A DNA stretch of 36,878 bases from a virus. Shown here in pieces: positions 1 to 36,878 of the stretch. The position numbers and the translations under genes are program-made. How positions within the stretch are numbered: position 1 is the stretch's first letter; each line of letters starts with the position of its first letter. The notes beneath the pieces were generated by a model. The model saw only the letters and a program-made list of their open reading frames with translations, was not told the origin of the DNA and did no database searches. The stretch is taken from positions 1-36,878 of IMG/VR virus record IMGVR_UViG_3300046005_000910. One strand, written 5' to 3'.

Positions 1-1
1 C

Positions 2-1519
2 GCTGTTAATGCTTATGTTTTAAGCGCAGCCATGCAAAGTTATGTAGCAAATACCTTGGTCGTTTGGACGCCATCGATCACCAATACAGACGCCACAACA
101 ATTAATATTAACGGCCTTGGCACTGTCGCTATTAAGCGAGTTGATGGCGCGCCTACATTACTAAATGACTTAATCGCTGGTCAATATGCGGTCATGGCTT
201 ATACAGGCACAGAATTTAGAATTGTGGGGGTCACTAAAAGCTACATTGACAGCCTATCTTTTAGCTCGTCATTACCCGCACAGACAGGTAGTGCTGGCAA
301 AGTGATTACAACAGACGGCACAACTGCTTCATGGACCAATACGCTTACGTTAGCAGGCTTGGACCTGGTTTCGCCTTTAGCAGTAGCCCAAGGCGGCACA
401 AGTTCAAACAATGCAACCTCAGCAAGAACAGCATTATCGGCGGCAAAACTAGGAGCTAATGCTGATATTACTGCGTTGTCAGGGCTAACAACCCCCTTAT
501 CTGTCGCTCAAGGCGGTACGGGGACTACGCTGATTACTGGGACTGGTTCGACCGTACACAGTGCATCTCCGACTCTTTCATCTCCTACACTGATAACACC
601 GGCGCTAGGAACACCGTCATCCGGTAATCTTACAGATTGCAGCTTCCCGACCTTAAATCAAAATACCACAGGTAATGCAGCCACCGCTACTCTTGCAGAA
701 AAATCATCAACACTTGCGAATGGTGGTGGTAATGGCGGCGCCTTAACATTTACTTGGACTGATACTGGCGAGCAACCTTCCTATCTTTGGGGTAGTGTTG
801 ATGGTAGCAATATGAAAGTTTATCCTCCTAGTAGACTTAGTGTTGATTATGCAACCAGTGCTGGCTCTGCGACTAATGCCACTAATGCTACCTACGCTAC
901 CAGTGCTGGCTCTGCGACTAATGCCACTAATGCCACTAATGCTACCTACGCTACAACTGCTGGTTCTTGTACGGGAAATGCTGCAACTGCAACGACAGCC
1001 TCTAATGCTAATGGTTCTCAACAAAGTACATTTATGTTGACAGGTATAGCAGGGGATGGCGCTTTAATAATAACAAATGCCAGAACTATTGCCGGAAGTT
1101 GCTATATCGATATGCACCAAGGGGTTGCAGGAGCTAATAGACTCAGGATGCTAAAGCAAACTGGTAACTTTCTTGTTACTAATGATAGTGCAAGTGGAGC
1201 TTATTTAGCAGTTGGTGGTACGTCTTGGGTCGCATCTTCGGATGAAAGATTAAAAAATATTGATAGACCTATAACGGATGCTATTAGTAAAGTAAGTTCT
1301 TTGAGAACCGTTATTGGTTCATATAAAACAGATGAAGTGGGCAAAGAAAGAGTTTTTGTTATTGCCCAAGATGTTGAAAAGGTACTGCCTCAAGCAATAA
1401 ATATTGATGATGATGGTATGTTAGGGGTGGCATATACTGACCTTATTCCATTATTAATTGCGGCAATTAAAGAACAACAGGTGCAAATTGACCAGCTTAA
1501 AACATTAGCTGGAATTTAA
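2..1519 (+). CDS. Tail fibre/tailspike C-terminal part with Peptidase S74 chaperone (5' truncated)
   Basis: The reading frame is open to the left edge, so the gene starts upstream; the first internal ATG is at 32. The body shows phage-fibre low-complexity repeats (PLAVAQGGTSS, PLSVAQGGTGTT) and Ser/Ala/Thr/Asn repeats near 850-960. The C-terminus has SSDERLKN followed by an alpha-helical end (IKEQQVQIDQLKTL), which matches the Peptidase S74 intramolecular chaperone of endosialidases and fibres. In that family a Ser/Lys pair five residues apart performs self-cleavage after trimerisation. Here the Ser codon is 1238-1240 and the Lys follows as S-D-E-R-L-K, so about 93 residues would be released. 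The fibre would sit on the virion and bind the host surface. Identity as a fibre with S74 is firm; receptor and enzymatic activity are unknown. Confidence 0.9.
   Translation, partial: AVNAYVLSAAMQSYVANTLVVWTPSITNTDATTININGLGTVAIKRVDGAPTLLNDLIAGQYAVMAYTGTEFRIVGVTKSYIDSLSFSSSLPAQTGSAGKVITTDGTTASWTNTLTLAGLDLVSPLAVAQGGTSSNNATSARTALSAAKLGANADITALSGLTTPLSVAQGGTGTTLITGTGSTVHSASPTLSSPTLITPALGTPSSGNLTDCSFPTLNQNTTGNAATATLAEKSSTLANGGGNGGALTFTWTDTGEQPSYLWGSVDGSNMKVYPPSRLSVDYATSAGSATNATNATYATSAGSATNATNATNATYATTAGSCTGNAATATTASNANGSQQSTFMLTGIAGDGALIITNARTIAGSCYIDMHQGVAGANRLRMLKQTGNFLVTNDSASGAYLAVGGTSWVASSDERLKNIDRPITDAISKVSSLRTVIGSYKTDEVGKERVFVIAQDVEKVLPQAINIDDDGMLGVAYTDLIPLLIAAIKEQQVQIDQLKTLAGI
851..960 (+). 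repeat. In-frame tandem repeat in tail fibre gene
   Basis: A 45-bp unit starting near 855 is followed at 900 by a nearly identical unit carrying one extra 9-bp insertion (54 bp). Each encodes SAGSATNATNATYAT-type residues. The units keep the frame, so copy-number change would lengthen or shorten the fibre stalk. Confidence 0.8.
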
Positions 1520-1521
1520 TT

Positions 1522-1665
1522 ATGCTGAAAGTTCAGAGTGTCGAGCAAATAGGTTTAAACAAAGACTTATCACAGCAAGAACTGCCGGTAAATGTGGTCT
1601 TAACGGTACTGGGCAAAACTGAAACAGAGATTGATGATATGTTTATAGAGGCAAACCTGTTATGA
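1522..1665 (+). CDS. Small hypothetical protein (47 aa) between tail fibre and holin-like gene
   Basis: An ATG two bases after the tail fibre stop opens a 47-residue frame (MLKVQSVEQIG...). Its TGA overlaps the ATG of the next gene as ATGA (1662-1665), the usual sign of translational coupling. The sequence has no membrane segment and ends in an acidic helix (TETEIDDMFIEANLL). I do not recognise the family. Support comes from packing and overlap rather than homology; the position suggests a fibre-associated accessory or the first lysis-cassette gene. Confidence 0.6.
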   Translation: MLKVQSVEQIGLNKDLSQQELPVNVVLTVLGKTETEIDDMFIEANLL

Positions 1666-1850
1666 AAGATTTTATGCTAGCACGTTTACATGAACCCTCT
1701 ACTTGGAGATCAGTAATATGGGTACTGACAAGCTTTGGTTTAATTGCATTTAAAGGTGAGCAAGCGGAGGCGATTATCGCTCTCGGTATGGCATTGTCTG
1801 GGGCTTGTGGGGTTGTTACTCCTGACAAGTTGTTCAATAAAAAAGTGTAA
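1662..1850 (+). CDS. Putative holin-like small membrane protein
   Basis: This 62-residue protein has the pattern HEPSTWRSVIWVLTSFGLIAF, then EQAEAIIALGMALSGACGVV, and a charged tail (TPDKLFNKKV). Two hydrophobic segments at about residues 16-31 and 36-53 fit a short two-span phage holin or similar membrane protein. It is coupled by ATGA to the preceding gene, and the endolysin lies about 330 bp downstream, the normal place for a holin. A holin would open the inner membrane at lysis. Family membership is inferred from size, topology and context; a pinholin or other membrane protein cannot be excluded. Confidence 0.65.
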   Translation: MKDFMLARLHEPSTWRSVIWVLTSFGLIAFKGEQAEAIIALGMALSGACGVVTPDKLFNKKV

Positions 1851-1965
1851 TTTACACCCTGCCGCTATAGAACAGATAGGTTGGGTAAATTCCACCTTTG
1901 ATGGTGGTCAAATAATAGTTGATTGCAAGGTAGAGTCAGATGAATATAAAAGCACTAGTTATTAG
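1756..1965 (+). CDS. Small lipoprotein, nested out of frame in holin-like gene (possible o-spanin-like)
   Basis: A frame starting with GTG at 1756 (or TTG at 1744) overlaps the second half of the holin-like gene and runs across the gap to the next gene, overlapping its ATG at 1940. With the GTG start the protein has 69 residues. Its N-terminal region is basic (MSKRRR), followed by a hydrophobic core and a lipobox L23-T24-S25-C26, predicting a 44-residue mature lipoprotein with Ser at +2, which favours the outer membrane. Overlapping lipoprotein genes in lysis cassettes are typical of outer-membrane spanin subunits, but no inner-membrane partner and no proline-rich stretch is seen. The start codon is weakly supported because no clear Shine-Dalgarno is present. 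Confidence 0.6.
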   Translation: MSKRRRLSLSVWHCLGLVGLLLLTSCSIKKCNLHPAAIEQIGWVNSTFDGGQIIVDCKVESDEYKSTSY

Positions 1966-2173
1966 TAATGCGGCAAAGTTAATTCTAGGTGGGAAGTTAT
2001 GGGTAGACGTACGTAGACTTGTGTCTTCTATTAACGGTGATACTAAACTTACAGGCCCTGAGAAACGTGCGGCTGTGTACGAAGACCTGCGTATTATTTT
2101 TAGTAACGTTAGTACGGTGCTTTTAAACTGTGCCATTGAGATAGGTACACTTTGGGTTAGAACCTTAGTTTAA
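1940..2173 (+). CDS. Hypothetical protein of the lysis cassette (77 aa)
   Basis: This is a 77-residue protein between the lipoprotein and endolysin genes. It overlaps the former by 26 bp and ends two bases before the endolysin ATG. The middle is polar (GGKLWVDVRRLVSSINGDTKLTGPEKRAAVYEDL) and the C-terminal 25 residues are mildly hydrophobic and amphipathic (IIFSNVSTVLLNCAIEIGTLWV). It could be an auxiliary holin, antiholin or spanin-like factor by position only. No family is recognised. Confidence 0.7.
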   Translation: MNIKALVISNAAKLILGGKLWVDVRRLVSSINGDTKLTGPEKRAAVYEDLRIIFSNVSTVLLNCAIEIGTLWVRTLV

Positions 2174-2175
2174 TC

Positions 2176-2631
2176 ATGGAGGCCTCTAAAGCAGGTAAGG
2201 ACTTAATAAAACAATTTGAAGCTTTTAGAGGTGCTCCCTACCTGTGCCCTGCTGATGTAGCTAGTATAGGTTATGGGTCTACCGTATACCCCAATGGGAA
2301 AAAAGTAAAGTTATCAGATAAGACTATAACGCCAGAAGAAGGTGATGCACTGTTTGATACTACCCTACATACCTACGAAACTGCAGTTACTAAAGCGGTT
2401 AAAGAGCCGCTAACCCAAAATCAATTTGATGCTTGTGTCTCATTGTGTTATAACATAGGACAAACTAACTTTTCTACATCCACATTAGTAAAGATGTTAA
2501 ATATCAAGGCTAAACCGGAATTGGTGGCTTTGCAGTTTTTACGTTGGGACAAAGCACGTGGCATTCGGTTAGCAGGCCTTACACGTAGAAGAATGGCAGA
2601 ATCGGAGCTTTTTTTAAGCGCCCATAAATAA
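2176..2631 (+). CDS. Endolysin, GH24 (T4-type) lysozyme family
   Basis: This 151-residue protein has the family length and motifs: catalytic Glu15 in IKQFEAFRGAPY, then IGYGST, and the later helix motif QFDACVSLCYNIG. In the classic E-x8-D/C-x5-T triad the middle position here is Cys24, as in P1-type lysozymes. The third is Ser30 instead of Thr. The enzyme hydrolyses the glycan strand of peptidoglycan at lysis. No signal peptide or SAR segment is visible, so it should need a holin to reach the periplasm, consistent with the cassette. It is the last gene of the lysis group before virion genes resume. Confidence 0.93.
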   Translation: MEASKAGKDLIKQFEAFRGAPYLCPADVASIGYGSTVYPNGKKVKLSDKTITPEEGDALFDTTLHTYETAVTKAVKEPLTQNQFDACVSLCYNIGQTNFSTSTLVKMLNIKAKPELVALQFLRWDKARGIRLAGLTRRRMAESELFLSAHK

Positions 2632-2649
2632 TACTTATAAGGTTAGTGA

Positions 2650-4740
2650 ATGGCTTTACAATACCTTCAATTTAGACCCGGAGTTTCTAGGGAATCTACT
2701 AACCTTGCTAATACAGGGGGTTTCTATGCCTGTCAATGGGTTCGATTTAGAAGTGGCTCCCCTGAAAAGATTAGTGGGTGGATATCCCCTACGCTTAATA
2801 CTTATGAGGGTGAGTGCCGAAACTTAGTTGAATGGGTTGCTCTTAATGGTAATTATATATTAGGGCTGGGAACTAACTTAAAATATTACTTATATATTGG
2901 AGGTGAGTACTTTAATATTACCCCTATACGCTTAACCTCTTCGTTAGCGGCTAACCCTTTTTACCCTATATATTCTACTTTATCCGCAGGGTTATCTGCT
3001 ACGGACACTACCATTCCTGTAGTTAGCGGTACTTCATTTTCTCGTGCTTTTCCTTATACTATTCGTATAGACTCAGAAGATATATATGTTAATTCCGCAG
3101 CTGGTACTACTTTATCGACCTGTATTCGTGGTTATAACGGTACAACAGCTACAACCCATAATATAAGCTCAGTAGTATCAAGCCCTTACCTAGTGGTTGC
3201 TAGTACTGCTAACGCTGCTTATATAAATGACTTTGTTACACTTAGTGGGGCTACTGCTTTTGGGGCTTACGCTTTAGAAGACCTTAATATTGAAACTCAG
3301 GTATTCGCTCAATCAACTAATTACATAGTTATTTATACAGGTGTTCAATCTGCTGCTGTTACTAATGGTGGAGGTGCTGTAACAATAGCTGAGTATCAAA
3401 TACATGTGGGTAATGCTACTGATGTTTTTGGTGATGGTTGGGGCGTAGGCCCTTATGGTGTAGTTCCTTATGGTACTGCATATCCAGATGCTAATTTGAC
3501 CGAGGTAATGCGGTTATGGAGTGCGGATACCTTTGGACAAGACCTTGTCTATAATATAAGAAATGGAGGGGTGTATTACTGGGATGCTTTAACTAAGTTA
3601 GTAGTTTCAGGGCAGGTATCTGGGCCGGGGGTAGATATAACTAGTGTAGGGTTTGGTGCTGATGCTGATGCACCTAATGTAGCTAGTAGAGTGTTTGTAT
3701 CTGAAGAGCGCCATATTGTAGTATTAGGAGCTAATGACCCTTACGCAACATCCCCTACAGCACAAGACCCTCTATTAGTTAGGTGGTGTAGCCAAGAAGA
3801 CCCCCTTGTATGGATACCCGCAGCCACTAATACGGCAGGAAGTTATAGACTTGCTTATGGTAGTACTATTATTACTTCCGAAAAAACAAGACAAGAAGTG
3901 CTGATATGGTCAGATACGGCTCTATATTCCATGCGCTATTTAGGGCCTCCTTATACATTTGGGTTTACTACTACTTCTAATGATATAACCATTATATCGC
4001 CTAATAGTGTGTTTACTGCACTGGGTGTATCGTATTGGATGGGGAATGGTAAGTTTTATGCTTATTCAGGACGGGTTGATACCCTACCTTGTTCCCTGCG
4101 CCAGTATGTGTTTGATGATTTTAACTTTAATCAATCTAATCAAGTGTATGCAGGTGGTAATGAGAAGTATAATGAAGTGTGGTGGTTCTACCCCTCTAGT
4201 GAATCTGACTATAATGATCGGTATGTAGTCTATAACTATTTAGAAAAACTTTGGTATTATGGAGATAGGCCTAGAACTGCATGGTTAGACTCTCATATAC
4301 AAGGCTACCCTTGGGCTACTTCAAACGGGCAGTTATTGCAACATGAGCAGGGTGTGGACGATGGGTCTGTAAATCCTCCAGAAGGCGTATACGCTTACAT
4401 AGAAAGTGCTGATTTTGATTTAGGTGAAGGAGATAAATTCTCTGCTGTTAAACGGGTTATCCCTGATATTGATTTTATAGGGTCTACTAGTAATACACCT
4501 TCGGTAACAATGACAGTATCTACTCGCAACTTTCCGGGGCAAGGATACTTCTCAAATGATGCACCTGCTAATATTCTAGGGTCTAAAGCGACTACTCAAG
4601 TCTACGACTACACCAACCAAGTATTTGTAAGGCTTAGAGGTAGGCAAGTAGCTGTTAGAGTTAGTAGTGAAGATGTAGGTGTAAGGTGGCAGTTAGGTAC
4701 AGCTAGGTTGGATATTCAGGGTGATGGAGGTAAATCGTAA
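2650..4740 (+). CDS. Virion structural protein, tail nozzle/DNA-stabilisation-like
   Basis: This 696-residue protein starts MALQYLQFRPGVSRESTNLANTGG and contains WVRFRSGSPEKISGW. It ends with a RLRGRQVAVRVSS...WQLGTARLDIQGDG motif, a layout common to large tail proteins of many environmental podo-like phages. It is predicted to be mostly beta-rich and has no signal peptide or catalytic motif. Size and position (after lysis genes, before ejection-type proteins) suggest a tail nozzle or P22 gp10-like stabilisation role, but that assignment is inference. Its TAA overlaps the next ATG (TAATG). Confidence 0.75.
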   Translation: MALQYLQFRPGVSRESTNLANTGGFYACQWVRFRSGSPEKISGWISPTLNTYEGECRNLVEWVALNGNYILGLGTNLKYYLYIGGEYFNITPIRLTSSLAANPFYPIYSTLSAGLSATDTTIPVVSGTSFSRAFPYTIRIDSEDIYVNSAAGTTLSTCIRGYNGTTATTHNISSVVSSPYLVVASTANAAYINDFVTLSGATAFGAYALEDLNIETQVFAQSTNYIVIYTGVQSAAVTNGGGAVTIAEYQIHVGNATDVFGDGWGVGPYGVVPYGTAYPDANLTEVMRLWSADTFGQDLVYNIRNGGVYYWDALTKLVVSGQVSGPGVDITSVGFGADADAPNVASRVFVSEERHIVVLGANDPYATSPTAQDPLLVRWCSQEDPLVWIPAATNTAGSYRLAYGSTIITSEKTRQEVLIWSDTALYSMRYLGPPYTFGFTTTSNDITIISPNSVFTALGVSYWMGNGKFYAYSGRVDTLPCSLRQYVFDDFNFNQSNQVYAGGNEKYNEVWWFYPSSESDYNDRYVVYNYLEKLWYYGDRPRTAWLDSHIQGYPWATSNGQLLQHEQGVDDGSVNPPEGVYAYIESADFDLGEGDKFSAVKRVIPDIDFIGSTSNTPSVTMTVSTRNFPGQGYFSNDAPANILGSKATTQVYDYTNQVFVRLRGRQVAVRVSSEDVGVRWQLGTARLDIQGDGGKS

Positions 4741-4973
4741 TGGCTAATAGAAATAACGTCCCTAGTCCTGTACTACCTTTACCCCCTTTAGAGTATGATG
4801 TTCAGTATATGAACACCTTAATACGCCTACTGAACTATTTTATCCAACAACAAGACAACCCCGGACAAATACGAGGTAGTGATTTACATCTATCCGGTCT
4901 CCCAACTACTGCTACTGGATTAGTTTCTGGAGATGTTTGGAACAATGCGGGCACCCTTAAAATTATACCTTAG
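4740..4973 (+). CDS. Small virion-associated protein (77 aa)
   Basis: This 77-residue protein is coupled by TAATG to the large structural gene. The N-terminus is proline-rich (PSPVLPLPPLEYD). It is followed by a helix (YMNTLIRLLNYFIQQQDNPGQIRG) and the ending GLPTTATGLVSGDVWNNAGTLKIIP, an ending seen in short phage virion or fibre-attachment proteins. Likely a small tail component; exact role unknown. Confidence 0.75.
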   Translation: MANRNNVPSPVLPLPPLEYDVQYMNTLIRLLNYFIQQQDNPGQIRGSDLHLSGLPTTATGLVSGDVWNNAGTLKIIP

Positions 4974-4982
4974 AGACTTAAT

Positions 4983-6341
4983 ATGGCATACACACATACA
5001 GCAAATGGTTTAGCTTCTCTAGGACGTAAGGGCGATGACACGCTCATGCATGTTAGCAAGAAAGAACTAGCAGGGTTACAATCACTTTTAGGCCCTATTA
5101 CTAGCAACCCTGACACAGGGCTACCTGAAGCATTTAACTGGAAAGACATCTTAGTTTCTCTAGGCGTAGGCATGTTAGGTGCTTATACAGGTGGTGCAGG
5201 CGCTGCAGCCCTAGGTGGTGGGGCTCTTACAGGTACGGCTATTGGTGCAGGTACAGGCGCATTGGCTCAAGGAGCAATAAGCTCAGCTCAGGGTAGAGGT
5301 TTTGGTGCAGGTGCATTAGGCGGTGCTATTTCAGGTGGTATGGGTGGGTATGGTGGTACTGATATGGCGGGGGGTGCTAAACCAGTAACAAGTGTAGAGT
5401 CCCTACCTTCAAATATAGCAGGGCCTCCAGAACAAATTGTAACTAAACCCCTTGTATCAGAAGCACTAAAACAACAAGGCCCTGCAATGACTTCAAAAGC
5501 AGGGTTAGAGTCACTACTTAAGCCTGTTGGTATGGGCGGGTTTATGGGGGCTGAAGCTCAGAATATGGTTGAAGAGAACCAAGCGATAGCCACTCAAGTA
5601 CGCAAACAAAAGCTACAAGACCAAGCTAATGCTAGAGACCAACAACAATACTTTGCTGATTTAGGCTATCCTTTAGCACCTTTAGAAACTCTTAATAGTC
5701 CTGATAATGCTACACAACGAGACTACTATACTAACCTCATAAATAGACAAGGGTTAGCTGCAGGCGGGCCTGTAATAGCACAAGGGGATTTTAACGGAGT
5801 TCCTGTTCGTACTACAATGCCTCCTCAGTATGTGTCTGACTTTGAAAAGGTTGATACTGAGATAGAAGCCCCAAAAGCAATAGAAGGGTTTAAAGGCGTA
5901 GTTGCAGGTGCTTTAACTAATGGTATGGCAAATGGAGGGTATGTTAATACACAGCCTGTAAACCCCAATTCTTTCTATCCTGAATCTCAAATACACAGTG
6001 CTGCCCCTTACCCAGCAGCTACACCACAACGCCACGAAGTTATACAGGGGTTTGAGAATGGAGGTCTTTTAGACGGCCCCGGTGATGGTATGTCTGATGA
6101 TATTGAGGCTAATATTGATGGCGAAGAAGAGATCAGATTAGCAGATGGTGAGTTTGTTGTACCGCCTGATTTAGTACGTATGTTAGGCTATGGCGACCCT
6201 GAAGAAGGCGCTAAGTTATTAGATAACCTACTGCCATTAGTAAGGCAAGCAGCACATGGGAAGAAAGAACAAGTCAACCAAGATGCAGGGAAATTGGCTG
6301 TTGAAAAGATGATGGTTAGAGCAGCAAAAGGTAAAGCTTAA
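4983..6341 (+). CDS. Putative internal virion/ejection protein with C-terminal ADGEFVVP motif
   Basis: This 452-residue protein has the N-terminal motif GDDTLMHVSKKELAGLQSLLG and DTGLPEAFNW. A Gly/Ala-rich, membrane-active-looking stretch follows (residues about 58-125), then a charged middle. The C-terminal module reads GGLLDGPGDGMSDDI, then EIRLADGEFVVPPDLVRMLGYG and helices. The same C-terminal module recurs in the gene at 6787, indicating a shared docking or assembly element. The glycine zipper-like region suggests membrane interaction during DNA ejection. It is coupled by TAATG to the cupin gene. Function is inferred from composition and neighbourhood. Confidence 0.75.
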   Translation: MAYTHTANGLASLGRKGDDTLMHVSKKELAGLQSLLGPITSNPDTGLPEAFNWKDILVSLGVGMLGAYTGGAGAAALGGGALTGTAIGAGTGALAQGAISSAQGRGFGAGALGGAISGGMGGYGGTDMAGGAKPVTSVESLPSNIAGPPEQIVTKPLVSEALKQQGPAMTSKAGLESLLKPVGMGGFMGAEAQNMVEENQAIATQVRKQKLQDQANARDQQQYFADLGYPLAPLETLNSPDNATQRDYYTNLINRQGLAAGGPVIAQGDFNGVPVRTTMPPQYVSDFEKVDTEIEAPKAIEGFKGVVAGALTNGMANGGYVNTQPVNPNSFYPESQIHSAAPYPAATPQRHEVIQGFENGGLLDGPGDGMSDDIEANIDGEEEIRLADGEFVVPPDLVRMLGYGDPEEGAKLLDNLLPLVRQAAHGKKEQVNQDAGKLAVEKMMVRAAKGKA

Positions 6342-6790
6342 TGCATACTTTAATGGCTCAGCCTGATATACAATCTATTGATGAGTTAACAGCCCATATA
6401 CAAGCAGGTCTAGCTGAGGGGTCTTTAGTAACAGCTGAGACTCCTTTAACGCATTACCATACCGATGAGCTTTACGGACGTAGAATTATAGTACCTGCAG
6501 GTTGTTTCTTTACGACTAGGGTGCATAAGGCTGACCATATATCCATTGCACTTAGAGGCCGCATTACACTATTAAATGCTGAGGGGGAGTCTAAAGAAGT
6601 AAAAGCCCCTGATATGTTTGTCACCCCTGCTGGAACGCACCGTGTTGTTTATGTGCACGAAGAGGTTGAGTTTGCTACTATACATGCCTGTACTGAACAA
6701 GATGATGATAAAGTTGTAGACGAACTTAGCTTTTTTACGATGGACGAGTATCAACAAGATGCTATTAATAAATTAGGAATACAACTATGA
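6341..6790 (+). CDS. Cupin-fold (double-stranded beta-helix) protein
   Basis: This is a 149-residue protein with a conserved beta-barrel pattern: LYGRRIIVPAGCFFTTRVHKADHISIALRGRITLL, then VKAPDMFVTPAGTHRVVYVHEEVEFATIHAC. His62, His66 and His100 are candidate metal ligands in the two cupin motifs. No fused enzyme domain is present. It lies between two Gly-rich virion genes with overlaps on both sides, so it is probably a virion or assembly protein, though a metabolic or sugar-modifying role cannot be excluded. Fold confidence is good; function is unknown. Confidence 0.75.
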   Translation: MHTLMAQPDIQSIDELTAHIQAGLAEGSLVTAETPLTHYHTDELYGRRIIVPAGCFFTTRVHKADHISIALRGRITLLNAEGESKEVKAPDMFVTPAGTHRVVYVHEEVEFATIHACTEQDDDKVVDELSFFTMDEYQQDAINKLGIQL

Positions 6791-7845
6791 CTATTATTGC
6801 TACCTTAGCTAGTATTGGTGCTACTGTTGCAGGTGTGGCGGGTATAGGTACTGGGGTTGTTGCGGGAACTGCAGGGGCTACTGCTGCTTCTCTTGGGGTT
6901 GGAACTGCTGCTACTATTGGTGCTGCTTCTACGGCTGCTTTAGGCGCTGGGGTTGGGGCTACGTCAGCTGCAATCCAAGGACAAGATATTGGTAAAGGCG
7001 CTCTTATGGGGGCAGGTACTGGATTAGCTACCGCAGGTGTGGCAGGTGGATTAGGTGCTGCCGCAGGTGCTCTTGGTGCTCCCGCAGGTGCAGCTACTAA
7101 TATTGGTGTTGGCGCTGCTACAGGCGCTACTGTAGGTGCGGGTAAAGCGGCTATTGAAGGCGGGGATATTGGTAAAGGCGCTCTTATGGGGGCAGGTACT
7201 GGTGCTGCTGGTGCTGTTGCAGGTAATGTAGTAAGTGGGATGAGTGATGCTGGCAATCAAGCAATAGCTGATGCAAGTAAATCAGCAGGTAATGGAGTAG
7301 TTACAACCCCTTTAGCAGAGCAAGCGCCTCTAGGTGCTTTAGATGAAATCGGTACTGATGTTGCAGGTGGAGCAGGTAATACTGTAGGCCCTATAACCCC
7401 TGTAACAACTAGTAACCCTATAGTAGGCGGTATTAACACAACGCTAGGTACTAACTTAACAGGCAATGAGATGCTTGCTGGTGGTGCTATGTTAGGGGGT
7501 GCAGGGTATGCAGGTATCGGTGCATTGTCTGATAGTGCGGCAGCTAAGAAAGCTGAAGAGGAAGATAAAGCGAGGGGAGACAAATTTAGAGCTCAAAACA
7601 CATCAGGCCCTTTAGGGGGTTTAGGAGATATTGGTATGGCAACAGGCGGGATTACTGCATTAGCACATGGAGGTCAAGTACCTCTTAAAGAAGGCGCTTA
7701 TATTATCCCTGCAGATGTAGTTAGTGCGCTGGGTAATGGGTCTACTAAAGCGGGGGCTGAGTTTTTAAGACACTTAATGATACAAGTACGTAAAGAATCT
7801 ATAAAACGTCAAGGTTTAGGAGCTGCTAAAAAACATGTCGCTTAA
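6787..7845 (+). CDS. Gly/Ala-rich putative ejection protein
   Basis: The first 160 or so of 352 residues are almost entirely Gly, Ala, Thr and Val, forming glycine-zipper-like hydrophobic segments with an internal repeat (DIGKGALMGAGTG, twice). The middle is polar (TSNPIVGGINTTLGTNLTGNEM). The C-terminus carries ALAHGGQVPLKEGAYIIPADVVSALGNGSTKAGAEFLRHL, related to the C-terminal module of the gene ending at 6341. Such proteins are typical internal or ejection proteins that insert into host membranes. It overlaps neighbours on both sides by 4-11 bp. Confidence 0.7.
   Translation: MTIIATLASIGATVAGVAGIGTGVVAGTAGATAASLGVGTAATIGAASTAALGAGVGATSAAIQGQDIGKGALMGAGTGLATAGVAGGLGAAAGALGAPAGAATNIGVGAATGATVGAGKAAIEGGDIGKGALMGAGTGAAGAVAGNVVSGMSDAGNQAIADASKSAGNGVVTTPLAEQAPLGALDEIGTDVAGGAGNTVGPITPVTTSNPIVGGINTTLGTNLTGNEMLAGGAMLGGAGYAGIGALSDSAAAKKAEEEDKARGDKFRAQNTSGPLGGLGDIGMATGGITALAHGGQVPLKEGAYIIPADVVSALGNGSTKAGAEFLRHLMIQVRKESIKRQGLGAAKKHVA
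6985..7022 (+). repeat. 38-bp direct repeat, copy 1
   Basis: A perfect 38-bp direct repeat; the second copy is at 7165-7202, exactly 180 bp (60 codons) downstream and in frame. It encodes DIGKGALMGAGTG. Perfect identity at DNA level suggests recent duplication or gene conversion rather than only protein-level constraint. Confidence 0.85.
7165..7202 (+). repeat. 38-bp direct repeat, copy 2
   Basis: Second perfect copy of the 38-bp repeat found at 6985-7022, within the same Gly/Ala-rich gene. Confidence 0.85.
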
Positions 7846-8248
7846 TATCCAGCAAGTATCTTTAGAGTACGTAAACCAAGTATGGCCTGATGTTGAAAAG
7901 TATATAGAATCAGCTATTAGTTTCTCTGCTGGGGACTATAACATTGAAGAAGTAAAAGTCATGTTAGCTCTAGGGTCATGGCGGCTTATTGTTGCTGCTG
8001 ATGAAAATAATACTATACATGGATCTGCAGTTGTGTCTTATTTTAATAGGCCTTCTGAGAGAGTTGGATTTGTTATTGCTATTGGTGGTAAACTAGTGTC
8101 CAACAGAGCTACATGGGCTCAATTTGAAGACATCCTCCGGTCAAACGGTGCTACTTATTTAGAAGGTGCTGGTCGTGAATCTATAGTTAAACTATGGGCA
8201 AGATACGGTATGCAACCCAAATACACAATTATTGGTAAACCCTTATGA
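7835..8248 (+). CDS. GNAT-like fold phage protein
   Basis: This is a 137-residue protein. The pattern VWPDVEKYIESAISFSAGDYNIEEVKVMLALGSWRLIVAAD, then an A/G-rich strand, then GRESIVKLWARYGMQPKYTIIGKPL resembles the N-acetyltransferase-like proteins often found among podo-like phage virion genes. The classic acetyl-CoA loop (Q/R-x-x-G-x-G/A) is not obvious, so it may be non-catalytic. It overlaps the preceding gene by 11 bp and the following gene by ATGA (8245-8248). Confidence 0.65.
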   Translation: MSLNIQQVSLEYVNQVWPDVEKYIESAISFSAGDYNIEEVKVMLALGSWRLIVAADENNTIHGSAVVSYFNRPSERVGFVIAIGGKLVSNRATWAQFEDILRSNGATYLEGAGRESIVKLWARYGMQPKYTIIGKPL

Positions 8249-10422
8249 TATTTAAATTAAGTAACATCCACAGAGTATTCTTCACTTACTTCTGCCCTAC
8301 CTTTTACGGTAGTCCACCAGCTGCACCTTCTAACACGACTTCTACACAGACAATCAATCAGTCGCCTTGGCAAAACCCTGTCTATCAATCATTGATGTTA
8401 GGCACTAAAGACGCTCCGGGGCCTGTTACTAGCATGTTAAAATCAAGTGCTGAACAAACAGCTCAATGGAATGCTATTAATAAAACAGGTCTACCTCCTG
8501 CAACTCAAGCTTCTCTAGGCACATGGAACCCTAATGCAGCAGGTAGTACTTCTACTTATGTAGATAAACTAAATAAACAATCAGGGGAGTTTACACCTAC
8601 ATTAAACCCTAAAGCAGCCGCTAATACAAAACTTCAAGCAAAAGCTCAAGGGGGGATTGCAGCTCTTAAAGGCTATGCGGAGGGGTCAACCGCCACTAAG
8701 TCATCAGGTAATGTAATTCAAGATGCTGCCGTAGAAGCTTTGGGCAGGCAGCTGACCCCTGCAGAATATACTAACCTTACAACTACAACGCCTGCAGGTG
8801 GCTCTAAAGAAGCAGCTCTTAAAGTATTTAAAGCCCTACCAGAAGGGGTAAAATATGCAAAAACACAAGCGGCAGCTGCAGCAAAAACACCTGCTGGGAA
8901 AAAGGCGGCTACACTACAAGCAGCGGTAGATAAAGGTACAAAACTATCAGCAGCAGACAACACATACTTAAGCAATTACCGTACTAATGTAGCTAAAATT
9001 GGCACTAGCAAACTTACTATAAACCCAACTACGGGGGAAGTGAACCCTCCTAAATATGCTCAAGGTGCTACAGCAGCAGAAAAAGCAGCTCAAAATAAAG
9101 TATATACAGGGGTTACAGGGAATACTATTAGTGCAAAGGGTGTAGTAGGGCCTAAAAAAGTAGCCCCTAAAGCGCCTTATGACCTTATGGACACTCAAAA
9201 GAAAGTAGCTTATTTTGATCCCGTTACTGGTAAATCGACTAATGCAGACTTCTTAGCTTTACAAAAAAAAGCACGAGAGCTAGGAGTACCTGAACAGTTT
9301 GCTAAAGGTACGGCTGCTTATGATGAAGCACTAGCAGCTACTAGAGCTGTTCAAAATTATAAGCCTACTGACGTAACTGCTCAAAAAGCGGGTGTAACAA
9401 ATGCAGATGCTGCATCTTATCTTTCTAGTAGTATGTCTGCACCTAAAGATATAGCCGCTCAAGATTATGAAGCCGCTCAAGCTCAAGGCGCTCAAATGGC
9501 AGGGCCTTCTTCATGGACTGAGGCAGGGACAGCAGAGCAGTATATGAACCCTTATATGCAGAACGTAGTGGAAATACAAAAAAGAGAAGCTAACAGGGAT
9601 TATGAAAAGCAGTTAAATGCTCTTAATGCTCAAGCTGTACAGGCAGGGGCTTTTGGAGGGTCTAGGCAAGCTATTGAACGCTCAGAAGCAGCGCGTAACC
9701 AAGCTACTAAATTATCAGATATAGAAGCTCAAGGTCTAAACCAAGCGTACACATCAGGTATGGGTCAGTTTACTAATGAACAAGGGCAGCAACTAACAGC
9801 AGGTCAAGCTAATCTAACTGCTGAACAACAAACCCAACTAGCTAATCAAACTGCTACTAATACACAAAGACAGCAGTACGTACAAGCTCAGTTGGATGCA
9901 GCTAAGGTTAATTATGGTGGGCAACTAACTGCTGAACAACAGAACCAAATAGCAACTAATGCAGCTAGTCAATACAATGCCTCTAATCAACAGCAAGTAA
10001 ATCTAGCTAATGCAGGGGCTGCTAATACTGCTGAAAATGCTTACGTACAGAATCAGTTAACTGCAGGGCAAAGTAATCAAGGAGCAGGATTAACAGCTAA
10101 CGCACAAAATGCATCTTCAGCAAGTCAACTAGGTAATATAGCACAAGGGTTAGGGGCTTTAGGAACAGCTCAAAATGCAACAGAACTAGCTAATCTAGGG
10201 GCTCAAGGACAAGTGGCACAAGCTGAACAAAACTTAGGCCAGTCTTATGCAGATACTACTTCAGCAAACGCTCAAAGTTGGTTAGGGGCTCCTACTACAA
10301 TTAATGCAGGTGTTCTTAACGCGGGGAACGCCCAGCCTGTATCAGGAGGTACTAGCTCAGTAGTGGGCACTACTCCTAAAAAACGTGGTGGACTAATTAG
10401 AAATAAGAAGGGTAAAAAATAA
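8245..10422 (+). CDS. Large Ala/Gln-rich internal virion (ejection) protein
   Basis: This 725-residue protein has the conserved motif SSWTEAGTAEQYMNPYMQNVVEIQ, then GAFGGSRQAIERSEAARNQ, followed by a long Gln/Ala/Asn coiled region (TAEQQTQLANQTATNTQRQQ). This core is common in environmental podo-like phages and fits a long helical ejection protein. The first 22 or so residues (MIFKLSNIHRVFFTYFCPTFYG) are unusual and hydrophobic. No other ATG or GTG lies nearer the conserved GSPPAAPSN sequence, so either the ATG at 8245 is used or initiation is non-canonical. It ends in a basic tail (KKRGGLIRNKKGKK). Confidence 0.78.
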   Translation: MIFKLSNIHRVFFTYFCPTFYGSPPAAPSNTTSTQTINQSPWQNPVYQSLMLGTKDAPGPVTSMLKSSAEQTAQWNAINKTGLPPATQASLGTWNPNAAGSTSTYVDKLNKQSGEFTPTLNPKAAANTKLQAKAQGGIAALKGYAEGSTATKSSGNVIQDAAVEALGRQLTPAEYTNLTTTTPAGGSKEAALKVFKALPEGVKYAKTQAAAAAKTPAGKKAATLQAAVDKGTKLSAADNTYLSNYRTNVAKIGTSKLTINPTTGEVNPPKYAQGATAAEKAAQNKVYTGVTGNTISAKGVVGPKKVAPKAPYDLMDTQKKVAYFDPVTGKSTNADFLALQKKARELGVPEQFAKGTAAYDEALAATRAVQNYKPTDVTAQKAGVTNADAASYLSSSMSAPKDIAAQDYEAAQAQGAQMAGPSSWTEAGTAEQYMNPYMQNVVEIQKREANRDYEKQLNALNAQAVQAGAFGGSRQAIERSEAARNQATKLSDIEAQGLNQAYTSGMGQFTNEQGQQLTAGQANLTAEQQTQLANQTATNTQRQQYVQAQLDAAKVNYGGQLTAEQQNQIATNAASQYNASNQQQVNLANAGAANTAENAYVQNQLTAGQSNQGAGLTANAQNASSASQLGNIAQGLGALGTAQNATELANLGAQGQVAQAEQNLGQSYADTTSANAQSWLGAPTTINAGVLNAGNAQPVSGGTSSVVGTTPKKRGGLIRNKKGKK

Positions 10423-11936
10423 TGGCTGCTCCAGTGACAAATCAGAACTATACCCAGCAAGTTAATCAAGCTTTTGATATGCTGAAATACGCTACTCCAC
10501 AACAGATGCAGTTTGTAACTCAACAGGTGCAACAAAACCCTAATAGTCCAGAGGCTATAGCATTAGCTATGGCTTCACAATACCAACAACAAGCTAGAGC
10601 ACCACAACCTCAAGCGCCACAGGGTACTATACTTGAACAAAAACTAGCTCAGTTTCAACAAACGGCTGGGCCTGCTCAAGGTGGACTTCCTGCAGTAGGT
10701 CAGAACCAAATGAACCTACAACAAGCCGCTCAGCAAGACCCTATGCGTAATGCAGGGATTGGGATTGCCCCTGAAAATACTGAAGCTCCACCAGAACAAA
10801 CAGCCGCTACAGGGGGTATTGTAGCCCTAGCAGAAGGTGGGCAAGTTAGACAGTTTGATAATGGTGGGTATTTGAGCAATGTAGGTAGAGGATTATCTAG
10901 TTTATATGGAGGTTCTACAGATTTAGGAAAAGCACTACTAGGTGAAGACATGGGGGAAGTAGAATCTCCAGCAGAAGATACTACAGAAGTAGCAGAAGAG
11001 CCTGTTTCTAATAAAGGTCAAACTTATGATACCCCTTCTATTCAAGGGATAGGTGCTATTATGCCTAAGAAAGTACCTGCTAAAAACTATATTATTGAAG
11101 AGCCTGTTAAAACAAAAATAGCTAGGCTTGACCCAGCAGAAACACCTGCTAACCCAAATAGTTCCGCTGCTAAAGAAGCTGCTTCTCCTACTGCTAAAGA
11201 ATCTGTTGCTATGTATAGAGAATTGTTAGGCTCTGAAGCTGACTTGTCTGAAGAAATTTCTATGGCTAAAGGTATGGCTAAAGAGGCAGGTAGAGATAAG
11301 GGTATAAATGCTATGATCCAAGGTATTGGAGGCATGTTATCTGCAAAAACACCATACACGAGTCAAGCTGTTGGTGCAGGGTTATTAGCGGGGGCTTCAG
11401 GATATGCTCAAGGTGCTACAGAAGAACGCTCAGCTCAAAAAGACTTAATGGCTCTGCAAGCAGCTCATAAGAAAGCACTAGTATCTGGAGATAGAGAAGC
11501 CGCTACTATGTACTTAAATAGTATGGCGAAGCAACAAGAAGCATTAGCATTAGCTAAAGCTAAGAGAGATGAACTAGCCTACACTAGACAAACAGAACTA
11601 CTGAAGGGTAGACAAACTGGAGAGTACGGCATATCTAAAGAAGATAGGGAAGCTAATAACGCCTATAAATTAGAAGCTTTTAAAGCTGACAATACACAAG
11701 ATTTAGAACGTATTAAACAAGATATAGATGTAGCAGGTGGGTTAAAACCTCAACATAAAAAAGACCTTATGAACGCTCTTATTAATTCTGAAATATATGA
11801 CAACCCAGAAGATATGAAAACCGCTTATGACTCTTTATTAAAAGCTATTGTTGGAACGCCTACTACACCTAAAACAAGTTATGGAGCGCCTATTAGTGGG
11901 TCAAGTTTAAAGTACTCCCCGCCCCCAACTCAATAG
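10422..11936 (+). CDS. Putative internal virion/ejection protein (504 aa)
   Basis: Coupled by TAATG to the preceding gene. The N-terminus is a Gln-rich helix region (YATPQQMQFVTQQVQQNPNS). The motif TGGIVALAEGGQVRQFDNGGYLSNVGRGL near residues 127-160 recalls the ALAHGGQ motif of the 6787 gene. The centre is acidic (about 170-200), and a helical C-terminal half contains SAKTPYTSQAVGAGLLAGASGYAQG and a long charged coiled coil. No enzyme motif is visible. Position between two long ejection-type genes suggests it belongs to the same injected complex. Confidence 0.7.
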   Translation: MAAPVTNQNYTQQVNQAFDMLKYATPQQMQFVTQQVQQNPNSPEAIALAMASQYQQQARAPQPQAPQGTILEQKLAQFQQTAGPAQGGLPAVGQNQMNLQQAAQQDPMRNAGIGIAPENTEAPPEQTAATGGIVALAEGGQVRQFDNGGYLSNVGRGLSSLYGGSTDLGKALLGEDMGEVESPAEDTTEVAEEPVSNKGQTYDTPSIQGIGAIMPKKVPAKNYIIEEPVKTKIARLDPAETPANPNSSAAKEAASPTAKESVAMYRELLGSEADLSEEISMAKGMAKEAGRDKGINAMIQGIGGMLSAKTPYTSQAVGAGLLAGASGYAQGATEERSAQKDLMALQAAHKKALVSGDREAATMYLNSMAKQQEALALAKAKRDELAYTRQTELLKGRQTGEYGISKEDREANNAYKLEAFKADNTQDLERIKQDIDVAGGLKPQHKKDLMNALINSEIYDNPEDMKTAYDSLLKAIVGTPTTPKTSYGAPISGSSLKYSPPPTQ

Positions 11937-11976
11937 GATATACTAACCTCCTAAACACTAACTAGACGGATACAGC

Positions 11977-14900
11977 ATGGCTAACGAAATGAACCCTTTT
12001 GCTTATAACCCTGCTGAAGCCGCTAAGTTAGGTTTCGCTCCTATGGCTACGCCAGCACAGGAGGAGGTAGATATGTCCCAGTATCTACCTCAAGAAACAC
12101 CTACAGCACCTCCCCCTCAACGCGAACGCGCTTATAACCCTCAGACCTCTCAAGTAGCACCTCAAGCAGAAAGCTCTCAGTATGATGAAGCTTTTCAACA
12201 AGCTGAAGCTGAAAATGGGTTGCCTAGTGGGTTGTTATCAAAAATGGGTACTGTAGAAAGCTCTCTTAACCCCAATGCAGTTAGTCCAGCAGGTGCTGTA
12301 GGGTTGATGCAGTTCATGCCTGATACCGCCAAACAGTTTGGTATAGACCCTAGAGACCCTATTGCATCTATATCTGCAGCGGGTAAGTTAATGGCTAAAC
12401 ATCTGAGGCGGTATAATGGAGATATGAACAAAGCAGTTGCTGCTTACAACTATGGCCCCGGAAATGTAGGTAAAGCCATTGCAAAGGGTGGAGACCAGTG
12501 GGCTGAAGCCCTACCTGACGAGACAAAAGGCTACTTACAACAAGTATTAGGTGGAGAAGCTTTAGCTCCACAAGAAGAACTATATGATATCCCTCTTGTT
12601 AATGGGGGTACGTTGCATGTACCTAAAGGTATGCCTAGAGAAGACGCGCTTGCTGAAGCCAGAGCTAATGGTATTGATGCTGTAGGGTTTCGTGATGTCC
12701 TTTTAGCTAATGGGGGTACTCTCCATGTTCCTGATAATATGTCAGACGAGCAAGCAATAGCAGAAGCAAAAAAAGGGATGCCCGATACAGACTTCACTAC
12801 TAAAGCTCAAGCAGCAGCACCTGATAGGGGTATTGGAAAATCTATTAGTGATATCGGTGTAACTGCAGAAAAAGGCGCTGTAGGCTTAGGCCAGTCTATT
12901 ATTGGCCTAGCTGATCTTGTTACTCCGGGGAATTTAGGTGGAGCTATTTCAGATGCTGGGCTTGATCTTAATAAAGTACAAGACTATTTAAGCACTCAAT
13001 TTTCTCCTCAACAACAAGCTGCCATTAAGAACTTAGCTGATGCTAAGGGCTGGGATAATATCTTAAAAGCGGCAATCGCTAACCCCACAGCACTAGCTTC
13101 AGAAATAGGTCAAGCAATCCCTCAAATGATAGGTGGTGCAGGTCTAGCTAAAGGGGCTATGTATGGTCTAGGTAAGTTAGGTGCTGCAGTTCCTTCTTTA
13201 TCTAAAGCAATAGAGGCAGGTGGTAAATACGTAGCCGCAGGTGCAGGTGAAGGTGCTGTAGGTGCTGGGGCAGCAAAGGAGAGCTTACGAGTTAACAACC
13301 CACTAGGGGAAGCATCAGGTGCTAATACTATAGCGGCATTAGGAACAGGCGCAGCAACAGGCATATTAGGGGGTGTGGGTTCTAAACTTACAACTGCTCT
13401 AGGTGGTGTTGACCCTACTTTAATTATGATGGGTGGGAGAAAAGCTGCCGTTGAAGCATTAGGTGATGTTGCTAATACTCCGGGATTTATCAGGTCTACA
13501 TTAGTATCTATGGTAGGGGAAGGTGTACTTGAAGAAGCCCCTCAATCTGCTGTTGAAACAATATTCCAGAACTATGCTGAAGGTAAGACAGGCGAAGGGT
13601 TATTAGAAGGTGTACCAGACTCTGCATTTAGAGGCGCTTTACTAGGTGCTGTTATGGGCGGTGGAGCAAATGTTGCAAGTAGGATAGCAAGTCCATCAGA
13701 TAGACCTGAAGATGGTTCGCTATTAAATAACGGTCAACCTATCTTAGCCCCTGAGCAAACTGCAGATACTAGCCTAGCGCCATTAGATGAAGAAGTAGAT
13801 GCTACTAAAACAAAGAAAAAAGAAAAAGCTACTGAAGCTGCACCTGCTACAGATATCACAGATCAAGATAGAGAGTGGTTAGCTAGAGCTGCAGGTACAC
13901 CAACTCCAACATCATTAGATGCAGATGAGTATGTTAAAAACAACTGGTACGATAAGGTTTTAAACCCTACAGGCACAGAGCTACCCCCAGCCCCAGTAGA
14001 AAAAGTAACGCCAGCTCCAACACCAGCAGGGACAGAAGCAGTAGTAGGGTTAGAAGAAAAAGTAACACCTGCACAAGAAGTAGTTAAAGAGCCTGTAGTA
14101 AGAGCTACACCTACTGATTGGGTGAAAGATACGTTAGGGTTAGGTAAAGCTAGTGGTGTATCAAAAGCACTTAAAGGCTTAGATATTGATAACCCTGCAG
14201 ACCATGATGCAATTACTCATGTGTTAATGAACAAACAAGATACTAGTAAGTTTAAATTAGCTCCCGAACAACAGGCTGCTTTAGAAACACGTATGTCTGC
14301 AGCTACACCAGTACCAACACCAGTACCTACACCCGTACCTACACCAACACCAATACAAGGAGCACCAGATGCCAACCAAATCCCTCAAGCAACAACACCT
14401 GATGTTAGCGGCAGCACACAACAAAAAGTTCTCAAGAAAGGTAAAAGTACCCCAGTCAGTAGCGAAGGAGTTCGTGAAAGCGGATCAGAAAGCGGGGCGG
14501 TTGAAGCCGTCACAGAAGAAAAAGTAGCTCCTGTTATAAGCCCTACTGTGCTTAATACAGCTAGGAAAGTAGTAGGTATATATGATAAGTCGGTTAGTGC
14601 AGGTAAAGAACCTCCTGTAAGAAATGTACAAGCCTTACATACAACTGCAGGGTTACTAGGTTTACAGGTAGCTCCTGATACACCTCATGCAGAGGTAGCT
14701 GCTCAAATAGCAGAGACCGTTAAAGCGCCTGACGTAGTGCTACCACAAGGGCTAAAGATAGCTGCAGCACCTAAAGCACCAGAAGTACCTACTACTAAAG
14801 CTGCTCTTCAAGCTGAATTTATGGAACATGCTAAAGCAGGTACTTTAGGTGAGGCCAGCGAAGCTGTTAAAAACTTTGCTGAAGGTCTACGTACTTCTAA

Positions 14901-17900
14901 ATCATTGCCTGTTCAACAAGCTTATAGAGCCGCTCAAAAACTAAATACTCAAGCGGTAAAAGCAGCAGAAGCGGCTAAGACATTAGAAGTAGAACAAAGG
15001 CTTGAGGAAGAAGATAGACTTGAAAGAGAATCTATGCCTGTTAGAGAAGGCGGTATTGATGATGTAATTAATAAAGCTAAAAGAACCCCTGCAGATATAA
15101 AGAAAGCGAATGAAGCTAGGAAGGCTAAACTAGCTGAAGAAGAGCGTACACTTAAAGAAGACCTTGTTGATGAAGGTTTTGATGCTTTTGATTACGAAGA
15201 CCTAGCAGACCAAGAAGTTATTGCAGCTAAAGCAGTTGATAGAACTATCCAGAAAGAAAAAGCTGAAGAGTTAAAGGTTTTTGATATCCCTGTAAAACGT
15301 GCTCAGCTATTAGCATCTAGGAAAAAAGCACATGCTCTGCTAAGTGCCGGAAAAATAACACCTGAAGAATTTATTAGACGCTCTGAGCAAATTACCGATG
15401 AAGAGAGAGTTAGACTTGCAGAAGCTAAACATAAGAGAAACCCTAGAGCTAGAGGCGCTACTTATATACGGGAGAAGCTATTAAATGCTTTAAGGCATGG
15501 AGATGTATCTCAAGAAGAACATGACTTTGCAGAGTGGTTTATAAAAAAGAACCCTGATGCTTTAGAGAATTTAGGTATATCTATTAAGCAAGCACCTGCA
15601 GGTAGAGAAGGGTCAGCCGGAAGCTATACACCGTTAAATCAGGTAGTTAACTTATTTAAGGGTAAGAAAAAAACTACAACTGCTGTGCATGAGATACTCC
15701 ACCACTTAGAACGTGCAATGCCTGCTAACCTACAAAAAGGTATTAGAGAGGCTTGGTTAAAACAAACTATTGCAGCTAGAGACAAAGCTATAAAAAATAA
15801 AGCCTCTAAAGATGTAGTAGATTTTTATGACGCTGCCTTAATAGGAGACTATAAAGCAGCTAGAAAAGCCTTAATGAAAGCCCAACAGGAGGAGTTATAC
15901 CAACATATAAATGCTTCAGAGTTTTGGGCAGTTAATGCTACAGACATTATGCAGGGTAGGTATGGAAACAGTACTAGTTTTATAGGTAGATTAAAACAGT
16001 GGTTACAAGAAGCTTATGAGCATATCAAACATACTCTAGGACTTAACTCTAATGCACCCGTGTTAAAAGCTATAAAACATGTTATGTCTTCTGTTGATAC
16101 TGACTATACCTCTAAGTCTATGTTAGCTGAAGAAGGTAAAGGGAAAGGTGTAATTTATGCTGCACCCCCTTCCCGTCCAAACCAAGCCGCTAAGGATGCT
16201 GCAAAGATAGTAGCTGATGCAAACCTTGTTAAGACTTCAGATAAAAGTACACTAACAACAGCAAAAGAAGGGTTAACGTCTGCTATAAAACACAGTACCT
16301 TTGCTCAGTTAAGAACCAGTTGGGTAGATGGTAGTGCAGGTTTAAGTAAGGCTTTACGTGATTTACCTTCTATGGATTTAAAAGGTAAGCTAAGAGCTGA
16401 CTTACTTCACAGTAAGAACCAACAACTATATAACTTAGTACGTGAAAGTTTTAGTGAAGGGTATTTAACACTTGCTGGGGATGGGGGGCTTATGACTGTT
16501 AAGAATGACAGACTAGCTCTTAATAATATATTTAAAAGGATTGATGCACTGGGTCATAAAGACTCACGTAAAGTGTTCTTCTCGGCAATGCGTGTACTAG
16601 CTGGAGACTCTATTCTACAAAGAGATATGGAGCAACGGGCTAAGGCCGCTGATTATACAGACACAGCTGACCAGTTAGAAACCTTATCTAAACAGATTGA
16701 TGACAAGCTTGAGTATGCAAAAATAACTAAGCGTATCAGTACCTTTAGGAAGGAAGCTCAAAAAATACTTAGCTTAGTAGGTGAGAAAGCAGATGAGGAG
16801 ACAGGTAGAGAGAAGATAGTAACTCAAAAAGAAATAGATGATGTTAAAGACTTACTAGCTAAAGACCCTAGAATAGAGCCTATCATGGCAGATATCTATG
16901 CAGCCCTACGCAAATCCGTAGACTTATGGGAGAGTACAGAACTTATTACTAAAGACATAGCTGATGAATGGCGTAGTAACCCTGCATATATCCCGCTCTA
17001 TAAGAGCATGGATGACCTGTTAGAAGACCCTACTAAATATGTACAGGTTCTAAAAACAGGTGCTAAGAGCTTAGGGGAAGTTAAGAAATTAGAAGGTGGG
17101 ACTCATCAGGTCAACGTAGGGGAAAACCTTGTTAAGCATTTTGCATTTATGGCAGGGGCAGCTGCACAGAATCAGTTTAGGCGTACTGCAGTTAGTCAGT
17201 TAATGGTAACAGGGGGGGCATATAAATCAGGGCCTCAAGACCCTCAAGCTACAATGATTAGAGTTAAAGGTAAAAAGGTTTTTTATCACATATCAGACCC
17301 TATCGCTTTTGAAGCATTTCAAGTTGCTATACCTATACTAGGGCCTTGGACAAAGTTAGCCCAAGAGTACACTAAGACTTTTAGAGCGGTTACTTTAATT
17401 AACCCTGTTTACTGGTATCGCCAGCTTGTACGTGACCCTTTACATGCTAACTTAGTATCTAAAACAGGAACAGTTACGCCTGTACATGCAGCTCTAGCTA
17501 TGATGGATATTTTAACAAATAGGTCAGAAGTCTATAACACACTAAAACGTCATGGTATCGTTGGTGCAGTTGATTCAATCTCTGACCCAAAACAATTTGT
17601 AAAAGCTGCGGCAAAGCAAAGAGGGGCAATAGTAAAAACAGCCGATTGGGTTATGCGTATCCATGAAGCTTCTGATGCTGCTACTCGCGTGGCTATTTAT
17701 AATGCGGCTATTAAAGAAGCTAAAGCTAAAGGTATAACAAATAAACAGCACCAAGAAAACTTTGCTGTTATGCGAGCTAGAGAGATAATGAACTTCTCAA
17801 AGAAAGGGAACTCACAGACCCTAGCTACTATTCGTGCCGTTACCCCATTCTTTTCCTCTCAGTTAAACGCAATGGATACCCTTGCTAGAGCTGCATTTCC

Positions 17901-18894
17901 GGGGAGTTATGGCAACTTAAATAAAACAGAAGCAGCAGAAGTAAGGAAAAGGTTTATAATTCAAGGGGCTTCATTATTTACAATCTCTATGGCTTTTGCA
18001 GCTGCTTTACAAGACAATGAAGAATATAAAGACTCACCTGATTGGGTCACTAGTTGGTTAGTACCTACAGGTAGTAAGGAAGCCCCTTTCTTTAAAATAC
18101 CTATTCCGTTTGAAGCTGGGTTTTTCTTTAAAGTATTGCCTGAATATTTAGTACGGATAAATAGTGGTACCTTAACTACAAAACAAGGTAATAAAGCTCT
18201 TGGTACTGCAGCTATACAATTACTAGCTCCTGTACTACCTTTAAACCAACTAGTAAAACCCGCATGGGAGGCTGTTGCAAACTATGATGTGCATACTCAA
18301 AACCCTATAGAAAGTATGTCAGAGAGTAGACTACCTAGAGAATATAGAGATGCTCATGCTTCACAACTATCTAAAATAGTAGGTAGGGCTCTACCTATAT
18401 CTCCAGACAAGATAGAACATCTAGGGCATGGATATCTTACAGAAGCTTGGGGTTTAGCTGCTGCAATATCAGATGCATACCTACATACTGAAGGTGTAGC
18501 CCCTCCTAAAAAAGCACTAGGTGAAATGCCAATGTTTAAAGGGGTATTAACTGCACCTGAGAAAGATCGTGCTGTAGGTGAGTTTTATGAGATAACTAAG
18601 AAGACAGGGCAGATACGCAATGCTATCCGTAGTGCACAAAAAGAAGGAGATAAAGAAACTGTTGCAAGATTAAAGGCTGATCCTGAAAACATAAAATTGT
18701 CTAAAGCAGCTCCTATGCTACAAAAAGAAAGTGCTCATATTAGTAAAGCACAACAACGGATAAAACGTATTAAAAATGACCCTAACTTGAGTGGAGAAGA
18801 GAAGACTAAACTCATCCGTGTTCAGCAACATAGGATTAATACTATAGCTGAAAGAGGGTTAAAGAGAGGAGAACGCAAAGGTTTAGAGCGGTAA
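11977..18894 (+). CDS. Giant ejection protein: lytic transglycosylase + HExxH + LPD-like C-terminal domain
   Basis: A 2305-residue single frame. Residues about 67-190 form an SLT lytic transglycosylase: catalytic Glu94 in GTVESSLNP, GLMQFMP at 109-115 and AYNYGPGNV at 156-164. Two related units (NGGTLHVP-KGMPREDALAEA at 209-228 and 246-265) follow. Then come Ala/Gly-rich helices, a proline hinge (PVPTPVPTPVPTPTP near 775) and charged coils. A zinc-protease-type HExxH lies at His1238-Glu1239...His1242 in TAVHEILHHLERAMP. The region about 1805-2060 (WYRQLVRDPLHANL...IMNFSKKGN...VTPFFSSQLNAMD) resembles large-polyvalent-protein C-terminal domains such as LPD38. It would be packed in the virion, injected, and cut peptidoglycan during DNA entry. 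Last gene before the terminator. Confidence 0.88.
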   Translation: MANEMNPFAYNPAEAAKLGFAPMATPAQEEVDMSQYLPQETPTAPPPQRERAYNPQTSQVAPQAESSQYDEAFQQAEAENGLPSGLLSKMGTVESSLNPNAVSPAGAVGLMQFMPDTAKQFGIDPRDPIASISAAGKLMAKHLRRYNGDMNKAVAAYNYGPGNVGKAIAKGGDQWAEALPDETKGYLQQVLGGEALAPQEELYDIPLVNGGTLHVPKGMPREDALAEARANGIDAVGFRDVLLANGGTLHVPDNMSDEQAIAEAKKGMPDTDFTTKAQAAAPDRGIGKSISDIGVTAEKGAVGLGQSIIGLADLVTPGNLGGAISDAGLDLNKVQDYLSTQFSPQQQAAIKNLADAKGWDNILKAAIANPTALASEIGQAIPQMIGGAGLAKGAMYGLGKLGAAVPSLSKAIEAGGKYVAAGAGEGAVGAGAAKESLRVNNPLGEASGANTIAALGTGAATGILGGVGSKLTTALGGVDPTLIMMGGRKAAVEALGDVANTPGFIRSTLVSMVGEGVLEEAPQSAVETIFQNYAEGKTGEGLLEGVPDSAFRGALLGAVMGGGANVASRIASPSDRPEDGSLLNNGQPILAPEQTADTSLAPLDEEVDATKTKKKEKATEAAPATDITDQDREWLARAAGTPTPTSLDADEYVKNNWYDKVLNPTGTELPPAPVEKVTPAPTPAGTEAVVGLEEKVTPAQEVVKEPVVRATPTDWVKDTLGLGKASGVSKALKGLDIDNPADHDAITHVLMNKQDTSKFKLAPEQQAALETRMSAATPVPTPVPTPVPTPTPIQGAPDANQIPQATTPDVSGSTQQKVLKKGKSTPVSSEGVRESGSESGAVEAVTEEKVAPVISPTVLNTARKVVGIYDKSVSAGKEPPVRNVQALHTTAGLLGLQVAPDTPHAEVAAQIAETVKAPDVVLPQGLKIAAAPKAPEVPTTKAALQAEFMEHAKAGTLGEASEAVKNFAEGLRTSKSLPVQQAYRAAQKLNTQAVKAAEAAKTLEVEQRLEEEDRLERESMPVREGGIDDVINKAKRTPADIKKANEARKAKLAEEERTLKEDLVDEGFDAFDYEDLADQEVIAAKAVDRTIQKEKAEELKVFDIPVKRAQLLASRKKAHALLSAGKITPEEFIRRSEQITDEERVRLAEAKHKRNPRARGATYIREKLLNALRHGDVSQEEHDFAEWFIKKNPDALENLGISIKQAPAGREGSAGSYTPLNQVVNLFKGKKKTTTAVHEILHHLERAMPANLQKGIREAWLKQTIAARDKAIKNKASKDVVDFYDAALIGDYKAARKALMKAQQEELYQHINASEFWAVNATDIMQGRYGNSTSFIGRLKQWLQEAYEHIKHTLGLNSNAPVLKAIKHVMSSVDTDYTSKSMLAEEGKGKGVIYAAPPSRPNQAAKDAAKIVADANLVKTSDKSTLTTAKEGLTSAIKHSTFAQLRTSWVDGSAGLSKALRDLPSMDLKGKLRADLLHSKNQQLYNLVRESFSEGYLTLAGDGGLMTVKNDRLALNNIFKRIDALGHKDSRKVFFSAMRVLAGDSILQRDMEQRAKAADYTDTADQLETLSKQIDDKLEYAKITKRISTFRKEAQKILSLVGEKADEETGREKIVTQKEIDDVKDLLAKDPRIEPIMADIYAALRKSVDLWESTELITKDIADEWRSNPAYIPLYKSMDDLLEDPTKYVQVLKTGAKSLGEVKKLEGGTHQVNVGENLVKHFAFMAGAAAQNQFRRTAVSQLMVTGGAYKSGPQDPQATMIRVKGKKVFYHISDPIAFEAFQVAIPILGPWTKLAQEYTKTFRAVTLINPVYWYRQLVRDPLHANLVSKTGTVTPVHAALAMMDILTNRSEVYNTLKRHGIVGAVDSISDPKQFVKAAAKQRGAIVKTADWVMRIHEASDAATRVAIYNAAIKEAKAKGITNKQHQENFAVMRAREIMNFSKKGNSQTLATIRAVTPFFSSQLNAMDTLARAAFPGSYGNLNKTEAAEVRKRFIIQGASLFTISMAFAAALQDNEEYKDSPDWVTSWLVPTGSKEAPFFKIPIPFEAGFFFKVLPEYLVRINSGTLTTKQGNKALGTAAIQLLAPVLPLNQLVKPAWEAVANYDVHTQNPIESMSESRLPREYRDAHASQLSKIVGRALPISPDKIEHLGHGYLTEAWGLAAAISDAYLHTEGVAPPKKALGEMPMFKGVLTAPEKDRAVGEFYEITKKTGQIRNAIRSAQKEGDKETVARLKADPENIKLSKAAPMLQKESAHISKAQQRIKRIKNDPNLSGEEKTKLIRVQQHRINTIAERGLKRGERKGLER

Positions 18895-18899
18895 CTAGA

Positions 18900-18921
18900 G
18901 GGGGCACTTAGCCCCCTTTTT
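18900..18921 (+). terminator. Rho-independent terminator of the late operon
   Basis: GGGGGC-ACTTA-GCCCCC hairpin (18900-18916) followed by TTTTT, six bases after the stop of the giant virion gene. The minus-strand primase gene stops at 18920, so the element sits exactly at the convergent junction. Read from the minus strand there is no U-run, so it should act mainly on plus-strand transcription. Confidence 0.9.
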
Positions 18922-21709
18922 AATTTATTTTTGTAGCGTCTAATACTAATGCTAATACTGCAGGGCTGTCTTGTGGTGTCCCTGCGGACATGCGTATTCT
19001 AGCTACATCTAATAAGATGCCCATTTTAGATAAGTCGGCTGTCATGCAGTTATAAGATATTTGCTTCTTTGCACACCATGTCTTTAACACAGAGGATATA
19101 ATATAAGCACGTTTAACATCGGGCTCTCTCCTAATAGCTAACTGGCCTCTAGGTGTCTCTATAGGTACTGATAGTGTGCCCTCAATAGCTGAAGGTGCTT
19201 GGTTTATAATTAGTTGGTTCTGGATATTCTCCAACATGAAAGTACCTAAGAATGCACTTGACTTATCAAATGAAGACTCCTTGTTACCCCTTACTTTTTT
19301 ATTAAGCTGCCTAACCATACGGTCAAATACAGGTTGTACAGGTATATCTATTATGCCTAGCTCGTTAGCAACTGTACCGCCCCATAGAGCTGTCGCACAT
19401 AGAGCAGAGTAATACCTGTCAGGCTGTTTAAGGTCTGCCGCAAGGTCAAATTTAACTTGTATGGCTCTTAAATCTGCTATACAGGTCTCGTAGTTATCTA
19501 GTACATATTGCATGATAACCTCCCCAGCATGTCCATAGTTTTCTAGTAAATCAATAGAGAATACCTGATCTGTTTCCTGTTTAGTCATAGAGTCAGCACT
19601 AAGCACTTCTAATTCTAATACCCGTAGCAGCTCACCTTCTGGGTTTGCTTTTATAGAGTGCAATACCTCATGCAAGCTGTTGTTACCTGATGATATACAA
19701 GGTAAGTCCCATGTCGTGTTATTTACTCTCTCTGAGTTAGCAGAGGCCTGCAGTCTATTTTTACCCCGACCATTAGTAGCACCAAAAGCTAAATTACTTA
19801 CTTCGTCAGGGGCTAAATTGGTAAGCTCATCCATGCAAATAATCATGTTCTTTACCACCCCCATACGGTGATACTTAGACTGTACTGTATCGTCCTTAAT
19901 CAACATAGACGTAACAGGATGACCCCAAACGCTATTAGCTACTTTCTGTATAGTAGACTTACCCTGACCAGAAGATGCATTGGTAAGATGTACAAGAGCC
20001 CCACCTAATGCATACACTTTAAACATAGGTGAACCCAAACTTAAGAACAAAGAGAATGCACGTATCTCATTACCTTCTAGAGCATAATGATTAGCCACTT
20101 TCTGCCACCCATCTATAGTCCCTGCTTTAGTGTATATATGTACTACTGTTTCTGTAGCTGCAGAAGGAGGGCTATATCTAGGAGGTGCATTTTTTGTAAG
20201 CTCTCTAGTACCAATAACAAATGCTTGATTATTAGCATTCCATCCAAACTGTGTTCGTACTTTTTCTGCTGCCAGCTCAGTCTGTAAGTGTTTAGTCCAT
20301 GATACCAAGTAAGCCATTAGGCCTTTCATCTGAGTAGCATTAGCGGCAATCCCTTGTTTAGACAACATATCTCTGCATTTATCCCCTGCTGTTATAGTAG
20401 CCAGAGGTGCTGTAAAATCACTAACCCCATCATGCGGTCTGATAAGTCTCATGTGGATAACTTCACCTGCATCGGGATCAGTACGCCTACCTACTACATA
20501 AAAATCATTCTCATATATTAAGCTCTTATCCTCTTCACCTTCCTCCACATCATCTAAAGGCTTTTTAATATATACGCCCCCTTTAGGCCCTCTAAAAAAT
20601 GGGAACGGGTATTCAGGTATCTCAATGTCTACTTCACCTAAGTCAGGGCTAATAGCAGTTACTATATTATCAGTAGGCGTGGCTTCCAGTATGTCCTTAC
20701 CTAGCATTAGTGGAGTATTTATTAAACCAAAGTGTTTACACTCTAAACATAAGTTAGGGTTTAAGGTTCTAAAAGTTTCACATAAATGGGGACTTGTTAT
20801 TTTTTGCGCTTTTATTTCTGTCTTTGCAGGGTCATACTCATCGTGCTTATTGGATAAGCTATGGATAGCTGTTTCATTATCTGTGCAAAATTGTGCTATA
20901 GATAGTCCCGACCTCCAGTGGGGTTCGGTTATTTCGTTCGGGTTATTATAGATATGAGCTAGATGTGCACACCCTTTACCCGCTAAACTCTTCTGCATAA
21001 TACGAGAAAACTTATAAATTGTATTCCCTAATAGAGCTTTGGTCGTATCATTTAAGCCTGCGCCTGCACCCGCCAACTCCAACATAGCTGTAGGAGATAG
21101 AGCACCTGTATCTAAAATCTTTTTGTAGGCTTCTATAGTACCCGCTGTACCTGTACATAATAACTTTACTTCAGCTTCGAGCCCACCTTTAAAATTAGTA
21201 GTGTTAGGTAGTCTTAATATTCTAACTGCATCGGTAGTTAAACCTTTATCTTTGACTTTAAAATTCTCTGATATAACACGTTGTACAAGAGAGGTTGCTA
21301 AAGGCTTCCAAATGTCATATCCAACTGCTTCTGTAAATGTCCAATAAACATGCAACCCATAGCCTGATGAAACTACAGTAGGTTTAGGTAATCCTAATGC
21401 GCCTACAAAAGCTGATAAAGCAAGGAACCCTTCATCCTGAGTAGGGAACTCAGTGTCTTTACCAATATCAAGGTCAATCCATAAAGACTTAAATTTATCC
21501 GCATTCTTAGCATTTCTACTTGAAGGGGTCTTATAAGAAGCTAAAGAGAAATAGGCATCTTTACCTAATACTGGTTGTTGTTCAGCCCATGCATCTATCT
21601 CTTCTGGCGTATCTAAAAATATCTGTGCTGCTTTACCTTTTATTATCCCTACTACACAGTAAGTACCTTCTAGAGGTAATACGTGCTTGATAAATTCTAC
21701 CCTGTTCAT
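18920..21709 (-). CDS. Primase-helicase: AEP-type primase fused to DUF927-like helicase
   Basis: In this 929-residue protein the N-terminal part has archaeo-eukaryotic primase (AEP) motifs: Asp79-x-Asp81 in WIDLDIGKD, S115-G-Y-G-L-H120 followed by VYW, and Asp160 with RILRLPNTTNFK. The C-terminal half is a DUF927-like P-loop helicase: QFGWNANNQAFVIG, Walker A in NASSGQGKST and Walker B IICMDELTNL. Zinc-type cysteines occur between them (CETFRTLNPNLCLECKH). It would prime and unwind DNA at the phage fork, acting with the family A polymerase and SNF2-type helicase upstream. It lies after a terminator on its own strand, so expression probably depends on read-through; a weak AGG precedes the ATG. 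Confidence 0.9.
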   Translation of the reverse strand: MNRVEFIKHVLPLEGTYCVVGIIKGKAAQIFLDTPEEIDAWAEQQPVLGKDAYFSLASYKTPSSRNAKNADKFKSLWIDLDIGKDTEFPTQDEGFLALSAFVGALGLPKPTVVSSGYGLHVYWTFTEAVGYDIWKPLATSLVQRVISENFKVKDKGLTTDAVRILRLPNTTNFKGGLEAEVKLLCTGTAGTIEAYKKILDTGALSPTAMLELAGAGAGLNDTTKALLGNTIYKFSRIMQKSLAGKGCAHLAHIYNNPNEITEPHWRSGLSIAQFCTDNETAIHSLSNKHDEYDPAKTEIKAQKITSPHLCETFRTLNPNLCLECKHFGLINTPLMLGKDILEATPTDNIVTAISPDLGEVDIEIPEYPFPFFRGPKGGVYIKKPLDDVEEGEEDKSLIYENDFYVVGRRTDPDAGEVIHMRLIRPHDGVSDFTAPLATITAGDKCRDMLSKQGIAANATQMKGLMAYLVSWTKHLQTELAAEKVRTQFGWNANNQAFVIGTRELTKNAPPRYSPPSAATETVVHIYTKAGTIDGWQKVANHYALEGNEIRAFSLFLSLGSPMFKVYALGGALVHLTNASSGQGKSTIQKVANSVWGHPVTSMLIKDDTVQSKYHRMGVVKNMIICMDELTNLAPDEVSNLAFGATNGRGKNRLQASANSERVNNTTWDLPCISSGNNSLHEVLHSIKANPEGELLRVLELEVLSADSMTKQETDQVFSIDLLENYGHAGEVIMQYVLDNYETCIADLRAIQVKFDLAADLKQPDRYYSALCATALWGGTVANELGIIDIPVQPVFDRMVRQLNKKVRGNKESSFDKSSAFLGTFMLENIQNQLIINQAPSAIEGTLSVPIETPRGQLAIRREPDVKRAYIISSVLKTWCAKKQISYNCMTADLSKMGILLDVARIRMSAGTPQDSPAVLALVLDATKIN

Positions 21710-21730
21710 GGTAATGCCTAATTTTAGAGG

Positions 21731-21758
21731 AAAAAAAGGGCGGTATTAAACCGCCCTT
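21731..21758 (-). terminator. Rho-independent terminator between ssDNA-binding protein and primase genes
   Basis: On the minus strand the sequence AAGGGCGG-loop-CCGCCCTT (arms 21751-21758 and 21736-21743, 7-nt loop) runs directly into seven T residues (21731-21737). It lies about 25 bp after the stop of the gene at 21785. It should reduce transcription into the primase-helicase gene. Confidence 0.9.
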
Positions 21759-21784
21759 ATGAGCGCAACCTTATGAGCGCAACC
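21757..21784 (-). repeat. 14-bp tandem duplication
   Basis: TTATGAGCGCAACC is repeated twice without a spacer, and a partial third copy (TTATGA) contains the stop codon of the adjacent minus-strand gene. The duplication pushes the terminator away from the stop codon and probably arose by slippage. Confidence 0.85.
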
Positions 21785-22651
21785 TTATGATCCCCACTCT
21801 GCCAAAACGTCTTCCATTGTTTGTGCTGCAGGGGTTGCTTTTTTCTCTCTTACTACGGGTTCTGCTGCTGTAGGCGCAACCTTTGCCGCTTGTACAAATG
21901 TTAGCTCTTCAGGTTCTTTTGACCTAGCCGAAGGTGCTTGAAAGGATAGTGTGACTGCTAACTTAGCTTCCGGTGATGCACCATGAACACGTACTGCTTC
22001 TAACTCATCAACTTCTAAAGCACGAACCGCCCTAAATACCATCTTAGGTGTAGCTGAGTCTGTATCAAACCGCATTTCAGTTACTACATCAGTGATGTTA
22101 AGTCCGTGAGAACCCAGTTGCTTAGCATACTGCATAAGGGGCTGTTTGTTAGCCTCACCCTTACCAAACAGAGAAGTAGCAGCTAGTGATAACTCATACA
22201 ACTCACCGTGAATAGCATCATTCTCTAATAACACCGCTAACTTATGGGTGAATCTACAAGCTCTACCTGAACCTTGTTTTGCAGAACCCGCAATGTTTTG
22301 TGGGCAAGTAGCGCAGTTTAAAGATTGTACTGCCTCACAGTTAGAAGCAGGTCGTTCACCATCGTTACTCCAGCAAGCCGGAGATAATATAACCCCCTCT
22401 TGATAAGCTGCTGAGTAGTACTGGCGTGAAGTTTTAGGTGCTGCTGCCGCAATGATAATGTTCATTGCTCGGTCTTCATTCTTGGCAACTTCTTGACCGC
22501 CTACCACCATACGAAAGATATTACCCTTGATAGAAATACGTCGGGTACTTGTACCGCCCATAAGAGCTCTGGTAGTTTCACTCAGTTCTACGTTTCTGAA
22601 ATGTGCTGGTACTGCACCACCATTTTTAAAAATACTTAATTCATTACTCAT
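21785..22651 (-). CDS. Putative phage ssDNA-binding protein with Cys cluster
   Basis: This 288-residue protein has a central segment ILSPACWSNDGERPASNC, then SLNCATCPQNIAGS and RACRFTHKLAVLL. Cysteines at 93, 105, 113, 116 and 132 suggest a bound zinc ion. It then shows YELSLAATSLFG and a charged/Ala-rich C-terminal tail ending in MEDVLAEWGS. An acidic tail and position in the replication operon next to primase and helicase genes fit an ssDNA-binding protein, as suspected for related environmental phage proteins. That function is inference. Its Shine-Dalgarno (GGAG) lies in the tail of the HTH gene before it. Confidence 0.6.
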   Translation of the reverse strand: MSNELSIFKNGGAVPAHFRNVELSETTRALMGGTSTRRISIKGNIFRMVVGGQEVAKNEDRAMNIIIAAAAPKTSRQYYSAAYQEGVILSPACWSNDGERPASNCEAVQSLNCATCPQNIAGSAKQGSGRACRFTHKLAVLLENDAIHGELYELSLAATSLFGKGEANKQPLMQYAKQLGSHGLNITDVVTEMRFDTDSATPKMVFRAVRALEVDELEAVRVHGASPEAKLAVTLSFQAPSARSKEPEELTFVQAAKVAPTAAEPVVREKKATPAAQTMEDVLAEWGS

Positions 22652-22652
22652 G

Positions 22653-22919
22653 TTATTCTCCAGATTGATTAGTTGGTTGTTTAATTATTGCACTTTGTAA
22701 AGACAAAAAAGCACTTACATTATCTGCACTATATAGCAGTTTTTTTCCACCTTGAAGATACGTATCAAGGGTGCCTAGCTTTCTTAACTTTAGTAGGGAT
22801 TGGCGCGAGAGGCCTAGTATCTTACTTACTTCAGCTCCCGTCAAGAAAACTTGCTCATTATTTTCTTCTTCACCCATTTTACTTTCTCCTTCAATTATTT
22901 TACTTTCTTCTGCACTCAT
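22653..22919 (-). CDS. HTH (excisionase/MerR-like) small DNA-binding protein with two possible starts
   Basis: This is an 88-residue protein. Residues 26-71 (FLTGAEVSKILGLSRQSLLKLRKLGTLDTYLQGGKKLLYS...) form a helix-turn-helix of the excisionase/MerR-like type, with the usual basic wing. It may be a transcription or replication regulator. The ATG at 22919 and an in-frame ATG at 22877 are both preceded by the same GGAGAAAGTAAAATG, so an 88- and a 74-residue form could both be made. The N-terminal extension is Glu-rich. The upstream gene stops one base before the first ATG. Confidence 0.8.
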   Translation of the reverse strand: MSAEESKIIEGESKMGEEENNEQVFLTGAEVSKILGLSRQSLLKLRKLGTLDTYLQGGKKLLYSADNVSAFLSLQSAIIKQPTNQSGE

Positions 22920-22920
22920 T

Positions 22921-23304
22921 TTACTTTCTCCTAACAGTTATTGAATATCGACTATCTATGTTCATTCCCGGTGGTAGTTTATCGGGGTGTTCTTCTATAA
23001 AGGCCCGCATATTGGTTTGGTGTATTCTGTTTTCTAATAACTCAAAAGCGTCATTCTCTTTTATAAACTCTTTCATGCTATTAAAATCAGAAGTCCAATA
23101 CCGAGTCTTAGTTGTTCTGAATACACTACCTGCTGGGGTACGTAACCCCTCTGCACCCATCTCTTTGCATAAGTCTAATAGCTCAGCGGTAACTGCATCT
23201 TGTTGAGCTTTTATTTTATTATCTACTTCGTCAAACTCCCGTTGGAGCTGCTGTCTTTTGTCACGCATCTTAATATAGATAGTGACTAGTTGTTCTGCAT
23301 TCAT
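22921..23304 (-). CDS. Conserved phage hypothetical protein, coiled-coil N-terminus
   Basis: In this 127-residue protein, residues about 8-50 form an amphipathic coiled coil (IKMRDKRQQLQREFDEVDNKIKAQQDAV). A small beta/alpha domain follows (GSVFRTTKTRYWTSDFNSMKEFIKEND...LLENRIHQTNMRAFIEEHPDKLPPGM). The layout is frequent in phage early operons next to recombination or replication genes, but no biochemical role is known to me. Its Shine-Dalgarno (GAAGGAGAG) lies in the tail of the 49-residue gene before it. Confidence 0.75.
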   Translation of the reverse strand: MNAEQLVTIYIKMRDKRQQLQREFDEVDNKIKAQQDAVTAELLDLCKEMGAEGLRTPAGSVFRTTKTRYWTSDFNSMKEFIKENDAFELLENRIHQTNMRAFIEEHPDKLPPGMNIDSRYSITVRRK

Positions 23305-23307
23305 AAT

Positions 23308-23457
23308 TTACTCTCCTTCATCAACCTCAATAATTGTATACTTAGCAACTATAAAACATAGCCATGTAAACCCCCACCCAAAATCAGTTGTGTCTATCCA
23401 AGGTACTATTGTCCAAAGCCTTATATGACGTACCCCAAAAAATATTCGTTGTCTCAT
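23308..23457 (-). CDS. Small hypothetical protein (49 aa), first gene after strong promoter
   Basis: ATG at 23457 with a Shine-Dalgarno (AGGAG) ten bases upstream opens a 49-residue frame rich in aromatic residues (MRQRIFFGVRHIRLWTIVPW, then GWGFTWLCFIVAKY). A hydrophobic stretch at 28-39 could touch the membrane. Its stop lies in the Shine-Dalgarno of the next gene, and it is the first gene after the promoter at 23481-23509. No family is recognised. Confidence 0.75.
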   Translation of the reverse strand: MRQRIFFGVRHIRLWTIVPWIDTTDFGWGFTWLCFIVAKYTIIEVDEGE

Positions 23458-23480
23458 TGCTTTCTCCTAAGTACAGATAT

Positions 23481-23509
23481 ATTATACTCTATACGTTACT
23501 TGTCGTCAA
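23481..23509 (-). promoter_or_regulatory. Near-consensus sigma70 promoter for the distal replication genes
   Basis: On the minus strand: TTGACG (-35, 23504-23509), a 17-bp spacer, and TATAAT (-10, 23481-23486). Only one base differs from the consensus hexamers and the spacing is optimal. Transcription would start near 23474, about 17 bases before the 49-residue gene, and read the coiled-coil, HTH and ssDNA-binding protein genes up to the terminator at 21731-21758. Host RNA polymerase is thus the expected reader. Confidence 0.9.
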
Positions 23510-23534
23510 GTGTTATTTAAGTACGTCTTTAAAG

Positions 23535-24038
23535 TTACCTTTGTATTGGGTTAAAAGGGTGATGTTCTATCTTTGCTTTCTTATAAGCTTCACTTGCTTC
23601 TTCTATTGATGGGTATATACCTAGATACAAAGCCTTACCATTTACTCTTATTTGGGCTATCCATGTATTAGGTATTTTATGAGGGTATACACCCACACAA
23701 CCTGAAGTGTTGTCACTACGTTTTTTCTGGTTTTGCGCTTGCTCTTTATGCCCTTTTGCTAATCTTAAATTACCTAAGACATTATTATCTCTATCTCCAT
23801 TTATATGATCTACAGTACACCCTTCTAAAATACTACCGTGTATGTATACCCATGCTAGTCTATGCGCCATATAGCTCGTTTTATTTATACGGATAAGCCT
23901 ATACCCATAAGGGTTAACACAACCTGCCGCACTTCCAATTTTTATACTCCAATTAGGAGATTGCCTCCAAGTAAATACCCCTGTATCAGGGTTGTATATA
24001 AGTAACTTCTGTACTAAATCTTGATCTATTAATTTCAT
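23535..24038 (-). CDS. Free-standing HNH homing endonuclease with AP2-type DNA-binding domain
   Basis: This 167-residue protein has an HNH_3 core with AHRLAW (His59) and VDHINGDRDNNVLGNLRLA (His78, Asn90). It is followed by an AP2-like domain at about 110-155 (NTSGCVGVYPHKI, TWIAQIRVNGKALYLGIYPSIEEASEAY). It would cut a specific DNA site and spread itself between phages. The start overlaps the helicase stop as ATGA (24035-24038), so it is inserted right after the helicase gene without breaking it, and just upstream of the strong promoter. No intron-like sequence surrounds it. Confidence 0.9.
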   Translation of the reverse strand: MKLIDQDLVQKLLIYNPDTGVFTWRQSPNWSIKIGSAAGCVNPYGYRLIRINKTSYMAHRLAWVYIHGSILEGCTVDHINGDRDNNVLGNLRLAKGHKEQAQNQKKRSDNTSGCVGVYPHKIPNTWIAQIRVNGKALYLGIYPSIEEASEAYKKAKIEHHPFNPIQR

Positions 24039-26596
24039 GCTATTACCTCTTTAAATAAGTCTAATAGTTTAGTTTGGGATACCCCTTTACTTTCTAATAC
24101 GTTTAATACTTTTTTTTCCACTGGTGACCCTATTAAGTGAACTATTGCACATTTGTTAGTTTGTCCTGCCCTATGTATTCTAGCATTTGCTTGTTTGTAT
24201 GTCTCTAAACTTAAAGTTATGCCCCACCATACGATTGTATTAGCTGCATGTAATGTAACGCCATGAGCTGCCGCCTGCGGCTGGATGACCAGTACTCGTG
24301 GGTCTTTAGCAGTCTGAAAACTATCAAATATAACCGCTCTTTTTCTAGCACTTATACCCCCATGTATAACATCTACTGTATGCCCAGCATCTATAAGTGC
24401 TTTTTGTACCAGTTCTATCGTGTGCTTAAACATAACAAACACAATAACTTTATGTGCAGCTTCCTCTACTATGTCCAGTAGCTCTCTAGTGCGGTTGGTA
24501 ACATCAAACTCTATAACCTCTCCATTATCTGAATACACACACCCAGCCGATAACTGTAATAACTTGTTCATGGCTACCGCTGCATTAGCCGCTGATATCT
24601 CTACTCCACCTGCTTGCATAAGCATCTCTTTCTTTAGGAGCTTATAGTATTTCTCTTGTTGTGCAGATAACGGCACATCCCTAGTCTGGTATAGCAACTC
24701 TGGTAGGTCTAAACACTCTTCCTTTGTGTAACGTATTGCAGGTTGTAGGATAGCGTGTACTATTTGTTCTGCATCAGGCTTATTAGCAAAGGTATACATA
24801 GAAGTGCGTATCTGTACTGTATCTCTAAAAGCATTAAATGCTTTAGGTACGCTTTTAGGGTTCATTAACTTAGCCAGCCCATAGGCATCTACCGGAGACT
24901 GAGCCGCAGGTGTACCTGTTAAAAACCATAACCATGTATCGGGGGTTATGATTCGGTTCATTACTTTCCAGCGTTTTGTAGTATGAGATTTTAGGTGCGT
25001 TGCCTCATCTACTACAATTAAATCAAACCCCCCTCTTGCTATCTCTTTCTCTACTATCTCTACCCCGTCATAATTAATAATAACAATCTCAGAAGAACCA
25101 TTTATTATGGAAGCCCTTTTATCACGGCTACCATGTGCTATCTCTACTGACCTATGCATAGTAGTTCTAAATAAGTCTCTTTTCCATGCAGCATCTAATA
25201 TAGATAAAGGAGCAATAACTAACATACGCTTTACTATACCTAGATTCATTAGATAATCTGCTGCCCAGATAACTGAGTTTGTTTTACCTGTATTCCCCGA
25301 TGCAAACACACACCCATTTCTACGAAATAATAAAAAAGTAGAGGGTACTGTAAAACAATACTTAAACCCGTCAGTAGATGTACAACTAGTAACTGTTTTT
25401 ATACTAAGGTTATTACTTTTATAAGAGAGTAAGTTAGTTTTCCCTATAGCTCGTATAGTTAAGTCGTAACACTCACCATTACTATATTTTGCTTCTCTAG
25501 GGTCTTTAGTAATACGGGCTATGTGACCCTTAGAATTAAACACTGCTTGAACAAAATCTACAGTAGTTTTTTTAGTAGATGAAAAGCGAGCAAACCTACC
25601 ACTAGTGTTAGGGGCTATACTTCCATCCCAATGCAATACTTCATCATAAATAATATCTATCTCTTCTTGTCTACATCCCCAAAACCTAGCGTCAAACTCT
25701 TTTACTTGTAAAGGAGCATAAAACGTAAATACTGTAAACCCGGTTGCAGTTTCCGTATCATTTTGTCTAGTAGAGTACGGTATACTAGCTGCTTCTAGTA
25801 TGGATTTAAGCCGCTCTATTTTTCTAGGCTTCTTCACTCGTATATGACAAAGCATAGAATTACTAGAAAAGTGCCCGTCTGCAATTATAGCTACTTGTAC
25901 TCGCAGTTCCGCTAAAGACATACCCAACCCTAACCCGTCCCATTGATACTTATAGGTAGCAGGTGTAGCTGCTCTAGAAAAACTTAGTTTATTTTTAGCA
26001 CAGTTAAGCTGTTTACTCCCTCTTGCTTCATGTAGCTGGAACATCTCTTCAGCAGACATAACTACTTGCTTACCGCTACTTTGGTTACATTCCACCAACA
26101 TGCGATGTTCTGCACTAAGCATTTGGTCTACACCATACTTAGTTTTAAAGTGATACATAAACTCACAAGGTTTTTTAACATAGGTTTCTGGCACAACAAA
26201 CTCGACCTCTCCTGTAGTAGGTAGGTACTGCGCTACTTTCCCTGATACATAGCCTGATATAGGTTTCCACCCTGTAGGCGACAGGTATTCTGTATTAGCG
26301 TCAACACAACCCATCTCAGACAAACAGTACGCTCTCTTATTAAGCGTTAGAAACTCAGCAGTTACCCGTTGATGGTCAAAAGGTGTATACATCCCAGTCC
26401 ACTTATACTGATTACGGATAGGGCTTGGTACATCTTTAATACCTAAGTTGTTCAGTAAATGCATCTCACCTAATGAGAAACTAACCCACACTTCATCATC
26501 TGATACTTGCTTACTGCGTTGAACCACTGACGTAATAGCGTCAGGGTCGTTAGTTTTTATGGACAGGATTTTATCCTGCACAACGGTCATCTTCAT
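24035..26596 (-). CDS. SNF2-type SF2 helicase interrupted by an intein
   Basis: Total 853 residues, of which 97-435 are an intein; the spliced helicase has 514. Helicase motifs: Walker A SEMG|TGKT is rebuilt by splicing between Gly96 and Thr436; DEAT box at 530-533 (LIVVDEATHLKS); motif III LTGTPAAQSP at 559-568; motif VI QANARIHRAGQ at 802-812, diagnostic of SNF2-like enzymes. It would remodel or unwind DNA at phage replication or recombination sites. Without splicing the P-loop is broken, so the intein controls activity. A GAGG Shine-Dalgarno precedes the ATG, and an AP2-HNH gene follows by ATGA overlap. Confidence 0.92.
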   Translation of the reverse strand: MKMTVVQDKILSIKTNDPDAITSVVQRSKQVSDDEVWVSFSLGEMHLLNNLGIKDVPSPIRNQYKWTGMYTPFDHQRVTAEFLTLNKRAYCLSEMGCVDANTEYLSPTGWKPISGYVSGKVAQYLPTTGEVEFVVPETYVKKPCEFMYHFKTKYGVDQMLSAEHRMLVECNQSSGKQVVMSAEEMFQLHEARGSKQLNCAKNKLSFSRAATPATYKYQWDGLGLGMSLAELRVQVAIIADGHFSSNSMLCHIRVKKPRKIERLKSILEAASIPYSTRQNDTETATGFTVFTFYAPLQVKEFDARFWGCRQEEIDIIYDEVLHWDGSIAPNTSGRFARFSSTKKTTVDFVQAVFNSKGHIARITKDPREAKYSNGECYDLTIRAIGKTNLLSYKSNNLSIKTVTSCTSTDGFKYCFTVPSTFLLFRRNGCVFASGNTGKTNSVIWAADYLMNLGIVKRMLVIAPLSILDAAWKRDLFRTTMHRSVEIAHGSRDKRASIINGSSEIVIINYDGVEIVEKEIARGGFDLIVVDEATHLKSHTTKRWKVMNRIITPDTWLWFLTGTPAAQSPVDAYGLAKLMNPKSVPKAFNAFRDTVQIRTSMYTFANKPDAEQIVHAILQPAIRYTKEECLDLPELLYQTRDVPLSAQQEKYYKLLKKEMLMQAGGVEISAANAAVAMNKLLQLSAGCVYSDNGEVIEFDVTNRTRELLDIVEEAAHKVIVFVMFKHTIELVQKALIDAGHTVDVIHGGISARKRAVIFDSFQTAKDPRVLVIQPQAAAHGVTLHAANTIVWWGITLSLETYKQANARIHRAGQTNKCAIVHLIGSPVEKKVLNVLESKGVSQTKLLDLFKEVIA
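25292..26308 (-). mobile_element. Intein (339 aa) with LAGLIDADG-type endonuclease domain, in helicase Walker A
   Basis: The intein starts at Cys97 (CVDANTEYLSPTGWKPI, block A). It has a block-B-like MLSAEHRMLV and a LAGLIDADG-like helix (LRVQVAIIADGHF, then SILEAASIPYS), with a second domain half around WDGSIAPNTSGRFARFSSTKKT. It ends with block F/G FKYCFTVPSTFLLFRRNG and CVFASGN. The C-terminal Asn435 is followed by Thr436 of the extein. Two deviations: the penultimate residue is Gly instead of the common His, and the block B Thr is Ser. Removal gives GTGKT. Boundaries were checked codon by codon (TGT at 26306-26308, AAT at 25292-25294). Confidence 0.92.
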
Positions 26597-26636
26597 TTAT
26601 ATTCCTCACAGCTCCTTAAGGGAGCGACTCGTAGGG

Positions 26637-26849
26637 TTAGTCTTCTAGTATTTGAAACAACTGGGGCTTGTTTAAAGCTCTATCAAAGTACCACCGCCTA
26701 ATGTTGTTCTGGCATTTCTTTCTTTCTCGTTCTCGCATAGTCAATGCAAACTGACACAAGGCATCCATGTGACGTTCTATTATACTCTCTGGTAGTCCAA
26801 CTTCAACTGCTAATATCTGTACTGATTTTGTTGTTACTTGCACACTCAT
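26637..26849 (-). CDS. Small hypothetical protein (70 aa)
   Basis: The start at 26849 is fixed by GGAGG eight bases upstream. The protein is mostly helical and charged (ALTMRERERKKCQNNIRRWYFDRALNK) with one Cys in each half. It overlaps the end of the upstream 67-residue gene by 47 bp. The 40 bp between it and the helicase holds a small hairpin (GCTCC/GGAGC, 26611-26625) and the helicase ribosome site. No family is recognised. Confidence 0.75.
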   Translation of the reverse strand: MSVQVTTKSVQILAVEVGLPESIIERHMDALCQFALTMRERERKKCQNNIRRWYFDRALNKPQLFQILED

Positions 26850-27006
26850 TATTTAACCTCCTATACTTTTTTAATCTTTCATTATCTAATATCTGTTTAA
26901 TTTTCACCTCAAGCATCGCTTGGGTATAGTCATACGTACCAGTTTGAGGGTTAAAGTATTTATCGGCTTTGTGCCAAACTCTACTTATTGCCACTGTATT
27001 TACCAT
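26803..27006 (-). CDS. Small hypothetical protein (67 aa) overlapping both neighbours
   Basis: ATG at 27006 ([40 protein letters not shown]...) is chosen over a longer TTG-type start at 27081 that would lie deep in the nuclease gene. The frame overlaps the nuclease stop by 26 bp and the next gene by 47 bp. The motif WHKADKYFNPQTGTYDYTQAMLEVKIKQILD looks like a genuine folded or DNA-associated protein. Shine-Dalgarno is weak, so coupling to the upstream gene is likely. Confidence 0.55.
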   Translation of the reverse strand: MVNTVAISRVWHKADKYFNPQTGTYDYTQAMLEVKIKQILDNERLKKYRRLNNECASNNKISTDISS

Positions 27007-27673
27007 TATGTATACACTGTGTAGCTTGACACCACTGACGACAAAGCCCATTAGGTTTAGTATTAAAAACCCCTGTCTCATAAGCTACTTCACGTTGCAT
27101 CAACGGCTCTTTTAATTTATCAAATATATCAAAGCGTTGGGTGTATGTGTAGTCCGCTTTAATGATCTCTTTAGATACTAAAAAAAGTAGCATCCCTTTA
27201 ATAACTTTAATAGTTGGGTACTTTAAAAATACGGCTGCTGCTAATAACCCAAGCTGCTTAACATCAGCATACTTGGCAGATTTACCTGTCTTGTAGTCAA
27301 TAATATAAGCCTTATCCTCAGCTTCATTAACAATAACTAAATCAGCAATCCCACGCCAGTATCGAGCCTCATCATTAAAATCACATAATGCATACTCACC
27401 TTCATTAAGGGTAATACCCAGCTCTAGCTCACAGAACTTATCGCCTTCGATATTATTAAGCGTATCGAGGTAGCTCTTAATATAGTTGTACTTTTCAGGC
27501 AACGGGGTGTCTGACCCTATATAGTGCTCTGCTGCTGAGTGGACATCCTTACCGTAAAGCGTAGCTGTAGTATCAGTATGGGGTATGTATTTTAAAACCT
27601 TATGTGCCTCATAACTTTTCGGACACGTGATAAACATATTTAAAGAACTGTAACTAAAGCTAGGCGCTTTCAT
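26981..27673 (-). CDS. RecB/Cas4-like PD-(D/E)XK nuclease with probable Fe-S cysteines
   Basis: ATG at 27673 (230 aa) overlaps the stop of the HNH gene as ATGA; an ATG four codons earlier (27685) is possible. Numbered from 27685, the protein shows Cys21 in ITCPKSYE, His49 in [12 protein letters not shown], Asp115 in RGIADLVI, and Asp130-Tyr-Lys132 in IIDYKTGK. Cys215, Cys219 and Cys224 follow in [12 protein letters not shown]. One N-terminal and three C-terminal cysteines around the nuclease core match the Fe-S arrangement of AddB/Cas4/RecB-like exonucleases. It may process ends during phage recombination. No cas genes or CRISPR array occur in the window. Confidence 0.88.
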
Positions 27674-28152
27674 AACCACGCCCATTTCTTATTGTTTACT
27701 ATCTTAGATATATGAGCTGGATGAACTTGATACTTTACAGCTAAATCTTTTTGCGCAATTCCATCCTCGGTATGAGAAGCCCTAATATTAATTATATCTT
27801 GCGCGGATAGTTTAGCATTACCTGAAGCTTCTCCTCTAGCACTATTTGTTCGGCCTTTTATATCTCTATCATAAGCATTATCCTTAGCTGTTCCTATAAA
27901 CAAATGCTTAGGATTTACACAACTTCTATTATCACAGGTATGACATACTTGATCGTTGGTATGTATTCTATTAAGAGTTAGTGATATTCCAGCTATATAA
28001 GCAGATACGCGGTGAGCATATACTTTACAACAACTCCCAATACCAAGCTGCCCATACCCGTTTTTCTGTTTATATGCTGTCCACTCCCAACACTCGTCCT
28101 CACCTTTGACGTTTACCTTAGACCAAAACCTTAGTATGTCACCCTCGTTCAT
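27670..28152 (-). CDS. Free-standing HNH endonuclease with C-terminal helix-turn-helix
   Basis: This is a 160-residue protein. The HNH_3-type core includes [18 protein letters not shown] (His47), [20 protein letters not shown] (Cys70, His71, Cys73, Cys78, Asn80, His83) and AKDNAYD. The C-terminus [47 protein letters not shown] is a resolvase-like helix-turn-helix that would read the target site. It sits directly upstream of the PD-(D/E)XK gene, with the two genes coupled by ATGA, which suggests a recent insertion that captured the nuclease start region. Its domains differ from the two other HNH genes nearby. Confidence 0.9.
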
Positions 28153-28171
28153 TTTAACCTCTCTAAAGAGT

Positions 28172-28444
28172 TCATTGAATGTCTAAACCCACTTCTGTAT
28201 TAGGAGCAACTAACTCAGGAGTAATGCTCTCCCCTATTAAAAATGTAGAGGGTTGTCCTCCACCTACTACAGCAGTCATGTTACCTAAGTCCATTACTTG
28301 AGTGACTCCGCTCCCATCCATGTTAGCAATAGTATAACCACTTGCTGACTCTGTAACAGCTACTAAAGGTTTACCTGCTTCTATTACTAAAGTAGTAGCA
28401 TATACAGAGGTTGGTAGTAATAATAACAATAAATATTTTCTCAT
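28172..28444 (-). CDS. Small secreted protein with signal peptide (90 aa)
   Basis: [16 protein letters not shown] followed by [10 protein letters not shown] fits a cleavable Sec signal peptide (cleavage after VYA). The mature 74 residues are beta-rich and Gly/Thr-rich ([32 protein letters not shown]). ATGA overlap with the upstream gene and GGGAG give the start. An early phage protein exported to the periplasm could affect superinfection or envelope functions, but no family is known to me. Confidence 0.7.
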
Positions 28445-28704
28445 ACTAACTCCCAGTGTTCATCAGGTTTCTTACTGTTTATATGGTCTTGTATAGCAAC
28501 TGCCAATATATTTTTATCTGCTATTCTACAGCTACTAATAAGTTCTTCTACCCCTTCAAGCTTAGCTTTTATAATCATTGTATTCCATACTTTATGGAAC
28601 TCTATAACATGCTCACCTGTTAACATTAAACCTACTCCACCATCTATAGGTACAAGCTCTACTGTTACTATCTTTTTCTCTTCTTGGGTATCTTGTTCTT
28701 GCAT
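28441..28704 (-). CDS. Hypothetical protein (87 aa)
   Basis: The start at 28704 is chosen because GAGG lies at the right distance upstream, inside the tail of the preceding 46-residue gene. The longer frame to 28800 covers that other gene. The sequence MQEQDTQEEKKIVTVELVPIDGGVGLMLTGEHVIEF, then FHKVWNTMIIKAKLEGVEELIS, suggests a small alpha/beta fold without catalytic motif. Unrecognised family. Confidence 0.7.
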   Translation of the reverse strand: MQEQDTQEEKKIVTVELVPIDGGVGLMLTGEHVIEFHKVWNTMIIKAKLEGVEELISSCRIADKNILAVAIQDHINSKKPDEHWELV

Positions 28705-28708
28705 ACTG

Positions 28709-28849
28709 TTACCTCTGGTGTTTAATATTATTATCCCATAATGGGTATGTTTTTTTGCAATCTGTACAAATTTTAAGGTTACGGCTGTAATACTGTTCAA
28801 AGACTGTACATCTATGTGGGTATAACCACTCTATTAATCTGTCAAACAT
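28709..28849 (-). CDS. Small CxxC protein (46 aa)
   Basis: ATG at 28849 overlaps the stop of the DUF3310 gene; the frame reads MFDRLIEWLYPHRCTVFEQYYSRNLKICTDCKKTYPLWDNN. The ICTDCKK CxxC pair plus Cys14 suggests a metal-binding knuckle. The stop lies four bases before the next start and contains its Shine-Dalgarno. Coding is supported by the packing and by sensible composition; the stretch would otherwise be an unusual 137-bp gap in a gapless operon. Confidence 0.65.
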   Translation of the reverse strand: MFDRLIEWLYPHRCTVFEQYYSRNLKICTDCKKTYPLWDNNIKHQR

Positions 28850-29183
28850 CAGGCATACACTCCAGCTTTTTAATCTCTCGTGCTAAATAAAACTGTGCTT
28901 TCTTAAGGTCTTCAATCTTACTTATCTTGTAGCCAGCACGACTAACATACTTAATAACATTAGCAAGGTTCCAGTTCTTATCAAAGCCTTTAGCTTCTAT
29001 GTAATCAATAACTTCAATCCCACCCTGCATATAATGTGCTGGTTTATTAATAAGGTCGGGTTTGGTTTCTTTTGGTTTCCATACAGGTATAACAGTTGTT
29101 TCTTCGCCCATCTTATAATCTCCATGTTGTAGTGGTTTGTTCCACAGGTTTACTGGGGGCAGGTAGAAGTCAGCCCAGTTCAT
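28842..29183 (-). CDS. DUF3310 protein (T7 gp1.7-like region)
   Basis: This is a 113-residue protein. The core KPDLINKPAHYMQGGIEVIDYIEAKGFDKNW, then ANVIKYVSRAGYKISKIEDLKKAQFYLAREI, is the DUF3310 pattern, related to the domain in T7 gp1.7 nucleotide-kinase-like proteins. A nucleotide-metabolism role is possible but not shown. The ATG at 29183 overlaps the preceding gene and has no clear Shine-Dalgarno. An in-frame ATG at 29111 has GGAG nine bases upstream and would give 89 residues with the full core; both starts remain possible. Confidence 0.88.
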   Translation of the reverse strand: MNWADFYLPPVNLWNKPLQHGDYKMGEETTVIPVWKPKETKPDLINKPAHYMQGGIEVIDYIEAKGFDKNWNLANVIKYVSRAGYKISKIEDLKKAQFYLAREIKKLECMPDV

Positions 29184-29331
29184 TTTTTAATTTTAAAAGT
29201 AGTTTTTCTAAGCGAGTAATTCTAAACTTTAATTTTTTAGCTCGTAAATCTGCTTTGCTATCCGGTAGTTCTGGAAGTAGAGTAAACCCGTCAGCTATTA
29301 AATCATATTTATCTAACTGCTCCTTATTCAT
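29170..29331 (-). CDS. Small basic coiled-coil protein (53 aa)
   Basis: ATG at 29331 with GGAGTGAGAT directly upstream. The sequence MNKEQLDKYDLIADGFTLLP is followed by a Lys/Leu-rich helix (RAKKLKFRITRLEKLLLKLKNEL) with leucine spacing of a short coiled coil. Its stop overlaps the DUF3310 start by 14 bp. No family is recognised. Confidence 0.7.
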   Translation of the reverse strand: MNKEQLDKYDLIADGFTLLPELPDSKADLRAKKLKFRITRLEKLLLKLKNELG

Positions 29332-29344
29332 ATCTCACTCCAGT

Positions 29345-29566
29345 TCATACTTCTATTTCAAGATATACTTCATCAGATGTTCCTGCTGGTTTACCCATCC
29401 ACCACTGTTCACCATAAGGAATAACATTAAATAAATCTCCTTGTCCGTTATTCCAATCAGACAACCCTGTAAACTCTAACTCCCTATGATAAGACTCGGT
29501 CATCACAAAAACTTTAAGTTGAGGTGGATAGGTGTTTAATTTATTTACTAACTCTTCTATAGTCAT
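29345..29566 (-). CDS. Hypothetical protein (73 aa)
   Basis: This 73-residue protein starts MTIEELVNKLNTYPPQLKVFV, a start seen in many small phage and prophage proteins, and ends in a Trp-containing beta-rich part (GEQWWMGKPAGTSDEVYLEIEV). The start overlaps the preceding stop by ATGA and shares GAGTGAGATATGA with the start at 29331. Function unknown. Confidence 0.75.
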   Translation of the reverse strand: MTIEELVNKLNTYPPQLKVFVMTESYHRELEFTGLSDWNNGQGDLFNVIPYGEQWWMGKPAGTSDEVYLEIEV

Positions 29567-29751
29567 ATCTCACTCGCATCTCTACACTCAAGACTACACC
29601 ATCGCCTACCATCTGGTACAGGTGCATTACACTCCCAACAAATGCCTGATATGTTCTGATAAGGGTCAATTACGTGTTGCTTAGCCAACTCAATCTGCTT
29701 ATCTAATATAAGTTGAGCTTGGTCATTGGCAAAATCAGCTGTATCTGCCAT
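29563..29751 (-). CDS. Small zinc-ribbon protein, DksA/TraR-like
   Basis: The start at 29751 (MADTADFANDQAQLILDKQIELAKQ) is preferred over a longer frame from 29808, which would overlap the HNH gene. The C-terminus GICWECNAPVPDGRRWCSLECRDASE carries a C-x2-C and C-x3-C zinc ribbon. N-terminal acidic helix plus C4 ribbon is the layout of phage TraR/YbiI-like proteins, which can bind RNA polymerase. At 62 residues it is compact for the family. A role in modulating host transcription is plausible but inferred. Confidence 0.75.
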   Translation of the reverse strand: MADTADFANDQAQLILDKQIELAKQHVIDPYQNISGICWECNAPVPDGRRWCSLECRDASEI

Positions 29752-29752
29752 A

Positions 29753-30028
29753 TTATTTCTTCTTAGTCTTGCCGTACATCTCAGGGTGCTCACCCCGCCA
29801 ACCTTCATTTTTCTTGGTGCTCACTACACGGGTGTTGCTGTCTTTAGTGCTACCCCCTTTACTTAGTGGTTTGATATGGTCAATTTGCAAATTATCACCG
29901 ACCTTTACCTTACCGTCTGCTATAGCATGTCGTCTTGCTTTGTTCCTAGCCACTCTTTTAGATACCTCGTCAGGAGATTTTTGGCGGTTAGCTTGATATG
30001 CTAGTTTAGTATCACTTGATTTAGTCAT
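29753..30028 (-). CDS. Small HNH nuclease-like protein
   Basis: This 91-residue protein has an N-terminal basic helix (SKRVARNKARRHAIADGKV), then LQIDHIKPLSKGGSTKDSNTRVVSTKKN. His51 follows Asp50, with Asn65 and a later Asn/Lys-rich end, as in short phage HNH proteins. No additional DNA-recognition module is present, so it is more likely a resident phage nuclease than a homing enzyme. It lies just downstream of the polymerase gene (3 bp) and before the zinc-ribbon gene. Confidence 0.8.
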   Translation of the reverse strand: MTKSSDTKLAYQANRQKSPDEVSKRVARNKARRHAIADGKVKVGDNLQIDHIKPLSKGGSTKDSNTRVVSTKKNEGWRGEHPEMYGKTKKK

Positions 30029-30031
30029 TGT

Positions 30032-30878
30032 TTATACCTCTGCTAAAGACTTACCTATTTTTCCCTCTGCAGCTAGGGGTAATCCCTGCATCCACAAAGG
30101 CGTTTTACACATCTCTTCCATCAAGAATGCTAATGCTTCTTGAGCTTGTTCTTCAGGTACTACTAAATAGAGAGCGTCATGTACTGATAATGCTATTGGG
30201 TATCGTTTCGCTATACGTACTGTTGCTTCTGCTAGTATACATCGTGCAGTACCTTGCACCAAGTTGTTTGTTAGCTTACCCCCATACAACCTATCGTACC
30301 CATTGCGTAGTTTATATTTGTATCCTTGTTCTCCTGTTTTCTCATCTATGACATTAGCTAGTAGTGGGTATTGCATGTATAACCCAGAAGGAAACCGTAT
30401 ACCTTTTTTACCCTCAACCTTATATAAGTCGTTCGGGCCAAATGTATACTCTCTATCCTCAGCAATGGCTTTAATAGCTCCACCGCATGTTTTCCATAAC
30501 CCTGTAATGCCTGTGTAAGTGCCACGATATAAGTCAACTATCCGCTTAGACTCCACCTCACCCAAGTCTGTACCCGACCCAGACTTTACAGCCTCTCTAA
30601 GCTTTGCCGCTCCCACACCAAATATAAGTCCGAGTTGGGAAGTCTTTCCAATAAACCGTTGAGGCTTAGTAACCTCATCATAAGGCACATTAAATGCCTT
30701 ACTTGCAAACTCCTTGTATAAGTCCCCACCCTCACCTAATAGCCTTAGTGCTTCTGTCTCACCTGCTACCCACAACCCAACTCGCAACTCAATGTTAGAT
30801 AAGTCAGCTCCTACAATAGTGTATCCTTTAGGTGCAACAATAGATTCCTTGATCTTAGAGTCTCTAGGAATATTTTGA
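30032..30878 (-). CDS. DNA polymerase I family (family A), exon 2: palm/fingers/thumb part
   Basis: Spliced to 31726-32705, this completes a 608-residue protein. After the splice the frame reads QNIPRDSKIKESI, then motif A VGADLSNIELR (catalytic Asp352 in the spliced protein). Motif B is RFIGKTSQLGLIFGVG with Arg401, Lys405 and Leu409; the last occupies the position of E. coli Phe762. Then LTNNLVQGTARCILAEA follows. Motif C is SVHDALYLVVPEE, keeping catalytic Asp561 but having Ala where most family members have Glu. This exon has no start codon of its own; a TTG at 30787 is merely internal. It is the replicative polymerase for the phage. Confidence 0.92.
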
Positions 30879-31725
30879 CCTTGTATTCAAGGGAAGTCGC
30901 TACTCTTCCCCCCGTTCTCTTATGAACTGCTAACTATTACTAGCTAGAGTAGACTATATCAACGCCCGTATAGGGCGATTACCGTTTCCATTACCAATAG
31001 CTTGTAATGTACTCCCATTTCAGGGATAGTCGTTAGGCATTTAATTAATAATGTTTCTTGGTCTATCAAATAATTGTAGTTGGTCTAAAGCCCAGTTTAC
31101 ATGAATAGCAGCATCTTTTTCATTTGTAAATCTTTTTTGGTAGTATGTTTTACCCTTATGCCTAATACCTGCTTTCCACTTACCTCTAATTTTATCGTAC
31201 CCTACATTGTGGTACTTAGAGGCACTGCTTAACTTTAATCCTAAAGTGGGTACGTTATAAACCGTAATTCCTAATTCATAAGCTTTACGTTTATTTTCAC
31301 TGCTTGTGACCCATTCTAAATTACTACTTTTATTGTTTAGCTTATTTCCGTCTATATGATTAACTTCTCTTTTAGATTCTGGGTTATCTATAAAAGCTTC
31401 GGCAACTAATCTGTGCATTAGTCTATTTACGTGCACCCCGTTTAATTTTAGCCCTACTTTTTTATACCCTGAATTTATAGTGTGAGTTTTTAAGTTTTTT
31501 CTATAGTTAGAAATACTACCTAAATTAGATATTTGATATACCCCATTTAATTCTTTTATAGGCAGCCATATTTCATTATTAATATTTAGCACGGGATTGT
31601 CCTCTGGTATATTTTTAAAAGTATATTATAGTACTCTTTCTAACATACCGCAAGGAGTTTCCCCGTTTAGGTAATTTTCGATACACTATTACTAGTGTAA
31701 AGCTCTCTGTAGCTAAGCTACGTTA
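30879..31725 (-). mobile_element. Group I intron (td-like, group IA2 type) in DNA polymerase gene
   Basis: The 847-bp insertion separates KVNF from QNIPRD. Exon 1 ends in T (AACTT) and the intron ends in G (ACAAGG), as group I splicing requires; the split codon is TT|T (Phe). Core elements resemble the T4 td intron: TACCTAAACGGGG and GACAATCCCGTGCTAAAT on the 5' side, TGCCTAACGACTATCCC and GATATAGTCTACTCT on the 3' side. The HNH gene occupies the P6-region loop between them, as the endonuclease ORF does in td. The P5-region arm (AT-rich, around 31600-31650) looks longer than in td. Class and boundaries are inferred from motif comparison and reading frame. Confidence 0.93.
31041..31592 (-). 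CDS. Intron-encoded HNH homing endonuclease: NUMOD4, HNH, AP2
   Basis: This is a 183-residue protein. NUMOD4-like N-terminus (EIWLPIKELNGVYQISNLGSISNYRKN); HNH_3 core with LMHRLVAEAF (His60) and EVNHIDGNKLNNKSSNLEWVT (His79, Asn91); C-terminal AP2-like domain (KYHNVGYDKIRGKWKAGIRHKGKTYYQKRF). The start is GTG at 31590-31592, with AGAGG nine bases upstream; both lie within the conserved intron core, so translation and RNA folding compete for the same nucleotides. It would cut intron-less polymerase genes and copy the intron into them. Confidence 0.92.
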   Translation of the reverse strand: MLNINNEIWLPIKELNGVYQISNLGSISNYRKNLKTHTINSGYKKVGLKLNGVHVNRLMHRLVAEAFIDNPESKREVNHIDGNKLNNKSSNLEWVTSSENKRKAYELGITVYNVPTLGLKLSSASKYHNVGYDKIRGKWKAGIRHKGKTYYQKRFTNEKDAAIHVNWALDQLQLFDRPRNIIN

Positions 31726-32705
31726 AAGTTTACTTTCTGCCCACCACCTGCAGCCCATCGACCCGTTGCCGTTCCGTAGTAATTAAGTGGGATAGGTAGA
31801 GTACCCATACGTTTTGCAATACCTATGAACCGCTCAGTACGGGTCTCCTCAATGGTACTCTTAACACCCAGCCTAACTGCAACTAAAGTCTGTACCATTA
31901 TATTAGGATGCTCAAGTAAGTCTTTAAGTCCGTCATCTGTTTTAGCAAAAGCATACGTCAGCTTACCTGTAGTAGGTGATATTTTCATGGGTACTTGTGC
32001 CCCACAATCCTCTAACAACTTAGCAAACTTAGGGTTACTCATAATCTCAGCCTTATCTACCACTATCTTATTAAGCAGTTCTTCCTTAGCTGTTCTTACT
32101 TGATACAAATGGTTCTCAAGTGCAGGTAGGTCAACCTCAAGTAAAGGCTCTACCCCCATTTTAATAGTTAGAGATATTAGTTCTAACTCAGTCGTACTAA
32201 AATGGGGTAAGAGCTTTTGAAATAACAAGTACGCAAGTTCTGTATCATTAATGCAATACTCACCATAAGCGGCTAACTCTGCGGGGCTAAAGTCTTTTAG
32301 ATGTTTACCTAATGCATTGACAACCTCAGTACCTTTAACACCTAGCTCATAATACTCAACTAACTTAGCTAAGCTGCCGCCTACTGATATACCATGCACA
32401 GCTCTAGCCATTGACAAGGTGTCGATATATTTAGCAGGGGTAATACCATAGTAGAGAGATAAGATACTTGCATCAAAGAAACAGTTGTGTGCTATTAAAG
32501 CAATCTCTTTCCAATTAAATTGATTAAGCACTTCCATTATCTCGAATCGAGTGCCTGTATACCACGCGGCTGGTGTATCCCCCAATTTAATACTTAACCC
32601 AATAACTTCAAACTCATCAGAGTTTATATACTCTTCTGTCGGTAATTTAGATAAGCTGTGTGTCTTGCTATAGAACGACTCAAAGTCTAAAACCATAATA
32701 TTCAT
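31726..32705 (-). CDS. DNA polymerase I family, exon 1: 3'-5' exonuclease and start of palm
   Basis: The start ATG at 32705 has GAGG at correct spacing and overlaps the upstream stop by ATGA. The first residues MNIMVLDFESFYS give exonuclease Asp7 and Glu9. HNCFFDASI and AAYGEYCINDTELAYLL supply the later exonuclease acidic residues. The exon runs to YYGTATGRWAAGGGQKVNF, the conserved palm segment before motif A. Unspliced reading adds only three residues before a stop (31713), so an intact enzyme requires intron removal. Typical of replicative family A polymerases in podo-like phages. Confidence 0.93.
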
Positions 32706-32878
32706 TCTTCTACCTCAATTTTACTTTCACAGTTCTTAGGGTTAAAGAACGAGTATGTGTAACGCCCTTGCTCCTCATCCAATGCAATAGTTAAGTACCG
32801 CTTACATGAGTTTCTTACTGCACAAATCCCATCCTCATCGCCTGTACAACGAGATACATCTCTAGGTAACGGTTTCAT
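32702..32878 (-). CDS. Small Cys-rich protein (58 aa)
   Basis: ATG at 32878 gives MKPLPRDVSRCTGDEDGICAVRNSCKRYLTIALDEEQGRYTYSF... with Cys11, Cys19, Cys25 and Cys50, a probable zinc-binding set. The LPRDxxRCxG...C...R..CKRY pattern recurs in small phage early proteins. Its stop overlaps the polymerase start by ATGA and its start overlaps the VRR-NUC gene by 17 bp. Function unknown. Confidence 0.75.
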   Translation of the reverse strand: MKPLPRDVSRCTGDEDGICAVRNSCKRYLTIALDEEQGRYTYSFFNPKNCESKIEVEE

Positions 32879-33170
32879 TTTTAATTGCCTTTATTACATT
32901 AATAAGCTGTGCTATGTTGTCTGCATTTACATAGATACCAGTTCCCCCTGCATCATATATCCTGTGAAGCTCCCTCGATTGTATCGCGGTGGGCATAAGA
33001 CTACCAGCCTTAGCTTCAATACCAATAAACTGCCCTTTGATAATACCCACAAAATCAGGGATGCCACTACGTCCATACCCATTACCACTAGGCATAAAAT
33101 AGTACACGCCTTCATCATCTAATATTTTCTTAATTTGTTTTTTAATCTCCCCCTCTTTAGTCGTCGCCAT
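32862..33170 (-). CDS. VRR-NUC domain nuclease
   Basis: The start at 33170 (MATTKEGEIKKQIKKILDDEG) is supported by GAGGAG upstream; 33185 is an alternative. The motif GNGYGRSGIPDFVGIIKGQFIGIEAKAGS shows the D...ExK nuclease site, followed by PTAIQSRELHRIYDAGGTGIYV, which defines VRR-NUC. At 102 residues it is the stand-alone phage form; family members act on branched DNA such as Holliday junctions. It would resolve replication or packaging intermediates. Confidence 0.92.
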   Translation of the reverse strand: MATTKEGEIKKQIKKILDDEGVYYFMPSGNGYGRSGIPDFVGIIKGQFIGIEAKAGSLMPTAIQSRELHRIYDAGGTGIYVNADNIAQLINVIKAIKNETVT

Positions 33171-33363
33171 TACATAGCTCCTCATGTCTTTCTTTAAGGT
33201 GCTTGTTACGCTCTGCTATCATTGCGTCTGCAAAAAAATAAGCTCTTACTACTGTGTATTCAACAACTTCATCTTCATAAACGTCATCCATTTTGTTCCA
33301 TCCTAACATCAGCCCCTGCATAGCAAGACCCGCGAAGTGATCGCGTAGTGTTATGTTACTCAT
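33157..33363 (-). CDS. Hypothetical protein with helical ADAM motif (68 aa)
   Basis: The start at 33363 follows GGAGGTGGGG. The pattern ITLRDHFAGLAMQGLM, then TVVRAYFFADAMIAERNKHLKER, is common in phage and prophage small proteins of unknown role. The 14-bp overlap with the VRR-NUC start suggests coupling. Confidence 0.8.
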   Translation of the reverse strand: MSNITLRDHFAGLAMQGLMLGWNKMDDVYEDEVVEYTVVRAYFFADAMIAERNKHLKERHEELCNGDD

Positions 33364-33598
33364 CCCCACCTCCAATACCGTGATACTTCTCAGCCCATCT
33401 AGCCCCTTCGATAAAGAAGTGTTGTTGCAAACCCTCCATACAGGAAGTGATGTTCTTTAGTGTTGATTTGGTTAAGGGTTTTAGTGGTGGCTGTGCTAAG
33501 TAAAGTGGCTTACCTTCATCTTCTTCTGATTTATACCACTCTAAATTTATTTCTCCCGTAACTGCATCTCTAACCATGTAAGCTTTTGGCCTATCCAT
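33356..33598 (-). CDS. Hypothetical protein (80 aa)
   Basis: The start at 33598 (MDRPKAYMVRDAVTGEINLEWY) is favoured by AGGAG nine bases upstream; the ATG two codons earlier is too close. It contains GKPLYLAQPPLKPLTKSTLKNITSCMEGLQQHFFIEGARWAEKYHGIG. The PLYLAQPP element echoes PLYLAPPKR in the next upstream gene, marking relationship to the modular gene set at 33.6-34.5 kb. Confidence 0.7.
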   Translation of the reverse strand: MDRPKAYMVRDAVTGEINLEWYKSEEDEGKPLYLAQPPLKPLTKSTLKNITSCMEGLQQHFFIEGARWAEKYHGIGGGDE

Positions 33599-34019
33599 TA
33601 TCATCTACTCCTATGCCGTGAGCCATCTCGACCTGACGAGCAAATATAAAAACGTCATTAAATATATTAACTCCATACAGTTGAGACAGCCTATCCTCAC
33701 TTAAAGGCTCTCGTTTTGGCGGTGCTAGGTATAGTGGTATTGTTATTCCATCGAAATTCTTTTCAAACCCTACCGATAAAGTCCGCTCTATAAAACTCTC
33801 GCTTTGGCGTTCATACATCCAAGCCACAGGCTCTTGCTCAAGTTGGGCTAGTCTTGCTCCAGCATCATATTCACCATCGCACCAATAGCAATGGCTATCT
33901 TGCCTAGGCTCAGGTTGTGCGAGTAGTTCTTTTATCTCATCGCATAACGCATTGTAATTATCTCTGTCAGCATCAAGATCTTCCCAAATCTTCTTCAGTA
34001 ACTCTCTTTCTTTACTCAT
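33591..34019 (-). CDS. Modular early protein (142 aa), composite of two paralogous modules
   Basis: The start at 34019 is set by GGAGG six bases upstream. The N-terminus MSKERELLKKIWEDLD and ELLAQPEP match the gene at 34012-34275. The C-terminus EPLSEDRLSQLYGVNIFNDVFIFARQVEMAHGI matches the gene at 34268-34516. A middle HCYWCDGEYDAGARLAQLEQEPVAWMYERQ resembles many phage proteins with PVAWMYE...PLYLAP units. Function unknown. The composition suggests module shuffling. Confidence 0.7.
   Translation of the reverse strand: MSKERELLKKIWEDLDADRDNYNALCDEIKELLAQPEPRQDSHCYWCDGEYDAGARLAQLEQEPVAWMYERQSESFIERTLSVGFEKNFDGITIPLYLAPPKREPLSEDRLSQLYGVNIFNDVFIFARQVEMAHGIGVDDNG
33616..33710 (-). repeat. Diverged direct repeat of about 95 bp, copy 1
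   Basis: Shares long identical blocks (for example TCGACCTGACG and ATATAAAAACGTCATTAA, plus strand) with 34293-34387. It encodes the C-terminal SEDRLxQLYGVNxxNDVFIFARQVExAHGI module. Confidence 0.8.
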
Positions 34020-34275
34020 CGTCATCCTCCATAATTAAATTAAACACATTATCTACTTTTCGTTTTAAGTCCATGACTGCTGCGTTGTAACCTCTTTTGT
34101 AACCTTTTTTATAAAAGGGAATACCTTTTCTTGGTGTTAAGCCAAGCTCAGGTTGTGCAAGTAGTTCTGTGATTTCTTTAATCAAATCTTGGCAGGTTAA
34201 AGAGACATTCTCCTCCCAATCTAGCGGCTCTAAAAAATAGATAGCTCTTTTAAGTAACTCTCTTTCTTTACTCAT
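34012..34275 (-). CDS. Modular early protein (87 aa), shares N-terminal module
   Basis: GGAG precedes the ATG at 34275. It starts MSKERELLKRAIYFLEPLDWEE, contains ELLAQPELGLTPRKG, and ends FYKKGYKRGYNAAVMDLKRKVDNVFNLIMEDDDE. Its first nine residues and the ELLAQPE element are shared with the gene at 33591. No catalytic motif is visible. Confidence 0.7.
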   Translation of the reverse strand: MSKERELLKRAIYFLEPLDWEENVSLTCQDLIKEITELLAQPELGLTPRKGIPFYKKGYKRGYNAAVMDLKRKVDNVFNLIMEDDDE

Positions 34276-34516
34276 TATTAAAGCTCCTTATACCGTGTGC
34301 TTTCTCGACCTGACGGGCGAATATAAAAACGTCATTAACCAAATTAACTCCATATAGTTGAGCCAACCTATCTTCACTCAAAGGCTCAGGCTCTTCAGGT
34401 ATATATTTACGAATAATACCTGCAAAAAATTCAACCATTCTATCATTACAAAAACCTTCAGTAAATTGGTCTGCTATCTCGTTGGCACATGCCATTACTT
34501 TTGTTTCAATACCCAT
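34268..34516 (-). CDS. Modular early protein (82 aa), shares C-terminal module
   Basis: MGIETKVMACANEIADQFTEGFCNDRMVEFFAGIIRKYIPEEPEPLSEDRLAQLYGVNLVNDVFIFARQVEKAHGI. The last 32 or so residues are nearly identical to the C-terminus of the gene at 33591, and the DNA is also similar (34293-34387). GAGG lies upstream of the ATG. Unknown function. Confidence 0.7.
   Translation of the reverse strand: MGIETKVMACANEIADQFTEGFCNDRMVEFFAGIIRKYIPEEPEPLSEDRLAQLYGVNLVNDVFIFARQVEKAHGIRSFNNE
34293..34387 (-). repeat. Diverged direct repeat of about 95 bp, copy 2
   Basis: Partner of the repeat at 33616-33710, encoding the same C-terminal module in a different gene. Confidence 0.8.
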
Positions 34517-35114
34517 AAATATTGTCCTCTCTTCTTCTCATTTCTATATTTCTTAAATGAAGTTTCTTGTTGTTCTGCATGAATGTAATCAGTCCATGCC
34601 CCATACTACCCTCTTTGAATGTATAAAGGTCTCGCTTACGTGGTATCTTTTCACCTAGTCTATGGAACGCTAGGATATCTCTAGCAAATACATACCAGTC
34701 GTTAATCTCTTGTCGGTCATACAAGTACACCACGCCATTAGTTTCTTTGTGTTTAGGCATGCGATACCGTTCTTTCCTACTAATACCATCTATATAAGAT
34801 AGTCTTACACCTAAATCTTTAGCTATTTGATTTCGAGTTATATAAACTTTATCCATTGCTTTAGTCCTCTGTGGTGCATATTTGTCAGCAATAGCTTTAA
34901 GCCCTATCGCGTTGGCTTCTTTCTTTTTCTCATTACAGGCTTTGTTATATATAACGGCTTTAGCTTTTAGTTCCTCCTTATTAGCTGCACGATAAGCATG
35001 AGTACGAGCCAGTATTTTTTCTTTGTTAAGCTCGTACCACTCTTTTCGTTTCTGTATTATCTGTTCTTTGTTAGCCTCATAGTAAATCTTGTACTTTTCG
35101 TTTTTTGTGCTCAT
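34506..35114 (-). CDS. Putative DNA-binding protein with repeated Lys/Glu helices and HTH
   Basis: The start at 35114 (MSTKNEKYKIYY) is preferred to an upstream TTG. The N-terminal 80 residues contain three repeats of the form YYEANKEQIIQKRKEWYELNKEKI, as in many phage endonuclease-associated or DNA-binding proteins. They are followed by an HTH (ITRNQIAKDLGVRLSYIDGISRKERYRMP) and VVYLYDRQEINDWYVFARDIL. Total 202 residues. No nuclease core (HNH, GIY) is seen, so it may be a decayed homing enzyme or a regulator. Confidence 0.65.
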   Translation of the reverse strand: MSTKNEKYKIYYEANKEQIIQKRKEWYELNKEKILARTHAYRAANKEELKAKAVIYNKACNEKKKEANAIGLKAIADKYAPQRTKAMDKVYITRNQIAKDLGVRLSYIDGISRKERYRMPKHKETNGVVYLYDRQEINDWYVFARDILAFHRLGEKIPRKRDLYTFKEGSMGHGLITFMQNNKKLHLRNIEMRRREDNIYGY

Positions 35115-35214
35115 AGTATTTGTCTTTCGCAAGTAATATTAATATTACAGGTAGCCCCATAATCAACACTACAGTTAAAAATAACCTGATTAAAATTAAC
35201 TGTAGTGTCTGCAT
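35077..35214 (-). CDS. Small single-span membrane protein (45 aa)
   Basis: ATG at 35214 follows AGGAG by six bases and lies directly after the stop of the gene at 35215. The residues QTLQLILIRLFLTVVLIMGLPVILILLA form one membrane segment; the C-terminus KDKYYEHKKRKVQDLL is basic, predicting cytoplasmic. It overlaps the next start (35114) by 38 bp. Too short for family recognition; could be an early inner-membrane-acting phage peptide. Confidence 0.75.
   Translation of the reverse strand: MQTLQLILIRLFLTVVLIMGLPVILILLAKDKYYEHKKRKVQDLL
35166..35208 (-). promoter_or_regulatory. 13-bp perfect inverted repeat just after the start codon of the membrane peptide
   Basis: ACACTACAGTTAA (35166-35178) pairs with TTAACTGTAGTGT (35196-35208), loop 17 bases. 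In the mRNA the hairpin begins four bases after the ATG at 35214, so it could block ribosome loading or stabilise the transcript. There is no U-run, so it is not a normal terminator. Confidence 0.7.
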
Positions 35215-35430
35215 TTATAACTCCTGAACTATGTAAGTGGTACTATCAATTCTCATACCTATATCTGGAACAACCTCACCTTCTTCTGCTAATCGTAACA
35301 AGGCAATGCGTTCAGGTACAGGTGGGTCAAGGTCGGCTACGTCATTAAAAGATATAATGTCATTAGGTTTGAACACGACATTATCCATTGAGTAAGCCTT
35401 CCTTTCTTTTAAGTCCACACGAAGTGTCAT
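35215..35430 (-). CDS. Hypothetical protein (71 aa)
   Basis: MTLRVDLKERKAYSMDNVVFKPNDIISFNDVADLDPPVPERIALLRLAEEGEVVPDIGMRID. Small alpha/beta-looking protein, coupled to the VWA gene by TAATG. The pattern FKPNDIISFNDVADLDPPVPERIALLRLA looks conserved in related phage operons. Probably an accessory to the VWA protein or unrelated; unknown. Confidence 0.75.
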   Translation of the reverse strand: MTLRVDLKERKAYSMDNVVFKPNDIISFNDVADLDPPVPERIALLRLAEEGEVVPDIGMRIDSTTYIVQEL

Positions 35431-36581
35431 TATTTAACCCGTAATACCGTACCGAATGGAGGCACAGTGGTTTTATTATCGACCATCACCCATAGCACTG
35501 GGTAAGGTGGTGCTGATGCAGGTATAGTAATCCACCCATCTGTAATGATAATGCAGACTACAGGTTCTAACTTATTAGTAGCATTATACTCAAAGATACA
35601 GGTACTATCAGAACCACCGCCCCCCTTAACACAAGTAGACGCTATCATACCATCGTACTCACCCTCTGTATAAATCTCATGTGATGCAACTGCTGTATCC
35701 CAATACAACAAGTCTACTTTCTCAGGGGTCACATTATCACATATAGTCACTAACTCAGACAAGGCTTTTGTTATCTCTGTACTACCGATTGAACCTGATG
35801 TATCTATAGCCACACAGATGTTACCTACTGACTCACTAATCTGACTCGGCATATACATATCCTGCTGTAACCAACGTCTATTGGGTTTAGCCCAAGTGCT
35901 ATCACCTTTACCAGCACATACACTAGATACAAACTCTCTAAGCTGTTCCTTCCAATCGACTTGAGATTGCATCATAGCTTCAAAGCCCACATCTACATCA
36001 CCGCCCTGCTTACCTGCCAGTAACGCTCCAGTTCTAACAGCACCCTCTATCTCTTTACGCAAGGCTTCCTGCTCCTCTGCACCTAGCTGCTTAGCTCCCT
36101 CCCAGTCGTGCTCGTCCATAGGCTCACCGCCTTTACCCTTACCATCCTCTCTATCTTTCTTAAGTCTAGCGAACACCTCACCACTATCAAGACCACGATA
36201 GCTCTCGTCAAGTAGCCCACCTTTAGGCATAGATATAAAAGAACCATACTTATCTAAATCAAACAGTTCTAAATTCACAACGTAGTCTGTCGCTCTATTA
36301 GCTAAGTCAGCGTCTTCCTCAAACAACTTACGCCATGTAAACAAATGCATATACATACAATGCTTGACCTCATGCAATATGAGAAACCTAAGCTCAGCAT
36401 CGGTAAGCGTCTCAACGTATACTCTACCGTATATCTTATCCCTCCCATTAGTGCAAGCGGTAGGACAATCATCACTAACCGATGTATTGCCCATCATTAA
36501 TAACCCTGCATAAGCTAAAGTTTTTTTATCCTGCATTAGTGCAATGTGCGCTCGAGTCAATCTGTCTTCAACACTTAACAT
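35430..36581 (-). CDS. VWA domain protein with HExxH metallopeptidase-like N-terminus (DUF2201-like)
   Basis: The start at 36581 (MLSVEDRLTRAHIALMQDKK) follows GGAG; an upstream start at 36599 is less likely. Residues 70-74 (HEVKH in FLILHEVKHCMYMHLF) form a zinc-type HExxH. The C-terminal half is a von Willebrand A fold with MIDAS DTSGS at about 260-264 (ICVAIDTSGSIGS) and a later IITDGW. This is the metallopeptidase-VWA pair usually found next to a MoxR-type AAA ATPase; no such partner is present in the window, so it may lie beyond the right edge. 383 residues. Possible role in disassembling or maturing protein complexes. Confidence 0.85.
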   Translation of the reverse strand: MLSVEDRLTRAHIALMQDKKTLAYAGLLMMGNTSVSDDCPTACTNGRDKIYGRVYVETLTDAELRFLILHEVKHCMYMHLFTWRKLFEEDADLANRATDYVVNLELFDLDKYGSFISMPKGGLLDESYRGLDSGEVFARLKKDREDGKGKGGEPMDEHDWEGAKQLGAEEQEALRKEIEGAVRTGALLAGKQGGDVDVGFEAMMQSQVDWKEQLREFVSSVCAGKGDSTWAKPNRRWLQQDMYMPSQISESVGNICVAIDTSGSIGSTEITKALSELVTICDNVTPEKVDLLYWDTAVASHEIYTEGEYDGMIASTCVKGGGGSDSTCIFEYNATNKLEPVVCIIITDGWITIPASAPPYPVLWVMVDNKTTVPPFGTVLRVK

Positions 36582-36598
36582 TTTAATTCTCCAATACA

Positions 36599-36618
36599 AC
36601 CCCTGTAAAGGCAGGGGT
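36599..36618 (-). promoter_or_regulatory. Stem-loop in leader of VWA gene
   Basis: ACCCCTG-TAAAGG-CAGGGGT, a 7-bp stem with 6-nt loop, lies about 18 bases upstream of the VWA start. There is no T-run on the minus strand, so it is more likely a leader structure than a terminator. Weak evidence beyond the perfect stem. Confidence 0.55.
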
Positions 36619-36630
36619 GAGACCTTATGC

Positions 36631-36648
36631 CGTAGTATGCATACTACG
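36631..36648. repeat. 18-bp perfect palindrome
   Basis: CGTAGTATGCATACTACG is self-complementary over 18 bp, between the VWA gene leader and the NUMOD3 gene. CTTATG flanks it on both sides. It could be an operator or a cut/insertion site, or a structural RNA element; no direct evidence decides. Confidence 0.7.
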
Positions 36649-36660
36649 CTTATGACTGCT

Positions 36661-36878
36661 CTATTTATTTCTGTGGTATTCTTTCAACGCTAATGACCTT
36701 TTTAATCTAGTTTCTTCTGATATAGGTGGTCTGTTTTTAGCGGCTTTAGATTGTTTACTCCTAGTTTCTTCTGTCACAATTTTACCTTTATGTTTAACCC
36801 CTATTTTTTGTCTTGTCTCCTCACTATGGGTTCTACCTATGTATTTTTGTTGTACTTCTTCTGACCTATTTCTATGCG
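36661..36878 (-). CDS. NUMOD3-containing homing-endonuclease-like protein, C-terminal part (truncated by window)
   Basis: The frame is open to the right edge and ends at 36661. It has repeated NUMOD3 units (HRNRSEEVQQKYIGRTHSEETRQKI, THSEETRQKIGVKHKGK, SEETRLKRSLALKEYHRNK), each with a SEETRxK core. NUMOD3 is the DNA-binding repeat of GIY-YIG and some HNH homing enzymes; the nuclease domain would be beyond the window. Whether it lies in an intron of the next upstream gene cannot be seen. Confidence 0.75.
   Translation of the reverse strand, partial: HRNRSEEVQQKYIGRTHSEETRQKIGVKHKGKIVTEETRSKQSKAAKNRPPISEETRLKRSLALKEYHRNK

Follow-up and report, generated by a model that had tools for sequence, protein, structure and literature searches.

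In the T4 td intron, RNA structure keeps the endonuclease silent: early transcripts sequester the ribosome site of I-TevI in a hairpin, the enzyme is made from a late internal promoter, and td splicing suffers when the hairpin is disrupted (PMC2988022, PMC3073962). Work on I-TevI by Gibb and Edgell, as relayed in these two papers, showed interference of endonuclease translation with td splicing. Edgell and co-workers cautioned that ORF predictions might be wrong where endonuclease genes overlap intron cores extensively, and put forward "core creep", with alternative 5'-side starts among its forms (PMC3073962). Phage DNA polymerase genes with an IA2 intron and an HNH ORF in P6a are known from Pf-WMP3 (I-PfoP3I), Phi-I and W31 (I-TslI), with splicing and nicking demonstrated for the Pf-WMP3 intron (PMC3428280). 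Insertion at a Pro|Asn site has been reported for the Pf-WMP3, SPO1 and Bastille introns (PMC3428280).

The insert in the polymerase gene

The window analyzed here, 36,878 bases long, spans an entire IMG/VR virus record. On its minus strand, where all features described below lie unless another locus is named, an insert of 847 nt (31725..30879) splits the gene for a family A DNA polymerase. Exon 1 (31726..32705; 326 codons plus TT) encodes the 3'-5' exonuclease part, carries Pfam domain DNA_pol_A_exo1 and ends in ...GGGQKVN-TT. Reading on past it gives F-N-V-A-stop (TAG), that is, a stop three codons after KVNF. Exon 2 (30032..30878) begins T|CAAAATATTCCTAGAGAC at 30878, which yields F-Q-N-I-P-R-D, and contains DNA_pol_A, with motif A (DLSNIELR) approximately 26 codons 3' of the junction. 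The break, its length and the restart at QNIPRD had been correctly described in an earlier note on this sequence. Its assignment of the host gene to PolA agrees with the Pfam domains; the host that it had set apart from td is not unusual, however, since IA2/HNH introns in phage pol genes are published (PMC3428280).

An uninterrupted site with net gap 0 was found in most of the IMG/VR loci holding both halves of the gene, roughly a hundred in number, some being overlapping fetches of one contig; one such empty site reads GTAAACTT|CCAAAAT. These sites place the junction at AACTT|TCAA, with T as the last base of exon 1 and G as that of the insert. The note had seen both terminal bases, and the comparison with related phages that it proposed bore it out.

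The insert is almost certainly a group I intron (30879..31725). Judged by its sequence, it is a further, unremarkable example of the known td-like IA2 class and is predicted to splice itself. An 18-mer, GACAATCCCGTGCTAAAT, and a 3' block, ATGCCTAACGACTATCCC, which flank an ORF on either side, are identical in T4 td. A covariance model (R1) covering the 3' half was derived from 18 td-like introns, with the window held out and the structure annotated by hand from the alignment. R1 matched the window at 30883-31044 (132.9 bits, E 3.5e-31) and gave no match in six intronless polymerase loci searched. The matched segment (30883..31044) comprises P7, P7.1, P7.2, the P3 3' strand, P8, P9 and later helices; P7.1 and P7.2, the mark of IA2 introns, are both in the model and both matched. 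Within R1 helices, 95.7% of cells were paired, with changes on both sides in 27 of 35 pairs, and slid versions of the structure brought pairing down to 35-47%. The long-range helix P3 (5' strand AUUACC, 31670..31675; 3' strand GGUAAU, 30978-30983) joins both halves and was paired at 6/6 positions in 54 of 55 introns, versus 3.7 on average with swapped partners, the observed value being favored by the choice of partner among a few offsets. P4 is formed by ACGGGG (31661..31666) and UCCCGU (31591-31596), and the core helices P3, P4, P7 and P8 are all present with covariation. When the intron was folded without its ORF (z -3.7), the expected helices formed in the minimum free energy structure, except for the P7 pseudoknot. 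That fold includes P1, in which the internal guide sequence GAGCUUUAC (31697..31705, read by hand) pairs with GUAAACUU of exon 1 (31726-31733) with one bulged C and a U.G at the splice site. The terminal U of exon 1 opposite a guide G, together with the intron-terminal G, is as expected of a group I intron.

The held-out match and the shared core blocks uphold the td-like group I assignment made in the note. Its suggestion that a failed Rfam search would speak against an intron serves poorly as a test: Rfam gave no match in the window, nor in td-like control loci including T4 td itself, and is therefore uninformative here. A genome scan found 21 stretches, none of which passed the core-ORF filter.

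The point of insertion differs from that of related introns. In phi 1 and CRC2 the pol introns interrupt PNLQN between Pro and Asn, whereas the window's intron lies 5 nt downstream of the equivalent site, within an F codon. In the window's polymerase lineage a Val codon (GTA or GTG), with no terminal T, stands in place of that Pro, and the guide reads GAGC versus GGGC in relatives, matching CUU rather than CCU. We infer that loss of the T at the old site may have caused the intron to move.

An intein at this position in the window is disfavored, as the polymerase frame runs for only four codons before a stop. Inserts in L029, L092, L039, L061, L050 and L120 gave no match to R1, and the translated ones read as inteins. 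L029 (4957-6001), L092 (2507-3551) and L050 (4951-7084) are polymerase relatives with an apparent split intein near the window's site, consisting of an N-terminal part after TGRW or TGRF, an HNH-like ORF and a C-terminal part in three different frames. An in-frame, intein-like polymerase insert with a long HNH-like ORF in another frame is present in L039 (3144-4228) and L120 (2932-4001), and similar gaps are seen in L061, L086 and L121, with translation confined to L039 and L120.

The endonuclease start and the P5 arm

The ORF in the P6 region (31041..31592) is an intact frame of 183 codons with NUMOD4 and HNH_3 above Pfam cut-offs, lying between the td-like core blocks where the note had placed an HNH gene. 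Its sole PDB match, over residues 9-104 (E 3.9e-13), was 1u3e, an entry labeled HNH homing endonuclease that we take to be I-HmuI. Two more HNH endonuclease genes are found on the minus strand of the window, at 27670-28152 (phrog_1872/phrog_59) and 35430-36599 (phrog_1314).

From 11 codons upstream through codon 22, the GTG at 31592 is the only in-frame ATG, GTG or TTG, and the endonuclease very probably starts there. This GTG sits in P4, the 3' strand of which takes in its first two bases, and the Shine-Dalgarno-like AGAGGA (31600-31605) lies in P5, paired with the 5' strand UCCUU (31652-31656). Both signals are thus in the core, as the note had said. The same arrangement of a NUMOD4-HNH ORF with its start in P4 and ribosome site in P5 was found in 15 further introns. 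A ribosome site is present in all 16, the start codon is ATG in phi 1 and pSb-1, and 11 of the 16 have no alternative in-frame start in codons 2-22; these are counts over related introns (L229 left out of the start check and folds) and do not represent independent events. In pSb-1, P4 is AUGGGG/CCCAU versus ACGGGG/CCCGU, a compensating change (partner C to U) that keeps the pair at the first base of the ATG; in phi 1 the pair at the start-codon base is lost. T4 td also has a core GTG in frame with I-TevI, the annotated start of which is downstream, so frame alone proves nothing. The comparative case for a real-looking core start is made by the two ATG codons, the one compensating change in P4 and the invariable ribosome site.

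The P5 arm of the window is extended (31600..31656), confirming what the note had perceived. In the 18-mer set, P5 is at least 48 nt long in 14/14 core-start HNH introns (50-74 nt) versus 2/58 others, and AGGAC occurs in P5 in 14/14 versus 18/58. The 58 include L229, which has an ORF resembling GIY-YIG (VVYKYTNVINNKVYIGRT) and a P5 arm of another type. All 16 core-start HNH introns have an extended arm, the set having been drawn as the 17 introns in which both P5 and the ORF are long, from which L229 was removed on account of its ORF and its arm type. The same core start codon accompanies a short P5 in Acinetobacter phage APK44 (Autographiviridae; L003 2473-3163). In Erwinia phage pEa_SNUABM_40, the intron model matches twice, less strongly, near an HNH-matching gene (L268 1197-1389 and 2129-2302).

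Promoter-like content of P5 and proposed control of the endonuclease

Within the P5 arm of the window is the promoter-like sequence TTGCGG-N17-TATAAT (31625..31653). It was scored against shuffles with a weighted matrix of box frequencies; a plain consensus promoter scan with its own thresholds did not list it. Summed over the 16 arms, the score was 122.6 versus 82.3 for shuffles (sd 7.05; 0/1000), the promoter idea having come from these same arms. Taken singly, the window gave P 0.002, phi 1 and L201 gave <0.001, and about half of the arms gave >0.15; reverse strands also scored somewhat above shuffles. Five further arms, from introns with the ORF start downstream of the core, summed to 40.3 versus 25.4 (sd 4.2; 0/1000); these had been inspected visually before they were scored, and two of them are similar (L259, L261). 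Among nine arms the hexamers were 62-69% identical and the spacers 27%, a contrast favored by the selection of these arms for fitting the promoter pattern. Exact TTG-N20-TATAAT was observed three times in the window versus 0.82 expected. Statistically, P5 arms appear enriched for sigma70-like promoters, and we lean toward a predicted internal promoter in the arm of the window's intron.

The explanation that we favor, with moderate confidence, is a td-like intron in which folding of P4 and P5 would hide the endonuclease start and a transcript from an internal P5 promoter would expose it. The IA2 intron would excise itself from the polymerase mRNA and would be mobile through homing by its NUMOD4-HNH endonuclease. 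As P4 and P5 fold in the full-length pre-mRNA, they would conceal the ribosome site and start, and splicing would be protected. A sigma70-type promoter in the extended arm would give rise to a shorter transcript, starting near 31618 and lacking the 5' strand of either helix, from which the endonuclease would be translated. In the predicted fold of the window's pre-mRNA, the unpaired value of AGGA is 0.01. Predicted AGGA accessibility averaged 0.14 in the full transcript and 0.37 in the shorter one and rose in 16/16 introns, a rise that removal of the partner strand makes likely anyway and that was computed with transcript starts assumed from the best-scoring promoter boxes. The effect on the start codon in this fold was weak (0.30 versus 0.38).

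Translation of the endonuclease from the unspliced polymerase transcript, with ribosomes at P5/P4 competing with folding and the P5 arm serving a structural role only, is possible though rather doubtful. Such competition on one RNA, which the note had proposed, draws on the location of the ribosome site and GTG within P5/P4, on the known disturbance of td splicing by translation (PMC2988022, PMC3073962) and on APK44, where a core start is combined with a short P5. The first of these stands and the second was already established for I-TevI; however, the association of long P5 with the HNH family and the promoter-like content of P5, which the note had not taken up, are left unexplained by such competition, and together suggest an internal transcript instead.

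Two further readings concern the element itself. That the group I intron carries an endonuclease which is inactive or not made, and is a passenger heading for loss, seems improbable: the GTG start in place of ATG and the closest relative found, just 63% identical, would fit decay, but the 183-codon frame is intact, both domains exceed their cut-offs and the I-HmuI match spans residues 9-104. Even less credible is that the insert is no intron, whether the polymerase is produced in two separate pieces or some other element interrupts the gene. The lack of any Rfam match in the window could be cited for it, were T4 td not missed as well. In the frame of exon 2, no ATG, GTG or TTG comes before the one at 30787, which would leave a separate product without the QNIPRD segment and motif A, and the held-out model match, P3, the P1 U.G, the terminal G and the exact empty sites are all as a group I intron would have them.

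Returning to the internal-transcript model, we judge the chances to be about even that it describes a widespread phage intron subfamily in which promoter, ribosome site and start have merged into P5/P4, such that folding for splicing would silence the endonuclease and an internal transcript would be translatable, not spliceable. No P5 promoters or P4 starts were described in the open-licence papers searched, and to that extent the merged signals and the link of this HNH family with an enlarged P5 are new. The model is specific on how a mobile intron could keep splicing apart from synthesis of its enzyme.

Comparison with known introns

The polymerase intron of Vibrio phage phi 1 (L001) shares with the window an HNH protein that is 50% identical from residue 1, a start in P4 (ATG), an extended P5, here with TTGGTA-N17-TATAGT, and a DNA polymerase host gene. 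It differs in its Pro|Asn site, 5 nt upstream of the window-equivalent site, and in an A.A mismatch facing the start-codon base. The SPO1 and Bastille pol introns (I-HmuI, I-BasI) encode the same kind of HNH enzyme, also in a polymerase gene. Unlike the window, both are inserted at the Pro|Asn site (PMC3428280), and the SPO1 ORF is in P8 with a 9 nt overlap (PMC3073962). In Pf-WMP3, by contrast with the window, the ORF starts in P6a, the ribosome site is in P6b and insertion is between Pro363 and Asn364.

T4 td has core blocks identical to those of the window, with the ORF between them in the P6 region, but it encodes a GIY-YIG enzyme with a separate P6-loop hairpin and an ATG downstream of the core, has a short P5 and resides in a thymidylate synthase gene. 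The arrangement in the window nevertheless likely parallels the logic of I-TevI, with the core helices themselves acting as the hiding structure.
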